Assembly: GCA_021847575.1 (NCBI GenBank) | Contig: JAJZQO010000008.1 | Coordinates: 1 to 60,277 of the forward strand | DNA from: Bacillota bacterium | GTDB lineage: Bacteria; Bacillota; Sulfobacillia; JAJZYS01; JAJYTV01 | DNA: 60,277 nucleotides | Direction: 5' to 3' | In this document: one piece after another, positions 1 to 60,277 of the stretch | Layout: the number at the start of each line of letters is the position of its first letter | Position numbering within the stretch: the first letter of the stretch is position 1 | Notes under the pieces: model-generated | Database searches by the model: none | Told to the model about the DNA's origin: nothing | The model's input: the letters and a program-made list of their open reading frames with translations, nothing else | Program-made: the position numbers and the translations under genes

Positions 1-51
1 ATGCTCGCCATGCTCACCGATCAATTCGGCTTCGTCTTGGCCGACTTCTAG
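1..51 (+). CDS. C-terminal end of an unidentified protein (partial)
   Basis: Frame 1 is open from the window edge and ends at a TAG at 49-51, giving a short tail ending in FGFVLADF. The piece is too short to assign a family. It lies upstream of a tricarboxylate-type binding protein gene and in the same direction, so it could belong to a related transport or catabolic gene, but a separate promoter between them argues against obligatory co-transcription. Confidence 0.4.
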   Translation: MLAMLTDQFGFVLADF

Positions 52-159
52 CTCTCCCAACCGAGAGACCGGGAAAGAACTTACGGGAAGCTGTACTAGA
101 CGCCGCCATTGTCCTGGGTGTTGACCGCGTGTGGGGCCATGGGTCTGGCGGGGGACACG

Positions 160-188
160 TTGACCAACCAACCTGCATGCTGTATACA
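160..188 (+). promoter_or_regulatory. Sigma-A-type promoter for the TctC-like gene
   Basis: A TTGACC -35 element (160-165) and a TATACA -10 element (183-188) are separated by exactly 17 bp. The predicted transcript starts near 195 and leaves about 87 nt of leader before the ATG at 282. Confidence 0.6.
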
Positions 189-281
189 GTCTGCAGGAGG
201 GCGCGTGCCCACGCGCATGGAAGTCCACGGGACCGCAGGTTCGAGACTGCATTCAGCGTGAGGAAAGAAGTGTACCCCATC

Positions 282-1331
282 ATGCAGCGAGACCGTTCCC
301 GCGCGTTCCGCGCCGCGTCAGTCCTGCCCGCCATTGCGGCGCTGCTCGTCGGTACCATCGGCATGACGGCTCCCGTCGCCTCGGCGGCGAGCAATCCGCT
401 CAAGGGCAAGACAGTCAGGCTGATCATCCCTTTCAGCCCCGGCGGCGGCTTCGACCTGACCGCACGCCTGCTCGTCCCGTATCTCGAGAAGTATACCGGT
501 GCCACCGTGGTGCCGGAGAACATCACGGGCGGCGGCGGCATGGTCGGGGAGAACACGCTGTTTGCCTCGGCGCCCAACGGCCTGACCCTCGGCGAGGTGG
601 GTCCCGACGCGGCGGTGATGAACGCGGCGAACAACACTCCGGGTGTGACCTACAAGCCGCAGCAGTACGTTTGGCTGGCGGGTGCCACATCCTCGTCCAG
701 CGTGCTCTTGGAGACGAGGCACGCGCCGTACACGACGCTCAAGCAGCTGAGGGGAGCCACGAGCGGCTTCACCGTCGGCGTCACAGGCGCGGGCACGGCC
801 AACTTCTCCGATGGCGCCGTCATGTTCAAGGTGCTGGGCATGTCGGTGCAGTGGGTGACCGGCTACGCCGGCAGCTCGCAGCTCGTCGAGGGGCTCGCCT
901 CCGGCAAGCCGCTTGCGATCCTGGTCAGCGGCGACACCGCGGCGCGGGCCATGCAGAACGGGCTCGGCAGACCTCTGCTGCAGATCAACATGAACAACCA
1001 CCCCCAGTTCAAGCACGTGCCGACGATCCTGCAGGTGGTGTCGAAGAAGTCGCCCGTCTACAAGTACGCGCAGGCGATCTCCGACATCGACACGGCTGAC
1101 AGGGCGTTCGCCTTGCCGCCCGGCGTGAGTCCGGCCATCGCGTCGGCATGGCGCAAGGCATTCCAGGAAACGTTCAGCAACGCGCAGTTCCTTGCGCAGA
1201 TGCAGAAGGCGGGCCTGACGGCCGCCTACACGCCCGGCGCGGTGCTGCAGGCGCGCGTCGGCCGCGCCATGAGCGAGGCTAGGATTCTCATCCCGGTGCT
1301 GAAGGCCGCGAACAAGGCGGTTGGCAACTAG
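282..1331 (+). CDS. Tripartite tricarboxylate transporter substrate-binding protein (Bug/TctC family)
   Basis: The 349-residue product is an extracytoplasmic solute-binding protein of the Bug/TctC family, which delivers carboxylates to a TctAB-type membrane permease. Residues 1-35 form a Sec signal peptide (Arg-rich start, hydrophobic core, cleavage likely after VASA). There is no lipobox cysteine, so anchoring in a Gram-positive cell is unclear. Family motifs include IIPFSPGGGFDLTAR (48-62) and NITGGGGMVGEN (80-91). The ATG at 282 is chosen because AGGAAAGAAG at 261-270 precedes it and the signal peptide begins there. No tctA or tctB permease gene is visible in the window, so its partner is outside or unlinked. 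The ligand cannot be inferred. Confidence 0.88.
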   Translation: MQRDRSRAFRAASVLPAIAALLVGTIGMTAPVASAASNPLKGKTVRLIIPFSPGGGFDLTARLLVPYLEKYTGATVVPENITGGGGMVGENTLFASAPNGLTLGEVGPDAAVMNAANNTPGVTYKPQQYVWLAGATSSSSVLLETRHAPYTTLKQLRGATSGFTVGVTGAGTANFSDGAVMFKVLGMSVQWVTGYAGSSQLVEGLASGKPLAILVSGDTAARAMQNGLGRPLLQINMNNHPQFKHVPTILQVVSKKSPVYKYAQAISDIDTADRAFALPPGVSPAIASAWRKAFQETFSNAQFLAQMQKAGLTAAYTPGAVLQARVGRAMSEARILIPVLKAANKAVGN

Positions 1332-1376
1332 AACGGGTTGCGCCTCGGCCCTCGTGCGACGGGATCTGGTGCAGGG

Positions 1377-1414
1377 GAAGAGGGGTCTCGGGCCCATGCC
1401 CGGGATCCCTCTTC
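1377..1414. terminator. Hairpin between convergent genes
   Basis: A 17-bp stem (1377-1393 with 1398-1414, two G-U pairs) with a 4-nt loop lies between the TctC-like gene and the convergent AAC(3)-like gene, followed by AAGTTT on the plus strand. It can act for both directions and overlaps the stop codon of the minus-strand gene. Confidence 0.6.
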
Positions 1415-2249
1415 AAGTTTGGCTCCCATCGGTTGGCGGCCGGAGGTGCCGGCTCATCCAGGAGACGGCGTGGTCGACAAGGTCCTCAAGGTGCATGAGA
1501 CGCGCCTCGGCCGACCCGACGAGGCCCTTCGACACCCGGTGCACCCGCTCGAAGTCCCGGCCGATCGCCGGAAAGAACCGGTCCGAGTCCAGGTGTTCGA
1601 TGTCGCTGTAGGTGACCCAGCGCCGCTCGCCCGCGACAAGCGCAGCGGCGCCCTGCGTCGTGCGGGGCCCGCCCGCAGCGCGGTACTCGGCCAGGTGGAT
1701 CGCCGTCGCGCGGTCGTAGCCGACGCCGAGCAGCAATACCTTGGCTCCCGCCCGGTAGAGCCAGCCGAGCGGCGACCCATCACCAAGGCCGTCATCCAGG
1801 GGATGATCTGCCGTCAGTTCCAGCGCCTTTTGGCCGAGCGCGGCGAACGAGACCTGCGGGTGGGCGCTGCGGCATGCGCCCGGCCAGATCCGTACCGTCT
1901 CGGCGATGCGGCCCATGCCGCGGCACGGCGTGATGCGGGGGTCGTAGGCTGGCATCTCGGCCCGGATCACAGGCCACCAGGACTCCGGCACCGGCGGGCG
2001 GCTCCAGTCCTTCGGATCGGAGTTGTCGCCGGTCTGGGTCGGCACGACGAGCGTGCCCTCGTCGCCGAGGACGTCGAGCAGGGCCAGGACGACCGTGTGC
2101 GCGCCGCCCACCACCCAGCCGAGGCTGCCCAGGGATGCGTGCATCAGGACGAGGTCTCCGTGATGGAGTCCGAGGTGCCTCAGGTCCATGGCGAGGCCTT
2201 GTCGCGTGCGTGGTTCGGGCGTGCGGTTCACGACGCTCCGTTCGGTCAT
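1413..2249 (-). CDS. Aminoglycoside N(3)-acetyltransferase family protein
   Basis: The 278-residue product matches the AAC(3)/YokD-type acetyl-CoA-dependent N-acetyltransferase family, whose members acetylate the 3-amino group of deoxystreptamine aminoglycosides or related amines. Visible hallmarks are DLVLMHASLGSLG (32-44), VPTQTGDNSDP (69-79), the WWPVIRAEMPAYDP segment (91-104), GMGRIAE (111-117), RSAHPQVSFAALG (127-139) and a C-terminal LLLGVGYDRATAIHLAEYRA block. The ATG at 2249 is chosen because GGGAGAGGAG lies just upstream; the frame is open further but lacks family similarity. It follows a 2-hydroxyacid dehydrogenase gene by about 100 bp on the same strand, probably co-transcribed. 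Many chromosomal homologues have no proven drug substrate, so resistance is an inference only. Confidence 0.87.
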   Translation of the reverse strand: MTERSVVNRTPEPRTRQGLAMDLRHLGLHHGDLVLMHASLGSLGWVVGGAHTVVLALLDVLGDEGTLVVPTQTGDNSDPKDWSRPPVPESWWPVIRAEMPAYDPRITPCRGMGRIAETVRIWPGACRSAHPQVSFAALGQKALELTADHPLDDGLGDGSPLGWLYRAGAKVLLLGVGYDRATAIHLAEYRAAGGPRTTQGAAALVAGERRWVTYSDIEHLDSDRFFPAIGRDFERVHRVSKGLVGSAEARLMHLEDLVDHAVSWMSRHLRPPTDGSQT

Positions 2250-2351
2250 CTGGTGCTCCTCTCCCAGGCAGCGTCCCGAGTAGCGAGGGGCTCCGCTGCC
2301 TGCAGCGGTGGCGACGGCACGGGGACGATCCGTTGCTTTGGCCAAGTCCGC

Positions 2352-3323
2352 CTAGATGATGCGATGCGCCTTCTCGGGCTGACCCGTCAGTACGGCGATG
2401 GCGTTCTCCACGGCCATGCGGGCCATCGCTGTCCGCGTACGGACGGTGGCGCTGCCGATGTGCGGCAAGGCCACGATCCTCGGCTGGCGCAGCAGCGGGC
2501 TGGCAGGATCGAGAGGCTCCTGGGCGAACACGTCGAGCCCCGCGCCCATGAGCCGCCCGTTGTCGAGCGCTGCGAGAAGCGCGGCTTCGTCGACGACTCC
2601 GCCGCGGGCAGTGTTGATCAGGATCGCTCCCTCGCGCATGGCCTCGAACTCGCGTTGGCCGATCAGGTGTCGGGTGGCGGGGCTCAGCGGTACGTGCAGG
2701 CTTACGACATCCGCAACTGTGAGCAGGTCTTGGAGCGTCTCGCAGTATTGGGCACCAGTCCGCTCCTCCGCCGCGGGGTCGCGACGGCGGCTGTGATACA
2801 CGACTTGCATGCCGAAACCCCTGGCCCGTGCGGCGACAGCCGCACCGATCTTGCCGAGCCCGACGACGCCGAGCGTCGCACCGGCGAGGTCCTTGCCAGC
2901 CCAGCGCCAGACCTCCCATGACCGCCAGTGCCCCTCGAGCAGATCGCTGCGGGCCACGGGCGCCTGCCGTGCGACCATCAGGATGAGGAGCCAAGCCACG
3001 TCTGCCGTCGCTTCGGTCGTCACGCCGGGCGTGTTGGTGACGACAATGCCTTGGCTGCGCGCCGCCTCGAGATCGATGTTGTCGTATCCGGCAGCCATCT
3101 GGCTGATCACGGCAAGGTCTTTGGCCTCGGCCAAAAGATCCGGCCCAACCGGTTCCGTGAGCGTCGTGATCACGGCCCTGCAGCCCTGTACGCCGCGGAT
3201 GAGTTCGTCCGGGGGAACCGCCCCGTCGCCTGGCCACGACCCGACTTCGGCAATCCTTGCGAGCGGTTCGACGATGGCGGGCGGGAAGGTGCGACAGATG
3301 AACACCTTTGGCCGTGGCTCCAT
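2352..3323 (-). CDS. D-isomer-specific 2-hydroxyacid dehydrogenase (glyoxylate/hydroxypyruvate reductase-like)
   Basis: The 323-residue protein has the full architecture of NAD(P)-dependent D-2-hydroxyacid dehydrogenases, which reversibly reduce 2-keto acids such as glyoxylate or hydroxypyruvate. It shows an N-terminal catalytic half with MAAGYDNIDL (76-85), a Rossmann motif VGLGKIG (154-160), and the catalytic triad Arg240 (NTARGG), Glu269 (QEP) and His288 (LPHIG). The ATG at 3323 follows GGGAGG at good distance; an upstream in-frame start lacks support. It is the upstream gene of a pair with the AAC(3)-like gene. Substrate within the family is not determined; glyoxylate reductase is the closest impression. 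Confidence 0.88.
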   Translation of the reverse strand: MEPRPKVFICRTFPPAIVEPLARIAEVGSWPGDGAVPPDELIRGVQGCRAVITTLTEPVGPDLLAEAKDLAVISQMAAGYDNIDLEAARSQGIVVTNTPGVTTEATADVAWLLILMVARQAPVARSDLLEGHWRSWEVWRWAGKDLAGATLGVVGLGKIGAAVAARARGFGMQVVYHSRRRDPAAEERTGAQYCETLQDLLTVADVVSLHVPLSPATRHLIGQREFEAMREGAILINTARGGVVDEAALLAALDNGRLMGAGLDVFAQEPLDPASPLLRQPRIVALPHIGSATVRTRTAMARMAVENAIAVLTGQPEKAHRII

Positions 3324-3753
3324 GTGCAACCTCCCGTCGTTGTCCGGGTCCACGATGATGCTCCTTGTCCGAAAGCCAGGTCCATTCTACGACGTGCGGT
3401 GCCGGGTGGCGACGGCAGCGGCCCGTGGCCAGGACATGCGAAAGGATGCACCGGCCAGATGCGGGCCTGGCGCCGTCGCCCTCGCTGGGCGAGTCCGGGG
3501 CGGTGGCAGATGGCCCGAGGTGCACACCGTCTGCGCAGGTTCAGTTCGGCAAAGCGCAATACGCAAGCGACGCTTGACCCAAGGTGTGCCTTCTACAGAA
3601 CCGAGTCCGCCTTCGAAACCGATTCCTGGCCGTTGCCGCTAGACCTGGTGGAACATGACCGGCTCCGCTCCATGGCGCAAGACCCGATTGCAGGCCAGAA
3701 CTGCATCCGCAGTCCGATAAAGTGTCCGAGGGTGGGACGCCAAGGTACATGTA
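3324..3753. other. Intergenic region without a recognisable gene
   Basis: About 430 bp between the start of the minus-strand dehydrogenase gene and the 3' end of the minus-strand HTH gene. I see no convincing coding region; short open frames lack ribosome binding sites and family features. A TAGAAT on the minus strand near 3374-3379 could be a -10 element for the dehydrogenase pair, but no matching -35 is apparent. Confidence 0.4.
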
Positions 3754-4326
3754 TCACCTGTCCCTGGTCCGAAGAGTCGAGGCGTCGACGCGTGGGGCCA
3801 GTGCAAGTACGAGGCACGCCGCCACCAGGAAAACGGCCGCCGGGAGCACGAGTGGAAAATACCAGAGCAAACTCACGGCAGCGGCTAGGGTGACAACGCC
3901 GAACGCTCGTAGGTCCCGGCTCCGATAGCCATATACAAGTAGTGCAACCGCGACAACTGAGGCGAGAAAGAAGATCTGCCAATGAGGCCAGTTGCCGGAG
4001 TCTCCGAACTCGAAAAGACCTACGCGGATCGTTCCCAGCAAGGCAAGTGCGTACAGGATCTTGAACACCGCCTCACGCCGAGGAGACGTCCGGGGAGCCA
4101 ACCACTTCGCCGCGGATGGAGAGGTCGCCGGCACAACATCGATAAGAACGCCGACATCCTTGTCCAACGCTCGGGAGACGGCCTGCAATGTGGCGAACGA
4201 TGTCTGACCGGTTCGTTCTAGACGTTGGATCGTCCGCACGTCCACGCCTGCCTTCGCGGCAAGCTCGGCTTGCGACCAAGCTTTGCGTGTGCGTTCCTGC
4301 CTGATGGATGAACCGCTTATCAGCAC
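3754..4326 (-). CDS. XRE-type helix-turn-helix protein with a C-terminal membrane domain
   Basis: The 190-residue product starts with an XRE/Cro-type helix-turn-helix (residues about 5-60; IRQERTRKAWSQAELAAKAG, then VDVRTIQRLERT). A polar linker and roughly four hydrophobic segments (about 95-180) follow, ending in a short basic tail. The GTG at 4326 is chosen because GAGGTGG sits 6 nt upstream. An HTH joined to membrane helices suggests a membrane-tethered DNA-binding regulator, but no target can be named. It stands alone, with long non-coding stretches on both sides. No family name beyond the HTH can be given with confidence. Confidence 0.75.
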   Translation of the reverse strand: MLISGSSIRQERTRKAWSQAELAAKAGVDVRTIQRLERTGQTSFATLQAVSRALDKDVGVLIDVVPATSPSAAKWLAPRTSPRREAVFKILYALALLGTIRVGLFEFGDSGNWPHWQIFFLASVVAVALLVYGYRSRDLRAFGVVTLAAAVSLLWYFPLVLPAAVFLVAACLVLALAPRVDASTLRTRDR

Positions 4327-4670
4327 CAGAGCCCACCTCGAGCCAAGCGTACATCGACGCGACGACAGCCGCCACGATGCGGAGGCGACACTTTGACGAC
4401 ACGGAGCGACGTTCGCACCTGATGCGCGCTACGTGGCTTGCGTCGTTCATCAAGGATGAAAGGTACCATCCGGTGCGCATGTCCTACAGGTCTGTCGCTA
4501 CGCGACACTGCCCTGCCGTTTCGCGGGTCCCTGCCTGTCGAGCTTGCGTCCTGCGAAGCCATCATTACGCTACCCGAAAGCGTTCAGATGCTGCAAAGCA
4601 TGAAGTGGCCAGGACACGCTCAATGCATATCCTGGCAGGTATTCAACGCGCAAGCGAGCATCAACATTCA
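4327..4670. other. Intergenic region without a recognisable gene
   Basis: About 340 bp between the HTH-membrane gene and the tRNA cluster. Open frames on both strands are shadows without ribosome binding sites. No clear terminator or repeat is seen. Confidence 0.35.
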
Positions 4671-4746
4671 TGGCGCCCCAGGGAGGATTCGAACCCCCGG
4701 CACTCCGGGTAGAAGCCGGATGCTCTGACCGCTGAGCTACTGGGGC
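4671..4746 (-). tRNA. tRNA-Arg(TCT)
   Basis: The minus strand folds as a cloverleaf with acceptor GCCCCAG/CTGGGGC, T-arm GTTCGAATC and anticodon loop CTTCTAC (anticodon TCT), with encoded CCA. It is the last of three co-oriented tRNA genes. Confidence 0.93.
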
Positions 4747-4751
4747 AAAGC

Positions 4752-4825
4752 TGGAGCGGGTGATGGGAATCGAACCCACGTGTGAAGCTTGGAAGGCTTC
4801 CGCTCTACCATTGAGCTACACCCGC
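4752..4825 (-). tRNA. tRNA-Gly(TCC)
   Basis: Cloverleaf on the minus strand with acceptor GCGGGTG, anticodon stem GAAGC/GCTTC, loop CTTCCAA (anticodon TCC), T-loop GTTCGATTC and encoded CCA. Confidence 0.93.
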
Positions 4826-4832
4826 GCAAATC

Positions 4833-4907
<75 letters not shown>

Positions 4908-4920
4908 ATATGCGCGGTTA

Positions 4921-4950
4921 AGCATAGCGCATGGCCTACGGCTGTCGCAA
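4921..4950 (-). promoter_or_regulatory. Promoter of the Pro-Gly-Arg tRNA cluster
   Basis: Read on the minus strand, TTGCGA (-35, 4945-4950) and TATGCT (-10, 4921-4926) are 18 bp apart. The predicted start is a few bases before the tRNA-Pro 5' end at 4907. Confidence 0.55.
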
Positions 4951-5009
4951 TGCCTGACGCTGACCACAAAGCGAATCCGCATGTAGGGCCGCTTCCGGTC
5001 GACGGCGCC

Positions 5010-5687
5010 CTACCCCCGCTGCTGCGGCAGGTAGGCGGCGATGGTGTGCGCGAGAAGCGGCAGGGGCATCGACTGCAGCCAGACGCTTCCCGGGCCGCGC
5101 AGGCGCGCCAGGAAGAAGCCGTCGCCGCCGAACAGCATGTTGCGCACGCCGGGCAGCGTCGTGATCTCGAACGCGACACGCCCTTCGAACATGCCGATGT
5201 GCCCGGGCTGCACGAGGATCTCCTCGCCGTCGGCGAGATCCCGCTTCACGACCTCCCCCGAGAGGTCGATGAACGCCTTGGCGCTGCCGGACAGGCGCTG
5301 CAGCACGAAGCCGGTGCCACCGAAGACGCCGGCGCCGAGCGACCGCTGGAAGCCCACCGAGATCTCGATGCCTTCCGTTGCGCAGAGGAAGCCGTGCTCG
5401 TGCACGAGGTAGTCGCTTCCCGCGAGGTCGAGCTCGACGATCTGTCCGGGCGCACGGGCGGCGAACGCCACGCCTCCCTCATGCCCCGCTGGCGTAAATT
5501 CGCTGAGGAAGAGCGTGCCGCCGCCCGCCATCCGGCGCAGGGCACCAAGCATGCCGCCTGTGGCGCGCGTCTGCATCTGCATGTTCTGCATCCAGGAGAG
5601 GCGGCCGGATTCCGCGACGATCTTCTCGCCGCGCTCAAGCTCGATCTCGAGCACCTGCAGCGTGGTACCGGTCAACTGGTGGCGCAT
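5010..5687 (-). CDS. AIM24/TIGR00266 family protein
   Basis: The 225-residue protein resembles the AIM24 (TIGR00266) family of glycine-rich beta-structured proteins of unknown biochemical function. Visible features are an opening strand MRHQLTGTTLQVLEIELERG, the segment AESGRLSWMQNMQMQT, several GG-containing turns (GALRRMAGGGTLFLSEF; FGGTGFVLQRLSG) and a C-terminal LFGGDGFFLARLRGPG block typical of the family. The ATG at 5687 follows GAGGA on the minus strand. It lies downstream of pepC in the same direction, separated by a hairpin. Function is not known; the family name is the strongest statement possible. Confidence 0.82.
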   Translation of the reverse strand: MRHQLTGTTLQVLEIELERGEKIVAESGRLSWMQNMQMQTRATGGMLGALRRMAGGGTLFLSEFTPAGHEGGVAFAARAPGQIVELDLAGSDYLVHEHGFLCATEGIEISVGFQRSLGAGVFGGTGFVLQRLSGSAKAFIDLSGEVVKRDLADGEEILVQPGHIGMFEGRVAFEITTLPGVRNMLFGGDGFFLARLRGPGSVWLQSMPLPLLAHTIAAYLPQQRG

Positions 5688-5727
5688 CGGCGTGTCCTCG
5701 CTTTCTTGGCTTGCAGGGGGTATCCCG

Positions 5728-5756
5728 CGGGCCCGTCCCCGGTCGGGACGGGCCCG
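5728..5756 (-). terminator. Hairpin between pepC and the AIM24-like gene
   Basis: A 12-bp perfect stem (5728-5739 with 5745-5756) with a 5-nt loop lies just after pepC. There is no U-tract, so it may be a weak terminator or RNA stabiliser. Confidence 0.45.
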
Positions 5757-5770
5757 TGTAAACCGAGCGG

Positions 5771-7123
5771 TCAGTCCGCCAGGGAGCCCATCGGGTCCCA
5801 GGGCGGCAGCTCGATCGGCGGCTGCTCGAAGGCGGACACGAGCTCCTGCGGCAAGTAGCTGCGCTTCACCACGGCTTGGTACATGTATTGGTCGAACCAG
5901 TCGTCGCTCATGACGAAGAAGCCCTTCTGGCCATTTTCGGTGCCCCAGCTGTTCTCGACGCGCCAGCGGTTTGGCCGGCCGTCGACGACGTTGACGCCGG
6001 TGAAGACCATGGCGTGCGTCATGAGGCTCTCGCCGTAGTCGAGCCGCTCCGCCTTCGTCATACCGACGGGCATGCCGACGACCGACGCGTAGTCGTAGAG
6101 ACCCTCGGCCATCGTCCCGCTTTCGCGGTCCTGCATCTGGCCGACGTCGCAGCCGAACCAGACGGCCTCGCCGTCCATCAACTGGGCCATGGCCACCTGC
6201 CGCAAGGTCTCGGACGCGACGTTCAGGTAGAGAACGTCCCGCCCGCCCTTGACGTTGCCGAGGAACTTCACAGTGAAGGTCCGCCCGTACGGCTTGTCGG
6301 CCGTCGGAGCGTTGATCACGCTGACATATTCCCTGAGGTCCATCCCGACATGGCGCTTGAGAAACTCGAGCGGCGTCAGGTCCTGCTCGCGGTGGAACGC
6401 CTGGTCCTTGTCGCGGTACTCGAAGTCGAAGCGTTCTGGCGGCTCCCCGAGGAACGTGACGAGCGCAGTATAGAACTCGGCGAGCATGCGCTCCTTCTCT
6501 TCGCGCAGGGCGTCGATCGAAGCGCCGCCAGCGTGGCGGGCCCGTAGGCGGGCCGCGTCCTCGCGCAGCTTCGCGGTCAGGAGGCTGTTCATGCCACGGG
6601 ACTGGCTCGAGTGGAAGGACTCGGGCATGATCCACTTCGGCACGACGCCGTACTTCTCGACCAGGTTCACGAACATGTCCCACTGCCCGCCGTCGTTCAG
6701 GGGGGCAGCGAGCAGCCAAGCGACGAGACGGCCGTCGAGCGGCTCCGACAGCGTCTCGAGGATGCTCTCGAGGAAGTAGTTCGCCTTTTCGAACTTGTCC
6801 CAGAACATCTGGTAGGCCTGGCTGAGTTCGAACTCCTCTAGGCCGAGCTTTTGCATCACGGGGATGCGCAGGGTGTTGAGGCCGGCGAACATCCAGCAGC
6901 GCCCGCTCTGCTTCTGATTGGTGATAGGCCCACCCTTCACCTCATGCGAGAAGGTGTGCTGCATGGAGTTCAGGAGATCCTGGTTCAGCGCGACGGCGGC
7001 GATGCCGCTCTTGCGCACGGCGTTGGCCAGCGTCCGCTGTGCGGGACGCGCAGCATAGCGATCCCTGCAGGCCGCGAGCAGTTCGTTTGAAACGGCCGCC
7101 CGCCGGTCGAGATCGACACTCAT
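5771..7123 (-). CDS. pepC: Aminopeptidase C (bleomycin hydrolase family)
   Basis: The 450-residue product is a peptidase family C1B cysteine aminopeptidase, a cytosolic, usually hexameric, papain-like enzyme that removes N-terminal residues from peptides. The oxyanion Gln70 and nucleophile Cys76 are seen in TNQKQSGRCWMFAG, the catalytic His in MTHAMVFTGV and the Asn in WRVENSWG; a full-length mature domain is present. The ATG at 7123 follows AGAGGGGG. The gene lies between a GRP-type sugar transporter and an AIM24-like gene on the same strand. Length (about 450) agrees with bacterial PepC. Confidence 0.95.
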   Translation of the reverse strand: MSVDLDRRAAVSNELLAACRDRYAARPAQRTLANAVRKSGIAAVALNQDLLNSMQHTFSHEVKGGPITNQKQSGRCWMFAGLNTLRIPVMQKLGLEEFELSQAYQMFWDKFEKANYFLESILETLSEPLDGRLVAWLLAAPLNDGGQWDMFVNLVEKYGVVPKWIMPESFHSSQSRGMNSLLTAKLREDAARLRARHAGGASIDALREEKERMLAEFYTALVTFLGEPPERFDFEYRDKDQAFHREQDLTPLEFLKRHVGMDLREYVSVINAPTADKPYGRTFTVKFLGNVKGGRDVLYLNVASETLRQVAMAQLMDGEAVWFGCDVGQMQDRESGTMAEGLYDYASVVGMPVGMTKAERLDYGESLMTHAMVFTGVNVVDGRPNRWRVENSWGTENGQKGFFVMSDDWFDQYMYQAVVKRSYLPQELVSAFEQPPIELPPWDPMGSLAD

Positions 7124-7239
7124 CGCCAGGTGCCCCCTCTCATGGTGCGCCGTATGACCCTTGGGGTCGCCACGACGCCTCCATCATAGCGTATCGCACC
7201 GCCGGCATCGGGGCATGCTAATTGTTTTCCACAGAGGCG

Positions 7240-8121
7240 TCAGAGCATGGCCAGGAGCGCGATGCCGACCAGGGTCAGCACGGTCGCGCCCAAGAGTCGC
7301 TTACGCTCGCGCCGCGCGTCGAACTCGTGCAGCCAGAGCAGGCCGGCGCCCAGGGCGACGAAGGTGTTGAGCTGCGTCAGGGGCCATGCGACCGAAAGGC
7401 CGATCAGGCGCGTGGCTGGGGTGCCGAGCAGGACGCCGGCCGCGAGCAGGACGCCCGAGAGAAGGCCGAGGCCGGCATCGCGGCGCGCGCCTCCGGGTCG
7501 TCCCGCGACGAGGCGCGGCCCCACCAGCCCGGCCGCCGCGCCCAGCCCGACCCCAAGGTAGCCGAAGTTCGTCCCGAGCGGCGTCGCGAGGCGCAGCGGC
7601 ACGAGGTAGAAGCCGAAGCAGGCCGCAGAAAAGAGGGCCCAGAGGAAACCCTGTGCAGCCTGGGATCGCTCGGCTCCCTGAGGCTGGCCGCCAGGATCGC
7701 CAATGCCGCCGATCAGATAGGCGCCCAGGGCGATCATGACGCTGCCCGCGACGAGCTGCAGGATGAGCCAGGGGCCGGCGCCACGGTACTCGGCCAGGAT
7801 GGTCAGGCCGAAGAGGGTGCCGAAGATTCCGGCGAGATTCTTGACCGGCGTGGCGCGGCTCAGACCCAGACGGTCGACGGCGAGGACGAAGAGGTGGGTC
7901 GCGAGGGCGAAGACGAGACCGCTGCCGATAGCCAAAAGGAAGCCCCTGAGCACGAATGCCCCGGGCCCCCAAAGCAAGGGCGCCGCCAGCGTCAGGGCGA
8001 CGCCGATGCCCATGTATGTCGAGAAGGTGCTTGACGACGAGCCTGAAAAGCGGCGCGGCACCATGTAGAGCCCGAAGGCGAGTGCCGTCAGCAGGGCGAG
8101 CGCGAAACCGAGCAGCCGCAA
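7240..8121 (-). CDS. GRP/GlcU-family sugar transporter (DMT superfamily)
   Basis: The 293-residue, highly hydrophobic protein shows about ten membrane segments in two similar halves, as in the glucose/ribose porter (GRP, GlcU/RhaT-like) branch of the drug/metabolite transporter superfamily. The start LTALAFGLYMVPRRFSG and the second-half repeat SAACFGFYLVPLRLATP match the duplicated GlcU pattern, with TPVKNLAGIFGTLFGL in between. The TTG at 8121 is chosen because AAGGGGGA precedes it by about 8 nt. Transport by proton symport of a sugar is inferred from the family; the substrate is unknown. Confidence 0.8.
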   Translation of the reverse strand: MRLLGFALALLTALAFGLYMVPRRFSGSSSSTFSTYMGIGVALTLAAPLLWGPGAFVLRGFLLAIGSGLVFALATHLFVLAVDRLGLSRATPVKNLAGIFGTLFGLTILAEYRGAGPWLILQLVAGSVMIALGAYLIGGIGDPGGQPQGAERSQAAQGFLWALFSAACFGFYLVPLRLATPLGTNFGYLGVGLGAAAGLVGPRLVAGRPGGARRDAGLGLLSGVLLAAGVLLGTPATRLIGLSVAWPLTQLNTFVALGAGLLWLHEFDARRERKRLLGATVLTLVGIALLAML

Positions 8122-8151
8122 AGCGGCATCCCCCTTCCGGGTGCCCTACGC

Positions 8152-8160
8152 ATCATAGCA
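8152..8160 (-). promoter_or_regulatory. Extended -10 promoter for the GRP transporter gene
   Basis: On the minus strand TGCTATGAT is an extended -10 (TGn-TATGAT), with a predicted start near 8145, 25 nt before the TTG start codon. No good -35 is visible. Confidence 0.45.
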
Positions 8161-8211
8161 CGCGGCAGGAGGCGCCTGACCTTAGGCGAATGGCCTCTTG
8201 GAGGCGATCGG

Positions 8212-9405
8212 GTGACCACTTTTTCGGACGATGTGCGGGAAGCCGCGCGCGTAGAGCGCGTGCGACGGGATCTGCCGGCTCTTGGCCGCGAGGCCTACTT
8301 GAACAATGGCACCTTCGGCCCGCTTCCGCGCCAGAGCTTCGAGGCAATGCGCGAGGTGCTCGATCGCGAATTGGCGGATGGTCGCATCGACCCGCACTAC
8401 GACGAGCGCAATCGGGAGCTCGCCGACCAGACGCGCGACCTCCTGGCACGACGCTTCGGCCTGACAGCCGACGAGGTGGCGCTTACGCCGCGCACCACCG
8501 ACGGACTCAACATCGCGCTCTGGGGTATCGACTGGCGGAGCGGCGACGAGGTCCTGACGACCCGCGACGAGCATCCTGGACTTCTCGTGCCTCTTGCCAC
8601 CCTGGTCAGGCGGGCCGGCGTCCGCGTCACGTATGTCGAGACGCCCGCGGAACCTTCGCGGGACGCCTGGCTTCAGGCGTTCGCAGCCCGGCGGAGCGGC
8701 CGAACGCGGGTCATCGCCTTCTCGCACGTGCTCTGGACGAATGGCGATGTGCTGCCCGTCGACGAACTCGGCGCATGGGCCCGCAAGGAGGGCATCCTCA
8801 GCATCGTCGACGGCGCCCAGGCCGCTGGCGCGCTCACCTGCGACCTGCGCCGCAGCCAACTCGACTTCTACGCCATGCCAGGCCAGAAGTGGCTGTTCGG
8901 TCCGGACGGCACGGGGGTTTTGTACGTCGCCAGGGAACGTATCGAAGAGTGCCTGCCGAGCTTCGTCGGCTATCTCTCGGGCACGTCGGCCAATGCGGCG
9001 GACGGCGGCTTCGAACCTGCGCAGGGGGCGCGGCGCTACGAGATCGGCTCGCTCGCGCGGGTGCAGCTGGCCGGACTTGCGGCAAGCCTCGCATGGCAGG
9101 AGGAACACGACCCCGCGTGGGCGGCCCTGCGCATCTCGGCGCTTGGCACGGAGCTGAGGCAGTCTCTGCAGGAGATCCCCGGCCTCGAACTTCTGACCCG
9201 CAGGCAGGAGCGGGCGTCCGGTCTCGTCAGCTTCCGTGTGGCGGGCCGGGCGGCGGCTGAGGTCTCGGCCGAACTCGGGCAGGCGGGGTTCAGGGTCCGC
9301 CACCTGCCCGCACCCCACGCCTCGGTCCGCGTATCATGCGGCTTCTACACCCTGCGGGAGGAACTCTCCCGCCTGGTGGAAGCCCTTACGAAAATGGCGG
9401 GATAG
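8212..9405 (+). CDS. Aminotransferase class V family protein (isopenicillin-N-epimerase-like)
   Basis: The 397-residue protein is a fold-type I pyridoxal-phosphate enzyme of aminotransferase class V. The N-terminal LNNGTFGPLP (30-39), the PLP-binding Asp200 in SIVDGAQAAG and the Schiff-base Lys226 in AMPGQKWLFGPDGTG are clear. The N-terminal motif and overall length resemble isopenicillin-N-epimerase/cysteine-desulfurase-like members rather than true NifS, because no C-terminal catalytic Cys loop is obvious. The GTG at 8212 follows GGAGG. The gene is divergent from the GRP transporter and convergent with lysC. Reaction and substrate are not predictable. Confidence 0.85.
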   Translation: MTTFSDDVREAARVERVRRDLPALGREAYLNNGTFGPLPRQSFEAMREVLDRELADGRIDPHYDERNRELADQTRDLLARRFGLTADEVALTPRTTDGLNIALWGIDWRSGDEVLTTRDEHPGLLVPLATLVRRAGVRVTYVETPAEPSRDAWLQAFAARRSGRTRVIAFSHVLWTNGDVLPVDELGAWARKEGILSIVDGAQAAGALTCDLRRSQLDFYAMPGQKWLFGPDGTGVLYVARERIEECLPSFVGYLSGTSANAADGGFEPAQGARRYEIGSLARVQLAGLAASLAWQEEHDPAWAALRISALGTELRQSLQEIPGLELLTRRQERASGLVSFRVAGRAAAEVSAELGQAGFRVRHLPAPHASVRVSCGFYTLREELSRLVEALTKMAG

Positions 9406-9439
9406 TGCCCCGCCTCTCACCGGAGCCGCGGCGCCGCGC

Positions 9440-10669
9440 TCACGCGTCGGCCAGCTGGAACGCGCGGTGGAGGGCCCTCAGGCCCAGATCGGCCTCCTCG
9501 CGGCGCACAAGGCAGGAGATCTTGATCTCCGACGTCGCGATGGCGATGATGTTGATTCCCTCGTCGGCGAGCGCCTTGAAGGCCTGGCTGGCGACGCCGG
9601 GCCGCGACAGCATGCCTGCGCCCACGACGGACACCTTCGCGACGTCCGCGTCGCGCGAGACGTGTCCGGCTCCGATCTGCACCACCGCCCTGCGGGCGAT
9701 CTCCTCGGCCTGAGTAGCGTCGTCGTCCGCGATGGTGAAGGCTAGGTCGGTGCGGCCCTCGTGGCTTGGACTCTGCACGATGATGTCCACATTGATGCCG
9801 GCTTCGGCCAGCGCGCCGAAGAGCCTTGCGGCGCTGCCAGGCTGGTCGGGGACCTGCTGGCAGAGGACACGGGCCACCTTCCGGTCCAGGGCGACGCCCG
9901 TCACGGGCTGGCTGCGCTCCGTGCCGGCAAGCGCATGGACCCGCGTGCCGGGCCCGTCGGTGAATGTCGAGCGGGCATGGACCTCGACGCCGTGCTGCCA
10001 GGCGGACTCGACGGCGCGGCCCTGCAGCACCTGGGCGCCCAGCGCCGCCAGCTCCATCATCTCGTCGTAGCCGATCGCCTCGAGGCGTCTGGCGTCCGGC
10101 ACGATGCGGGGGTCGGCGGTATAGACGCCGTCGACGTCCGAATAGATCTCGCAGGTGCCGCCGAGGCTCGCGGCCAGGGCTACCGCCGTGAGGTCGGAAC
10201 CGCCGCGGCCAAGCGTCGTCACGTCGCCCCCCTCGCTCACGCCCTGGAAGCCGGCCACGACGACGACCCGACCCGAGGCCAGGAGGCGCCGGATGCGCTG
10301 TGGGGCGATGCCGTGGATGCGCGCGCGCCGGTGGCTGCGATCGGTGGCGATGCCGGCCTGCCAGCCGGTCAGGGAGACGGCGGGCACGCCCAGGGTGCTG
10401 AGCGTGGCCGCCATCAAGGCGGCGGACTGCTGTTCGCCGGTGGCGAGGAGCATGTCCACCTCGCGTGCCGGCGGCTGCGGCGCGAGCTCGTGCAGACGGT
10501 CGAGGAGATCGTCGGTCGTGTCACCCTGAGCGGACACGACCGCGACCACGGCGTCGCCCTGCCGATGGCGCTCGGCGATGCGTTCTGCCACGAGACGGAT
10601 GCGCTCCGCCGTCGCGAGCGAGGAGCCGCCGAACTTGAGCACGACGGGAACCCCGAGATCTTGTGCCAT
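9440..10669 (-). CDS. lysC: Aspartate kinase
   Basis: The 409-residue protein phosphorylates L-aspartate, the first step to lysine, threonine, methionine and diaminopimelate. The kinase domain opens with VLKFGGSSLA (10-19) and contains GFQGVSEGGDVTTLGRGGSD. Two C-terminal ACT domains (PDQPGSAARLFGALAEAGIN and the GINIIAIATSEIKISCLV end) provide allosteric control, as in lysine- or lysine/threonine-regulated enzymes. The ATG at 10669 with GGGAGG upstream is preferred over a TTG at 10693. A strong promoter lies directly upstream. The next gene, aspA, also acts on aspartate and is co-oriented but has its own promoter and terminator. Confidence 0.95.
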   Translation of the reverse strand: MAQDLGVPVVLKFGGSSLATAERIRLVAERIAERHRQGDAVVAVVSAQGDTTDDLLDRLHELAPQPPAREVDMLLATGEQQSAALMAATLSTLGVPAVSLTGWQAGIATDRSHRRARIHGIAPQRIRRLLASGRVVVVAGFQGVSEGGDVTTLGRGGSDLTAVALAASLGGTCEIYSDVDGVYTADPRIVPDARRLEAIGYDEMMELAALGAQVLQGRAVESAWQHGVEVHARSTFTDGPGTRVHALAGTERSQPVTGVALDRKVARVLCQQVPDQPGSAARLFGALAEAGINVDIIVQSPSHEGRTDLAFTIADDDATQAEEIARRAVVQIGAGHVSRDADVAKVSVVGAGMLSRPGVASQAFKALADEGINIIAIATSEIKISCLVRREEADLGLRALHRAFQLADA

Positions 10670-10704
10670 CGACGGCGCCTCCCTGGGCAGCAATATTGCG
10701 CCGA

Positions 10705-10733
10705 ATCGTAAAGCAGGTTGTGGTCCCTGTCAA
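10705..10733 (-). promoter_or_regulatory. Sigma-A-type promoter of lysC
   Basis: On the minus strand TTGACA (10728-10733) and TACGAT (10705-10710) are separated by 17 bp. The predicted start near 10698 gives a short leader of about 30 nt, so no lysine riboswitch fits here. Confidence 0.7.
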
Positions 10734-10764
10734 CGAGCGATCGGCCCAACCGGGCGGCTCATGC

Positions 10765-10799
10765 AAAAAGGGGCGCCCGCGCCGTGTGGCGGGCGTCCC
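10765..10799 (-). terminator. Rho-independent terminator of aspA
   Basis: On the minus strand an 11-bp GC-rich stem (10789-10799 with 10770-10780, one mismatch) is followed by TTTTT (10769-10765), 11 nt after the aspA stop codon. Confidence 0.85.
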
Positions 10800-10809
10800 G
10801 GGGCGGACA

Positions 10810-12198
10810 TCAGCCCGCGACCCCCGGCTCGGTCATCGTGCGCAGGTCGAGGATGCGGTCGGCCTGTTCCGCGGGCAGGAGCCCCTGCTCGACCACCAGA
10901 TCGCGCACCGTGCGGCCCGTCCGGTTGGCCTCCTGCTGCAGTTCCGCCGCCTTGGCGTAGCCGACGTAGGGAGCTACGGCGGTGGCGAGGGCGCCCGAGC
11001 CCTCGAGCAGGCGCAGGCTGCGCTCGGCGTCGACGGTGATGCCGGCGACGCAGCGCGTCTCGAAGACCTCGCAGGCGTTGCCCAGGATGATCAGAGACTC
11101 GACGAGCCTGTCCGCGACCACAGGCATCATGACGTTCAGCTCGAGCTGGCCGTACTGCGCCGCGGTGGCGATGGTCGCATGGGCGCCGATCACGTCCAGC
11201 GCGACCATGTTGACCATCTCGGGGATCGACGGGTTGACCTTGCCCGGCATGATCGACGAGCCGGGCTGCACCGCCGGCAGCTGCAGCTCGCCGAAGCCGG
11301 CGTGCGGGCCGGACGACAGGAGCCTGAGGTCCGATGCGATGCGCGAGAGCTCGATGGCGAGCACCTGCAGGCCGGACGCAAAGAAGACGAAATCGCCCAT
11401 GCTCTGCGTGATGCGGAAGCGGTTGCGCGGCGGGCGGAACGGCAGGCCAAGAGTCTGGCCAAGCACCTCGGCGGCCTTCTCGGGATAGCCGGGCTCGGCG
11501 TTCAGACCGGTGCCGTTGGCTGTCGCTCCCATGTTCAGCTCGTAGATGTATGCAATCGCCGTGTCCGTCTGCGCGACGGCCTGGCGGATCGAGTCGGCGT
11601 AGCCGGAGAACTCCTGGCCGTAGCGGATGGGCACCGCGTCCTGCAAGTGCGTGCGACCGGTCTTGAGGATGCCGTCCGTACGGCGCGCGAGTTCCGCAAA
11701 GCCGTCCGCGAGGCCGAGCGCCTTGACCCTGGTGCCGCGCCAGAGGAGGGCGACGGCTACGCGCATGATGGTGGGGAACATGTCGTTCGTCGACTGTCCC
11801 ATGTTCACGTCGTCGTGGGCGGAGACGCTGTGGTCGCCGGGTGAGCCGCCGAGGTGGACGCCGGCGAGGTTCGCCAGCACCTCGTTCATGTTCATGTTGA
11901 AGGAGGTGCCGGCTCCCGCCTGGTAGACGTCGACGATGAACTGGTCCAGGTGGCGCCCGGCGATGACCTCGTCGGCGGCCCAGACGATCGCGTCGACCTT
12001 CTCGGGCGCGAGCCGCCCGGTCTGGCCGTGGGCGATGGCCGCGGCCCGCTTGACGTGCGCGGCGGCGGCCAGGAACGCGGGCCTCGGCAGGCGGCCGCTG
12101 ATGGGGAAATTGTCGTGCGAGCGCTGCGCATGGGCGCCCCAGAGCGCACCAGCCGGAAGCGCGACATCACCGAGGGCGTCGCGTTCGATACGAGACAT
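10810..12198 (-). CDS. aspA: Aspartate ammonia-lyase
   Basis: The 462-residue product belongs to the fumarase/aspartase superfamily and should deaminate L-aspartate to fumarate and ammonia as a cytosolic tetramer. The signature loop GSSIMPGKVNP lies around residues 311-322. Aspartase-type motifs GRTHLQDAVPIRYGQEF and GTGLNAEPGY favour aspartase over fumarase C. The start at 12198 (ATG) follows AAGGAG. An extended -10 promoter precedes it and a good terminator ends it, so it is probably monocistronic. Fumarase activity is the main alternative but less likely. Confidence 0.9.
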   Translation of the reverse strand: MSRIERDALGDVALPAGALWGAHAQRSHDNFPISGRLPRPAFLAAAAHVKRAAAIAHGQTGRLAPEKVDAIVWAADEVIAGRHLDQFIVDVYQAGAGTSFNMNMNEVLANLAGVHLGGSPGDHSVSAHDDVNMGQSTNDMFPTIMRVAVALLWRGTRVKALGLADGFAELARRTDGILKTGRTHLQDAVPIRYGQEFSGYADSIRQAVAQTDTAIAYIYELNMGATANGTGLNAEPGYPEKAAEVLGQTLGLPFRPPRNRFRITQSMGDFVFFASGLQVLAIELSRIASDLRLLSSGPHAGFGELQLPAVQPGSSIMPGKVNPSIPEMVNMVALDVIGAHATIATAAQYGQLELNVMMPVVADRLVESLIILGNACEVFETRCVAGITVDAERSLRLLEGSGALATAVAPYVGYAKAAELQQEANRTGRTVRDLVVEQGLLPAEQADRILDLRTMTEPGVAG

Positions 12199-12246
12199 AT
12201 CGACACTCCTTATCAGGGCTCAGGCATGGTGCGAGGGGTCGGCAAA

Positions 12247-12255
12247 ATTATAGCA
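12247..12255 (-). promoter_or_regulatory. Extended -10 promoter of aspA
   Basis: On the minus strand TGCTATAAT is a perfect extended -10 element (12247-12255). The predicted start near 12240 leaves about 40 nt of leader. Confidence 0.55.
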
Positions 12256-12372
12256 GAGGTCCGCGCGGCGCCACGGGTCGTGCAGAAGGGGGGACGATCC
12301 CTGGCGCAGAAAGGGCTTGCGGGGGGAAACCGAAAGGGGGAAGACGGGACGGCGTGCGCCGTTCCGCGAGCT

Positions 12373-13299
12373 TTGCAGATCCTCGTCTACGCCCAGGAGG
12401 CCCGAAGCTACATCGAGGCTCTGCGCGAGGCGGCGCCCGAGGCGGATGTCTTCGGCGTCAGCAGCCTCGCAGAGGCGGAGCCGTTTCTTGAGGGGACAGA
12501 AGTGCTGTTCGCCTGGGGCATGCCGCCTGCGATCATCGCGCGGATGCCGCGGCTGCGCTGGATCCAGTGGCTTGGCGCGGGTGTCGATCTGGTCGTGCGG
12601 GAATTGCCCCCGGACGTCATCCTGACGCGCGTTGTCGGGGCGTTCTCCACCGTCATGGCGGAACACGTCTTCGCCTATCTGCTCGCCTTGCGCCGCGGCG
12701 TCTTCGCGATGCGCGCCCTGCAGCGCGAGCACGCCTGGCGCAGGATTACGGGCCTTTCGTTGCGTGGCAGGCGTCTCGGCGTTGCCGGGCTCGGCTCGAT
12801 CGGCGCTGAGGTGGCCCGGCTCGGCCGCGCCTTCGGCATGGAGATCTGGGGACTGAGCCGGACGCCGCGCGGCGAGGAGCTCTGCGACCGCCACTTCCTG
12901 CCGTCCCAGATGGGCGAGTTCGCCGCCGGCGTCGACTGCCTCGTGCTCGTGCTGCCCGCCACCCAGGAGACGCAGGGCATCGTCGACCGCGAGGTGCTGC
13001 GGGGCATGCGTGACGACGCGATCCTGATCAATGTCGGGCGCGGCAGCGCGATCGTCGAGCGGGACCTCGTCGAGGCCCTGCGCGACGGCCGCCCGGCCAT
13101 GGCTCAGCTCGACGTGTTCGAAGTGGAGCCCCTGCCGCCCGAGAGCCCGCTCTGGGATCTCGAGAACTGCTACATTTCCGCCCACTGCTCAGGACCGAGC
13201 GAGCCCCGCCTCGTGCGCACGTTCGCTGCAGCCAACCTGCAGCGCTATCTGTCCGGGCAACCCCTTGTCGGGGTTGTCGACCCGAGGCTCGGCTACTAG
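12373..13299 (+). CDS. D-isomer-specific 2-hydroxyacid dehydrogenase (GhrA-like)
   Basis: A second member of the D-2-hydroxyacid dehydrogenase family, of the GhrA-like type with a short N-terminal domain. It contains WIQWLGAGVDLVV, the Rossmann motif VAGLGSIGAEV, the catalytic Arg in INVGRGSAIVE, the Glu in VEPLPPESPLW and a late His in YISAHCSGPS. It probably reduces 2-keto acids with NAD(P)H. The start is uncertain: the frame stays open upstream, but family similarity begins at QILVYAQEARSY, so TTG 12373 (308 residues) is chosen although its ribosome binding site is weak. A CTG at 12301 behind AAGGGGGGA is an alternative. It is divergent from aspA. Confidence 0.8.
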   Translation: MQILVYAQEARSYIEALREAAPEADVFGVSSLAEAEPFLEGTEVLFAWGMPPAIIARMPRLRWIQWLGAGVDLVVRELPPDVILTRVVGAFSTVMAEHVFAYLLALRRGVFAMRALQREHAWRRITGLSLRGRRLGVAGLGSIGAEVARLGRAFGMEIWGLSRTPRGEELCDRHFLPSQMGEFAAGVDCLVLVLPATQETQGIVDREVLRGMRDDAILINVGRGSAIVERDLVEALRDGRPAMAQLDVFEVEPLPPESPLWDLENCYISAHCSGPSEPRLVRTFAAANLQRYLSGQPLVGVVDPRLGY

Positions 13300-13676
13300 C
13301 CTGCCGCGCGGGGCGAGCCGGTCGCTCTTGCGCGCGTCCGTGTCGCAACGTCGTCCCCTGGGACCGCTCCTGCAGCAGGCCCGCCGGCAAGGCTCCGGCC
13401 CATGCAGACCGCGGTCGCGTGACAGGATCCGCGCGCTGGACCTAGGCGCAAACAGGTGGGCGTTCGATGAGATCGCGACGCGCACGCCGGACAGTCGTTG
13501 ACGCGGGGCGCCTGCGCCCTGAAGCTTTACGGGGCGTGTGGCGCGTCCGCAGGGCCGATGGGGCGCCTGGCGCCCTGACGAGACAGGACGCCAGGTGTCC
13601 ATGCATAAGGAAGACGCGCAGCGGCGGGCTGGCGTCCAAGCTTGGGGGGCATCGGTTGGCTACAGAGGAGCGCAAC
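13300..13676. other. Intergenic region upstream of cysH with repeated hairpins
   Basis: About 377 bp without a credible gene. Two similar GC-rich inverted repeats occur, GGGCGCCTGCGCCC (13506-13519) and GGGCGCCTGGCGCCC (13561-13575), both followed by CTGA or TGA. They may structure the cysH leader or terminate upstream transcription. No SAM-riboswitch or T-box signature is recognisable. Confidence 0.4.
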
Positions 13677-14381
13677 GTGTCGCAAGTGCAGCGCGAGGCC
13701 GCGCTGAAAGAAGAACTTGAGACCGTCCTGGGCCAGTGTCTCGAGCGCTATAGGCGCATCGCGTTCACCTGCAGCTTCGGCGGCACCAGCATCGTCATCG
13801 CCCATGCCATTGCGATGTCGGACATGGACATTCCGGTCTATTTCCTCGATACGGGCCTTCTCTTTGCCGAAACGCTGGCAGCGCGGCGCAGGTTCGAACA
13901 GCGTTTCGGCCTGCGCGTCATCGATGTCGGGCCCGCGCTCAGCTTGTCGCAGCAGGCGGAACGCCACGGCGGCGAGCTCTGGTTGCGCGATCCGGACCTC
14001 TGCTGCGCCCTGCGCAAGGTTGAGCCGATGCAAAGGCTGCTTGGCGGGGTGGACGCCTGGATCACGGGCCTTAGGCGCGATCAGTCGTTGACGCGCGGCC
14101 AGGTGGAGGCATTTGAGCACCATGAGCTCGAGGACGGGCGCACCATCGCGAAGGTGAACCCGATGGCCCATTGGACGAGGCAGGACGCCTGGCAGTACAT
14201 CCAGGCGCACGACCTGCCATACAACATCCTCCTGGACCAGGGCTACAGGAGCATCGGCTGCAGGACCTGCACGGGCCCCGTGGCGACGGAGGACGACGAG
14301 CGGGCAGGGCGCTGGGCCGGCCGCGCAAAGACGGAGTGCGGCCTGCACACCTTCACGCGCAGGCTGCCCGAGGGCGGCTGA
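13677..14381 (+). CDS. cysH: Adenylyl-sulfate/phosphoadenylyl-sulfate reductase
   Basis: The 234-residue protein is an assimilatory APS/PAPS reductase, which reduces activated sulfate to sulfite using thioredoxin. It carries the PP-loop-like FTCSFGGTSIVIAHA, the LDTGLLFAET motif, and the four cysteines typical of the [4Fe-4S] form: a CC pair in DLCCALRKV and CxxC in GCRTCTGP. The C-terminal catalytic cysteine is in KTECGLH. Presence of the cluster cysteines suggests APS rather than PAPS as substrate. The GTG at 13677 follows AGAGGAG. No other sulfate-assimilation gene is adjacent. Confidence 0.93.
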   Translation: MSQVQREAALKEELETVLGQCLERYRRIAFTCSFGGTSIVIAHAIAMSDMDIPVYFLDTGLLFAETLAARRRFEQRFGLRVIDVGPALSLSQQAERHGGELWLRDPDLCCALRKVEPMQRLLGGVDAWITGLRRDQSLTRGQVEAFEHHELEDGRTIAKVNPMAHWTRQDAWQYIQAHDLPYNILLDQGYRSIGCRTCTGPVATEDDERAGRWAGRAKTECGLHTFTRRLPEGG

Positions 14382-14396
14382 GTGCGGAGGCCGCCG

Positions 14397-14987
14397 TCAG
14401 ATGGCGGCGGCCTGCCTCAGGAAGCCCCGCAACGCGTGCAGCATGCGAGCGGTCGCGCCCCAGATCTTGTGCCCCTGCCAGGGATAGTAGGGCAGGTGGA
14501 CAGAGCCGCCCATGCTGTGCGGCACGTCCTCCCACGCCTCGAGCGGCCAGAGATCGTCAAGGGCCGGCTCGAGCAGCGCCGCCACCTCCCCTTGGCCCGG
14601 CAGAAACTCCGGGGGCACCAGCAGGTGGCCGACGCAAGGCGCCACGGCGAAGCCGGAAACCGGAATGTAGACGGGCGGCAGGAAGCCAAGCCGCCTCGGC
14701 GAGCCGAGCAGGCCGACCTCCTCGCGCGCCTCGCGCAGGGCGGTCGACCAGTAGTCGAGGTCGGTGGGATCGCAGCTGCCGCCGGGAAACGAGATCTGCC
14801 CCTTGTGATGGGCAAGATCCTCTGTCCTCTGGGTGAGCGTCACGTACAGCCTGCCATGGCGATGGTAGAGCAGAATGAGCACCGCGGCAGGCCGGCCCGG
14901 CGGCAGCGCGATCTCTTGCGGCAGGCAGCGCTGCAGGCGCTCGATCTCGTCATCGCGGGGGCTGCCCGGTCGCGCGGTGGGTTGCAG
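14397..14987 (-). CDS. Nudix hydrolase, CoA pyrophosphatase type, with a probable CTG start
   Basis: The 196-residue product resembles the NudL/YeaB CoA pyrophosphatases, which cleave CoA and its esters to 3',5'-ADP and phosphopantetheine. A UPF0035-like motif LTQRTEDLAHHKGQISFPGG precedes the Nudix box GG...TALREAREEVGL. In this frame there is no ATG, GTG or TTG between the stop-free upstream region and the conserved core. A perfect AGGAGG lies 8 nt before a CTG at 14987, and this start gives a normal family length. The initiation codon is therefore probably CTG. The gene is convergent with cysH and divergent from the HAD gene. Confidence 0.85.
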   Translation of the reverse strand: MQPTARPGSPRDDEIERLQRCLPQEIALPPGRPAAVLILLYHRHGRLYVTLTQRTEDLAHHKGQISFPGGSCDPTDLDYWSTALREAREEVGLLGSPRRLGFLPPVYIPVSGFAVAPCVGHLLVPPEFLPGQGEVAALLEPALDDLWPLEAWEDVPHSMGGSVHLPYYPWQGHKIWGATARMLHALRGFLRQAAAI

Positions 14988-15063
14988 AGAGACCGCCTCC
15001 TGTGCAAGAGTTGGGCAATAAACATGCGGCCTCCTGCCGGCGGGCGGGAGGCGCTGCGGGGAG

Positions 15064-15720
15064 GTGCGCCAGGTGTTCGTGCTCTTCGATCTGGACGGAA
15101 CCCTCCTCGATTCCGGACCGGCGCACCGGCGGGCTGCGGAGAGCGCTTTCCGCCAGATGGGGATCACCGCGGACGGGGAGGGCCTGATGCGCTTCCTCGT
15201 GGCGCACGATGCGGCGTCCGCCGGCATGCGGCCCGATCTCTACCTTGAAATCTGGCGGCGCATGCAGCCGCTCTACCGCATGGAGCAGGAGAGCATCCTC
15301 GCCTTTCCCGGGATCGGTGAGGCGCTCGAGCAACTGCCGTCGCTCGGCATCGGCGCCGGTGTCGTCACGTCGAAGCGGCGCTGGGCGGTTGAGCGCGAGC
15401 TCGAGCGCCTGGGCTGGCGGGATCGCTTCGCCTGTGTCGTCTGCCGCGAGGACACGCGCCGCCACAAGCCGAGTCCCGAGCCCATCCTGCGCGCCATGGA
15501 CCAGCTCGGCCAAGGGGCGGCCGCCTATGTCGGCGACGCGCCAAGCGACGTGCTGGCGGCGAAAGCCGCTGGTCTCTCCGCCGTGGGGGCCGCATGGGGC
15601 TGGACCGGCGGCGCGGCGCTGCAGGCGGCGGGTGCCGACTGGGTGCTCGACTCCCCGTCCGGCCTCCTGCCATGGCTGCAGGGACTGGGCGGGCCGGATC
15701 TGCGGCGGGCAGAGGCCTAG
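15064..15720 (+). CDS. HAD-family phosphatase (PpaX/phosphoglycolate phosphatase-like)
   Basis: The 218-residue protein is a haloacid-dehalogenase superfamily phosphatase with a C1 cap. Motif I is FDLDGTLLDS (Asp9 nucleophile, Asp11), motif II is the Thr in VVTSKRRW, motif III the Lys in RRHKPSPEP, and motif IV AYVGDAPSDV. The overall pattern fits PpaX pyrophosphatase or phosphoglycolate phosphatase (Gph). The GTG at 15064 follows CGGGGAG. Its stop codon overlaps that of the convergent SDR gene within a shared CTAG. The substrate is unproven. Confidence 0.85.
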   Translation: MRQVFVLFDLDGTLLDSGPAHRRAAESAFRQMGITADGEGLMRFLVAHDAASAGMRPDLYLEIWRRMQPLYRMEQESILAFPGIGEALEQLPSLGIGAGVVTSKRRWAVERELERLGWRDRFACVVCREDTRRHKPSPEPILRAMDQLGQGAAAYVGDAPSDVLAAKAAGLSAVGAAWGWTGGAALQAAGADWVLDSPSGLLPWLQGLGGPDLRRAEA

Positions 15721-16397
15721 AGACCGGCGCGCACCGGGATCAGGGCCCCTTGCAGGTCCAGCGCCGCCGGTTCGGCGAGCGAAAGCGCGAGCTCCGCGAG
15801 ACGCACCGGCGAGACCCACTGCGCGGGATCGCGCTGTGGCATGGCGCGCCTGTTTTCCGCGCCGTCGATCACCGACGGCAGAAGGGCGTTGACCGTCGCG
15901 CCGGAACCCTGCAGCTCGCGACCCGCCGACCGCACCATACTATGGAGGGCAGACTTGGACGCCGCGTAGGCGGCTTGTCCGGAGCGGGGTTCCTCCGCGG
16001 CGAGGGCGCCGATCAGCACAGCGTGGCCGCGTGCGTTGCGCAGCGGGCCCAGCAGGCCCTTGAGCACGTAGAAGGGCAGGCCCGCGTTCGTCCACATGAG
16101 GCGCTCGAACGTTTCTGCCTCGGTGTCCTCGATCGCCGTGCCGCCTGCGTAGGCGCCGCTCGCGACGAAGAGGGCGTCGACGGCGCCCAGAGCCGCGGCC
16201 GCGCAGGCGGCGAGCACGGCCTGTGGGCTGTCGAGCGGCGAAAGGACGACCTCGCAGCCGGAGGGAATGACGGAGTAGGGCCGGCGCACCACCGCCACGA
16301 TCGACGCACCTCTCCGGCGCAGCCCGTCGCAGATCGCCTGCCCGACACCGCCCTGCGCGCCGACGACGATCGCCCTGCGCGTGCCCCAACTGTCCAC
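15717..16397 (-). CDS. Short-chain dehydrogenase/reductase
   Basis: The 226-residue protein has the classical SDR layout: nucleotide-binding AIVVGAQGGVGQAI near the N-terminus, an ASGAY motif in the position of NNAG, a catalytic YAASK with an upstream Ser-poor strand HAVLIGALAAEEP, and a proline-containing ATVNALLPSVID after it. It should be an NAD(P)-dependent oxidoreductase; the substrate is unknown. The usual active-site Ser before Tyr is not obvious (Ala/Leu-rich segment), which is a little unusual. The GTG at 16397 follows AGGGGAGG by 8 nt. It is divergent from murI. Confidence 0.82.
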   Translation of the reverse strand: MDSWGTRRAIVVGAQGGVGQAICDGLRRRGASIVAVVRRPYSVIPSGCEVVLSPLDSPQAVLAACAAAALGAVDALFVASGAYAGGTAIEDTEAETFERLMWTNAGLPFYVLKGLLGPLRNARGHAVLIGALAAEEPRSGQAAYAASKSALHSMVRSAGRELQGSGATVNALLPSVIDGAENRRAMPQRDPAQWVSPVRLAELALSLAEPAALDLQGALIPVRAGL

Positions 16398-16489
16398 TTC
16401 GCGCACCTCCCCTGTTCGATCGCGACCCACACCGCCCCGTTCGCCTGTCTTGCCTGTGCTCCTGCCCGAAGACGCGAGGAGGTCTGCAG

Positions 16490-17281
16490 GTGATCGCGCT
16501 GTTCGACTCGGGCATCGGCGGCCTGACGGTCCTCGCGGCGCTCTGGCGGCGCCTGGGTCGCCGCGACTACCTGTACCTGAGCGACCAGGAACACTTCCCG
16601 TACGGCGACCGACCGGTTGAAGACGTGCGCCGCGACGTCGCGGCGTTCGCTGCTCTGGCGCGCCGCGAGTCCGCGGAAGCGTTCGTGCTCGCGTGCAACA
16701 CGGCGAGCGCGCTCGCGCTCGATGCCGCCCGCGAAGCCTTCGGCGGACCTGTGCACGGCGTGATCGCGCCTGTCGGGCGGGGTATCGGTGCGGTGGCGAA
16801 GGTAGGGGTGCTCGCGACGACCAATACCTGCAGGACGCATGCGTACCGCGGCGCGATCGGGTCGACGGTCGTCGAAGTCGCCTGCCCAGAACTGATCGCG
16901 CTCGCCGAGGCTGGCGGCGCCAGCGGCGACGACATCGCCAGGGAGGCCAGTGGCCCGCTCGCCGAGCTCAGGGCGGCCGGATGCGACGCCGTCGTACTCG
17001 GCTGCACGCATCTGCCGCACTTTACCGAGGTGCTCTCGCGCCTGGCAGGGAGCTGGGCTCGCCTGCTCGACCCAGGCGAGCTGCTCGCCGAGGAACTCGC
17101 GCGCGAAATGCCCCGAGGCAACGAGGCAGGGGACGTCACCTGCGCGACGACCGGCGACCCCGAGCTCTTTCGCAGACGGATCGCGAGCGAACTGCCGCAG
17201 CTTGCGCTTGCCGCTCGCACGTGCGCTTTGCGGCACGGTGATCACGGTTCGCTGTTCGTTGACGAGGCATGCCGCGGATGA
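16490..17281 (+). CDS. murI: Glutamate racemase
   Basis: The 263-residue enzyme interconverts L- and D-glutamate to supply peptidoglycan synthesis. It opens with FDSGIGGLTVL (Asp6, Ser7), carries the first catalytic Cys69 in LACNTAS and the second Cys172 in LGCTHLPHF with His174. The usual DxxxxPYG motif is seen as SDQEHFPYGDRP. The GTG at 16490 follows CGAGGAGG. A tRNA promoter lies within its last codons. Length matches bacterial MurI. Confidence 0.94.
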   Translation: MIALFDSGIGGLTVLAALWRRLGRRDYLYLSDQEHFPYGDRPVEDVRRDVAAFAALARRESAEAFVLACNTASALALDAAREAFGGPVHGVIAPVGRGIGAVAKVGVLATTNTCRTHAYRGAIGSTVVEVACPELIALAEAGGASGDDIAREASGPLAELRAAGCDAVVLGCTHLPHFTEVLSRLAGSWARLLDPGELLAEELAREMPRGNEAGDVTCATTGDPELFRRRIASELPQLALAARTCALRHGDHGSLFVDEACRG

Positions 17282-17287
17282 TATCAT
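17259..17287 (+). promoter_or_regulatory. Promoter of the five-tRNA cluster
   Basis: TTGACG (17259-17264) and TATCAT (17282-17287) are 17 bp apart, overlapping the end of murI. The predicted start near 17294 is just before the tRNA-His 5' end. Confidence 0.7.
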
Positions 17288-17301
17288 GTCGCATGCGATC
17301 T

Positions 17302-17379
17302 GGTGAATGTAGCTCAGTTGGTTAGAGCACCAGGCTGTGGCCCTGGGGGTCGGGGGTTCGAGTCCCCTCATTCACCCCA
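17302..17379 (+). tRNA. tRNA-His(GTG)
   Basis: Cloverleaf with the extra G at -1 paired to C73, acceptor GTGAATG/CATTCAC, anticodon stem CCAGG/CCTGG, loop CTGTGGC (anticodon GTG), and encoded CCA. The G-1 is the identity element of tRNA-His. Confidence 0.95.
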
Positions 17380-17413
17380 TCCATATTTGCGTGTCGCGGC
17401 GTGTTCGCCTCGC

Positions 17414-17489
17414 TGGGGCGTAGCCAAGCTGGTAAGGCACGGGACTTTGGATCCCGCATGCGTAGGTTCGAGTCCTACCGCCCCAACCA
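17414..17489 (+). tRNA. tRNA-Gln(TTG)
   Basis: Cloverleaf with acceptor TGGGGCG/CGCCCCA, anticodon stem CGGGA/TCCCG, loop CTTTGGA (anticodon TTG) and encoded CCA. Confidence 0.95.
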
Positions 17490-17494
17490 AGTTT

Positions 17495-17570
17495 GGGCCA
17501 TTAGCTCAGCGGTTAGAGCGCCCGCCTTTTAAGCGGGGCGTCGATGGTTCGAATCCATCATGGCCCACCA
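17495..17570 (+). tRNA. tRNA-Lys(TTT)
   Basis: Cloverleaf with acceptor GGGCCAT/ATGGCCC, anticodon stem CCCGC/GCGGG, loop CTTTTAA (anticodon TTT) and encoded CCA. Confidence 0.95.
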
Positions 17571-17571
17571 G

Positions 17572-17655
17572 GCGGGCGTGGCGGAATGGTAGACGCGTGG
17601 GACTTAGGATCCCATGGGGACACCCGTGAGAGTTCGAATCTCTCCGCCCGCACCA
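17572..17655 (+). tRNA. tRNA-Leu(TAG)
   Basis: Class II tRNA with acceptor GCGGGCG/CGCCCGC, anticodon stem TGGGA/TCCCA, loop CTTAGGA (anticodon TAG), a long variable arm and encoded CCA. It starts two bases after tRNA-Lys. Confidence 0.95.
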
Positions 17656-17666
17656 AAGTGGTTCCT

Positions 17667-17741
17667 GCGGAAGTGGCTCAGTGGTAGAGCATCGCCTTGC
17701 CAAGGCGAAGGTCGCGGGTTCGAATCCCGTCTTCCGCTCCA
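17667..17741 (+). tRNA. tRNA-Gly(GCC)
   Basis: Cloverleaf with acceptor GCGGAAG/CTTCCGC, anticodon stem TCGCC/GGCGA, loop TTGCCAA (anticodon GCC) and encoded CCA. It is the last tRNA before the terminator. Confidence 0.95.
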
Positions 17742-17749
17742 ATTTTGCA

Positions 17750-17769
17750 GGGCGACCGGCCGGTCGCCC
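17750..17769 (+). terminator. Terminator of the tRNA cluster
   Basis: A perfect 20-bp palindrome GGGCGACCGGCCGGTCGCCC is followed by CTTTCG, nine bases after the last tRNA. Confidence 0.65.
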
Positions 17770-17827
17770 CTTTCGTGCAACGGGGCCGGACCCGCGGTCC
17801 GGTCCCGCCGATTGGGAAGAGGTGGAC

Positions 17828-19084
17828 ATGGTGGTCGAACTGGAGAAGCTGAACGAAGACGAGGTCCGCATGCTGATCGACATCGAGCCTGAGCGCATGC
17901 AAGAGGCGCTCGACCAGGCGTTCCGCAAGATCGCCAAGCGGGTGCGGGTTCCCGGCTTCCGGCCCGGGAAGGCGCCGCGGCCGATCGTGGAGCGGGCATA
18001 CGGACCGCAGCACCTTTACGAGGACGCCCTGAACGAGATCGTGCCGAAGGCGTACTCCGACGCGATCGAGGAACTCAAGCTGACACCGTTCGAGGACGGC
18101 ACCATCGAAGCCATCGACCCGAAGGACGACAAGGGTGTGCGCATCAAGGCGCGCGTGCTGCTGCAGCCCGAGATCACGCTGCCGGACTACCACAGCTGGC
18201 CGCGCGACGAGGCGGCCCCGGCCGAGGTCGAGGACGCAGCCGTGGACGCGGCCCTGCTCGAGGAGCGCAGGTCGCACGCGACGCTTGTGCCTGCCGAGGT
18301 CTGTGGCGAGAACTCGGTCGTCGAGATCAGCGGCACCTACGTGGACGACGAAGGCAAGGCCGGCACGATTGAGCGTACGCAAGTGGCTCTCGACCGCTCC
18401 TTCCAGGCGTTCCGCGATGCGCTGCAGGGTGCGCGGGTCGGCGAGTCGCGGCAGGTGCCGCTCGACAGCGAGCATCCCGACCGCACCGCCCACGTCACCG
18501 TCGAGGACATCCGCGAGATCGAGCTGCCGGAGGCGGACGACGCTTTCGCCCAGGGGCATGGCCATCAGGATCTGAAGGAGATGCGCGCGGAACTCGCGAA
18601 TGCTCTGCGTGCCGAGGCTCAGCGCGTGGCGGAGGATCGCCGACGCAGCGCTCTGCTCGACCGCATCATCGCCGAGGCGGAGTTGCGGTTGCCCGAGGCG
18701 CTTGTCGAGCGCGAGGCGCACGGCGCGCTGCACGAGCTGTACGGCGATGCCGCGCACGACCACGAGGTGGACGAGGAGATCCGTCGGCAGGCCGAGCAGC
18801 AGGTGCGTGCGAAGCTGGTCGTCGGGCGTATCCTGGATCAGGAGGGTATCGGTCTGAACCAGGCCGAGTTCGATGCGGCGCGGCGCATTCTCGAGCGCTC
18901 GCGCGGTTCGCAGGGCCTGAGCGAGCAGGAGCAGCAGTCGCTCTACGGCATCCTGCTGGACGAGAAGCTGCGCAGCTTTTTGGGCACCTTGGGTGAGGAG
19001 CCGGCCGCTGCGGAGGCGGCACCGTCCGAGAACGCAGAAACCGCGGCTGAGGCTGGGCCGGCTGGGCCGGCAGGCGAGGAGTAG
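17828..19084 (+). CDS. tig: Trigger factor
   Basis: The 418-residue ribosome-bound chaperone contains the N-terminal ribosome-binding domain with the signature [13 protein letters not shown] (residues about 41-53), a divergent FKBP-like prolyl isomerase domain in the middle, and a C-terminal helical chaperone domain. The last 25 residues are Ala/Glu-rich low complexity. The ATG at 17828 follows GAAGAGGTGG. It begins the tig-clpP-clpX block, with 20 bp to clpP, matching Firmicutes order. Length is near the usual 430. Confidence 0.95.
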
Positions 19085-19104
19085 GGCGTAAGGAGAGCGA
19101 TCCG

Positions 19105-19722
19105 ATGGGCTACATGGTGCCGATGGTCGTAGAGCAAACCAACCGCGGCGAGCGCGCGTACGACATCTACTCGCGGCTGCTCAAGGAGCGGATCATCTTC
19201 CTCGGTACGCCGATCGACGACCAGGTCGCCAACCTGATCGTGGCTCAGCTTCTCTACCTCGAGAGCGAAGACCCCGAGAAGGACGTGCACCTCTACATCA
19301 ATTCGCCGGGCGGTGTCGTGGACGCAGGCCTGGGCATATACGATACCATGCAGTACATCCGCCCCGACGTCTCCACCATCTGCGTCGGCCAGGCGGCGAG
19401 CATGGCGGCGGTGTTGCTGGCTGGTGGAGCACCCGGCAAGAGGTTCTCGCTCCCGAACTCGCGCGTGATGATCCACCAGGCAGGCGTGAACGGAGCTCCT
19501 CCTGGCAAGGCGACCGATATCGAGATCTTCACGCGGGAACTCCTGAAGGTGAAGGAGATCACGAGCCGCATCCTTGCCCAGCACACCGGCAAGGATGTCG
19601 ACCGGATCTACCAGGACACGGACCGCGACAAGTTCATGTCCGCGTTGGAGGCCAAGGAGTACGGGCTCATCGACGAGGTAATCGCGTCGCGCGAGCTCCA
19701 AAACCCGAACCCGTCCCGCTAA
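19105..19722 (+). CDS. clpP: ATP-dependent Clp protease proteolytic subunit
   Basis: The 205-residue serine peptidase forms the tetradecameric ClpP chamber that works with ClpX. The catalytic triad is visible as Ser99 (GQAASMAA), His124 (RVMIHQ) and Asp173 (YQDTDRD). The segment after the His reads [14 protein letters not shown], whereas most ClpPs have QPxGGxxGQATD, a mild variation with one extra residue. The C-terminus lacks a long extension. AAGGAG precedes the ATG at 19105. It is directly followed by clpX with 15 bp spacing. Confidence 0.96.
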
Positions 19723-19737
19723 CAGGGGGTGTCGCGG

Positions 19738-21003
19738 ATGTTCAAGTTCACCGATGAGAAGGGCCAGCTCAAGTGCTCCTTCTGCGGTAAGTTCCAGGAT
19801 CAGGTCAAACGCCTTATCGCCGGACCTGGGGTCTACATCTGCGACGAGTGCATCGAGCTCTGCTCGGAGATCATCGACGAGGAGCTCGGCGACGACGTCG
19901 AGGTCGAGCTGAAGAACATCCCCAAGCCCGCCGAGATCAAGGCGATCCTCGACCAGTACGTCATCGGCCAGGAGCGCGCCAAGCGCACCCTTTCCGTTGC
20001 CGTGTACAACCACTACAAGCGCATCAACCTTGGCTCGAAGATCGACGACGTCGAACTGCAGAAGTCCAATGTCGTCATGATGGGGCCCACCGGATCCGGC
20101 AAGACCTACATGCTGCAGACGCTCGCCCGCATCCTCAACGTTCCGTTCGCCATCGCCGACGCCACCTCTCTGACGGAGGCCGGCTATGTGGGCGAGGATG
20201 TCGAGAACATCCTCCTGAAGCTGATCCAGGCGGCGGACTACGACGTCGAGAAGGCCGAGAAGGGCATCGTCTACATCGACGAGGTCGACAAGATCGCGCG
20301 CAAGTCGGAGAACCCGTCGATCACGCGCGATGTCTCGGGCGAGGGCGTGCAGCAGGCCTTGCTGAAGATCCTCGAAGGCACGGTCGCCTCGGTGCCGCCC
20401 CAGGGCGGGCGCAAGCATCCCCACCAGGAGTTCATCCAGATCGACACCACCAACATCCTGTTCATTTGCGGCGGCGCCTTCGACGGCATCGACAAGATCA
20501 TCAAGGCGCGCACGGGCAAGAAGGGCATCGGCTTCGGCGCCGACGTCGGCCACACGCGCAACGAGCGCATCGGCGAGGTCCTGGCCAAGGTACTGCCCGA
20601 GGACCTGCTGAAGTACGGGCTCATCCCCGAGTTCGTAGGACGCCTGCCGATCATCGTCACCTTGGACGCCCTGGACGAGGAAGCCTTGGTGCGCATCCTG
20701 CTCGAGCCGCGCAACGCGCTCGTCAAGCAGTACCAGAAGCTCTTCGAACTGGACGGACTGGACCTCGAATTCAAGGAGGACGCGGTGCGGGCGATCGCGC
20801 AGGAGGCCTTGAAGCGCAACACCGGCGCGCGCGGCCTGAGGGCGATCATCGAGGACATCATGCTGGACGTGATGTTCGACACCCCGTCGCGCAAGGACGT
20901 CACGAAGTGCGTCGTGACCAAGGAGGTCGTGCAGCGGCACGATGAGCCGTTGCTCGTCACTTCCGAGCGCAAGGGACGCAAGAAGCAGGAAGAGACGGCC
21001 TGA
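19738..21003 (+). CDS. clpX: ATP-dependent Clp protease ATP-binding subunit ClpX
   Basis: The 421-residue AAA+ unfoldase has the N-terminal zinc-binding domain (Cys13, Cys16, Cys35, Cys38), Walker A GPTGSGKT (about 118-125), Walker B VYIDEVDK and the pore-loop and sensor regions typical of ClpX. It recognises substrates and feeds them to ClpP. The ATG at 19738 with AGGGGGTG upstream is preferred over an in-frame GTG at 19729. A strong hairpin terminates the transcript after the gene. In Bacillus the next gene would be lonB; here two unrelated genes intervene. Confidence 0.97.
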
Positions 21004-21015
21004 CGAGGGTCGCCC

Positions 21016-21049
21016 GAGGGTCCCATCCTCACGAGAGGATGGGACCCTC
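21016..21049 (+). terminator. Terminator of the tig-clpPX operon
   Basis: A perfect 15-bp stem (21016-21030 with 21035-21049) with a 4-nt loop, followed by TCTCT, begins 12 nt after the clpX stop codon. Confidence 0.8.
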
Positions 21050-21131
21050 TCTCTGGGAGCGGTTCTGGCAGGACCGGCCAGGAAGACGGCGAAGCACCGA
21101 GTGCCTTGCCCTGGAGCATAGAGAGAGAGCG

Positions 21132-22331
21132 ATGGAGGCGGTTTCGTTGGCGCTCGACTTCTCACAAGGGCTTCCTGAGGACGTGCTGGCGTTGCAGGGC
21201 GTGGCGAGGGACTTCGCGCTCTCGCGGCTGCGCGAGCGTGGCCAGGCGGCCGACCGGACCGGCGAAGTGCCGTGGGATGTGCTCAGGGAGGCTGGCGAGC
21301 TCGGGCTCTGTGCGCCTGGCGTGCCGGAGGAGTATGGCGGGGCGGGCGTCAGCGCGCTCGCGCAGGTCGTCATGATGGAGGAACTGGGCTGGGGCAACCT
21401 CGGCCTCGCCGTGGCCATTGGCAGCCAGAGCCTCGCCGCTGCCGCCGTCTCCCGCCACGGCAGCCTGGAGCAGAAGAGGGCGTACTTGCCGCGGCTGGCC
21501 GGTGAGGGCGGGCTGCTGCTCGCGTCACTGGCCGTCACGGAGCCCGAGGCCGGCTCCGAACTCGAGATGGCGTCGCGCGGCGAGCATCAGCGCGTGCGCA
21601 GCGAGGCCAGACGCACAGACGGCGGCTACCGCATCGACGGACGCAAGCGCTTCATCGTGAATGCAGGCGCCGACGGCATCCTGCTGGTGCTGGCCCAGAC
21701 CGACGCCGACGCGGGGCTGCGCGGCGCGAGCCTCTTTCTCGTCCACCAGAAGGCGGCCGGCGTGCAGTTCCTCGGCCGCACCGAGACATCGGGCCTGCGC
21801 AGCCTGCAGATCGGCACGCTGGACTTCCAGGGCTGCGCCGTCGGGGCGGGCGACCTGCTGGGCGGTGAAGGCCAGGGCTTCCAGATCGCGCGCGAAGTGC
21901 TGCAGCTCGGCCGGGTCCTGACCGCGGCCGCGGAGGTGGGAACGGCCAGAGCGGCCTACGAGGCGTCGATCGCCTACGCGCGCGACCGCCGCACGATGGG
22001 GCGGCCGATCATCGAACACCAACAGGTAGCTGGCATGCTCGCGCGGATGCGCACGGGCATCGACGCAGCGCGCCTTCTCGTCCTGCGGGCGGCAGGGGAC
22101 ATCGACGCCGGCCGCGACGCCCTGCTTTCCACCTCGGAAGCCAATTTCCAGAGCGGCGATGCCGCCGTGACGGCTTTGCGCAATGCGGTTCAGACCTTCG
22201 GCGGATATGGTTACACCGAGGAGTTCCCTGTCGAGATGTGGCTCAGGGACGTATTGGGCAGCCGAGTAGCCTACGGTGGCGGTGACGTGCAGCTGCTCGA
22301 GGTGGCGGAGGCCATTGCCCGCGGCGCCTGA
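21132..22331 (+). CDS. Acyl-CoA dehydrogenase family protein lacking the usual catalytic glutamate
   Basis: The 399-residue flavoprotein has the three-domain ACAD layout: N-terminal helices with YGGAGVSALAQVVMMEELG, a middle beta domain starting LAVTEPEAGSE, and a C-terminal helical domain with YARDRRTMGRPIIEHQQVAGML and TFGGYGYTEEFPVEMWLRDV. In most ACADs the catalytic base is the Glu of a YEGT motif near the end; here the segment reads AYGGGDVQLLEV. The alternative Glu of IVD/LCAD types (LxxER) is also absent (LQLGR, around 256-260). The ATG at 21132 follows a GAGAGAGAG purine tract. It lies between clpX and proC, and no beta-oxidation partner is near. Confidence 0.82.
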   Translation: MEAVSLALDFSQGLPEDVLALQGVARDFALSRLRERGQAADRTGEVPWDVLREAGELGLCAPGVPEEYGGAGVSALAQVVMMEELGWGNLGLAVAIGSQSLAAAAVSRHGSLEQKRAYLPRLAGEGGLLLASLAVTEPEAGSELEMASRGEHQRVRSEARRTDGGYRIDGRKRFIVNAGADGILLVLAQTDADAGLRGASLFLVHQKAAGVQFLGRTETSGLRSLQIGTLDFQGCAVGAGDLLGGEGQGFQIAREVLQLGRVLTAAAEVGTARAAYEASIAYARDRRTMGRPIIEHQQVAGMLARMRTGIDAARLLVLRAAGDIDAGRDALLSTSEANFQSGDAAVTALRNAVQTFGGYGYTEEFPVEMWLRDVLGSRVAYGGGDVQLLEVAEAIARGA

Positions 22332-22394
22332 CACCAAGGGGCGCAGCCCACGCTCAGCCCTCGGACCGCGGTTTCGCGCTTTCGCGGATTTCCT

Positions 22395-22423
22395 TTGACG
22401 GCCGGGGTGCAACGTGCTAGAGT
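22395..22423 (+). promoter_or_regulatory. Promoter of the proC T-box transcript
   Basis: TTGACG (22395-22400) and TAGAGT (22418-22423) are 17 bp apart, with an extra TGC extended -10. The predicted start is near 22430, at the 5' end of the T-box leader. Confidence 0.75.
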
Positions 22424-22429
22424 ACGTCG

Positions 22430-22644
22430 CAATACGATGACATGGCGATGCAGGGAACGACGCTGCGTGTCCGCCCAAGAGAGCCGGCGGCTGGTGCGAG
22501 CCGGTGGCAGGGCGCAGATACCCATCCCGAAGCCGCGGGCGACGAGTCCGCCGTATGCCGGACGTTACCCGGTTCAAGTGCCGCCCTTCGGGCGGAACGA
22601 AGGTGGTACCACGGTCCCCCGTCCTTCACTGGACGGGGGATTTT
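22430..22644 (+). promoter_or_regulatory. T-box leader (proline) with terminator, controlling proC
   Basis: The leader has the conserved T-box AACGAAGGTGGTACCACGG (22596-22614) followed by a terminator (10-bp stem, 22615-22624 with 22631-22640, then TTTT). Stem I features are present: AGAGAG followed by GGCTGGTGCGAG resembles the AG-bulge and distal loop. The CTGCG/CGCAG and GGG/CCC helices frame an internal loop with ATACCCAT, giving a CCC (Pro) specifier at 22521-22523. The TGGT in the T-box pairs with the ACCA end of tRNA-Pro, whose gene at 4833-4907 has discriminator A. Uncharged tRNA-Pro should switch on proC. Confidence 0.88.
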
Positions 22645-22669
22645 GCATGGTCAAGAAGGGGGTGCGGCG

Positions 22670-23503
22670 ATGGGTGACGAGGGAACCCGCGGCGTTGGCG
22701 TGATCGGCGCCGGGGCGATGGCTCAAGCACTTCTGAAGGGTCTGCTGGCGGGCGGTGGCCTTCCGCCGCAACGCATCGCGGTCGCGAATCGCGGGGACCG
22801 CGTGCGCCTCGGGCAGGCGGCGGAGCTCGGTGTCCACACCACGGTCGACAAGGGGGACGTCTGCCGCAGGTCGGATGTCATCGTTCTGGCCGTGAAGCCC
22901 AGGGACGCGCTCGAGGTGTGCCACCAGCTGCGAGAGCACCTTAGGCCGGACCATCTTGTCGTATCGGTCGCGGCGGGTCTCGGAAGCGGAGTACTGCGCC
23001 GCGAACTCGGCGACCACCGTCGCGTCGTGCGCGCCATGCCGAACACCGGCAGCTTGATCAGCGCATCCGCCACCGCCGTCGCGTACGAGGGTGACCCTGG
23101 CGACGTCCGCAGGGCTGCCAGGCTGCTCGCGTCGCTCGGACCGATCGAGCTCGTGCCCGAGGCCCAGCTCGACGCGGTGACGGCCCTCTCCGGCAGCGGG
23201 CCAGCCTACGTTTATCTGCTGATCGAGGCGATGATCGCGGCCGGCGTCGCGGAGGGCCTGCCAGAGGACGTCGCGCGGGCGCTGACGCTGCAGACGGCGC
23301 TCGGTGCCGCGCGCATGGCATGCGAATCCGGGCTGAGACCGGACGAACTCAGTCGCCAGATCGCTTCGCCCGGCGGTACGACCGTCGCCGCGCTGCAGGT
23401 GCTCGAACAGCGCGAGATCAGGCTCGCTGTGCACGATGCGGTGCACAGCGCCCGCGAGCGCGCCAGGGAGATCGCCGAGACGTTCGCGCGCGAGATCTCC
23501 TGA
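22670..23503 (+). CDS. proC: Pyrroline-5-carboxylate reductase
   Basis: The 277-residue enzyme catalyses the last step of proline synthesis, NAD(P)H reduction of pyrroline-5-carboxylate. It begins with the dinucleotide fold VGVIGAGAMAQALLKGLL, contains VLAVKPRD and VRAMPNTGSLI, and ends with the signature ALSGSGPAYVYLLIEAM and SPGGTTVAALQVLE. The ATG at 22670 follows AAGAAGGGGG. Expression is predicted to respond to tRNA-Pro charging through the upstream T-box. The proB and proA genes are not in the window. Confidence 0.96.
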   Translation: MGDEGTRGVGVIGAGAMAQALLKGLLAGGGLPPQRIAVANRGDRVRLGQAAELGVHTTVDKGDVCRRSDVIVLAVKPRDALEVCHQLREHLRPDHLVVSVAAGLGSGVLRRELGDHRRVVRAMPNTGSLISASATAVAYEGDPGDVRRAARLLASLGPIELVPEAQLDAVTALSGSGPAYVYLLIEAMIAAGVAEGLPEDVARALTLQTALGAARMACESGLRPDELSRQIASPGGTTVAALQVLEQREIRLAVHDAVHSARERAREIAETFAREIS

Positions 23504-23581
23504 CGCCGCCGAAGACGCCGTACTGATCAACATAGCCCGCCCGCCCCGACGACATACTAGCCGGGGACGGAGGGATAAAGG

Positions 23582-25291
23582 GTGGATTACGCGGCGGGGA
23601 TCTTCACCTTCGTGCAGTTCTTCTTCGCGGTGGTGATCGGCCTCTATTTCTGGAACCTGCTGCGCGGCCAGCAGGGAAGCCGGGTGGCGATCGACCGCGA
23701 GTCGCGCAAGGAGGTGGAGAAGCTCCGCCTGATGCGTGAGATCTCCCTGTCGGAGCCCCTTTCGGAGCGCACGCGCCCGACCCGCATGGACGACGTGATC
23801 GGCCAGGAGGAGGGCGTCCGTGCCCTGAGGGCCGCGCTCTGCGGCCCGAACCCGCAGCATGTGCTGATCTACGGCCCTCCGGGCGTCGGCAAGACGGCCG
23901 CGGCGCGGTTGGTGCTCGAGGAAGCAAAGCGGGCGAAGCACTCGCCCTTCAAGCAGGATGCCAAGTTCATCGAACTCGACGCCACGACGGCGCGCTTCGA
24001 CGAGCGCGGCATCGCGGACCCGCTCATCGGCTCGGTGCACGACCCCATCTACCAGGGCGCGGGTGCGATGGGCATGGCCGGAATCCCCCAGCCGAAGCCC
24101 GGAGCGGTCACGAAGGCCCATGGCGGCATGCTGTTCATCGACGAGATCGGCGAACTCCATCCCCTGCAGATGAACAAGCTGCTCAAGGTGCTCGAGGATC
24201 GCAAGGTCTTCCTCGAGAGCGCCTACTACGCCAGCGAGGACCCGAACGTCCCCCGCCACATCCAGGACATCTTCGAGAACGGCCTCCCTGCGGACTTCCG
24301 CCTGGTCGGCGCCACGACGCGCCAGCCCGACGATCTGCCGCCTGCCCTGCGTTCGCGCTGCGTCGAGATCTTCTTCCGCCCGCTGCACAAGGCGGAGGTG
24401 CTGCGGATCGCGCAGGGCGCGGCTGAGCGCGTGCAGATCGCCATGGAGGACGGGGCGCTCGAGATCGTCGCCGAGTATGCCCAGAACGGGCGCGACGCCG
24501 TGAACATCGTGCAGATCGCCGCGAGCCTCGCGCTCACCGAGTCCAGGCAGGTGATCGCGCGCAGCGACGTCGAGTGGGTGGTGGCGGCGCAGCAGTACAC
24601 ACCGCGCGTCGAGCGGCACATGCCTGAGGAGCCGGCCGCGGGGGTGGCCACGGGCCTGGCCGTCGCGGGTCCGAACGTCGGCACGATCCTGGAGGTGGAG
24701 GCCACCGCGCGACGCGTCGGGCGCGGCGGCGGCCACCTGACGATCACCGGCATGGTGGACGAGGAGGACATTGGCGCGCGCGGCCACACTCTAAGGCGCA
24801 AGTCGATGGCCAGGTCCTCGGTGGAGAGCGTCCTGACCCTGCTCGGCTCCGTGCTGAAAGAGGACCTCCGGGACTACGACCTGCACATCAACCTGCCTGG
24901 CGGCATGCCCGTGGACGGGCCATCCGCCGGCATCGCCATCGCCGTCGCGGTCTACTCGGCGATCACGCAGCGCAAAGTGGACAACCTGCTCGCGATGACG
25001 GGCGAGATCTCGATCCACGGCGAGGTGCGTCCGGTCGGAGGAGTGCCTGCGAAGGTGCGGGCCGCGGCCGAGGCCGGAGCGCGGCGCGTGCTGGTGCCGC
25101 AGGCAAATGACCAGGAGATCCTGCACCAGATGGGGGTCGAGGTGGTGCCGGTGCACCAGCTCCAGGAGGCGCTCGGGCTCGCCTTGCTGCCGGCGCAGCA
25201 GAACTCGGGCGGCGCGGTTGCGCTGCCGTCGCAGCGGCCCGTGGCGGCTGCGCCGCTCGCGGCGCCGGGCCAGCAGGACGTGGGCGCCTGA
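23582..25291 (+). CDS. lonB: ATP-dependent protease LonB
   Basis: The 569-residue protein is a membrane-anchored Lon-type AAA+ protease of the sporulation-associated LonB class. A single N-terminal transmembrane segment (about 5-26) is followed by the ATPase domain with Walker [13 protein letters not shown] and Walker B MLFIDEIGEL. The C-terminal peptidase has the catalytic Ser448 in DGPSAGIAIA and Lys near 491. The last 45 residues are Ala/Gln/Pro-rich. The GTG at 23582 follows GGAGGGATAAAG. In Bacillus LonB acts in the forespore under sigma-F; that role here is inferred from family and synteny with lon. Confidence 0.92.
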   Translation: MDYAAGIFTFVQFFFAVVIGLYFWNLLRGQQGSRVAIDRESRKEVEKLRLMREISLSEPLSERTRPTRMDDVIGQEEGVRALRAALCGPNPQHVLIYGPPGVGKTAAARLVLEEAKRAKHSPFKQDAKFIELDATTARFDERGIADPLIGSVHDPIYQGAGAMGMAGIPQPKPGAVTKAHGGMLFIDEIGELHPLQMNKLLKVLEDRKVFLESAYYASEDPNVPRHIQDIFENGLPADFRLVGATTRQPDDLPPALRSRCVEIFFRPLHKAEVLRIAQGAAERVQIAMEDGALEIVAEYAQNGRDAVNIVQIAASLALTESRQVIARSDVEWVVAAQQYTPRVERHMPEEPAAGVATGLAVAGPNVGTILEVEATARRVGRGGGHLTITGMVDEEDIGARGHTLRRKSMARSSVESVLTLLGSVLKEDLRDYDLHINLPGGMPVDGPSAGIAIAVAVYSAITQRKVDNLLAMTGEISIHGEVRPVGGVPAKVRAAAEAGARRVLVPQANDQEILHQMGVEVVPVHQLQEALGLALLPAQQNSGGAVALPSQRPVAAAPLAAPGQQDVGA

Positions 25292-25352
25292 CGGCCGGGA
25301 TATTCCGGGCCGCCGATAGGAGCGCGGGGGGGTCCCGCAGAACACCATCCAC

Positions 25353-26237
25353 ATGCAGCCCTCCGAGCGCACTCTGGCCTGGGTCTGGCTCGTTCTGGCC
25401 GTCGTCGCCGCCTCGACGGCGGCCAGCCTGTTCCGGCTCGCGGCGCTGCCGGCGCTCGAAGCGGCGGGACTGCGCCTCCTGGTTTCCGGCCTCGTGCTGC
25501 TGCCGTTCGGCCTGCGGGGCCTGCGGCATCTCGGGTGGCGGGAGGTCGGCCCGATGCTGGTGGCGAGCCTGGCCCTCGCCGTCCACTTCGGGTCTTGGGT
25601 CGAGTCGCTCTACCTCACGTCGGTCGCGTCGAGCGTGGTCCTCGTGTCAGCGAGTCCGCTCTTCGTCCTGCTTTGGGAGCTGCTGGCCCGCGAGCGGGTG
25701 ACGCGCGGGCAGTGGTTCGGAGCCGCCGTCGGCCTGCTGGGTGTCGCCGTGATCGCGTTTGCGGACGCGAAGTCGGGCAGGGGCGACCTGACGGGGGACG
25801 CCCTTGCCCTGCTCGGCGCGCTTGCCTTCTCGGTCTACCTGCGGGCAGGGCGGCTCGCCCGCCGCAGGCTCGCCGTGCTGAGCTACGCCGCGCCCGTCTA
25901 CGTGCTCGCCGGCGCGGGTCTCCTCGCGCTGCAGCCCGCCGTCGGCTCGGTGGTCTGGCCGCTCAGCGGCGCGGCGTGGCTGATGACGGCACTGCTTGTG
26001 CTCGGTCCGACGCTGATCGGCCACACGGGCTTCAACTTCGCCCTCAGAGCCTTGCCGGCCAGTTCGGTGGCCATGCTGTCCTTGCTCGAACCCTTGACGG
26101 CCGTGCTGATCGCCTGGCCCCTCCTGCATACGCTGCCAGGGGAAGGCGATCTCGCTGGCGGCGCCCTGACGATCGTGGGCCTGATGATCTTTGTGGTGGC
26201 GCAGGCCGGCACGGCGAGGCTGCTTGGGGAAGACTGA
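25353..26237 (+). CDS. EamA-family (DMT) transporter
   Basis: The 294-residue protein has ten predicted membrane helices in two EamA repeats. The first ends near SASPLFVLLWELLARERVTRGQWFG and the second near PLTAVLIAWPLLHTLPGEGDLAGGALTIVGL, both typical of the 10-TMS drug/metabolite exporter family. It probably exports a small metabolite or amino acid. The start at ATG 25353 is by family length; its ribosome binding site is weak and distant. It separates lonB from lon, which are adjacent in Bacillus. Confidence 0.82.
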   Translation: MQPSERTLAWVWLVLAVVAASTAASLFRLAALPALEAAGLRLLVSGLVLLPFGLRGLRHLGWREVGPMLVASLALAVHFGSWVESLYLTSVASSVVLVSASPLFVLLWELLARERVTRGQWFGAAVGLLGVAVIAFADAKSGRGDLTGDALALLGALAFSVYLRAGRLARRRLAVLSYAAPVYVLAGAGLLALQPAVGSVVWPLSGAAWLMTALLVLGPTLIGHTGFNFALRALPASSVAMLSLLEPLTAVLIAWPLLHTLPGEGDLAGGALTIVGLMIFVVAQAGTARLLGED

Positions 26238-26267
26238 CCCTGGGCCCGCGGCCTTTACGCGGGTGGA

Positions 26268-26276
26268 TGGTATAAT
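26268..26276 (+). promoter_or_regulatory. Extended -10 promoter of lon
   Basis: TGGTATAAT (26268-26276) is a consensus extended -10. The predicted start near 26283 lies after the in-frame GTG at 26277, which supports TTG 26307 as the lon start codon. Confidence 0.6.
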
Positions 26277-26306
26277 GTGACGCGAGTTCCGCCGAGGAGT
26301 GTTCTT

Positions 26307-28613
26307 TTGCAGTACCCGCTCCTGCCGCTGCGCGGCGTGTTGGTGTTCCCTGGGCTTGTGGTGCCGCTCGAGGTGGGTCGCGAGCGTTCCGTACAGGCGC
26401 TCGAACGCGGCTGGGCGGGCGACCACCGCATCATCTTCGCGAGCCAGCGCGATCCGCACGAGGATGAACCGGGCTCCGCCGACATTTTCGGAGTCGGCGT
26501 GCTCTGCGAGCTGAAACAGGTTGTCAAACTGCCGGACGGCACCTTCAAGGCTGTCGTCTACGGTGAGCAGCGCGTGCGCATTCTGGGTTACGCCGACGAG
26601 GCGGACCTGTTCCTCTGCGACGTCGAGCCGCTCGACGATGAGGCCGCTCCCGACAGCGAGGAGACGGCCGCGTCCGTGCTGTCGATCGTCCACCTCTACG
26701 AACAGTACCTGAAGCTCGGCCGGCGGCTGCCGGGCGACGCCAGCCTCAGCATCTCGACCGACGAGCCGGGCAAGCTCTGCGACGCGGTCGCCGCGAACCT
26801 CGAGATCCCGATCGGCGAGCGCCAGGAGGTTCTCGAGACGCTGAACGTCGCCGAGCGCCTCGATCTTGTACACCGCATCCTCACGCGCCAGATCGATCTC
26901 CTCGAACTCGAGCGCAAGATCCACGCCAGGGTGCGGGGCCAGATGGAGAAGAGCCAGAAGGAGTACTACCTGCGCGAGCAGATCAAGGCCATCCAGCAGG
27001 AACTCGGCGAAAAGGACGACCCGGCAACCGAAGCGGAGGACTGGCGCGCGCGCGTCGAGGCCGCCGGCCTGCCCGAGGAGGCGCACGAGAAGGCGATGCG
27101 CGAGGTCGAGCGCCTCGAGCACATGCCGCAGATGTCGGCCGAAGCGGTCGTCGTCCGCACCTACCTTGAGTGGCTGACCAATCTCCCCTGGAGCGTCGAG
27201 ACCGATGACGTGCTGGACCTCGACGCCGCGAAGCGGATCCTGGACGAGGACCACTACGGCCTGACCCGCGTCAAGGAGCGCATCCTCGACTACCTGGCGG
27301 TGCGCGCCCTGCAGCCGACGCTCAAGGGACCGATCCTTTGCCTCGTCGGGCCGCCCGGCGTCGGCAAGACGTCGCTCGGCCGCTCCGTCGCACGCGCGCT
27401 GGGGCGCAACTTCGTGCGCATCAGCCTGGGCGGCGTGCGCGACGAGGCCGAGGTGCGCGGCCACAGGCGGACGTACGTCGGCGCGCTGCCCGGAAGGGTG
27501 ATCCAGGGGATGCGGCAGGCGGGCAGCCGCAACCCGGTCTTCCTGCTGGACGAGGTCGACAAGATGGCGCAGGACTTCCGCGGGGATCCCGCCGCGGCTC
27601 TGCTTGAAGTGCTCGACCCCGCGCAGAACGACAAGTTCTCGGACCACTACATCGAGCTGCCCTTCGACCTGTCGCACGTGCTCTTCATCACGACGGCGAA
27701 CCTCGCGCAGCACATCCCGCAGCCGCTTCTCGACCGCATGGAGACGATCTCCCTGCCGGGTTATACGGAAGAGGAGAAGGTGCAGATCGCCAAACGCCAC
27801 CTCCTGCCGCGTCAGATCGAGGAACACGGGCTCGCGGCCAGGGATCTCGAACTCGGCCGCGGGACCTTGGAGTCGGTCGTGCGGGGCTACACGCGGGAGG
27901 CCGGTGTGCGCAACCTCGAGCGGGAGATCGCCGCGCTGTGCCGCAAGGCCGCGCGCCGCAAGATTGCCGGTCAGGGAACCCTCCATGTCACGCCGCGCAC
28001 GATTGAGCGCCAGCTCGGCCCGCGCCGCTTTCTCGGGCACGACCTGCGCAAGTCCGACGAGGTGGGCGTCGCCACGGCGCTCTACTGGAGCGAGGTGGGC
28101 GGCGACGCCATGCCGATCGAGGTCAGCGTCACGCCGGGCAAGGGCAACCTGATTCTGACCGGCAAACTGGGCGAGGTGATGCGCGAGTCGGCTCAGGCCG
28201 GCTACACCTACGTGCGGTCGCGGCGCGAAGCTCTCGGCATCGGCGAGGAGTTCCCCGACCAGGTGGACGTGCATATCCACGTGCCGGAGGGCGCCACGCC
28301 GAAGGAGGGGCCTTCGGCGGGCATCACGATGGCGACAGCCCTCGCGTCCGCGCTCAGCCGGCGTCCCGTGCGCGCCGACGTGGCGATGACCGGCGAGATC
28401 ACCCTGCGCGGCAAGGTGCTGCCGATCGGCGGGCTGAAGGAGAAGGCGCTCGCCGCCCACCGGCTGGGCGTGCGCACGCTGATCGTGCCGCGGGCGAACC
28501 AGCCAGACATCGAGGAACTGCCCGCGAAGGTGCGGCACGCCCTGCACTTCGTGCTGGTGGAGGGCATGGACGAGGTGCTTTCCACGGCCCTGAGACCGGG
28601 GCCAGCGCACTGA
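26307..28613 (+). CDS. lon: ATP-dependent protease Lon (LonA type)
   Basis: The 768-residue cytosolic protease degrades misfolded and regulatory proteins. It has the N-terminal LON substrate domain starting [14 protein letters not shown], a coiled coil ([20 protein letters not shown]), Walker [15 protein letters not shown] (around 346-355), Walker [11 protein letters not shown] and the peptidase domain with catalytic Ser670 (EGPSAGI) and Lys about 713 ([12 protein letters not shown]). TTG 26307 is chosen because GAGGAG lies 8 nt upstream, the family motif begins at the next residue, and the predicted transcript starts after the alternative GTG. Its stop overlaps the start of engB. Confidence 0.96.
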
Positions 28614-29203
28614 TGCGCCTTCGCTTCCTGCAGTCCGCCATGGCGTTCGAGAGCTGGCCTGTCACCGGCATGCCGGAGGTGGCCCTGTTCGGCCGCTCGA
28701 ATGCCGGCAAGTCGAGCCTGATCAACGCCCTGGCGCAGGCCAGGGTCGCGCGCATATCGCGCGAACCCGGCCGTACGCGCACACTGAACTTCTACGCGGG
28801 CGACGGCATCGTGCTCGTCGATCTGCCAGGCTACGGCTACTCGCACATGTCGAAGGAACAGCAGCGCCGCCAGACGGCCGTGCTTGAGCGCTACGCGGAG
28901 CGGCGCGCGGCTTTGTGCGGGGCGGTGCAGCTCGTCGACATCCGTCACAGGCCCAGCGAGCTCGACATCTTGTGGCACGACTTTCTGCTGCGGCGCGGCG
29001 AACCGCTGCTGCTCCTGCTCGGCAAGTCCGACCAGGTGGGGCGCGGCAGCTGGCGCAGCCGCGAGCGCGAGATCGTCGAGACGCTCGGCACCGATGCGCC
29101 CGTCGTGTTCTGGTCGGCCCGCACGCTGGAGGGCAAGCGCGCCTTGGAGACTTTCCTGGACGAGATCCGCAAGCGGCAGGCATCGCTGGGCCAATTTACA
29201 TAA
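28613..29203 (+). CDS. engB: Ribosome biogenesis GTP-binding protein EngB/YsxC
   Basis: The 196-residue GTPase functions in late 50S subunit assembly. It shows G1 GRSNAGKS (27-34), a G2 Thr within GRTRTLNFYA, G3 VDLPGYGY and G4 GKSDQVG (normally TKxD, here GKSD). The start ATG overlaps the lon stop by one base, so the genes are translationally coupled. lon-engB order is the standard Firmicutes arrangement. Confidence 0.95.
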   Translation: MRLRFLQSAMAFESWPVTGMPEVALFGRSNAGKSSLINALAQARVARISREPGRTRTLNFYAGDGIVLVDLPGYGYSHMSKEQQRRQTAVLERYAERRAALCGAVQLVDIRHRPSELDILWHDFLLRRGEPLLLLLGKSDQVGRGSWRSREREIVETLGTDAPVVFWSARTLEGKRALETFLDEIRKRQASLGQFT

Positions 29204-29268
29204 AGGTACGAATCGCCTTTTTGCAGAAGAGGCAGGACATCTTGAAAGACTTGAGGTGCCTTGCCCAG

Positions 29269-29853
29269 ATGGAGCTCAGCGATCAGGACCTCTTCCTGTT
29301 GCCCCGGCGCCCGAGCGACCCGATGATTCTCGACTGGAGCGGCGACGAGGAAGCCCGGCGGTACGGCGATGCGATCGGAGCCAGTCCCTGGAGCGATCTT
29401 TGGGACAGGCGGAGGCGCCAGGCATTCTGGATCGTGGTCGCCGAGCGCGTGATCGGCGAGGTCGAGATCTTCGACATCCGGCGCGGCGAGCGCACGGCCG
29501 AGCTGCGCATCGGCATCGCGCAGTCCGCGGACCTGGGTCGCGGCTACGGGCGGCGCGCCGTGCGGCTCGCGCTGGCTTACGCGCGCGATCACCTGCGCCT
29601 GCACGACCTGTACCTGCGCGTCGAAGAGCGCAACGTCCGCGCGGTCGCGTGTTACCGCGCAGCCGGCTTCCGCGCCGTCGGGCGGCTCGCGGGAAAGCGT
29701 ATTCCCAGCCCCGTCATCCTGATGACGTGCGATCTAGGGGACGAAAGGCCGCCGCAGGGCGGCGCGCGCCGGACCGAGGTCGAGAGCGCTGTCCGGCCAG
29801 GCGCCGGGTGCGATCTCGTCGTGCAGGGTGCGCAGGTCCAACTCGCCGAGTAG
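29269..29853 (+). CDS. GNAT-family N-acetyltransferase (RimJ/L-like)
   Basis: The 194-residue protein shows the GNAT fold with the acetyl-CoA-binding LGRGYGRRAVRLALAYA (motif A, R/Q-x-x-G-x-G/A type) and the C-terminal LRVEERNVRAVACYRAAGF (motif B), typical of the RimJ/RimL or spermidine-type groups. The start is uncertain: ATG 29269 is chosen, with TTG 29242 (behind AGAGG) as alternative. The reading frame runs about 40 residues beyond the domain and overlaps the convergent lipoprotein gene by 120 bp. Substrate unknown. Confidence 0.75.
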   Translation: MELSDQDLFLLPRRPSDPMILDWSGDEEARRYGDAIGASPWSDLWDRRRRQAFWIVVAERVIGEVEIFDIRRGERTAELRIGIAQSADLGRGYGRRAVRLALAYARDHLRLHDLYLRVEERNVRAVACYRAAGFRAVGRLAGKRIPSPVILMTCDLGDERPPQGGARRTEVESAVRPGAGCDLVVQGAQVQLAE

Positions 29854-30642
29854 GACGCTCTGTCTGAAGATGCCTTCGCTCCTCGCCACCGCAAGGGAGC
29901 GCAGGATGGCCGAGGGTGGGATGGTCGGCGCGAGCGCCCTGAGGTGGGGCAGCTCGCGCCGCTCGCTTTGCGTGCGGAGTTGCCACAGGCCGAGGTCGAT
30001 GCGCCGCAGGAGGCCTGTAACAAGGAGCGGATCGCGGCGCACCACCGAAGTGCGCGCGTAGACGAGGCAAGTGGGGTACGGGCCCAGCTCGTCGGCGAGC
30101 GGCTGCGCCAGATGCGCCTCGCCTTTGGCCACCAGCAGGCTCGCGAGCGGCTCGGGGGCCAGCAGAAAGCCGGCGCGGTCTGAGCGGAAGGCCCGCACGC
30201 CGCCCGCGGCGGGCGTCACCTGCGGCAGCTTGTCGAGGATGCCGCGATAGCGGGCGACTGCGATCTCGAGGGTGCGTGCGTCGGTGCCCGGCGCGAGATA
30301 GAGCGGCGCCTTGCCGAAGTCCTGCCAGGAGAACAGGCCGCCGCCATGCCAGAGCAGGGTTTCGGGCGATGTGCGGCAGATCGCGCCGACGACGGTGAAG
30401 CCCTGCCGCGTGAGACGGGGCAGATCGGTCGAGGCGGCGATCAGCAGCGGGGCGGCAAGCCCTTTCGCTCCGCGGCCTGCCAAAATCGTGGGGGGATCGC
30501 CCTGGTCGAGCAGCAGCGGCGCGATGGCGATCGGAGCGCCCAGGTTGCCGAGGGGTACGGCCGGGATGTGCGGCACCGTCGCGCCGCACGCAGCGAGCAG
30601 GAGCGCGGCGGCGACGGCCGCAAGGCCTGCGCGGCGCGTCAT
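29734..30642 (-). CDS. Lipoprotein resembling ABC-transporter substrate-binding proteins
   Basis: The 302-residue product has a type II signal peptide with lipobox LLAAC (Cys about residue 20), so it should be membrane-anchored outside the cell. The mature part resembles SsuA/THI5-type (NMT1-like) binding proteins: a first lobe with IAIAPLLLDQGDPPTILAGRG, SxxFTVVGAI-like strands and YLAPGTDARTLEIA, then a hinge. No ABC permease or ATPase gene is adjacent. Its start overlaps the stop of the SpoVB-like flippase gene (ATGA), so it is the second gene of that operon. The family assignment is moderate. Confidence 0.68.
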   Translation of the reverse strand: MTRRAGLAAVAAALLLAACGATVPHIPAVPLGNLGAPIAIAPLLLDQGDPPTILAGRGAKGLAAPLLIAASTDLPRLTRQGFTVVGAICRTSPETLLWHGGGLFSWQDFGKAPLYLAPGTDARTLEIAVARYRGILDKLPQVTPAAGGVRAFRSDRAGFLLAPEPLASLLVAKGEAHLAQPLADELGPYPTCLVYARTSVVRRDPLLVTGLLRRIDLGLWQLRTQSERRELPHLRALAPTIPPSAILRSLAVARSEGIFRQSVLLGELDLRTLHDEIAPGAWPDSALDLGPARAALRRPFVP

Positions 30643-32153
30643 AGGGTGCTGAAATTGCGCCGACCGCCGCCCAAGGCGAGCAGCAGCACAGCGTAGAGCA
30701 GAGCGCCCAGACCGATGGCGGCGAGCGTCGATACCCAGAGAGTGGCGCCGAGGCGCATCAACAGGCCCTCCCACATGCGCAGGCTGAAGAACAGGACGAG
30801 CCCCGCGACAAGTGGCGGCACGACCAGCCGGCGCAGGTCGGCGGCGTATCCCGTCACGCGACAGAGCGAGCGGTAGTTGAGCCAGAACGAGATGAACAGG
30901 TCGACGCCGATCGCCAGAAGGACGGCACGGATGCCGAAGCCGGGCAAGGGCGTGAGCGTCCAGACCAGGACGAGACGCACCGCAGAGCCCAACAGGCCGT
31001 TCGTCATGGCCAGGGCGGCGCGCCCAAGGCCGCGCAGCACGGCCGAGACGCTCGCCTCGAGGTAGACGAACGGCGCGGCGAAGGCGAGCGGCACCAAAAG
31101 ATCGCCGACCTGCCGCTGGCCGTAGAAGAGAATGCCGAGGAGGTGCCCGAACACGATGAAGACGGCGCTCGTCGGCACGGCCACGACGAGCGCGATGTAG
31201 ATCGACTGGGCGATGCGCCGGCGCACGAGGGCGAGATCCTGGCGCGCGTAGGCGTCCGACACGGCGGGCACGAGAGCCTGGCTCAAGGCGTAGGAGATCA
31301 CCGTGGGAAAGAAGACGAGCGGCATTGCCATGCCGCCGAGGTTGCCGTAGAAGGCGGTGGCCGCGTCCCGGGTCAGGCCGGAGACCACCAGCCGGCGAGG
31401 GATGATCGTCGCGTCGAGGAACTCCGTCAGGCTGCCGATGACGCGCGTCACGCTGATCGGCAATGCCTGGCCGAGCAACTCGCGCAGTGTCGAGTCGCGG
31501 ACGGCCGGAGGCAGCGGCGTGGGCGCAGGCCCGCCCCGCATCAGGTACGCAAGCCAAAGGATGAGCAGGCCGCAGAGTTCGCCGAGCACCATGCCGCCCG
31601 CCGCCGCCACTGTCATCGCGGCGAGGCCCTGGTGCTGGAAACGGTCGATCAGCCACAGCGCGCTGCCGATGCGGACGATCTGCTCGACGACCTGGCCGAC
31701 GGCGGAGGGAGCCATGCGCTGCAGGCCCTGGAAGTAGCCGCGGAGCACCGACGAGACCGCGACGATGGTGAGGAGCGGCATCAGCGCGGTGAGCGGTGCG
31801 ACCGCACGCGGGTCCGCGAGCACGTGATTCTCGAGAAAGCGCAGACTGAGCGCGAGGATCACCGTGGCGACGAGGCTCAGCACCAGCACGAAACGCAGGG
31901 AGGTCCGCAGCACTTCGCGCACGCGGCCTGGGTTCAGCGCAGCACGTTCCGCGACGATCTTCGAGACGGCCACTGGCAGGCCCGCGGTCGCGGCGGTGAT
32001 CGCAACGTGCAGCACGGGGAAGGCGTAGCCGAGGAGGCCCATGCCCTGGCTGCCAAGTCGCTGCGCGAGCAGGATGCGGTAGAAGAAGCCGAGCACACGG
32101 TTGATCAGACCCGCGCCGAACAGGGTGAGGGTGCCTTGCGTGAGAGCGCCCAC
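30639..32153 (-). CDS. Polysaccharide flippase / stage V sporulation protein B family
   Basis: The 504-residue integral membrane protein has about 14 hydrophobic helices and belongs to the MOP (MATE/PST) superfamily, close to SpoVB/MurJ-like lipid-linked sugar flippases. The N-terminal GALTQGTLTLFGAGLINRVLGFFYRILLAQ and LPVAVSKIVAE are typical of the SpoVB group. GTG 32153 is chosen because GGGAGG lies 11 nt upstream and the hydrophobic core starts there; the open frame upstream is unlike the family. In Bacillus SpoVB acts in cortex synthesis; here the role is inferred. The downstream lipoprotein gene overlaps by 4 bp. Confidence 0.85.
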   Translation of the reverse strand: MGALTQGTLTLFGAGLINRVLGFFYRILLAQRLGSQGMGLLGYAFPVLHVAITAATAGLPVAVSKIVAERAALNPGRVREVLRTSLRFVLVLSLVATVILALSLRFLENHVLADPRAVAPLTALMPLLTIVAVSSVLRGYFQGLQRMAPSAVGQVVEQIVRIGSALWLIDRFQHQGLAAMTVAAAGGMVLGELCGLLILWLAYLMRGGPAPTPLPPAVRDSTLRELLGQALPISVTRVIGSLTEFLDATIIPRRLVVSGLTRDAATAFYGNLGGMAMPLVFFPTVISYALSQALVPAVSDAYARQDLALVRRRIAQSIYIALVVAVPTSAVFIVFGHLLGILFYGQRQVGDLLVPLAFAAPFVYLEASVSAVLRGLGRAALAMTNGLLGSAVRLVLVWTLTPLPGFGIRAVLLAIGVDLFISFWLNYRSLCRVTGYAADLRRLVVPPLVAGLVLFFSLRMWEGLLMRLGATLWVSTLAAIGLGALLYAVLLLALGGGRRNFSTL

Positions 32154-32501
32154 GTTTGATCGAGCCTCCCGCAAAAGGCCTATGGCCTGGCGGGGACGAA
32201 CATGCCGCTCGTCTTGCGCTTGGCGCCTTTCGGAGGTTTCTGCCACGGGACGAACGAGGCCGTATGGAAGAGCGTGCAAGCTCCGAGGAAGCGTCTACCC
32301 AGCTTGGCCTGCCATGGCATGCGAGGACAACCGGTCGATGACACCCTGACCAAGATTGGAAGGTGATCGCGAGCGGCTCGAGGCCCCCGGGACTTTGGTC
32401 CCAGGACTTTCGATCCAGCGCAACGGCGCTTCCGCGGAGACTTTCGGCACTGGCGTCAAGATCCGTGCGGCCCTATCTTTGCTCAAAAGGAGGGTTGCAC
32501 G
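32154..32501. other. Divergent intergenic region with regulatory repeats
   Basis: About 350 bp between the divergent flippase and 4Fe-4S membrane protein genes. No gene is seen. It holds three GACTTT-containing elements described separately and a weak candidate promoter TGGCGT-17-TATCTT (32451-32479) just before the redox operon. Confidence 0.5.
32389..32450 (+). promoter_or_regulatory. DosR-box-like palindromes upstream of the redox operon
   Basis: GGGACTTTGGTCCC (32389-32402) matches 13 of 14 positions of the core of the mycobacterial DosR box (GGGACTWWAGTCCC). A degenerate copy AGGACTTTCGATCC (32403-32416) follows directly, and a third, GAGACTTTCGGCAC (32437-32450), abuts the candidate -35. 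The operon encodes a DosR-like regulator, so autoregulation is likely. The binding assignment is inference; the palindrome is directly visible. Confidence 0.6.
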
Positions 32502-33992
32502 ATGGCCGTTTGGCCCAAAGACCCTGACCCGGGAGCATTGCAGGCGCATTTTGCGCCGACCGATCCGGATCCGCGGCGCGAGATTACGCGCACCCCTTGG
32601 GTGCGCCGGGTGATCAAGAGTCGCGCTTTTCAGTTCTTACTCATCCTGCCGAACCAGATTATCTTCTGGATTGTTATCACGGCAGGCCTTTTTGGCGTCG
32701 CCGCACCCACACGCAATTTCTCGACGGTGATCACCTGGTACATCTGGTTCTGCGCGGTCTTCCTCCTGATGGTCGGCATCGGGCGCGCCTGGTGCGCCAT
32801 GTGCCCCTTCGGTGGCTTCGCGGAGTGGATCCAACGCCGGACCTTCTGGCGACGCAATCCGACGAGCATGACACTGGGACGCCGCTGGAGCCAGAAGCTG
32901 AGCCGCTACGGGCTTCTGCCGTCGGTGCTCTTGTTCATCATCCTCACCTACTTCGAAGAGTACTTCAACATCGCAGGTCCGGGGGTGCCGCGCTACACGA
33001 GCTACCTCGTGCTCTCCGTCATCACCATCGCCCTGATCTCCTTCCTCGTTTTGGAGCGGCGGAGCTTCTGCCGCTATCTCTGCCCGCTTTCGGCCCTGAT
33101 CGGCACGGTCGGGGCAACCGGTATGGTCACCGGCTTCCGTACGCGCAACCGCTCGGTATGCTTGGAGTGCAAGACCAAGGACTGCATGCGCGGCAGCGAA
33201 AAGGGCTATCCCTGCCCCTGGTTTGAATGGCCAGGTAGCGCCACATCGAACCTGATGTGCGGACTTTGCTCCGAGTGCTTCAAGAGTTGCCCGTCCGACA
33301 ACATTGGGCTCTACGTGCAAAAGCCGCTCACATCCGTGATCCGGCCGCTGCGGCGACGCTGGGACGTTGCCGTCGCGGTGATCCTGCTGATGGGACTGGT
33401 CGTGTTCCAGCAGCTGAACGCCCTCCCAGTCTACGCAACGGTCGACAACTGGCTGAACGCGGTGACGCACTACCCGGGCTACCCGAACCCGATCGACTAC
33501 ATCATCGCCATCGCAACCGTTGCAGGCATCGTGGTCGGCTACGTCCTTCTGATCAAGAAGGGATTCGCCGACCATGAGAAGGAGCACGACAGCACACTTT
33601 CGCAGTGGCTGACGCCGGTGGGCTACGGCCTGATCCCGCTCGTCGCCGCCGACTATCTCGCCCGCCAGCTACCGCGCTTCTTCGACCACATGTTGCGCAT
33701 CGTACCCGCGCTTTCCGACCCCTTCGACGTCGGCTGGAACCTCTTCGGCACAGCCAAGTCGCCGCTCTACGGCGTGCATCTGCTCTCGACCGCGGGTGTC
33801 GTGCGCAGCCAGTCGATCGTGATCGCCGTTGGGGCTTTGGCCTCGATCTATGCGACCTGGCACATCAGTCGCCGTGACTTCGGCAGCCTCACGAAGCGGG
33901 TTTCAGCGGTTCAGTTCGCAGGCGTCCTCTTGAGCGCGCTGATCGGCGTGGCGATGGTCTGGCTCTACGTGGCCATGGCTGGAGCGGAGTGA
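32502..33992 (+). CDS. Polytopic membrane protein with 4Fe-4S cluster motifs (NapH/NosR/CcoG-like)
   Basis: The 496-residue protein has about eight or nine membrane helices and four cysteine clusters: CAMCPFGG (98-105), CRYLCPL, CLECKTKDC and CGLCSECFKSCP. Paired CxxCP-type and ferredoxin-type motifs flanked by helices are characteristic of the NapH/NosR/CcoG-like group, which pass electrons between the quinone pool or flavoproteins and other acceptors. The ATG at 32502 follows AAAGGAGGG. It is the first gene of a four-gene unit with a ferredoxin-flavoprotein and a two-component system. The physiological acceptor is unknown. Confidence 0.83.
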   Translation: MAVWPKDPDPGALQAHFAPTDPDPRREITRTPWVRRVIKSRAFQFLLILPNQIIFWIVITAGLFGVAAPTRNFSTVITWYIWFCAVFLLMVGIGRAWCAMCPFGGFAEWIQRRTFWRRNPTSMTLGRRWSQKLSRYGLLPSVLLFIILTYFEEYFNIAGPGVPRYTSYLVLSVITIALISFLVLERRSFCRYLCPLSALIGTVGATGMVTGFRTRNRSVCLECKTKDCMRGSEKGYPCPWFEWPGSATSNLMCGLCSECFKSCPSDNIGLYVQKPLTSVIRPLRRRWDVAVAVILLMGLVVFQQLNALPVYATVDNWLNAVTHYPGYPNPIDYIIAIATVAGIVVGYVLLIKKGFADHEKEHDSTLSQWLTPVGYGLIPLVAADYLARQLPRFFDHMLRIVPALSDPFDVGWNLFGTAKSPLYGVHLLSTAGVVRSQSIVIAVGALASIYATWHISRRDFGSLTKRVSAVQFAGVLLSALIGVAMVWLYVAMAGAE

Positions 33993-34031
33993 GGCTTCCG
34001 GGAACCGGGACCGCTTGAGGGAGGGAACGAA

Positions 34032-36002
34032 TTGGCACTGCTTGAGGTGAAAGTCAACCGGGACACCGAGCGTCGGGTGGTGGTAGACAAGGAGCGCTGC
34101 GCTGGCTGTCGCGAGTGCATCGTGCGCTGCCCCGTTGGGGCGCTTGATCTGGACGTGTCAGACTGGGTGTGCGCCCCTCGCGGCGAGGACTGCGTTGGCT
34201 GCCGGACCTGCGAGCGCACTTGCCCCTACGGTGCCATCGAGGTTACCGGGCCGGCCCGGGTTGCGTCGCCCGTCGAGGTCGGGACCGTACCGGTGGAAGA
34301 GCACCTGCGGCACTCCACCGTCGAGGTGCACCCTGGACTCGCTGGCTGGGATGAGGCCATCGCCGAGGCGGAGCGGTGCCTCGGCTGCCCTGATCCGACC
34401 TGCCGTCTCGGCTGCCCTGCCCACAACAACATCCCTAGCTTCATCGAGGCGATCCGCGGCCGGGATCTCGCCCGCGCCCATGAAATCCTGCGCCAGACCA
34501 CGCTCTTTCCGGACATCTGCAGCCGCGTCTGTGACCAAAGCAGCCAGTGCGAGGGCGCCTGCGCCTGGAATCTTGCGGGCAGCGAACCCGTGCGCATCGG
34601 CCTCCTGGAGCGCTTTGTGGCCGATATGGCGCCGGTGCCGCCGGTGGTCCGGCCGAAGCGCCAGATCGGTCTGTCGGTGGCGGTGGTCGGCGCAGGACCG
34701 GGAGGACTCGCAGTGGCTTGGGATCTACTCCAGGAGGGCGCGGAGGTCGTCGTCTACGAGCGCGAGGCGAAGCCGCTCGGGGTCCTGGAGTGGGGCATTC
34801 CTGAGTTCACTCTGCCTGACGCGGTGGCCGAGCGGCCCGTGCGGGCGCTGGAAGAGGCCGGGCTGCGCATCGTCACGGGTGTCGAGGTCGGGCGCCAGAA
34901 GTCTCTGCAGGCACTGCTCTCGGACCACAACGCGGTCGTCTTCGCCCACGGGGCGTCGCTGCCGCTACCGCTGCAGGTAAAGGGGGCGGACGCTGTGCGC
35001 GTCGAGGACGCGACGACCTTCCTGCGGCGCGCCAAGGATGCGTTGCGTCAGCGCACGGAACTTGTGGACGTCCACCCGGGCGCGAAGGTCCTCGTCATTG
35101 GAGCGGGCAACACGGCGATGGACGTCGCGCGTAGCGCGCGCCGGTTCGGGGCTGACGTACTCGCGGTGGAGTGGATGGACCGGCGCTTCGCAAAGGTCCG
35201 TCCCGACGAACTCGAACAGGCGGAGCGCGAGGGCGTGCGGATCCGCTTCAACACGACGGTACAGGCGCTGGAACCCGGGTGGGGCGAGCTCTTCAGCGCG
35301 CGGCTCGGCAAGACTAGGCAGAAGAGCGCCCAGGACCGGCCGGAGGTGCTTTCGAGCCCTCCGGAAGAGGTCGGGCTGATCCAGCTCGTTGTGGTGGCCA
35401 TGGGCTACCGCGTCGACGCCACCCCGATCTCGGACCTCAAGGCCGCGCTGCCGCTTCGGAGGGAGAATTCTCCCGCGTTCCGCGATCGTCGGCTTATGGC
35501 GACCGGGCTGCCGCAGGGATCCGAGGCGATGGCACGGCGAGTCGAGGAGCGCACTGCGGCTGTCGAGCGTGCGCAGCGCCCGATCGCACGGCAAGTCTAC
35601 GCGGTGGGGGACGCCCTCACAGGTCCAGCGACCGTGGTGGCGGCCATGGCCCAGGGCAGGGCGGTTGCTCGGGCGATCGCGGGCGAGTGGCGGCGCGGCG
35701 GCCTGCGCCAGACCTCCGCAGCCGCGTTGCGGGTGGCGCCCGCACGAGCCGACGCGCCGGCTCAGTTGGAGAAGGCCGCAGTCGGGCCACTGCGCATGAC
35801 TAGCCTTGCACTGCTGGGCATGGGCTTCGTGTTCTGCCTCACGGTGGTAGGCTTCATGGCTGGAGCCCTGCTGATTGCCTCCGGCGCATTCCTGCTGCTG
35901 TTGGACATTCTCGGTCGCTGGGTGCACCATGGATTGCAAAAGCTCGGCGAGTCGCCGCAGGAAGCAGAGATCCCGGCGCTCGGTCGGGGCCTGCGCACCT
36001 GA
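34032..36002 (+). CDS. Ferredoxin-GltD-like FAD/NAD(P)H oxidoreductase with C-terminal membrane segments
   Basis: The 656-residue protein is a fusion. Residues 20-70 carry two [4Fe-4S] motifs (Cys23/26/29/33 and Cys54/57/60/64). Residues about 112-200 are the glutamate-synthase small-subunit-like cluster domain (CLGCPDPTCRLGCPAH; CSRVCDQSSQCEGAC). Residues about 210-570 contain the FAD fold VAVVGAGPGGLAVAWDL, the NAD(P) fold VLVIGAGNTAMDVAR and the closing VYAVGDALTGPATVVAA. Two hydrophobic segments (about 588-630) end the protein, an addition not found in GltD. TTG 34032 follows GAGGGAGGGAA. It probably exchanges electrons between NAD(P)H and the adjacent membrane iron-sulfur protein. Confidence 0.85.
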   Translation: MALLEVKVNRDTERRVVVDKERCAGCRECIVRCPVGALDLDVSDWVCAPRGEDCVGCRTCERTCPYGAIEVTGPARVASPVEVGTVPVEEHLRHSTVEVHPGLAGWDEAIAEAERCLGCPDPTCRLGCPAHNNIPSFIEAIRGRDLARAHEILRQTTLFPDICSRVCDQSSQCEGACAWNLAGSEPVRIGLLERFVADMAPVPPVVRPKRQIGLSVAVVGAGPGGLAVAWDLLQEGAEVVVYEREAKPLGVLEWGIPEFTLPDAVAERPVRALEEAGLRIVTGVEVGRQKSLQALLSDHNAVVFAHGASLPLPLQVKGADAVRVEDATTFLRRAKDALRQRTELVDVHPGAKVLVIGAGNTAMDVARSARRFGADVLAVEWMDRRFAKVRPDELEQAEREGVRIRFNTTVQALEPGWGELFSARLGKTRQKSAQDRPEVLSSPPEEVGLIQLVVVAMGYRVDATPISDLKAALPLRRENSPAFRDRRLMATGLPQGSEAMARRVEERTAAVERAQRPIARQVYAVGDALTGPATVVAAMAQGRAVARAIAGEWRRGGLRQTSAAALRVAPARADAPAQLEKAAVGPLRMTSLALLGMGFVFCLTVVGFMAGALLIASGAFLLLLDILGRWVHHGLQKLGESPQEAEIPALGRGLRT

Positions 36003-36028
36003 CCTTGGCGGCGAAAGGCCGATGCCCA

Positions 36029-37453
36029 ATGCACAGTGGTCGACCTGAAGCCAAGACGACCCCGGCCGCGAGCGCGCGGCCGGGGCGCGTCAGTGTCATC
36101 GCACGGATCAAATGGGCCATGATCGTCTTGTTGGCCTTGGTGGAGATCGGCTTTGACTTCTGGATCGAACCATGGTTGCGCGTCGCGACGGCCTGGGAGG
36201 AGTTCGTGGAACGCTACATGGCGGTGGTCGAGGCGGTCGCCATGGGCTCGATCATATATGTGGTCTTTTCGCAGATTGAGCGCCTCGAGCACCAGCTTGC
36301 ACTGCGCCAGCAGGAGCTCGGCCGACTCTATGAGGCAGCCAGCCGATGGGACGAGCAGCTCGAGGCTCTACACCGGGCGTCGGTGGACATAGCGCGCGAG
36401 GGAACCTACCAGCAGTTGCTGGGCCGTATCGCCGCTCTGGCGGCGGAACTCAGCGGTGCGACCTACAGCGCGCTCGCAGAGTTCGACGAGGCGCAGCGCG
36501 TCGTCTCGTTCGTGACCTACGGGGTGTCGGAGGGCGTGCAGGAGGCGATTGGGCGGCCGCCGGACCACCGCGGCCTGCTCGCCCGCCTCTCCGGCACGCA
36601 ACCGGTGCGCATCGACGACGTGACGCACGCGGCCGGCTACACAGGCTTTCCTGCGGGCCATCCGCAGTTCCGCGCCTTCCTCGGTGTGCCGATCCGCTGG
36701 GAGGGTGAACTGCTTGGACACCTCTATCTCGGCGGCCAGGAGGACAGGGCGGCCTTCAGCCCGTCCGACGAGCGCCTGCTGCAGATGTTCGCGGTCCAGG
36801 CGGCCATCATCATCGTGCGCGAGCGGGTGGCCCGCGCCTACGCGGGCCAAGTGCGGCGCAGCGAGCGCCACGAGATCGAGGTGGAGTTGCACGATCGCGC
36901 CCTGCAGGGGCTCTACGCCCTCGGCATCCAGTTGCAGCGCGCTAAGGGTCACGGTCTCGCCGCGCTCACCGACACCATGAGCGTGGATCTCGCGATCGAG
37001 GCGGTGCAGCGCTCGATGGTCGCGATCCGCGACGTCCTCGACGCATTGGAGCGCGATGCGCCGGGCAGCGCCGCCGAGGCGCTGCGCGCCGAGGCCGAGG
37101 GTGTGGCGCGGCTTTACGGCATGACGGTGCTCTGGCGCTGCGTCGAGCTTGCGGAGCGTCTGCCGGAGCACTGGATCCCAAAGCTCGCGCAGGTCGTCCA
37201 CGAGGCGGTCGCGAATGCTGGCCGCCACGGGCAAGCGCAGCAGGTGCAGGTCGAACTCAGCATTGTGGACGGCGTGTTCTCCCTCAGCGTCGAGGACGAT
37301 GGCACCGGTTTCTCCGCGCAGGAGGTAAAGGAAGGTCACGGCATGGTAAACGTGCGCCGAAGCGCACTCGATCTCAGCGGAACGGCGACGCTCTCCTGCT
37401 CGCGTTCCGGGGGGGCGCGGCTTGAACTGCGGCTGCCGTTCCCCACCGCGTGA
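36029..37453 (+). CDS. GAF-domain sensor histidine kinase (DosS/NarX-like)
   Basis: The 474-residue kinase has two membrane helices (about 27-46 and 63-82), a coiled coil, one GAF domain (about 122-265), a HisKA_3-type dimerisation domain with probable phospho-His288 (ELHDRALQGLYALGIQLQ) and a HATPase domain (HEAVANAGRHG; VEDDGTGF; GHGMVNVRRSA). The GAF segment FPAGHPQFRAFLGVPIRWEG resembles the heme-binding GAF-A of mycobacterial DosS/DosT, with His211 in the region of their heme ligand. Gas or redox sensing is therefore plausible but unproven. ATG 36029 is used; TTG 36005 is an alternative. It is followed 31 bp later by its response regulator. Confidence 0.87.
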   Translation: MHSGRPEAKTTPAASARPGRVSVIARIKWAMIVLLALVEIGFDFWIEPWLRVATAWEEFVERYMAVVEAVAMGSIIYVVFSQIERLEHQLALRQQELGRLYEAASRWDEQLEALHRASVDIAREGTYQQLLGRIAALAAELSGATYSALAEFDEAQRVVSFVTYGVSEGVQEAIGRPPDHRGLLARLSGTQPVRIDDVTHAAGYTGFPAGHPQFRAFLGVPIRWEGELLGHLYLGGQEDRAAFSPSDERLLQMFAVQAAIIIVRERVARAYAGQVRRSERHEIEVELHDRALQGLYALGIQLQRAKGHGLAALTDTMSVDLAIEAVQRSMVAIRDVLDALERDAPGSAAEALRAEAEGVARLYGMTVLWRCVELAERLPEHWIPKLAQVVHEAVANAGRHGQAQQVQVELSIVDGVFSLSVEDDGTGFSAQEVKEGHGMVNVRRSALDLSGTATLSCSRSGGARLELRLPFPTA

Positions 37454-37484
37454 CCCACGGCGACTGCGGCGAGGGGGAGAGCCA

Positions 37485-38147
37485 ATGATCCGGCTGGTCA
37501 TCGTCGACGATCATGAGGTGGTGCGGGTCGGGCTTGCGTCGCTGCTGCGCGACGATCCGGAGTTCTCGGTGGAGGCGATGGCCGCCACCGCCGAGGACGG
37601 GCTGCGGGCGGTGCGTAACGCGCAGCCGGACATCGTCGTGCTGGATCTGCGTCTGCCGGACCGTCCGGGACTCGAGATCGTGCCGGAGATCCGGCGTAGC
37701 GTGCCAGGCAGCAAGATTGTCGTCCTGACCTCCTACGGCGAGGATCAGGCCATGATCGCCGCTGTCGCCGCGGGGGTCGACGCCTTTCTCACCAAAACTG
37801 TGGACAGCGAGGCGCTCTGCTCTGCGATCCGCAACGTCGCTGCAGGCAGGCAGGTGCTGCGCGACCAGGTGGCGGACGCCCTCGTGCGTTACGTGCGCCA
37901 GGGTGACGTAGCCTCGCACTCGGAGGCAGATCCCGACGCCTTGACGCCGCGGGAGAGGGAGGTTGCCGAGGCGGTCGCGCTCGGGCTGAGCAACCGCGAG
38001 GTGGCGGAGCGCCTGGGCCTCGCGGAAAAAACGGTGAAGAACCACGTCAGCGACATCCTGGCCAAGTTCCGTCTATCGCGGCGCGCCCAGATTGTCGCCT
38101 TGTTCCGCGCGGGCGAAGGACGACCGGGGGACGGCTTCCGGCGCTGA
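37485..38147 (+). CDS. NarL/FixJ-family response regulator, DosR-like
   Basis: The 220-residue protein has a receiver domain with acidic pocket Asp8/Asp9, phospho-acceptor Asp54 (VVLDLRLPD) and LTSYGE, followed by a LuxR-type helix-turn-helix (LTPREREVAEAVALGLSNRE, then LAEKTVKNHVSDILAK). The last motif and the receiver text VDDHEVVRVGL are strikingly like mycobacterial DosR (LAEKTVKNYVSRLLAK; VDDHEVVRRGL). The ATG at 37485 follows GAGGGGGAGA. It probably binds the palindromes upstream of the operon. Confidence 0.9.
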   Translation: MIRLVIVDDHEVVRVGLASLLRDDPEFSVEAMAATAEDGLRAVRNAQPDIVVLDLRLPDRPGLEIVPEIRRSVPGSKIVVLTSYGEDQAMIAAVAAGVDAFLTKTVDSEALCSAIRNVAAGRQVLRDQVADALVRYVRQGDVASHSEADPDALTPREREVAEAVALGLSNREVAERLGLAEKTVKNHVSDILAKFRLSRRAQIVALFRAGEGRPGDGFRR

Positions 38148-38780
38148 GAGCGAGCAGGATTCCTCGGAAGTCTGCGGATGCAAGAGTGCCGGGAGGCGGT
38201 GTGGCCTTCGGCTGTGTGTTCCCCGTCAGGTTCGTCTCTGGCTTCTCCCCGGGTCCGCCCGCTGGCCCCGATACCCTGGACGCCCTCGGCCGGAGCCCGA
38301 GCAAGCGTTGAGGTGCGGTCCTGACCGGCAAGTTGCGCGTGTGGCTGAGGCGGTGCAGGAATTCGCCGACGGGTCTTTTCTCCTTGCAGCGGGTTGGGCG
38401 TTGGGGCATCCGCCCGATCTCGTGTGCGCGCGGGCCGGTGTCTCACGGGTCCCAAGTGACGCCCGCCGCCATGGAGCGCCTGTTCCGGGTTGCATGCCCG
38501 ACCTGCGCCCCACCGCTCTGCTGTTCTCGCTGCGGGTACGAACGCAAGTCCGATTAGGCCGCATGGGCCCTAGCGCGCAGGTCCGCATTGAGTGCCCTGG
38601 ACCTGAAGATCAGGGACGGCAGATGCGATCCTCCCGGGCGGGAGATTGTTCTGCCTTGGTGGATCTCCCAGGGAGTCTCTCGCTCATCCGCGGCATCAAG
38701 GTCGGCCACGTCGGACGGGATTGCAATACAAACGGACGTTCTGTACTCTCTGCCTATACTCGGGAAGAGGGTGAGCGCCC
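38148..38780. other. Intergenic region, possibly with a tiny Cys-rich reading frame
   Basis: About 630 bp without a clear gene. A plus-strand frame ending at 38557 encodes CPTCAPPLCCSRCGYE near its end, reminiscent of a zinc ribbon, but it has no ribosome binding site. Upstream of the VOC gene, TTGCAA (38721-38726) and TACTCT (38744-38749) are 17 bp apart and may be its promoter. No terminator after the regulator gene is obvious. Confidence 0.4.
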
Positions 38781-39167
38781 GTGCAGGTTCGGGGAGTGGA
38801 CTTCGTCGGGATCGCTGTTTCCGATATGGCGGCCGCGAAAGAGTTCTACGGTGGCATGCTCGGCCTGAGGCCGGCCGGAGAGTTCGGCGACGCGTGGGCA
38901 GAATACGAAGCCGGCAATGTGACGCTGTCGCTGATCCAGGCCGACGCGGCGGCGATCCTGAAGCGCCTGGCTGCAGGGCCGGACGCCGCCATCGGCGTGG
39001 CCATCGCCGTGCCGGACGTGGCGGCGGCGGTCGCTGAACTGCGGGCGCAGGGCGTGCCGATCACCACCGACACGGTGGAGTTTCCACCTTGCTTCATGGC
39101 CACCGTGCAGGACCCGTCGGGAAATTGGGTGTGGCTGCACCAGAGGAAGGACGGCACGGCGGGCTAG
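38781..39167 (+). CDS. VOC (glyoxalase/bleomycin-resistance-like) family protein
   Basis: The 128-residue protein has the paired beta-alpha-beta-beta-beta units of the vicinal oxygen chelate superfamily: VDFVGIAVSDMAAAKEFYGGMLGLR in the first half and IAVPDVAAAVAELRAQGVPI with MATVQDPSGNWVWLHQR in the second. The Glu/His metal ligands at the usual positions are only partly visible, so the reaction is not predictable. The GTG at 38781 follows GAGGGTGAG. It is monocistronic, followed by a hairpin. Confidence 0.82.
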   Translation: MQVRGVDFVGIAVSDMAAAKEFYGGMLGLRPAGEFGDAWAEYEAGNVTLSLIQADAAAILKRLAAGPDAAIGVAIAVPDVAAAVAELRAQGVPITTDTVEFPPCFMATVQDPSGNWVWLHQRKDGTAG

Positions 39168-39185
39168 ACCCCTCCGCCCCCCCCG

Positions 39186-39215
39186 CCCCTCCGCCCTGCC
39201 GCCGGGGCGGAGGGG
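39186..39215 (+). terminator. Hairpin after the VOC gene
   Basis: A perfect 10-bp stem (39186-39195 with 39206-39215) lies 18 nt after the stop codon. It lacks a U-tract (CCCTTGCC follows), so termination is uncertain. Confidence 0.45.
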
Positions 39216-39228
39216 CCCTTGCCGCCGC

Positions 39229-39257
39229 TTGACAGCGGCTTTGGCGTCCTCGATACT
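39229..39257 (+). promoter_or_regulatory. Promoter of the valS T-box transcript
   Basis: Consensus TTGACA (39229-39234) and GATACT (39252-39257) are 17 bp apart. The predicted start is near 39264. Confidence 0.8.
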
Positions 39258-39263
39258 TTCTAG

Positions 39264-39506
39264 TCAAGCAAAGGCGTAGAAGGGGAGCGTCCCTGCCCGG
39301 CCCGCAGAGAGGGGATCCGAGGCTGCAAGATCCCCGGCCGCACGCAGAAGACCGGTCGCCCTGGAGCCGCCGCGCCGAACGCCGCAAGGCCTGAGGCGTG
39401 GCCGGAAGAAGGCACGTTACGCCTGTCGAGCGCCCGCCGCCGCGCGGCGGGAAGCAAGGTGGTACCGCGGTGAAGACCGTCCTTGAGGGGCGGTCGATTC
39501 TTTTTT
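39264..39506 (+). promoter_or_regulatory. T-box leader (valine) controlling valS-folC
   Basis: The T-box sequence GAAGCAAGGTGGTACCGCGG (39451-39470) is followed by a terminator (8-bp stem, 39475-39482 with 39488-39495, then GATTCTTTTTT). An upstream AGAGAGGGGATCC...AAGATCCCC helix fits stem I with its AG bulge. A GTC at 39355-39357 on the 3' side is a possible Val specifier, but this placement is tentative. The leader should let uncharged tRNA-Val induce valS. Confidence 0.85.
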
Positions 39507-39521
39507 GGGAGGCAGAAGGCG

Positions 39522-42118
<2,597 letters not shown>

Positions 42119-42122
<4 letters not shown>

Positions 42123-43384
42123 CCGAAGCGGAGGCCCTGGCCTACCTCTCCGCGGCGGGCAGATTCGGCGAGCTGGGCCTCGCGCGCAGCGAAGGGCTTG
42201 TGGCCAGGCTCGGGCATCCCGAGCGGGGCATGCGCTTTTTCCATGTGGCGGGCACGAACGGCAAGGGCTCCGTGACCGCCGCGCTCGCAGCCATGCTCAC
42301 CGCATGCGGCAGGCGCACGGGCCGCTTCATCTCGCCGCACCTCGAGCGGCCGCACGAGCGCGTGTCGGTGGACGGCCGCGACATCGACGGCCCAAGTCTC
42401 GTGGCCGCGACGCTGCGGGTGCTGGAGGCGGCTCAGGCGCTCGACGACCCGCCGACCGAGTTCGAACTGTGGACAGGCGTGGCCCTTAGGCACTTCCAGG
42501 TGGAAGGGGTCACGGACGTTGCCTGGGAGACGGGACTCGGCGGAAGGTACGATTCGACGAACGTCGTCACCCCGGCGGTCGCGGTCATCAGCTCGATCGG
42601 CATGGACCACATGGACCGGCTCGGCGGCACGCTGGCGCAGATCGCCTGGGAGAAGGCAGGCATCCTGAAGCCGGGTGTGCCGGCGGTGACGGGAGACTTG
42701 CCTGAGGAGGCGATGGCCGTCGTCGAGGCGGCGGCGGCCGAGCTCGGGGTGGCGCTCTGGCGGCTCGGGCGCGAGATCCGCGTGACGGATGTCGCCGTCC
42801 ATGCGGACGGCACCTTCTTCACCTACCGCGACCCTCTCGGCGAGCCGCTGGCGCTGCGCTTCGGCCTGATCGGCGGCCACCAGGCCGCGAATGCGGCGCT
42901 GGCGGTGGCCGCCTTGCGGGTGTCCCTCGGAGCGGCGTCCAGCGCAGGCCTGGAGGCGCTTGAGGGCGTGCGCTGGCCGGGGCGGTTCGAACTTTTGCCC
43001 GGCGATCCGCCTCTTGTCCTGGACGGCGCGCACAACCCGCAGGGCACTGCGGCCCTCGGCGAAACCTGGCGCAGGGTCTTCGGCGCGCGACGGCCCATCG
43101 CCGTGTTCGGCTGCCTGGCGGACCGCGACGCGTGCGAGGTGACGGCGCCGCTCATGGACCTCGTGCACAGCTGGCACACGGCGGCCCCCGCGAGTCCGCG
43201 CAGGCTGAGCGCGGAGGCGGCTGCCGCAGTCGTGGGAGGCACGCCGCACCCTACGGCGCAGGAGGCACTCCTGGCCGCCATGTCCGCAGCGCGGAACGAG
43301 GGTCGGCCCGTGCTCTGCTTCGGCTCGCTCTACCTGATCGGCGAGCTGCGCGGGATCATGCGGCGCCTTGGTCTACTGGGCTGA
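42119..43384 (+). CDS. folC: Folylpolyglutamate synthase/dihydrofolate synthase
   Basis: The 421-residue Mur-ligase-family enzyme adds glutamate to folates. It contains the P-loop HVAGTNGKGSVTAAL, the RTGRFISPHLERPHERV motif (usually SPHL..F.ERI), VAWETGLGGRYDSTNV, the magnesium-binding GMDHMDRLGGT and the C-terminal VLDGAHNPQG. The ATG overlaps the valS stop by 4 bp, so it is translationally coupled and shares the valine T-box control. Its 3' end overlaps the convergent DUF2993-like gene by 12 bp. Confidence 0.95.
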
Positions 43385-44110
43385 AGCCGACGCGGGACCG
43401 GCCACGCTGATCGCGAGGGCCCCTCTCAGGAGACGGACCCCGACCATGTGCAGCGGCAGCCCCTGGATGCGCGGCAGGTCCTGCATGCGCAGCACCGGCA
43501 GCGGCGGCATGTGCAGGGCGGAGTTGTTGAGATCCTTGGCCTTGAAGGCGAGCACCCGGCCGCCGTCCTGCAGGACGAGGCTGCCGGCGATGCTGTAGCG
43601 GACCGGCACGTCGAGGAACGTGACGCTGCCGCGCAGGGTAATGTCCCGCGGTGTAACCACGACCACGGGCATGCTGTCGGTCGCGGCGCTCGGGAAGGCC
43701 TGCCTGAAGCCGGCCGCGACCGCCTGGGCAAGGGCGCCTTGCCCGACCACGAGCCGCAGTCTGAGGCGACCCGGACTGAGAACCCTGAGCTGGCCGCCGG
43801 CGAGCTGGCCGAGGTCGATGCTGCCGTCCCGCCAGTCGAGCGAGGCCGTGCGCAGACGGAATCCCTGGTAGGTGCTCCGGCCGACGACCATGTCGAGACG
43901 CTCGAATCGGCCCCCTGCCAGGAGCCAGAAAGGGCCCTGCACCGTGACGGACGCCTTGGTGTGCAGGTTCGCGGCGACGGCGGCATGGATCGCGCCCGCC
44001 GCGACCCGTGGCAGGTAGACCTGCAACCCTGCCGCGGCTGCGAGCACGAGGCCGAGCAGCAGGAGAGGCAGGCCGAGGCGGCGTCTGCGCCGTCTGTGCG
44101 AAGCGGTCAG
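43373..44110 (-). CDS. DUF2993 (LmeA-like) family secreted protein with a probable CTG start
   Basis: The 245-residue protein has a signal-anchor beginning (basic stretch of six Arg, then LGLPLLLLGLVLAAAAG) and a DUF2993-like body of alternating beta strands (FERLDMVVGRSTYQGFRLRT; PVVVVTPRDITLRGSVTFLD; RVLAFKAKDLNNSAL). The family is extracytoplasmic, with few characterised members. No ATG, GTG or TTG precedes the signal sequence; the first standard codon (GTG 44047) would cut it in the middle. AGAGGGGG lies 7 nt before a CTG at 44110, giving a complete signal peptide, so CTG is the likely start. It is convergent with folC. Confidence 0.78.
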   Translation of the reverse strand: MTASHRRRRRRLGLPLLLLGLVLAAAAGLQVYLPRVAAGAIHAAVAANLHTKASVTVQGPFWLLAGGRFERLDMVVGRSTYQGFRLRTASLDWRDGSIDLGQLAGGQLRVLSPGRLRLRLVVGQGALAQAVAAGFRQAFPSAATDSMPVVVVTPRDITLRGSVTFLDVPVRYSIAGSLVLQDGGRVLAFKAKDLNNSALHMPPLPVLRMQDLPRIQGLPLHMVGVRLLRGALAISVAGPASASAQ

Positions 44111-44286
44111 GCGAAAGCCCCCTCTGTGCTCGACTCGACGGCCCGGAGCGACCGGTCAGCCGGTCCGGCGGGCCGTCTTCGGCTCCAGGCCTGTCGGATC
44201 CTTCTAGCGGATTTGGACAGGTTTCGGGTCTGGCGAAGGAATTCGCTTCTGCCGGTTGAACGTTGTCGAAGAGCGGTGGAGGAGGG

Positions 44287-44526
44287 ATGCTGGTGCGTCA
44301 CCGTCGACAGGGCAGCTGGTTCACGACCTTGATCGCAGTCGTCCTCCTGCTTGTGATCGGCACGGTGCTCGGCCGCGACCTCCATCTGGGCCCGCTCAGC
44401 CAGACGATCGGCTTCAATCCGGTCTCGCTGGACATGTACATCGTCAATCTGACCATCGGTCTCGCCACCAATGTTCTCGGCCTCGTCGGGGCCTTGCTCG
44501 GACTGATCCTGTTCCGCGTCGTCTGA
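44287..44526 (+). CDS. DUF4321 family small membrane protein
   Basis: The 79-residue protein has two hydrophobic segments (FTTLIAVVLLLVIGTVLG and TIGLATNVLGLVGALLGLIL). It matches small DUF4321 proteins usually found before maf-radC-mreB in Firmicutes. Function unknown. The start is ambiguous: ATG 44287 is used, GTG 44293 would give a better ribosome-binding-site spacing to GGAGGAGGG, and TTG 44263 is also in frame. Its stop overlaps the radC start. The maf gene expected between it and radC is missing. Confidence 0.75.
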   Translation: MLVRHRRQGSWFTTLIAVVLLLVIGTVLGRDLHLGPLSQTIGFNPVSLDMYIVNLTIGLATNVLGLVGALLGLILFRVV

Positions 44527-45191
44527 TGGCCCTCAAGGATCTGCCCGCACGCGACCGGCCGCGCGAGCGCCTGCTGCGGGAGGGGCCGTCGGCCCTCGCC
44601 GATTACGAACTCCTGGCGATCGTGCTGGGCGCGGGGAGGCGGGGCGAGAGCGCAATCGCCCTAGCCCAGAGACTGCTCGGCGAAGGCGGTCTCGACGGCG
44701 TGCGCCGGCGGGGCTCCGCTGGCCTGATGCGCACGTCGGGTCTCGGCCCCGCGCGGGCCGCTCAGGTGGCCGCGGCGCTCGAACTTGGACGCAGGACACT
44801 CGATCCACCTGTGCGCTTGCGACTTGACGAGCCGGAGCAGGTATACGATTATCTGCGACGGCGACTCGACACACAGGTGGAGGAGCTGCTCGCGCTGCTC
44901 GTGGACGGCCGGCTCTCGCTACTTGGCGAGGTGCGCGTTGCGCGTGGTGGCAGAGGCGGCATCGGCCTGCAGCCGGCCGACATTCTGCGGCCCGCGGTAC
45001 AGGCTGGCGCCCTCGGCGTACTGCTGGCGCACAACCATCCGAGCGGCGATCCCACGCCTTCGCCGGCCGACGTCCAAACGACAAGGCAGATCGCGCAGGC
45101 GGCACAATTGCTCGGCATGCAACTGGTTGACCATCTGGTTATCGGCGATAATAGCTTCGTGAGCCTGCGACTGCAGGGACTATTGGACTGA
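44526..45191 (+). CDS. radC: RadC family (JAB/MPN) protein
   Basis: The 221-residue protein has an N-terminal helix-hairpin-helix-like region (DYELLAIVLGAGRRGESA; RTSGLGPARAAQVAAALELG) and a C-terminal JAB domain with the metal motif HNHPSGDPTPSPAD. The family was once linked to DNA repair, but its role is unsettled. ATG 44526 overlaps the previous stop codon. It heads the mre operon as in Bacillus. Confidence 0.92.
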   Translation: MALKDLPARDRPRERLLREGPSALADYELLAIVLGAGRRGESAIALAQRLLGEGGLDGVRRRGSAGLMRTSGLGPARAAQVAAALELGRRTLDPPVRLRLDEPEQVYDYLRRRLDTQVEELLALLVDGRLSLLGEVRVARGGRGGIGLQPADILRPAVQAGALGVLLAHNHPSGDPTPSPADVQTTRQIAQAAQLLGMQLVDHLVIGDNSFVSLRLQGLLD

Positions 45192-45209
45192 CAGGGAGGA
45201 GCCTTCGCG

Positions 45210-46247
45210 TTGCCGCTTACGGACGTGTTCTATCGCAGCTTCTCGCGGGACCTGGGGATCGACCTTGGCACCGCGAACACGCTGGTCTTCGTCAGGGGTC
45301 GTGGCATCGTCATCCAGGAACCGTCCGTGGTGGCCATCGATCGAGACACCAAGGCCATTCTCGCCGTCGGCGCGGAGGCCAAGCAGATGATCGGGCGCAC
45401 GCCCGGCAACATCATCGCAGTGCGGCCGATGAAGGACGGCGTCATCGCCGACTTCGAGGTTACGCAGTCGATGCTCAAGTACTTCATCGGCAGGGCGCAG
45501 CGGCGCGCCGGCTGGTTTCACCCGCAGGTCGTCGTGGCAGTCCCTTCCGGCATCACCGGCGTCGAGCGGCGGGCGGTGAAGGAAGCGGCGCAGCAGGCCG
45601 GCGCCCGTGACCCGGTCACGATCGAGGAGCCGTACGCAGCGGCGATCGGCGCCGGGCTGCCCGTCGGGGAGCCGACCGGCAACATGGTCGTCGACATCGG
45701 CGGCGGCACCACGGAGGTCGCCATCATCAGTCTCGGCGGCATCGTCACATCGCGTTCCGTGCGCGTCGCCGGCGACGAGATGGACGAATCGATCGTCAAC
45801 TACGTCAAGCGCAACTACAACATGATGATCGGCGAGCGGACGGCCGAGGACGTCAAGATCCGCGTGGGTGCGGCGATGGAGCCCGAGGACACGACGATCG
45901 AGGTGCGGGGGCGCGACCTGGTCACAGGCCTGCCTCGCACGCTGCGCCTGGGCGCCGACGAGGTGCAGCGCGCCTTGACGGAGCCGCTCCAGGCCATTGT
46001 CGACGCGATCAAGCTGACGCTCGAGCGCACGCCGCCAGAGCTTGCAGCCGACATCATGGACCGCGGCATCGTCATGACGGGCGGCGGCGCGCTCTTGCGC
46101 AATTTCGACCGCCTGTTGATGCGCGAGACCGGCATGCCGGTGCACATCGCCGAGGATCCCCTGCTTTGCGTCGTCAAGGGTACCGGCCGCTGCCTCGACG
46201 ACCGCGCCATCCTGGAGAAGATCAAGAAACTGCAGCGCGAGGGTTAG
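45210..46247 (+). CDS. mreB: Rod shape-determining protein MreB
   Basis: The 345-residue actin homologue organises lateral wall synthesis. It begins with an amphipathic stretch then [18 protein letters not shown] (phosphate 1), contains [20 protein letters not shown], the phosphate-2 [15 protein letters not shown] and the adenosine motif [17 protein letters not shown] 45210 is the start, with AGGGAGGA upstream. It is followed by mreC four bases after the stop. Confidence 0.97.
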
Positions 46248-46250
46248 GCT

Positions 46251-47066
46251 TTGCCTCGTCGCGGCGTCCTGCGCCTTTATCTGGCCGCGATCCTGGTGCT
46301 TGGGCTCGTCTTCCTTGAAAGCGCCACAGTCCGTCCGCGCGTTTCGGTATCGCGCGTGAGCGGCCTCGTGAACGGCGTGCTGCTGCCGCTCGAAATCGGC
46401 ACGCACTCCGCTGTGCAGTGGGGCGCTGGGGCCGTCGGCATGCTGAGCCAGGCGTTCACCGCGGAGCAGCAGAACGTCGAGCTCAAGGCGCAGGTGGCCA
46501 GGCTCGAGTCCAAGCTGGCGACGCTGCAGGCCGTGCAGAGCGACAACGGCAGACTCAAGCTGTTGCTCAAGTTGCGCGACCGCAGCCTGAAGAAGTTCCA
46601 CACCCTGGCGGCGCCGGTGGTGGGCCGATCGCCAGTCAACTGGCTCGACCAGGTTGTCATCGCCGCGGGTTCCGACCAGGGTGTCAAGTATGGCGACCCG
46701 GTGCTGTCCTATGGCGGCATGGTCGGCCGCGTAATCGCTGTGGGCGGGCAGAGCGCGGCCGTGATGCTGCTGCCCGACCCCGAGAGCGCCATCGGCGCGA
46801 TGGTCGCGCGCAGCGGCGACGCTGGCGTGCTGGATGGCAACGGCGAGGCGTCGACCCTGAAGATGCAGTTCTTCGCGGCCGGCGCCAACGTGCGGCGCGG
46901 CGATCTCATCGTCACTTCAGGCCTCGATGGTACATTGCCGCCAGGGGTGCCGCTGGGCCGCGTCACGTCCACGGGCCAGGGAGACTTCGGACTGGTGCAC
47001 GTGGCCGATGTGGCCCCGCTCGCGAACCTCGACCGACTCGACACGGTTCTGGTGGTGCTGCAGTGA
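46251..47066 (+). CDS. mreC: Rod shape-determining protein MreC
   Basis: The 271-residue protein has one N-terminal membrane helix (RLYLAAILVLGLVFLE), a coiled coil (QQNVELKAQVARLESKLATL) and the extracytoplasmic beta domain (VVIAAGSDQGVKYGDPVL; GDLIVTSGLDGTLPPGVPLG), as in MreC, which links MreB to PBP2/RodA. TTG 46251 is the start after GCGAGGG. Its stop overlaps the GTG of mreD. Confidence 0.94.
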   Translation: MPRRGVLRLYLAAILVLGLVFLESATVRPRVSVSRVSGLVNGVLLPLEIGTHSAVQWGAGAVGMLSQAFTAEQQNVELKAQVARLESKLATLQAVQSDNGRLKLLLKLRDRSLKKFHTLAAPVVGRSPVNWLDQVVIAAGSDQGVKYGDPVLSYGGMVGRVIAVGGQSAAVMLLPDPESAIGAMVARSGDAGVLDGNGEASTLKMQFFAAGANVRRGDLIVTSGLDGTLPPGVPLGRVTSTGQGDFGLVHVADVAPLANLDRLDTVLVVLQ

Positions 47067-47554
47067 CGTTCCAGCGCGCCATGGACGGGCCGTGGGGCCC
47101 GGCGATCTTTCTTCTGCTCGCCTTCCTGCTGCGGGCCACGGCCTTGCCGCCGCTCGCCATCGATGGCGTGACACCGGATCTGGTGCTGGCGGTCGTGGTG
47201 ATGGCGGCACTCCGGCAGGGGGCCTGGCCAGGCGCGGCATACGGGCTGATAGGCGGCCTCCTCGAGGACGTCGCGACGGGCAGGCTTCTCGGCATGCATG
47301 CGCTTGGCCTGATGCTGGGCGGTGCCGCTGCTGGCCTGCTCCGGCGCCGGCTCTATCCGGACCCCTGGTTCGTGCCATTGCTCGGCGTGTTCCTCGCCCT
47401 GCTGGCGCAGCAGATCGTCGTCGCCCTGACGTTCGCCGCGGCGCACTTCGTCGTACACGATTTCCCGGCGCTGGCGCTTATCGAATATATCTACACCGCA
47501 CCCTTTGCGTATATCATTCGACCTGTCTTCTTCCGTCCGGAAGCGCCCACATAG
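47063..47554 (+). CDS. mreD: Rod shape-determining protein MreD
   Basis: The 163-residue membrane protein has about five hydrophobic helices and the family motif GLIGGLLEDVATGRLLGMHALG. It is part of the elongasome with MreBC, PBP2 and RodA. The GTG at 47063 overlaps the mreC stop. The next gene, encoding PBP2, starts 49 bp later. Confidence 0.9.
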   Translation: MTFQRAMDGPWGPAIFLLLAFLLRATALPPLAIDGVTPDLVLAVVVMAALRQGAWPGAAYGLIGGLLEDVATGRLLGMHALGLMLGGAAAGLLRRRLYPDPWFVPLLGVFLALLAQQIVVALTFAAAHFVVHDFPALALIEYIYTAPFAYIIRPVFFRPEAPT

Positions 47555-47603
47555 CCAAGGATCCTGATCCCGCTTCCGGCCGCTTTGCGCGGGGGGCTTT
47601 GCG

Positions 47604-49478
47604 ATGCAGCAACAATTCCGGGAGAGGCGCCTGATCTTCCTCGCCATACTGTCCGTGCTGCTGATCGGCCTGCTCGTGGCGCGCATGGGCTATCTCGAGT
47701 TTGTGCAGGGCACGTCCCTGCGCAGCCTCGGCGTCGCCCTGCGCGTGCGCGTCATGCCGATCATGGCGCCGCGCGGGCTGATCCTGTCGCGCGATGGCAA
47801 GCGCCTCGCGACGAACAAGCCGGCGTTCTCCGCCGAGTTCTTCGACCTCGGCGAGCCCCTGCCGGCCAGGGAACTCGCGCGACTCGCCGGAATCCTGAGG
47901 CTCACTCCCAAGGCGATCAGCACGGTCGTCGAGAGCTACAAGGGCCAGCCGTACATTCCCGTGACGATCAAGACGGACCTGACGCCGCAGCAGATCACGC
48001 AGATCGACGAGCAGCGGCCTCAACTGCCTGGCGTCTTCGTTCAGGCGCAGCCCTTGCGCGTCTACCCGCTGGGCGACATTGCGGCGCACGTCGTCGGCTA
48101 CGTGCAGGGTATCACGGCGCAGGAGCTCAAGGCCTGGAACGACCCGCGCCTGAACCAGAACTCGGTCGTCGGCCAAAGCGGCCTCGAATACCAGTACCAG
48201 AAGTACCTGCAGGGCACCGACGGCGGCGAGGAGGTCGAGGTCGACAGCTTCAACAAGCCGGTGAAGGTGCTCGGCACCAAGGCGCCTATTCCCGGCGACA
48301 ATCTGCACACCACGATCTCGGCGTCCCTCGAGAAGGAAGCGTCGCGAGCGCTGCGCGACGACATCGCGTGGCAGCAGAGCGTACTCAAGCAGCCCGCCAG
48401 GTCCGGGGCGGTCATCGTCATGGACGTGCATACGGGCGCTGTGCTGGCGATGGTCTCGTATCCGTCGTTCAACCCGAACTGGTTCGCGCAGGGCATGACG
48501 ACCGCCCAGGCCAAGCAGGTGTTCGACCCGACCACCGACGCCCTGCTGAACCGCGCCATCGACGCCGTTCAGCCGCCCGGCTCGACGTTCAAGATGGCGA
48601 CGGCGATCGCGGCCCTGGCGACGGGGGCGATCACGCCCACGACGCTGATCCAGGGCCTGCCGCGCTACTGGTATCCGCCGTTCCCGTGGAACTGGATCAA
48701 GGTCTACACCGGCTGGAACGACCTTTCGCGGGCCATTGGCCAGTCGAACGACATCTTCTTCTACGAGACGGGCCGGCGCACAGGCATCGACGCGATCGCG
48801 CACTGGGCTTCGATCCTCGGCTTCGGCAAGCCGACGGGCATCGACCTGCCGGGCGAGGCCTCGGGACTCATGCCGACGAAGGCGCTCTACACGAAGCAGA
48901 ACGGCGCCTGGTTCCCCGGGCTCGTCTACTCTGTGGCCATCGGTCAGGGCGAGGATCTCGCCACGCTGATCCAGCTCGCCGACTACGTCAGCGCCGTCGC
49001 GGTCGACGGCGTGCGCCACCAGCCCTACCTCGTGCAGTCGATCACGACGCCGAAGGGCAAGACGGTCTTTAGGCACCATCCCGTGGTCACGTCGCGCGTC
49101 AGGCTGAGTTCCGCCGACTGGCAGGCGATCCACAGCGGCATGGCTTGGGCGACGCAGCCGGGTTCCATCCCGGGCAACGGTGGCACCGCGGGCCCTTTCT
49201 TCCAGGGTTTCCCGCTGCAGGTCGCGGGCAAGACCGGCACGGCGCAGGTCTACGGACAGCCGTCGATCACCTGGTTCGTTTCCTACGGGCCGGTCAAGAA
49301 TCCCCAGATCGCCATCGCAGTGCAGATCGCGGGCGGCGTTGAAGGTGCCTACGCGGCGCCTGTCGCGCGCGACCTCTACGACTTCTACTACCACCTCAAG
49401 GATCCCGGAAACATCCTCGCGCCGAACGGCAGCGCGACCAAGAGCGTTCCTCCGGGGGTCATCAACGGCAACGACTGA
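47604..49478 (+). CDS. mrdA: Penicillin-binding protein 2 (class B, elongation transpeptidase)
   Basis: The 624-residue protein cross-links peptidoglycan during elongation. One N-terminal membrane helix (LIFLAILSVLLIGLLVARM) is followed by the pedestal with APRGLILSRDG. The transpeptidase domain carries Ser327 of STFK (PPGSTFKM), S381-N382-D383 (SxD) and KTGT at 543-546. The length fits PBP2. The ATG at 47604 lies 49 bp after mreD, in a Firmicutes-typical mre-min cluster. Confidence 0.95.
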   Translation: MQQQFRERRLIFLAILSVLLIGLLVARMGYLEFVQGTSLRSLGVALRVRVMPIMAPRGLILSRDGKRLATNKPAFSAEFFDLGEPLPARELARLAGILRLTPKAISTVVESYKGQPYIPVTIKTDLTPQQITQIDEQRPQLPGVFVQAQPLRVYPLGDIAAHVVGYVQGITAQELKAWNDPRLNQNSVVGQSGLEYQYQKYLQGTDGGEEVEVDSFNKPVKVLGTKAPIPGDNLHTTISASLEKEASRALRDDIAWQQSVLKQPARSGAVIVMDVHTGAVLAMVSYPSFNPNWFAQGMTTAQAKQVFDPTTDALLNRAIDAVQPPGSTFKMATAIAALATGAITPTTLIQGLPRYWYPPFPWNWIKVYTGWNDLSRAIGQSNDIFFYETGRRTGIDAIAHWASILGFGKPTGIDLPGEASGLMPTKALYTKQNGAWFPGLVYSVAIGQGEDLATLIQLADYVSAVAVDGVRHQPYLVQSITTPKGKTVFRHHPVVTSRVRLSSADWQAIHSGMAWATQPGSIPGNGGTAGPFFQGFPLQVAGKTGTAQVYGQPSITWFVSYGPVKNPQIAIAVQIAGGVEGAYAAPVARDLYDFYYHLKDPGNILAPNGSATKSVPPGVINGND

Positions 49479-49559
49479 CTTGTCAAACGCCGTCGGGTGA
49501 TTTCCGGCGAGCATGGCAGGAAATGCACCCGGAGCCCCCGAAACGGCAGGGGACCGGAG

Positions 49560-49970
49560 GTGAGCCAAGTAACGCACGCGTCAGAAGATGTGGGGCGTGA
49601 CGGCTCCCGGCGGGAGGCCGCGCTCTATGTCCGGCGCACTTTGCGCGCCGGACAGAGGATCGCGCACGACGGTGACGTCGTCGTTCTCGGGGACGTGCAC
49701 GCCGGCGCCGAGATCCGCGCGGCGGGAGACGTCCTCGTGTTTGGTCAGTTGCGCGGCGTGGTGCACGCCGGCGCGGACGGCGGCGACGGGGCGATGGTCT
49801 GCGCGTGGCGCCTGCAGCCGCTGCAGCTGCGCATCGGGCATGTCATCGCGAGACCGCCGGACGCCTACGAGGATGTGCCCGACGCGCCGGAGATCGCACG
49901 GGTGGAACACGGACAAGTCGTCATCGAGCGCGCCGCGAGACCGGAAGATGGGAGGATGGCTCGTGGGTGA
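49560..49970 (+). CDS. minC: Septum site-determining protein MinC, C-terminal domain only
   Basis: The 136-residue product contains the right-handed beta-helical MinC C-domain (AALYVRRTLRAGQRI; GDVVVLGDVHAGAEIRAAGD; VFGQLRGVVHAGADG), which binds MinD and mediates dimerisation. The usual N-terminal FtsZ-inhibiting domain of about 100 residues is absent, and only 81 bp separate the gene from the mrdA stop. GTG 49560 is the start. The end overlaps the minD start by 8 bp. The loss must be real or due to the start region being misread; no alternative frame supplies the missing domain. Confidence 0.8.
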   Translation: MSQVTHASEDVGRDGSRREAALYVRRTLRAGQRIAHDGDVVVLGDVHAGAEIRAAGDVLVFGQLRGVVHAGADGGDGAMVCAWRLQPLQLRIGHVIARPPDAYEDVPDAPEIARVEHGQVVIERAARPEDGRMARG

Positions 49971-50757
49971 GGTTATCGTCATCACTTCCGGAAAGGGCGG
50001 GGTCGGCAAGACGACGACCACGGCCAATCTTGGCGTCGCCCTGGCCCAGCTGGGACTCAAGACATGCCTCGTGGACGCCGATATCGGACTGAGAAACCTC
50101 GATGTCGTGCTGGGCCTGGAGAACCGCATCGTCTACGACCTGGTGGATGTCGTCGAGGGATTCTGCCGGTTGCGGCAGGCCCTCATACGCGACAAGCGCC
50201 TCGAGGGTCTGAGTCTGCTGCCGGCTGCCCAGACCAAGGACAAGACGTCGGTGACGCCGGAGCAGATGCGCGGCGTGACCGAGGAGTTGCGCGCCGAGTT
50301 CGACTACGTCCTGGTCGACAGTCCCGCAGGCATCGAGCAGGGCTTCAAGAACGCCATCGCAGGCGCCGACCACGCCCTGATCGTCGCGACGCCCGAGGTG
50401 GCATCGGTGCGTGACGCCGACCGCATCATCGGGCTGCTCGAAGCGGCGGAGATCCCGCCGGCACGCCTCATCGTGAACAGGCTGAGGCCTGGCATGGTGC
50501 GCAAGGGCGACATGATGAGCGTCGACGACATCGTGGACATCCTGGCGATCGACCTGATCGGTGTGGTACCCGAGGACGAGCAGATCGTCGTGACGACCAA
50601 CCGCGGCGAGCCCGCGGCGCTCTCCCAGGGGTCGCGCGCCGGCGAGGCATACAGGGCCGTCGCACGCCGCATCCGCGGTGAAGAGGTGCCGTTCGCCGAG
50701 TTCGGCGAGCCGGCCGGTCTCTTCGGCCGGCTGCGCCGCATGTTCGGACAGGCTTAG
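49963..50757 (+). CDS. minD: Septum site-determining protein MinD
   Basis: The 264-residue ATPase has the deviant Walker A GKGGVGKTTTTANLGVALA and VLVDSPAGIEQGF (Walker B). It recruits MinC to the membrane through its C-terminal amphipathic tail (LFGRLRRMFGQA). The GTG at 49963 follows GGGAGG and overlaps the minC end. minE follows 10 bp later, so a MinCDE oscillator is possible. Confidence 0.96.
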   Translation: MGEVIVITSGKGGVGKTTTTANLGVALAQLGLKTCLVDADIGLRNLDVVLGLENRIVYDLVDVVEGFCRLRQALIRDKRLEGLSLLPAAQTKDKTSVTPEQMRGVTEELRAEFDYVLVDSPAGIEQGFKNAIAGADHALIVATPEVASVRDADRIIGLLEAAEIPPARLIVNRLRPGMVRKGDMMSVDDIVDILAIDLIGVVPEDEQIVVTTNRGEPAALSQGSRAGEAYRAVARRIRGEEVPFAEFGEPAGLFGRLRRMFGQA

Positions 50758-50767
50758 GGGTGCGGAC

Positions 50768-51031
50768 ATGCTAAATTTCTTCGGGCGCAACCAGAGTCGC
50801 GACGTCGCGAAGAACCGGCTGCGCAACGTCCTAGCGCATGACCGGGCGGACACGTCGCCGGAATTCATGGAACACCTGCGCGAGGACGTCATGCGCATCG
50901 TGAGCGAATATGTCGAGGTCGGGGGACAAGGCGTCGACCTCCACCTGCAATCGGTCGAGGATCATGTGGCCCTTGTCGCCAACATCCCTGTGAAGCAGTT
51001 GCGCCGCAGGGGCAGGTCGGGCAACAATTGA
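50768..51031 (+). CDS. minE: Cell division topological specificity factor MinE
   Basis: The 87-residue protein has the MinE N-terminal anti-MinD helix (MLNFFGRNQSRDVAKNRL), the linker VLAHDRADTSPEFMEHLRED and the C-terminal dimerisation domain (MRIVSEYVEV). ATG 50768 follows AGGGGTG. Bacilli lack MinE, so this supports a clostridial-type or early-branching Firmicute. Confidence 0.92.
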   Translation: MLNFFGRNQSRDVAKNRLRNVLAHDRADTSPEFMEHLREDVMRIVSEYVEVGGQGVDLHLQSVEDHVALVANIPVKQLRRRGRSGNN

Positions 51032-51034
51032 CAC

Positions 51035-51064
51035 TGCGGCGCCTGCGCTATTGCAGGCGCCGCA
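51035..51064 (+). terminator. Hairpin after minE
   Basis: A perfect 12-bp stem (51035-51046 with 51053-51064) with a 6-nt loop lies just after the minE stop. There is no U-tract. It may end or attenuate the min transcript. Confidence 0.5.
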
Positions 51065-51065
51065 A

Positions 51066-51074
51066 TGCTAGAAT
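51066..51074 (+). promoter_or_regulatory. Possible extended -10 promoter for rodA
   Basis: TGCTAGAAT (51066-51074) directly follows the hairpin after minE. The -35 region is weak. A start near 51081 would leave a leader of about 160 nt. Confidence 0.4.
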
Positions 51075-51244
51075 GAGCGGGTGCCACCTGGCCCTTGGCA
51101 GGCTGATTGTGCAAATGCCCTGGCCTGGGGCGAGGCCGCCTTGGCCCGCAGGCCGGGTTCGCTGCGAGGGGAGGGAAGGCTTGGTCGGGATCACCGGCAA
51201 GGGCGGCTTGGCCGTCCCGGGTCGGCCCTTATCGGCCGGGTGAC

Positions 51245-52372
51245 GTGGTGCAGAGGCTGCTGCGCATCGACTTCGGCCTACTTCTCGTCGTGGCCCTGAT
51301 CAGCCTGGGATCGCTATTGACGATCGCGTCGGCGACGCGGTCGCTGCCGGGCGTCTCGCCCGCTTACTACCCCGAGCACCAGTTGATCTGGCTCGTCTTC
51401 GGCGTTATCGCGATGGTCGCGGTCGCCTCGGTGGATTATCGCAACCTGCGGCCGTACGCCAGCTGGGCATACGCGATCGCCCTCCTGCTGCTCGCGCTCG
51501 TGCTCGTGCACGGGTCGAGCGCCTTGGGTGCCGTGCGCTGGATCAAGATCGGACCGTTTCAGTTGCAGCCTTCCGAGTTCGCGAAGGTTTTCCTGGTCGT
51601 CGGGCTCGCCGACCTGCTCGCCGCGAAGAAGAGCATGAACCGCTGGCGCGACCTCGTCTCGCCGATCCTGTTCACGGCTGTGCCGGCGGCGCTCGTCTTC
51701 AAGCAGCCGGACCTCGGCACGGCGCTGATCTTCGTCGCGATCCTGATTGTGATGCTGTTCATGGCGGGGGCACGCGTCTGGCACCTGCTGCTCCTGTTCG
51801 GCGGCGGCATGGGCCTGATGGTGCTCTGGATCTACGTGCACCTGCGCTTCCATGTGCCGTTGCCGCTCATCCACTCCTACCAGCTCAGCCGCCTGCTGAT
51901 CTTCCTCGACCCCAACGCCGATCCCAACGGCTCCGGCTACAACATCATCCAGTCGCTGATCTCGCTCGGCTCCGGAGGCCTCTACGGACTCGGCCTGCAT
52001 TCGAACCAGGCCATCCTCAGCTTTCTGCCCGAGAGCTCGACCGACTTCATCTTCGCCGTCGTCGGCCTGGACTTCGGCTTCGTGGGCGCCGGCGTACTGC
52101 TGGTGCTCTACCTCGTCTTCGTCTGGCGGGGACTCAACGTGGTGAGCGACGTGCATGACCAGTTCGGCATCCTGCTCGGCGCTGGCGTGCTGGCGATGAT
52201 CGCGACACAGGTGCTGATGAACGCCGGCATGGCGATGGCCGTGCTGCCGGTGGTCGGCGTGCCGCTGCCATTCTTCAGCTACGGCGGCTCGTCGGTGCTC
52301 GCGGACTTCATCGGTCTTGGCATGCTCCTGAGCCTGCGCCTGCACCCGGGCCAGCTCACGTTCCGCTCCTAG
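51245..52372 (+). CDS. rodA: Rod shape-determining protein RodA (peptidoglycan polymerase, SEDS family)
   Basis: The 375-residue SEDS glycosyltransferase has about ten membrane helices. Conserved text includes GAVRWIKIGPFQLQPSEFAK, VFKQPDLGTALIF, the LPESSTDFIFAVVGLDFGF loop and PLPFFSYGGSSVLADFIGLG at the end. It polymerises glycan strands with PBP2. The start is not firm: GTG 51245 begins just before the hydrophobic core, but the ribosome binding site is weak; GTG 51248 is equivalent. The frame stays open upstream to 51107. Confidence 0.93.
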   Translation: MVQRLLRIDFGLLLVVALISLGSLLTIASATRSLPGVSPAYYPEHQLIWLVFGVIAMVAVASVDYRNLRPYASWAYAIALLLLALVLVHGSSALGAVRWIKIGPFQLQPSEFAKVFLVVGLADLLAAKKSMNRWRDLVSPILFTAVPAALVFKQPDLGTALIFVAILIVMLFMAGARVWHLLLLFGGGMGLMVLWIYVHLRFHVPLPLIHSYQLSRLLIFLDPNADPNGSGYNIIQSLISLGSGGLYGLGLHSNQAILSFLPESSTDFIFAVVGLDFGFVGAGVLLVLYLVFVWRGLNVVSDVHDQFGILLGAGVLAMIATQVLMNAGMAMAVLPVVGVPLPFFSYGGSSVLADFIGLGMLLSLRLHPGQLTFRS

Positions 52373-52409
52373 GCATCCGGGGACAGGCCGCCGCATAGGC
52401 TCTGCCGAG

Positions 52410-52964
52410 GTGGAAGCCTTGGGCAAGCTCTGGCTGCAAATCGTGGCCGCCGCCGCCGTCGCCGCGCTCCTGATCTGGGGCCAGCGGGGCGGCGGCGCCC
52501 TGGCCGGTTCCGTGCGGCAGGTCGCCGGGACCTATATCCGCCAGCAGACCAAGCTGCCGGCGGCTTTGGGGCAAACGCCCGCCGCAAGCGGACCGAGACG
52601 CTCGCGCGCGGTGCGGGCGCCGCGCTACGGCTGGCCGCTCGTCGGCACCGTCGTGAACCACCCGGGCGGTGGCATCGAGGTCCTCGCGCCGGGCGGCGCG
52701 ATCGTGCGCGCGGCGGCGGCTGGCACGGTGATCGCGGTCAGCCCGGACGCCCCTGGCGTCGTGGTGACGACCGAAAACGCAGGGGTTGTGCTGCGCTACG
52801 CACACCTCGCGCCTTGCGACGTGCACCGCGGCGAGGCGGTGCGCCTCGGCCAGGTGATCGGCGCCGTCAGCCACTTCGCGCCGGGCGAGGCGCCCCACCT
52901 GACGCTCCAGGCGACGCACGGCCGGCGCCAGCTGCCCCTGCCTGGGCTGCTGGGGAGTCCATGA
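52410..52964 (+). CDS. spoIVFA: SpoIVFA-like M23/LytM-domain protein
   Basis: The 184-residue protein has one N-terminal membrane helix (LWLQIVAAAAVAALLIWG), a linker and a LytM-type domain (GWPLVGTVVNHPGGGIEVLA; VLRYAHLAPCDVHRGEAVRLGQVIGA). The catalytic His pair of active LytM enzymes is degenerate (HLTLQ instead of HxH). Its place before spoIVFB identifies it as SpoIVFA, the anchor and inhibitor of the SpoIVFB protease in the forespore membrane. GTG 52410 is used; TTG 52419 is possible. Its end overlaps spoIVFB. Confidence 0.75.
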   Translation: MEALGKLWLQIVAAAAVAALLIWGQRGGGALAGSVRQVAGTYIRQQTKLPAALGQTPAASGPRRSRAVRAPRYGWPLVGTVVNHPGGGIEVLAPGGAIVRAAAAGTVIAVSPDAPGVVVTTENAGVVLRYAHLAPCDVHRGEAVRLGQVIGAVSHFAPGEAPHLTLQATHGRRQLPLPGLLGSP

Positions 52965-53854
52965 GACCTGCCCTGCCGCGGCCACACCCGCTTCTTCTGG
53001 CGCTCCTGGCCCTGGGCGTGCTGCTGGGCCAGGGGACCATCGTCGTGATCTACCTGGGCACGCTCCTGCTGCACGAGTCGAGCCACATGGCGGCGGCGCG
53101 CACGCTCGGCCTGCACGTCGCGCGCGTCGAACTCTATCCCTTCGGCGGCGAGGCCGACATCCCGGACCTCGAGATGGCGGGCCCCCTGAGCGAGGTCCTG
53201 GTGGCGGTCGCGGGGCCGCTCGCGAACCTCGTGGCGCTCGGCGTCGCGGCGGGTCTGCTGCGCTACCACCTGGCGCTACCCTCGCGCGCGCAGTTGCTCT
53301 TCGACGTCAACCTCGCCATGCTCGCGGTCAACCTTCTGCCCGCTTTTCCGCTCGACGGCGGCCACATCGTGCGCGCCGTGCGCTCGCGGATCGTCGGCTG
53401 GACGCCGGCCGGTCGCGAGGCGATCGCTCTCGGCAGGCTGATCGCCGCGGTCGTGGCGGTGATCGGCATCGTCGCGCAGCTCGCGGGGTACCCTGGCTGG
53501 CAGGCGGTCATGCTTGCGTGTGTGATCCTCTGGGCTCAGCGCGGCGTCGCGCGGCGCATGCCGCTCAGCCGCTGGGCCCTTTGGCTGCGGGCGCTTGCCG
53601 CCCTCTCGCGAGGCGAGGTGCTGCCGCTGCAGGCGTTTGCCGCCGCGTCGGGCAGCGAACTGCGCCATGTGCTGCGGCGCCTGTTCGGCGGCCGCGCGCA
53701 TCGCGTCTACGTCTACGAGGGCGGACGCGTTGTCGGCGCTTTGGACGACCAGGCGCTGTACGATGCTGCGCAGGAGGGCGACCTGCACCGCACCGTCGGA
53801 GAGATCCTGCGCCGCGAGGGGCGGCATAGACTGCCGCCTGGCGGGTCACCATGA
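52961..53854 (+). CDS. spoIVFB: SpoIVFB-like M50 intramembrane metalloprotease
   Basis: The 297-residue site-2-protease-family enzyme has several membrane helices, the zinc motif HESSH (38-42) and NLLPAFPLDGG (124-134, third ligand Asp132), followed by a short C-terminal CBS-like region (VYVYEGGRVVGALDDQAL). In Bacillus it cleaves pro-sigma-K in the mother cell. ATG 52961 overlaps the SpoIVFA-like stop (ATGA). No sigma-K gene is nearby. Confidence 0.9.
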   Translation: MRPALPRPHPLLLALLALGVLLGQGTIVVIYLGTLLLHESSHMAAARTLGLHVARVELYPFGGEADIPDLEMAGPLSEVLVAVAGPLANLVALGVAAGLLRYHLALPSRAQLLFDVNLAMLAVNLLPAFPLDGGHIVRAVRSRIVGWTPAGREAIALGRLIAAVVAVIGIVAQLAGYPGWQAVMLACVILWAQRGVARRMPLSRWALWLRALAALSRGEVLPLQAFAAASGSELRHVLRRLFGGRAHRVYVYEGGRVVGALDDQALYDAAQEGDLHRTVGEILRREGRHRLPPGGSP

Positions 53855-53869
53855 TGCCGAGGTGATCCG

Positions 53870-54058
53870 ATGGCCACGCCGTGCGAAGCCTGCTCGGGCA
53901 TGGGCGTCTGCCCGCATTGCCAGGGCCGCGGCGTCGAGGAGTTCGCTTGGCGCGACGCAGCGCCCTGCGGCGAGTGCGGCGGCCTGGGGATCTGTGCCTT
54001 CTGCGGCGGCAGCGGGGTCGCCCCGCTTGTCAAGCCGAGCGACCCTTCCTATACTTGA
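53870..54058 (+). CDS. Small zinc-ribbon protein with four CxxC motifs
   Basis: The 62-residue protein contains CEAC, CPHC, CGEC and CAFC, each followed by Gly-rich turns (CPHCQGRG, CGECGGLG, CAFCGGSG), as in the DnaJ zinc-finger domain but without any J domain. It should bind two zinc ions. ATG 53870 follows GAGGTGATCCG. It sits between spoIVFB and rng and ends in the rng promoter. I do not recognise a named family; function unknown. Confidence 0.72.
   Translation: MATPCEACSGMGVCPHCQGRGVEEFAWRDAAPCGECGGLGICAFCGGSGVAPLVKPSDPSYT
54027..54055 (+). promoter_or_regulatory. Promoter of rng
   Basis: TTGTCA (54027-54032) and TATACT (54050-54055) are 17 bp apart, within the end of the zinc-ribbon gene. 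The start near 54062 leaves a 60-nt leader. Confidence 0.65.
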
Positions 54059-54121
54059 GTCAAACAGTTTTACGGCCGCGGCAGATTTGGCCCGGCGAAG
54101 TTTTGGGAGTGAAGACAAGCG

Positions 54122-55873
54122 GTGCGCCGCGAAATATTGGTGAACGTCGAGCCCCTCGAGACGCGTGCGGCGATCCTCGAGGACGGAGAGCTCGTCGAAC
54201 TCATGGTGGAGCGTCCGATCCAGCAGCGTGCGGTAGGGAACATCTACAAGGGCCGCGTCGAAAACGTCCTGCCGGGCATGGAGGCCGCTTTCGTCGCGAT
54301 CGGCCTCGAGAAGAACGCGTTCCTGCATGTGGGGGACGCCGGTGCCCTCTACGACGAGGAGGACGGCGTCGAGGAGCAGAAGGCCAAGCGGTTCGTCAAC
54401 ATCGACGACGTGGTGCGGCCCAAGCAGGAGATCATGGTGCAGGTCGTCAAGGAGGCGATCGGCACGAAGGGCGCCCGGGTCACGGGCAACATCAGCCTGC
54501 CTGGACGCTACGTCGTGCTGACGCCCACAAACGACTTCATTGGCGTCTCGCGCCGCATCTCGGACGACAAGGAGCGGGCCCGGCTCAAGGCCTGGGCCGA
54601 GGCAGCCAAGCCGGAAGGCGCCGGCGTGATCGTGCGCACGGTGGCCGAGGGCAGGCCGGAGCCCGAACTGCAGCAGGACATGGACTTCCTCGCAAGGCTC
54701 TGGCAGCGCATCCAGCGCCGGGCCCAGGTGATGACGGCGCCAGCCCTGCTGCACAAGGATCTCGGCCTCACGTTCCGCATCGTGCGCGACATGCTGACCG
54801 ATGAGGTGCAGCACGTCTGGATCGACAACAAGGAGGAGTACGACCGCGTTGTCGAGCTCGCCGACACGATGTCGCCCGAGTTGAGGCGGCACATCCGGCT
54901 CTGGTCCGCGGGCCAAGCCAGCCTGTTCGACGCGTTCAACCTCGAGCCGGAGATCGAGAACGCCATCCGGCGCAAGGTCTGGCTGCACTGCGGCGGCTAC
55001 CTGGTGATCGACCAGACCGAGGCGCTCACGGTCATCGACGTCAACACGGGAAAGTTCGTCGGCAACCGCAACCTCCAGGAGACGGTGGTGCGCACGAATC
55101 TCGAGGCGGCGGAGGAGATCGCCCGGCAGATCCGCCTGCGCGATCTCGCCGGCATCATCGTCGTCGACTTCATCGACATGGACCGCCACGAGGACAGGCA
55201 AAAGGTGCTGTCGACGCTGGAGGAGATGGTCCGGCGCGACCGCACGAAGGTGCACGTGCTCGGGCTGACGCAGCTCGGCCTCGTCGAGATGACGCGCAAG
55301 AAGGTCGGCCACGGCCTCGAGGGCATGCTGCTGCGCACCTGCCCGGACTGCGAGGGCCGCGGTCGCGTGCTGTCGGAGGAGACGATGGCGCAGAAGGTGC
55401 GACGCGAGGTGCGCACGCTCCTGCGCCGCGAGAACCAGGAGGCTGTGCTCGTCGAGGTCAACCCGGCCGTCGCGGCCCTGCTGATCGGCACCGGCGGCGC
55501 GCACCTGAGGGACTTCGAGAAGGAGATCGGCCGCACCGTCCACGTGCGCGGCGCGGAGGACCTGCGCATCGAGACGATGCGCGTCAAGGCGGTCGGCAGC
55601 CGCGAGGAGATCGAGCGGTTGGCCCGACCGGTCCAGCCGGGCCAGGAAATCGAGATCCGTATCGAGGAGCCCCACCAGAGCAATCCGGAGGACGGCATCG
55701 CCCGCGTCGAAGGCTATGTCATCGACGTGCAGGGCGGCGGCAGCCTGGTCGGCGAGAAGGTCAAGGTGCATGTGACGGGGGCGTTCCGCACCTTCGCGCG
55801 CGCCAAGCTCGTGGGCCAGCGCCAAGCGCGGCGCACCACGGCGGCCAAGGACGGTGTCGCGCAACCGCGTTGA
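54122..55873 (+). CDS. rng: Ribonuclease G/E family endoribonuclease
   Basis: The 583-residue protein starts with an S1-like domain (RAVGNIYKGRVENVLPGMEAAFV), has the catalytic core with magnesium-binding Asp residues (LTVIDVNTGKFVG; GIIVVDFIDM), a zinc-link CPDCEGRG and a C-terminal TRAM-like extension (EGYVIDVQGGGSLVGEKVKV). It should process rRNA and mRNA. GTG 54122 is the start. Firmicutes rng genes commonly lie just before rplU, as here. It lacks the long RNase E scaffold. Confidence 0.93.
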   Translation: MRREILVNVEPLETRAAILEDGELVELMVERPIQQRAVGNIYKGRVENVLPGMEAAFVAIGLEKNAFLHVGDAGALYDEEDGVEEQKAKRFVNIDDVVRPKQEIMVQVVKEAIGTKGARVTGNISLPGRYVVLTPTNDFIGVSRRISDDKERARLKAWAEAAKPEGAGVIVRTVAEGRPEPELQQDMDFLARLWQRIQRRAQVMTAPALLHKDLGLTFRIVRDMLTDEVQHVWIDNKEEYDRVVELADTMSPELRRHIRLWSAGQASLFDAFNLEPEIENAIRRKVWLHCGGYLVIDQTEALTVIDVNTGKFVGNRNLQETVVRTNLEAAEEIARQIRLRDLAGIIVVDFIDMDRHEDRQKVLSTLEEMVRRDRTKVHVLGLTQLGLVEMTRKKVGHGLEGMLLRTCPDCEGRGRVLSEETMAQKVRREVRTLLRRENQEAVLVEVNPAVAALLIGTGGAHLRDFEKEIGRTVHVRGAEDLRIETMRVKAVGSREEIERLARPVQPGQEIEIRIEEPHQSNPEDGIARVEGYVIDVQGGGSLVGEKVKVHVTGAFRTFARAKLVGQRQARRTTAAKDGVAQPR

Positions 55874-55898
55874 CGCTTTCGGCGATTGCCCGTAGAAT
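55870..55898 (+). promoter_or_regulatory. Promoter of rplU-prp-rpmA
   Basis: TTGACG (55870-55875, overlapping the rng stop) and TAGAAT (55893-55898) are 17 bp apart. The leader to rplU (about 75 nt) could hold an L21 autoregulatory structure; I could not verify it. Confidence 0.7.
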
Positions 55899-55979
55899 AC
55901 TCATGTTTGCATACCGCACGCAGCCGGTTTTTTGAAAGTCGCGCAAGCGCACCGGCAGCGGCGCGTCGGGAGGCAGAGC

Positions 55980-56291
55980 ATGTACGCAGTTGTGGAGACC
56001 GGCGGCAAGCAGTACCGCATGGCGCCGGGCGACGTGTTGCGCGTCGAGAAGATCGGTGAGCCAGGCGAGGAGATCCTGTTCGAGCAGGTGCTCCTGCTGG
56101 TGCGCGACGACGGCACGGTGGCGGTCGGGAACCCGTTTGTGGACGGCGCGAAGGTCCGGGCCAAGGTGGCCGGCCACGGCAAGGCCCGCAAGATTCTTGT
56201 CTTCAAGTACAAGCCCAAGGTCAACTACCGCCGTCGCTACGGCCATCGTCAGCCGTACGCCGAAGTGCGGGTCGCAGCGATCGAGGGGTGA
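55980..56291 (+). CDS. rplU: 50S ribosomal protein L21
   Basis: The 103-residue protein has the L21 signature [20 protein letters not shown] and ends with [20 protein letters not shown], a typical L21 C-terminus. ATG 55980 follows CGGGAGGC. The stop overlaps the prp start. Confidence 0.97.
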
Positions 56292-56608
56292 TCCGGGCCG
56301 AAGTCGGGCGACGCGGCGGGCGCATCGTTCGCCTGCACGTGCACGGTCACGCCGGCACGGCGCCTTACGGCGAGGATCTTGTCTGCGCGGCCGTATCGGC
56401 GGTGGTGCAGACGGCCGCGCTGGGCCTCGCTAGGCTGGACGGGACGGCGGACCCCGCCAGGGTGCGGGACGGCGATCTCCTCTGGCGCGGAGAGAGCGGC
56501 CAGGCCGGGCAGATCATTCTCGAGACGTGCGTCCTGGGCCTTCAAGATATCGCGGCGAGCTATCCGGGGGCGATCGCCCTCGTCGTCAAGGAGGATGAGA
56601 GACCATGA
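56288..56608 (+). CDS. prp: Ribosomal-processing cysteine protease Prp
   Basis: The 106-residue protease removes the N-terminal extension of L27. The catalytic dyad is His21 (HGHAG) and Cys33 ([10 protein letters not shown]). GTG 56288 overlaps the rplU stop and its own stop overlaps the rpmA ATG, so protease and substrate are translationally coupled. Confidence 0.93.
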
Positions 56609-56871
56609 ACCTGCAACTCTTCGCGCACAAGAAGGGTGGCGGATCGTCCCGCAACGGGCGCGACTCGCAGCCCAAGCGTCTCGGCGTCAAGGCGTTCGGC
56701 GGGCAGAGCGTTCGCGCCGGAACGATCATCGTCCGCCAGCGCGGTACGCGCGTGCGTCCAGGCGAGAACGTGGGCGTCGGCCGTGACCATACGCTTTACG
56801 CCCTGACGGACGGCGTCGTTGCCTTCGGCACGCGTGGCGACCGTTCCGAGGTTTCGGTGCAGCCGCTCTAA
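56605..56871 (+). CDS. rpmA: 50S ribosomal protein L27
   Basis: The 88-residue protein starts with [20 protein letters not shown]. The MNLQLF extension before AHKK is the Prp cleavage site found in Firmicutes L27. The remainder matches L27 ([32 protein letters not shown]). The start overlaps the prp stop. Confidence 0.97.
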
Positions 56872-56897
56872 GAGCGGGTCATGCGGCAATTTGAGCG

Positions 56898-56931
56898 GCG
56901 GTCGGCGCCCGCCTTGAAGGGCGCTGACCGC
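56898..56931 (+). terminator. Hairpin between rpmA and the Spo0B-like gene
   Basis: A 13-bp stem with one wobble pair (56898-56910 with 56919-56931) and an 8-nt loop ends two bases before the TTG start of the next gene, so it may terminate rpmA transcripts or hide that ribosome binding site. Confidence 0.5.
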
Positions 56932-56932
56932 C

Positions 56933-57358
56933 TTGGCTTATGAAGGGCCTTCCGAGCATCGGCACCTGTTGCTGCGGGCTGTGCGGGCGGCGCGCCATCG
57001 CACCGCCAACGCGTTGCAGGTGGCCTTTGGCTGGGCACAGCTAGAGGAGCCGCAGAAGGTCCGGGAGAGCCTCGAGCGCATCGTGCGCGAGGAGGCCCTG
57101 CTCTCCGCCCTTGGCCGCTCCGGCGACGAAGGCCAGCAGTACGCCTTCTGGCAGCTGATGGCCGATGCCGAGGAGACGGGGCGCCACCTCGCGTTCTTTG
57201 GCCGGCCTGGCGCGATCGGGCCCGCTGCGCTCGGCGAGCTGCTGCCGCAGCTCGCGGCCGCGCTTCAGGCCGGGCGGACAGACGCCCTCGCGGTCACCTG
57301 CGGCGAGGACGGTATCACGTTGTCCTGGCCGGAGGAGGACCAAGATGTTCGTCGATGA
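56933..57358 (+). CDS. Spo0B-like sensor/phosphotransferase domain protein
   Basis: The 141-residue protein begins with a helical hairpin (LLRAVRAARHRTANALQVAFGWAQL) that aligns with the phospho-histidine helix of Bacillus Spo0B (RHDWMNKLQLIKGN), with a His followed by a polar run and Asn. The position just before obg is the place of spo0B. The C-terminal ATP-like domain is short. It may relay phosphate toward Spo0A. TTG 56933 is the start, with GAAGGG 12 nt upstream. The protein is shorter than Bacillus Spo0B (about 190). Confidence 0.65.
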   Translation: MAYEGPSEHRHLLLRAVRAARHRTANALQVAFGWAQLEEPQKVRESLERIVREEALLSALGRSGDEGQQYAFWQLMADAEETGRHLAFFGRPGAIGPAALGELLPQLAAALQAGRTDALAVTCGEDGITLSWPEEDQDVRR

Positions 57359-58604
57359 GGTGAAGGTCTATCTCAGGGCGGGGGACGGGGGCGCAGGCGC
57401 GCTCTCGTTCCGCCGCGAGAAGTATGTGCCGCACGGCGGTCCGGACGGCGGCGACGGCGGCCGCGGCGGCGACGTCATCGTGCGCGTGGCGCCGGGCGAG
57501 ACGACACTCAGCTCGTATCGCGGCCGCCGCCACTACAAAGCCGCGTCCGGCGGCGGCGGTGCGGGAGCCAACCGGCATGGCAGGGACGGCGAGGACGTTG
57601 TGCTCGATGTGCCGCCGGGGACGGTGGTGCGCAGGGAGGACGGCAGTGTCGTCCGCGACCTGCGCGAGGCTGGCGAGACGGTGATCGCGGCGCGCGGCGG
57701 CAGGGGCGGCCGCGGCAACGCGCGCTTCGCCACGGCCCGCGATCGCGCGCCGCGGCTGGCCGAGCGCGGCGAGCCGGGCGAGGAAGGCTGGTTCGTCCTC
57801 GAACTGCGCCTCGTGGCGGACATCGGCCTGCTCGGACTGCCCAACGCCGGCAAGTCGACATTGCTCTCGCGCCTCACCAACGCGCGTCCGAAGGTCGGCG
57901 ACTACCCCTTCACCACCCTAACACCGGAACTCGGCATCCTCGAGCGGGACGGCAAGGGGCTCGTGCTCGCCGACCTGCCGGGGCTGATCGAGGGGGCGCA
58001 CAAGGGGAGAGGCCTCGGCGACGTCTTCCTGCGCCACGCGAGCCGCTGCCGCGCCTTCGTGCACGTGCTCGACGCGAGCGGTGACGAAGCCTTGAAGAAC
58101 TTCCTCGACGTGCGCGAGGAAGTTCGCCTCTACGATCCGGAGCTCGCGGAGCGTCCCTACATCGTCGCCTGCAACAAGCTGGACCTGCCCGACGCGCGCG
58201 AAGCGATGGTTGAGCTGCGGCCGCGGCTCGAAGCCTACGGCCTGCAGGTCTACGCCATTTCCGCCGCGGGTGGCGAGGGGCTTGGCGAGCTCGCCGACGC
58301 CGTCTGGCGTCTCGCGGCGCAGGCGCCGCAGCAGGAGCCGCTGCCTGCGGAGACGAAGGAGCGCCAAGATCCGACTGCGTTCCGCGTCGTCGCGGAGGGC
58401 GATGGCTTCAGAGTTGAGGGAGTCACGGTCGAGCGGCGCGTCGCGATGACCGACCTCGACAACGACCGCGCCGTGCGCAGCCTGCAGCGCTATCTGAAGC
58501 GCAAGGGCGTCGAGGCCGAGCTGAAGCGCGCCGGAGCCCGCACGGGACAGAGCGTGCACATCCGCGAGCACGAATTCGAGTTCGTCGAGGGTGATGACGA
58601 GTAA
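57345..58604 (+). CDS. obg: Obg-family GTPase
   Basis: The 419-residue GTPase has the N-terminal glycine-rich Obg fold (DEVKVYLRAGDGGAGALSFR), G1 GLPNAGKSTLLS (about 164-175), G3 DLPGLIEGAHKGRG, G4 NKLDL and the C-terminal OCT domain (FRVVAEGDGFRVEGVTVER). It functions in 50S assembly and stress or sporulation entry. ATG 57345 overlaps the end of the Spo0B-like gene by 14 bp. Confidence 0.97.
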   Translation: MFVDEVKVYLRAGDGGAGALSFRREKYVPHGGPDGGDGGRGGDVIVRVAPGETTLSSYRGRRHYKAASGGGGAGANRHGRDGEDVVLDVPPGTVVRREDGSVVRDLREAGETVIAARGGRGGRGNARFATARDRAPRLAERGEPGEEGWFVLELRLVADIGLLGLPNAGKSTLLSRLTNARPKVGDYPFTTLTPELGILERDGKGLVLADLPGLIEGAHKGRGLGDVFLRHASRCRAFVHVLDASGDEALKNFLDVREEVRLYDPELAERPYIVACNKLDLPDAREAMVELRPRLEAYGLQVYAISAAGGEGLGELADAVWRLAAQAPQQEPLPAETKERQDPTAFRVVAEGDGFRVEGVTVERRVAMTDLDNDRAVRSLQRYLKRKGVEAELKRAGARTGQSVHIREHEFEFVEGDDE

Positions 58605-58651
58605 CGCGAGAGAAGACGCCCGCGACCCCGCGGGCGGAGGGCCGCAGGGCC

Positions 58652-59302
58652 ATAGGCGTCATGGGCGGCACCTTCGATCCGATCCATTTCGGACACCTGG
58701 TGACGGCCGAGGCTTCACGTGCGGCGTTCGGGCTGGAGGACGTCGTCTTCATTCCCTCGGGTAACCCGCCGCACAAGCTTGAGCGTTCGGTCTCGACGGC
58801 CGAGCACCGCTATCTCATGACGGTGCTCGCTACCTCGACGAACCCCTATTTCCGCGTCTCCCGCGCCGAGATCGACCGCGTCGGACCATCCTACACCGTG
58901 GACACGATCGAGGGGTTGCGCCGCGGCCTGGGTCCCGACACACTGATCTACTTCATCACGGGCGCGGACGCTGTCATGGAGCTCATGACATGGAACCGTC
59001 CCCAGGACATCCTGGTGCAGTGCGAATTGATCGCCGCGACGCGCCCCGGCTACCCGCCCGCCGACATCCAACGGCTGCGGCAGGTCATCCCGCAGGTGTC
59101 CGCAGCGCGCGTGCACACGATCGAAGTGCCCGCGCTGGCCATCTCGTCGAGCGACATCCGGCGGCGCGTGGAAAGCGGCGAGCCGATCAAGTACCTGGTG
59201 CCCGAGACGGTCGAGCAGTACATCCTGAAGAGCGGTCTCTATGTGCGGGCGCACACAGCCGGTGGCAAGGGCCGCGGCCGGCTCGCGGAGATGTGGCTCT
59301 AG
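58652..59302 (+). CDS. nadD: Nicotinate-nucleotide adenylyltransferase
   Basis: The NadD enzyme makes deamido-NAD. It has GGTFDPIHFGHL (nucleotidyltransferase HxGH), VVFIPSGNPPHK, the YTVDTIEGLR block and the ISSSDIRRRV signature near the end. The first strand of the fold (RRAIGVMGG) requires the start before GVMGG. There is no ATG, GTG or TTG upstream of ATG 58661, which is 20 nt from GGAGG. ATA 58652 is 11 nt from it and restores the strand. ATG 58661 (213 residues) is the conservative alternative. Confidence 0.85.
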   Translation: MGVMGGTFDPIHFGHLVTAEASRAAFGLEDVVFIPSGNPPHKLERSVSTAEHRYLMTVLATSTNPYFRVSRAEIDRVGPSYTVDTIEGLRRGLGPDTLIYFITGADAVMELMTWNRPQDILVQCELIAATRPGYPPADIQRLRQVIPQVSAARVHTIEVPALAISSSDIRRRVESGEPIKYLVPETVEQYILKSGLYVRAHTAGGKGRGRLAEMWL

Positions 59303-59328
59303 AAGCTGGCGAGGGGGGGAAGCGGAGA

Positions 59329-59880
59329 GTGGCGGAGATCGACTGGCTGGAGAAGATGCAGTCCACTTTGACGCCGGCGCGCGTCGCCCACAGCCTCGGC
59401 GTGGCCGAAACAGCCGCAGAGCTGGCCGCCCACTATGACGAGGAGCCCAAAAAGGCGCACCTTGCCGGCATCGTCCACGATCTGGCACGCGAGATGCGGC
59501 CTGCGGACATGCTTGCCGAGGCTTTGATGCGCAAACTGCCGATGGAGAGGATCGAACGTCAGGCGCCGGTGCTCCTGCACGGCCCGATCGAGGCGTCGCG
59601 CCTCGCGGAGGATGGGTTGCACGACCCGGACATCCTGCAGGCGGTCCGCCTGCACACGACAGGTGCCCCCGGCATGGGTCGCCTGGCCCAGATCATCTTC
59701 CTCGCCGACGCGATCGAGCCGACGCGCGAGTACCCTGGAGTGGAGGAACTGCGCAGGATCGCGAAGGACGGCCTCAGGGTGGCCGTTGGCGAATGTCTCA
59801 GGATGCAGCTTGTCCACCTGGCCTCGCAGGGCCATCTCATCCATCCGCGCGCCGTGGCGACCTACAACAGCTTCATCTGA
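59329..59880 (+). CDS. yqeK: HD-domain Ap4A hydrolase YqeK
   Basis: The 183-residue protein has the YqeK HD pattern: RVAHSLGVAETAAELA, HLAGIVHDLAREM (HD), LLHGPIEASR, LHTTGAPGMGRLAQI and DAIEPTREYPGVEELR. YqeK proteins hydrolyse diadenosine tetraphosphate symmetrically. GTG 59329 follows GAGGGGGGGA. nadD-yqeK-rsfS is the standard order. Confidence 0.92.
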   Translation: MAEIDWLEKMQSTLTPARVAHSLGVAETAAELAAHYDEEPKKAHLAGIVHDLAREMRPADMLAEALMRKLPMERIERQAPVLLHGPIEASRLAEDGLHDPDILQAVRLHTTGAPGMGRLAQIIFLADAIEPTREYPGVEELRRIAKDGLRVAVGECLRMQLVHLASQGHLIHPRAVATYNSFI

Positions 59881-59900
59881 TCCCAAGGGGGGACGGCGCC

Positions 59901-60239
59901 ATCGAGAGAGAGGACAGTCTGAGGCGCGCCCGGCTCGCTGCGGAAGCCTGCCGGGAGCGCAAGTGCCCCTACGTCGTCGTTCTGGACGTGCGCGGGCATA
60001 CGCCGTTCGTGGACTATTTCGTCATCTGCACGACGCAGAACCGCGTGCAGTCCGAAGCGGTCGTGGATGCCCTCGAGGAGAAGCTCGGCAGCTACCACCA
60101 CCGCGAGGGGCGCGAGGGTGCAGATTGGGTTCTGGCGGACTTCCGGGACATCGCGGTGCACGTCATGCTGCCGGAAGCGCACCGCTTCTACGATCTCGAG
60201 CGCCTCTGGGGCGATGCCCCGCGCCTCGCCGAAGTATAG
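59901..60239 (+). CDS. rsfS: Ribosomal silencing factor RsfS with a probable ATC start
   Basis: The 112-residue protein blocks subunit joining by binding L14. The family pattern is clear (RARLAAEACRERKCPYVVVL; FVDYFVICTTQNRVQSEAVV; DWVLADFRDIAVHVMLPEA). No ATG, GTG or TTG occurs in frame between the yqeK overlap and the first helix. AAGGGGGGA lies 7 nt before ATC 59901, and this gives a family-typical length. CTG 59877 (overlapping the yqeK stop) is an alternative without a ribosome binding site. Confidence 0.85.
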   Translation: MEREDSLRRARLAAEACRERKCPYVVVLDVRGHTPFVDYFVICTTQNRVQSEAVVDALEEKLGSYHHREGREGADWVLADFRDIAVHVMLPEAHRFYDLERLWGDAPRLAEV

Positions 60240-60250
60240 ACGACGCGAGC

Positions 60251-60277
60251 CCCTACCCGCCTTCATGGCGGGCAGGG
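60251..60277 (+). terminator. Hairpin at the window edge
   Basis: An 11-bp stem with one mismatch (60251-60261 with 60267-60277) starts 11 nt after rsfS and runs to the window edge; the U-tract, if any, is outside. Confidence 0.4.

What the first reader, a model, noticed from the sequence alone, without database searches (positions are those of the whole stretch)
34032..36002. Ferredoxin-GltD-like flavoprotein with C-terminal membrane helices
Standalone GltD-like proteins are soluble. This one adds two N-terminal [4Fe-4S] motifs and two C-terminal hydrophobic segments, and sits beside a polytopic 4Fe-4S membrane protein. Together they could form a membrane-bound NAD(P)H:acceptor or reverse electron-transfer module.
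Basis: partly seen in the sequence, partly recalled or inferred. Interest (0 to 1): 0.65.

Follow-up and report, generated by a model that had tools for sequence, protein, structure and literature searches.

The report
Undescribed membrane NADH electron-transfer pair
A gene pair found in iron-cycling, acid-loving bacteria and their uncultured relatives appears to encode an undescribed membrane device that passes electrons between NADH and the respiratory membrane; its parts are familiar, but this combination and its task are not known.

Summary
Window 34032-36002 encodes a ferredoxin domain (8 invariant Cys), an NfnL/GltD-like core with two more [4Fe-4S] sites, FAD and NAD sites, and a C-terminal helical hairpin. 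The hairpin is 80% conserved against the nearest relative (core 69%, linker 27%), so it is selected. The 4Fe-4S membrane protein upstream (P0002, 32502-33992) is the constant partner: in 77 of 77 testable homologous loci (Bacillota, Chloroflexota, Dormibacterota, Actinomycetota) the flavoprotein follows it directly. The tail is not constant: it is absent in many lineages and replaced by a flavodoxin domain in Actinomycetota. The NADPH-binding 'YRR' of GltD/NfnL is [D/E]-W-[M/L] in nearly every homologue, so NAD(H) is predicted. The bifurcation arginine R201 of NfnL is Thr/Ser, which argues against Nfn-type bifurcation. A DevS-like sensor kinase and a NarL-type regulator complete a putative four-gene operon. 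I read it as a quinone-linked NAD(H)/ferredoxin-flavodoxin oxidoreductase; direction, acceptor and energy coupling are unshown. It is a new combination of known parts, not found in the papers searched. It falls below the curated cut-offs for NapH and GltD and lacks defining features of Nfn and Rnf.

The parts
32502..33992 (+). P0002: polytopic 4Fe-4S membrane protein, 496 aa, constant partner of the flavoprotein; AAGGAGGG ribosome-binding site before the ATG
32622..33311 (+). NapH-like part of P0002 (residues 41-270): four TM helices, CX2CP (C98, C101), CX3CP (C190, C194), then C220/C223/C228/C238 and C253/C256/C259/C263; all invariant in 56 homologues
   Evidence: Pfam Fer4_5
33360..33977 (+). 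Extra C-terminal membrane domain of P0002 (residues 287-492, about five TM helices), conserved DYLARQLPxFxxH motif; no Pfam domain and no PDB fold match
34032..36002 (+). P0001: membrane-anchored ferredoxin-NfnL/GltD-like flavoprotein, 656 aa (the reported finding)
34074..34250 (+). N-terminal 2x[4Fe-4S] ferredoxin domain (residues 15-73)
   Evidence: Fer4_7, E 4.6e-11; 8 invariant Cys
34350..34631 (+). Fer4_20 (DPD domain II) two-cluster domain (residues 107-200); Glu193 in the position of NfnL's Glu cluster ligand
   Evidence: E 1.5e-32; invariant Cys and Glu
34668..35687 (+). FAD- and NAD(H)-binding Rossmann domains (residues 213-552); Thr260 replaces NfnL Arg201, Arg390 matches Arg333
35169..35177 (+). 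E380-W381-M382: family signature [DE]W[ML] at the end of beta-2 in the second Rossmann fold, where GltD/NfnL have YRR; predicts NAD(H) specificity
35787..35951 (+). C-terminal transmembrane helical hairpin (residues 586-640)
36005..37453 (+). P0003: sensor histidine kinase (TTG start at 36005 or ATG at 36029); DevS/DosT-type GAF domain with His219, H-box His296
37485..38147 (+). P0004: NarL-type response regulator (receiver + GerE)

Best explanation
P0002 and P0001 form a two-subunit, membrane-bound, NAD(H)-linked oxidoreductase. P0001 exchanges a hydride with NAD(H) at its FAD, carries single electrons through two Fer4_20 [4Fe-4S] clusters to its N-terminal dicluster ferredoxin domain, and from there to the cytoplasmic [4Fe-4S] pair of P0002. 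P0002 connects this wire to the quinone pool in the membrane, as NapH does for NapG. The C-terminus of P0001 is an accessory: a membrane hairpin that anchors it (this lineage), a fused flavodoxin domain that adds a low-potential carrier (many Actinomycetota), or nothing. The pair would let cells without Rnf balance NADH, ferredoxin/flavodoxin and quinol, with expression controlled by oxygen/NO/redox sensors (DevS-like kinase + NarL regulator here, Rrf2 elsewhere). Shown: domains, ligands, adjacency, hairpin conservation, substituted NADPH motif, regulator neighbours. Inferred: NADH specificity, complex formation, quinone as membrane acceptor, regulation, physiological role. The net direction of electron flow is not determined.
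For: Adjacency P0002->P0001, same strand, in all 77 testable loci of 80 from at least four phyla and in every relative's genome that has both genes on one contig. All 16 Cys and Glu193 of P0001 invariant in 40 homologues, all 12 Cys of P0002 invariant in 56. Closest structures are NfnL proteins (4ylf_B E 6e-105; 5jca_L TM-score 0.85). [DE]W[ML] replaces YRR. Hairpin predicted and conserved. Flavodoxin fusion in Actinomycetota. RnfD/NqrB family absent in 20 of 20 genomes with the pair, while 19 of 20 have 2-oxoacid:ferredoxin oxidoreductase. Two-component or Rrf2 regulators beside the pair. NapH is proposed to oxidise quinol and pass electrons to NapG (PMC5928378).
Against: No biochemical data. 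P0002 has no solved relative by sequence or fold and its C-terminal membrane domain is unknown, so quinone binding is analogy only. Its first motif is CX2CP, not the CX3CP of NapH/NosR. Complex formation was not modelled. Distant relatives of P0002 (about 450 aa) in other Bacillota have no such flavoprotein nearby, so the membrane protein can work with other partners.
Confidence: 0.5

Rival explanations
1. Uphill electron transport in acidophilic iron oxidisers: electrons from Fe(II) reach the quinone pool and P0002-P0001 uses the large proton gradient to push them to NAD+ (or flavodoxin/ferredoxin).
For: The one named cultured member, Ferrithrix thermotolerans, is an acidophilic iron oxidiser (PMC8790237). 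Sulfocyanin (SoxE) is in all 15 genomes of the window's order and in 18 of 32 other genomes with the pair. A cytochrome b gene pair lies near the module in Dormibacterota and some Actinomycetota.
Against: The host has three NuoF loci; complex I, if complete, could run in reverse. No RuBisCO in the host and only 4 of 23 genomes searched have one, including Ferrithrix. 14 of 32 genomes with the pair lack SoxE, and three genomes of the order have SoxE but no pair. No ion-pumping domain is recognised in P0002. Co-occurrence is confounded by shared ancestry.
Confidence: 0.2
2. Flavin-based electron bifurcation like Nfn: the FAD of P0001 splits NADH electrons between a low-potential branch (ferredoxin domain/flavodoxin) and a high-potential branch (P0002/quinone).
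For: Closest homologue is the bifurcating NfnL subunit. The Glu cluster ligand (E193) and the Arg333 equivalent (R390) are kept. The flavodoxin fusion would suit a low-potential product.
Against: Arg201, described as hydrogen-bonding FAD N5 and crucial for bifurcation (PMC10482914), is Thr/Ser in 38 of 40 homologues and Arg in none. No NfnS-like gene adjoins the pair here. Four clusters of P0001 form one plausible chain with no obvious second branch.
Confidence: 0.12
3. The pair exports cytoplasmic electrons across the membrane to an extracytoplasmic acceptor or reductase (for example for Fe(III) reduction), like NosR or flavinylated NapH-like systems.
For: NapH-like proteins carry electrons across membranes in several systems (PMC8238504). 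Ferrithrix and related acidophiles reduce Fe(III) anaerobically (PMC8790237). Regulation looks oxygen- or redox-responsive.
Against: P0002 has no FMN-binding domain. No secreted reductase, FMN-binding or cytochrome c gene was seen to recur beside the pair; the recurrent neighbours identified are regulators and, in some groups, cytochrome b.
Confidence: 0.15
4. An ordinary soluble GltD-like enzyme whose hydrophobic tail and neighbour are incidental.
For: Many homologues lack the tail.
Against: The tail is more conserved than the core, the neighbour is present in 77 of 77 testable loci, and scores lie far below GltD cut-offs.
Confidence: 0.03

Closest known systems
[quoted passage not shown]
   Same: Same Fer4_20-FAD-NAD(P) core, Cys pattern, Glu cluster ligand and Arg333 equivalent
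   Different: Extra N-terminal dicluster ferredoxin domain; [DE]W[ML] in place of YRR; Thr/Ser in place of Arg201; membrane tail or flavodoxin domain; partner is a membrane protein
NapH / NosR / RdhC (PceC) membrane 4Fe-4S proteins (Pfam Fer4_5)
   Same: Membrane core with two short Cys-Pro motifs, and two cytoplasmic 4Fe-4S motifs as in NapH/NosR (PMC5928378)
   Different: First motif CX2CP; about five extra C-terminal TM helices; no FMN-binding domain; far below the NapH cut-off
'NapH-like' flavinylated electron-transfer systems (PMC8238504)
   Same: Fer4_5 membrane protein moving electrons for a variable partner
   Different: No FMN-binding domain found in P0002 or in the neighbours scanned; partner is a cytoplasmic NAD(H) flavoprotein
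Rnf complex
   Same: Proposed role: membrane link between NAD(H) and a low-potential carrier
   Different: No homologous membrane subunit in 20 genomes with the pair
DevS/DosT sensor kinases (2vzw, 2y79)
   Same: P0003 GAF domain aligns over its length with the His of the HPxxRxFLGVP motif kept
   Different: One GAF domain preceded by hydrophobic segments; haem binding untested

Membership tests
NapH (TIGR02163) / NosR-type membrane ferredoxin | Score above the curated NapH cut-off | tested here: not met
   32.9 bits against 213.05
NapH (TIGR02163) / NosR-type membrane ferredoxin | Two CX3CP motifs | tested here: not met
   One CX2CP (C98, C101) and one CX3CP (C190, C194), invariant in 56 homologues
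NapH (TIGR02163) / NosR-type membrane ferredoxin | Two cytoplasmic 4Fe-4S motifs after four TM helices | tested here: met
   C220/223/228/238 and C253/256/259/263 after four predicted TM helices
NosR / flavinylated NapH-like system | Extracytoplasmic FMN-binding domain, in the protein or a neighbour | tested here: inconclusive
   Absent from P0002 by Pfam and none seen among scanned neighbours; not every neighbour was scanned
Bifurcating Nfn (NfnL) | Two Fer4_20 [4Fe-4S] clusters, one with a Glu ligand | tested here: met
   Cys and Glu193 invariant
Bifurcating Nfn (NfnL) | Arg201 at FAD N5 | tested here: not met
   T 32, S 6, V 1, I 1 of 40 homologues
Bifurcating Nfn (NfnL) | NfnS partner subunit in the operon | tested here: not met
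   Window neighbours are P0002, a sensor kinase and a response regulator
GltD, glutamate synthase small subunit (TIGR01316/01317/01318) | Score above the curated cut-off | tested here: not met
   257.8, 176.0 and 206.1 bits against 471.75, 447.7 and 482.95
GltD, glutamate synthase small subunit (TIGR01316/01317/01318) | NADPH-binding YRR at the end of beta-2 | tested here: not met
   [DE]W[ML] in 72 of 73 homologues scored (the other DWV)
Rnf | RnfD/NqrB-type membrane subunit | tested here: not met
   PF03116 absent in 20 of 20 genomes with the pair; P0002 matches only Fer4_5
DevS/DosT-type haem GAF sensor kinase (P0003) | GAF domain with proximal haem His | tested here: met
   E 3.4e-23 to 2vzw, His219 aligned in HPxxRxFLGVP; that this His is the haem ligand is from general knowledge
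DevS/DosT-type haem GAF sensor kinase (P0003) | Binds haem and senses O2, NO or CO | not testable with these tools
   Needs spectroscopy

The most novel reading that the evidence does not exclude
P0002-P0001 is a minimal, Rnf-independent energy-coupled complex: the unknown five-helix membrane domain of P0002 lets the proton gradient drive electrons from NADH or quinol to ferredoxin/flavodoxin (or the reverse), giving low-pH bacteria a two-subunit counterpart of Rnf.
Probability: 0.12. Interest if true: 0.85.

Novelty: new variant of a known kind. Interest (0 to 1): 0.55.

Why it matters
The pair is fixed together across at least four phyla, at least partly in acidophilic iron-cycling bacteria, yet eight literature searches found no description. 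It is a candidate for how cells without Rnf connect NADH, ferredoxin/flavodoxin and quinone, a question raised by reverse electron flow at low pH. It also shows a modular flavoprotein whose C-terminus is either a membrane anchor or a flavodoxin, and a membrane domain with no known fold relative.

Tried and rejected
Nitrogenase link: true nifH in only 1 of 20 genomes. CO2-fixation link: RuBisCO in 4 of 23, none in the host. Strict iron-oxidation marker link: SoxE in 18 of 32 genomes with the pair outside the order, and its correlation inside the order is confounded by kinship. Fold search for P0002: no match below E 0.001. Wider relatives of P0002 in Bacillota: the A4 profile finds no P0001-like gene in 18 neighbourhoods, so they form a different subfamily. 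Promoter scan found nothing above shuffles. Literature searches found no paper describing the pair; most subscription papers are not in that library.

Full report
Observation. The ORF at 34032-36002 (+) encodes 656 aa with the order ferredoxin dicluster (Fer4_7) - Fer4_20 - FAD/NAD(P) Rossmann pair - hydrophobic tail. AlphaFold2 (40 homologues, pLDDT 87) predicts the tail as two helices, 586-602 and 608-640. Against the nearest relative (L070) the tail keeps 44 of 55 residues, the core 381 of 552 and the linker 9 of 33; 22 of the 44 identical tail residues use changed codons. The tail is therefore selected, not chance.

Neighbourhood. Genes 32502-33992, 34032-36002, 36005-37453 and 37485-38147 lie on one strand with short gaps and ribosome-binding sites, so I treat them as an operon; no transcript data exist. 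P0003 is a sensor kinase whose GAF domain is closest to DevS/DosT (E 3e-23) and keeps the HPxxRxFLGVP histidine. P0004 is NarL-type. The flanks are a lon-like protease, a GTP-binding protein and a MurJ/MATE-like flippase upstream, and a glyoxalase-like protein, a valyl-tRNA synthetase and a folC-like gene downstream (read; flippase and glyoxalase by Pfam).

Conservation. In 41 related genomes P0002 homologues occur in 14, strong ones almost only in the window's order plus G030; where the contig allows, the flavoprotein is adjacent, and one genome has two copies of the pair. A scan of one genome per species gave 80 loci from Bacillota, Chloroflexota, Dormibacterota and Actinomycetota, with two labelled Acidobacteriota that group with Actinomycetota in the tree; the only named isolate is Ferrithrix thermotolerans. 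In 77 loci the flavoprotein follows P0002 on the same strand; in the other three the contig ends. The A1 profile also finds distant 450-aa relatives of P0002 in other Bacillota; none of 18 neighbourhoods inspected has a P0001-like gene. The pairing therefore marks a subfamily.

The variable end. P0001 homologues come in three forms: no tail (Chloroflexota, most Dormibacterota, Ferrithrix, some Bacillota), a TM hairpin (the window's order) and a flavodoxin domain (many Actinomycetota) (Pfam Flavodoxin_3/Flavodoxin_1 in L104). The tree gives 9 changes in all, clustered by lineage (a few rows cut by contig ends were counted as 'none', so some changes are artefacts).

Residue signatures. The best solved relatives are NfnL proteins. 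In the second Rossmann fold the NADPH-contacting YRR of NfnL is [DE]W[ML] in 72 of 73 homologues and DWV in the other; an acidic residue here normally selects NAD(H) (established rule, inferred for this protein). Glu193, at the NfnL Glu-ligand position, and Arg390, at Arg333, are kept. Thr260 stands where NfnL has Arg201: T 32, S 6, V 1, I 1 of 40. Arg201 is described as crucial for bifurcation (PMC10482914; PMC12921514), so classical Nfn bifurcation is disfavoured though not excluded.

Membrane partner. P0002 has four N-terminal TM helices with CX2CP and CX3CP motifs, two cytoplasmic 4Fe-4S motifs, and about five further TM helices with no Pfam domain or PDB fold match. Related NapH is proposed to oxidise quinol and pass electrons to a ferredoxin partner (PMC5928378); NapH-like systems with flavinylated partners are surveyed in PMC8238504, and that work does not describe an NAD(H) flavoprotein partner of NapH-like proteins in the passages read.

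Genome context. The host has three NuoF loci and two sulfocyanin loci. All 15 genomes of its order have sulfocyanin and 12 of them have the pair; 18 of 32 genomes with the pair from elsewhere have sulfocyanin, Ferrithrix not among them. RnfD/NqrB is absent from 20 of 20 genomes with the pair, and 2-oxoacid:ferredoxin oxidoreductase is present in 19 of 20. True nifH occurs in 1 of 20; RuBisCO in 4 of 23 and not in the host.

Interpretation. The evidence fits a two-subunit membrane oxidoreductase wiring NAD(H), through FAD and a chain of clusters, to a NapH-like membrane protein. Quinone as the acceptor, the direction, and any coupling to the proton gradient are inference. Reverse electron flow remains a real rival. 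Acidophily of most source organisms is suggested by lineage but was checked only for Ferrithrix (PMC8790237).

Novelty. Each part belongs to a known superfamily. The combination, the [DE]W[ML] signature, the swappable tail and the extra membrane domain were not found described in the open library searched. I classify it as a new variant of a known kind.

Noticed in passing
L104:11519-13720 and many other Actinomycetota loci (L094-L149): Homologues of the flavoprotein carry a C-terminal flavodoxin domain where the window protein has its membrane hairpin.
   Followed up: partly
G000:C58:62995-65233 and G000:C125:8898-11970: Two other GltD-like paralogues in the host genome lie within about 1.5 kb and on the same strand as 2-oxoacid:ferredoxin oxidoreductase genes.
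   Followed up: no
L155-L172 (for example L171:7755-9146): Distant 450-aa relatives of P0002 in other Bacillota lack the flavoprotein; at least one sits beside a YtkA-like protein. Their function looks unknown too.
   Followed up: partly
L104:13730-14641 (-), L129:9266-9775 (-): Rrf2-family regulators with three conserved cysteines sit beside the pair in Actinomycetota; in L104 the Rrf2 domain is fused to a Polyketide_cyc2 (SRPBCC) domain.
   Followed up: partly
L096:13274-14817 (-), L088:18273-19999 (+), also L076-L080, L087, L100, L124, L125: A short cytochrome b gene and a following membrane protein with no Pfam match recur within about 7 kb of the pair in Dormibacterota and some Actinomycetota.
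   Followed up: partly
window 30642-32279 (-): MurJ/MATE-like polysaccharide flippase immediately upstream on the opposite strand.
   Followed up: no

Follow-up and report, generated by a model that had tools for sequence, protein, structure and literature searches.

Initiation factor IF3 represses translation from non-canonical start codons, and its own gene, infC, controls itself in this manner, starting at AUU in Escherichia coli, ATC in Streptomyces and AUA in Staphylococcus aureus, as far as the available parts of these reports go (PMC5472188, PMC13009471). The same repression holds down sigR in Streptomyces, according to the accessible portion of the first report (PMC5472188). In S. aureus, non-canonical starts behind an extended Shine-Dalgarno (SD) sequence were found, in poor medium, to give about 10% of the output of an AUG start; in the available part of that report, a role of IF3 at one such gene, ccpN (AUA), is only supposed (PMC13009471).

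Here we analyze the start of rsfS, the gene for the ribosomal silencing factor RsfS, which lies at the end of a window of 60,277 nucleotides (the whole stretch of DNA that was analyzed) from a bacterium of the class Sulfobacillia, and which an earlier sequence-only reading had suggested might initiate at ATC. RsfS binds the ribosomal protein uL14 and blocks subunit joining, keeping the two halves of the ribosome apart. A close likeness is to infC: both are translation-factor genes with a conserved AUH start behind a strong SD, and in the family to which the window belongs infC itself starts at ATC. The difference is that rsfS is not the gene of the discriminating factor, so that control of rsfS by IF3, if it operates, would involve no direct self-feedback. 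Like sigR, rsfS would be a gene for a protein other than IF3 whose expression is held down by a start outside ATG, GTG and TTG, but the codon is GTC in S. coelicolor sigR and ATC in rsfS and, as described in the available text, repression by IF3 has been demonstrated experimentally only for sigR (PMC5472188). The S. aureus genes ccpN (AUA), cvfC1 (AUU) and citZ (AUA) likewise combine a non-canonical start with a strong SD, conserved across related species in ccpN and cvfC1; these are different genes with different codons, and the starts there were located by ribosome profiling, whereas that of rsfS was located by sequence comparison (PMC13009471, available part). In E. coli the same gene, rsfS, has a weak start, UUG (PMC10917681, available part), but UUG is among the three standard starts and the AUC of the family is not. 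No description of a non-standard start for rsfS turned up in a literature search of a partial library. Judging by these likenesses, rsfS probably joins the known class of weak, IF3-repressed starts represented by infC, sigR and ccpN.

The rsfS start in the window and its family

Translation from window position 59901 yields a full RsfS, which in profile searches covers the whole domain of both TIGR00090 (85.5 bits against a cut-off of 56.9) and PF02410 (89.1 bits against a cut-off of 21.6). The homology begins directly at the ATC at 59901, 7 nt downstream of the SD motif AAGGGGGGA, as the sequence-only reading had noticed (Table 1). Its further claim that no standard start is available nearby also holds: the rsfS open frame spans 59439-60239 and contains a single upstream ATG, GTG or TTG, the ATG at 59793, 36 codons before the ATC, and the next such codon downstream, the GTG at 59988, lies 29 codons on, within the conserved domain. 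By codon usage, a run of 28 codons free of a standard start has a chance probability of 0.16.

Table 1. Features of the rsfS region and of other genes with near-cognate starts. Plain coordinates refer to the window; the others give genome, contig and position.
Feature	Position	Strand	Remarks
nadD ATA, at the place of ATC in other g1 genomes	58652..58654	+	possible near-cognate start; uncertain, ATG 58661 three codons later
yqeK-like gene upstream of rsfS	59329..59880	+	likely GTG start; stop 20 nt before rsfS ATC
ATG, lone standard codon upstream in the rsfS frame; discounted as start	59793..59795	+	within yqeK; missing at that place from 9/10 genomes
SD of rsfS, AAGGGGGGA	59885..59893	+	GGGGAGG in G001-G005; GGAGG/GAGGGGG in genus g2
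rsfS start codon ATC	59901..59903	+	10/10 family genomes; 8/10 without ATG/GTG/TTG from in-frame stop to ATC
rsfS CDS, ribosomal silencing factor	59901..60239	+	112 codons and stop; TIGR00090 and PF02410 above cut-off; RsfS relatives in PDB
ABC exporter, ATC start	G000:C11:2088-3848	-	ATC 7/7; in G001, G003 a TAG three codons upstream of ATC
Carbon-nitrogen hydrolase, CTG start	G000:C11:42245-43111	+	CTG 6/6; TGA just before SD in G002, G005
LysR regulator, CTG start	G000:C9:1085-1981	-	CTG in six g1 genomes; ATG at same codon in G006
typA, CTG start	G000:C43:10386-12254	+	CTG 7/7

RsfS was detected in 59 of the 61 genomes searched, and ten of these, including that of the window (G000), make up the window's family, with six members in genus g1 and four in g2. 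Throughout both genera, ATC stands at the rsfS start behind a strong SD, and it is the only invariant run of three bases across the 57 aligned nucleotides around the start in the ten genomes, two of which (G003 and G004) are identical over this stretch. This invariance is weaker than it appears, given that ATC accounts for 93% of the isoleucine codons here and its third base alone is weak evidence. The evidence for the ATC is nevertheless strong because of the stop codons: in eight genomes no standard codon occurs between the in-frame upstream stop and the ATC, and in four the stop is only 8 codons upstream. The two exceptions are the window's genome and G007, which has two standard codons, 24 and 25 codons up. 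Downstream, the first 24 codons are free of standard starts in all ten genomes, and the first one follows at +24 to +30.

These stops bear directly on the reading, which the sequence-only note had named as one way to be wrong, that translation begins at an upstream standard codon. Initiation at the ATG at 59793 would give RsfS an N-terminal extension of 36 residues overlapping yqeK, and has in its favor that this is the lone in-frame upstream standard codon in the window; the stops in relatives, however, rule it out as the start of the family, and solved RsfS chains in the PDB as well as homologs from the class begin near the position of the ATC, so that we regard such an extended protein as highly improbable. 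A start slightly downstream, at the CTG at 59919, would give a protein of a length that fits Bacillus RsfS. It is preceded, at a plausible spacing in the window, by GAGAGG, and a genome of the same order, G010, probably has a CTG start for rsfS; yet in the rest of genus g1 this codon reads GCC, GCG, ACG or GCA, and the spacing at which the strong SD is conserved suits the ATC, not the CTG, which makes initiation at this CTG very unlikely.

The upstream gene, which we take to be yqeK, ends 13-21 nt before the rsfS ATC in all ten family genomes. In four of them its stop, a TGA, is in frame with rsfS, as would suit synthesis of RsfS as a YqeK-RsfS fusion through stop-codon read-through or frameshifting. 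Because the stop is in frame in these four genomes and out of frame in the other six, a read-through product is excluded as a general rule; the gaps also differ and one stop is TAG, so that the fusion seems extremely improbable. Virtually no weight is left for an assembly error hiding an ATG or GTG, the other refutation that the sequence-only reading had foreseen: the site does lie in a draft assembly, close to the end of the contig and next to six consecutive G, but the identical ATC is present in ten separate genomes, and the relatives rule such an error out. The place of the rsfS start, its conservation and the lack of a standard start in relatives are established by this comparison of genomes, on which rsfS appears to initiate at ATC; the alternatives of a sequencing error, a standard start further upstream, read-through out of yqeK and initiation at the CTG at 59919 are either excluded or very unlikely.

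Apart from the question of the start, the end of another contig of the same assembly (G000:C33:36058-36165, minus strand) encodes RsfS residues 77-112 identically to window 60129-60277; the two contigs probably overlap, with C33 continuing the window downstream.

Other near-cognate starts and the initiation machinery

The suggestion of the sequence-only reading that near-cognate starts recur in this lineage is supported for the family. The infC gene starts at ATC in all eight family genomes with a match (G003 and G009 gave none), with GGAGGTGA just before the ATC and a TTG four codons later that is too far from the SD. Four further genes, encoding an ABC exporter, a carbon-nitrogen hydrolase, a LysR regulator and TypA, show the near-cognate starts listed in Table 1, in a comparison of seven family genomes out of ten (no hydrolase match in G004). 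In the exporter (G001, G003) and the hydrolase (G002, G005), a stop codon closely precedes the SD or falls within it. A transporter gene (G000:C11:4777) that has GTG at its start in G000 has CTG there in G002.

For nadD (window 58598-59302), which the sequence-only reading had counted among such cases, the only standard start in the five g1 genomes read is an ATG that immediately precedes the sequence GGTFDP, and ATC (ATA in G000) stands three codons before that ATG; in the two g2 genomes read, another ATG lies nine codons upstream of the one at GGTFDP. On this alignment, a near-cognate nadD start in genus g1 is probable, if uncertain. The CTG cases that it invoked were not found in the window: among the alignments listed in the screen of window genes, no real case other than rsfS was flagged. 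Because gene callers usually weigh only ATG, GTG and TTG, genes with near-cognate starts are liable to be mis-started or lost.

As a cause, the sequence-only reading had proposed relaxed start-codon selection through a divergent IF3, to be checked in infC and the rRNA. The machinery looks ordinary and gives the proposal no support: nearly the whole of IF3 can be aligned with solved IF3 structures (best score 214.9 bits), and its score against TIGR00168 is 238.8 bits; the CAT anticodon and the GGG/CCC stem of the initiator tRNA are retained, and the 16S rRNA ends in GGATCACCTCCTTTCT in both genomes with a 16S match. A search for an altered IF3, initiator tRNA or anti-SD found none.

The genome-wide count of near-cognate starts behind strong SD sequences that the same reading had called for was approached in two ways. 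A pairwise screen of G000 against G002 tested 158 genes, and that of a control pair, G036 and G055, tested 110. In the family pair 16 genes were flagged, five of which proved real on reading (rsfS, the ABC exporter, the hydrolase, the LysR regulator and typA); the others were four standard starts, two ambiguous cases (C37:45388 and C129:23093) and five short or antisense open reading frames. The control pair yielded six flagged genes, all read as standard or antisense, including a valS-like gene whose ATG was seen in only one of the two genomes. The resulting 5/158 against 0/110 (one-sided p = 0.069) is only suggestive of a genome-wide excess of near-cognate starts over the control pair. A second, SD-anchored screen, in which about half of the genes remained unassigned, came out negative: in the family, mock codons turned up as often as near-cognate ones (4 each), and the control had 1 near-cognate and 2 mock codons.

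These counts are relevant to the view that the lineage has generally relaxed start-codon selection and that its ATC and CTG starts reflect neutral drift devoid of regulatory meaning. The six genes with conserved near-cognate starts, the result of the pairwise screen and the GTG/CTG difference at the transporter start all speak for such relaxation; the normal-looking IF3, initiator tRNA and anti-SD, the marginal p value, the SD-anchored screen that did no better with near-cognate than with mock codons, and the retention of every near-cognate codon through the genus speak against it. We consider general relaxation possible but doubtful.

Possible control by IF3 and rsfS starts beyond the family

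The reading that we favor, and consider quite probable, is that the ordinary initiator tRNA starts rsfS translation at AUC 59901 and that the AUC lowers initiation, makes it sensitive to IF3 and keeps RsfS scarce. In this scheme the strong SD 7 nt upstream would place the initiator tRNA on the AUC, and ribosomes finishing yqeK 20 nt earlier may help rsfS initiation. By analogy with the described systems, we infer that the AUC is weak and under IF3 control, in which case RsfS would be scarce and its level would track the ratio of IF3 to ribosomes. As AUC is the infC start in the family too, the two anti-association factors would be expected to respond together. An AUC start conserved on the gene of a ribosome-silencing factor offers a directly testable link from the level of IF3 to the control of subunit joining. 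Together with typA and the genes of the ABC exporter, the hydrolase and the LysR regulator, rsfS extends the short list of well-supported cases.

In a broader survey, the best 80 of 585 rsfS loci in the genome_contigs collection were examined, and four of these 80 (L238, L245, L265 and L280) lack any standard codon (ATG, GTG or TTG) from the in-frame stop up to the conserved region. They come from metagenome-assembled genomes (MAGs) of Terriglobia, Syntrophus, Nitrospinota and Caldisericota, single MAGs that may hold errors, and have CTG, ATT or ATA behind a purine-rich stretch. The yardstick genes always had a standard start (nadD in 41 of 41 unmasked rows, after two with N were dropped, and obg in 15 of 15), and the difference between 4/80 for rsfS and 0/56 for nadD and obg together is not significant (p = 0.116). 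A much bolder proposal would make rsfS a second infC that has repeatedly been fitted with an IF3-sensitive start, the Syntrophus, Nitrospinota, Caldisericota and Terriglobia genes being independent cases, and would unite infC (AUC), rsfS (AUC) and typA (CUG) in a translational regulon in which the ratio of IF3 to ribosomes would set how much of the factors of ribosome association and assembly is supplied, independently of any transcription factor; this we think unlikely.

Within the class, rsfS loci were compared for 20 of the 49 genomes with a match outside the family. Among these loci, the start with the best SD support is TTG in 14, CTG in two and ATG in one, and three have none; G010, of the same order as the window, has CTG where most others have TTG. 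Given these TTG starts and the UUG of E. coli rsfS, the gene tends toward weak starts, with the window's family having the weakest.

The infC gene also varies elsewhere in the class, starting at ATC in G010 and G011, at CTG in G012-G014 and apparently at ATA in G015 (loci L045, L042, L034, L033, L035 and L047).
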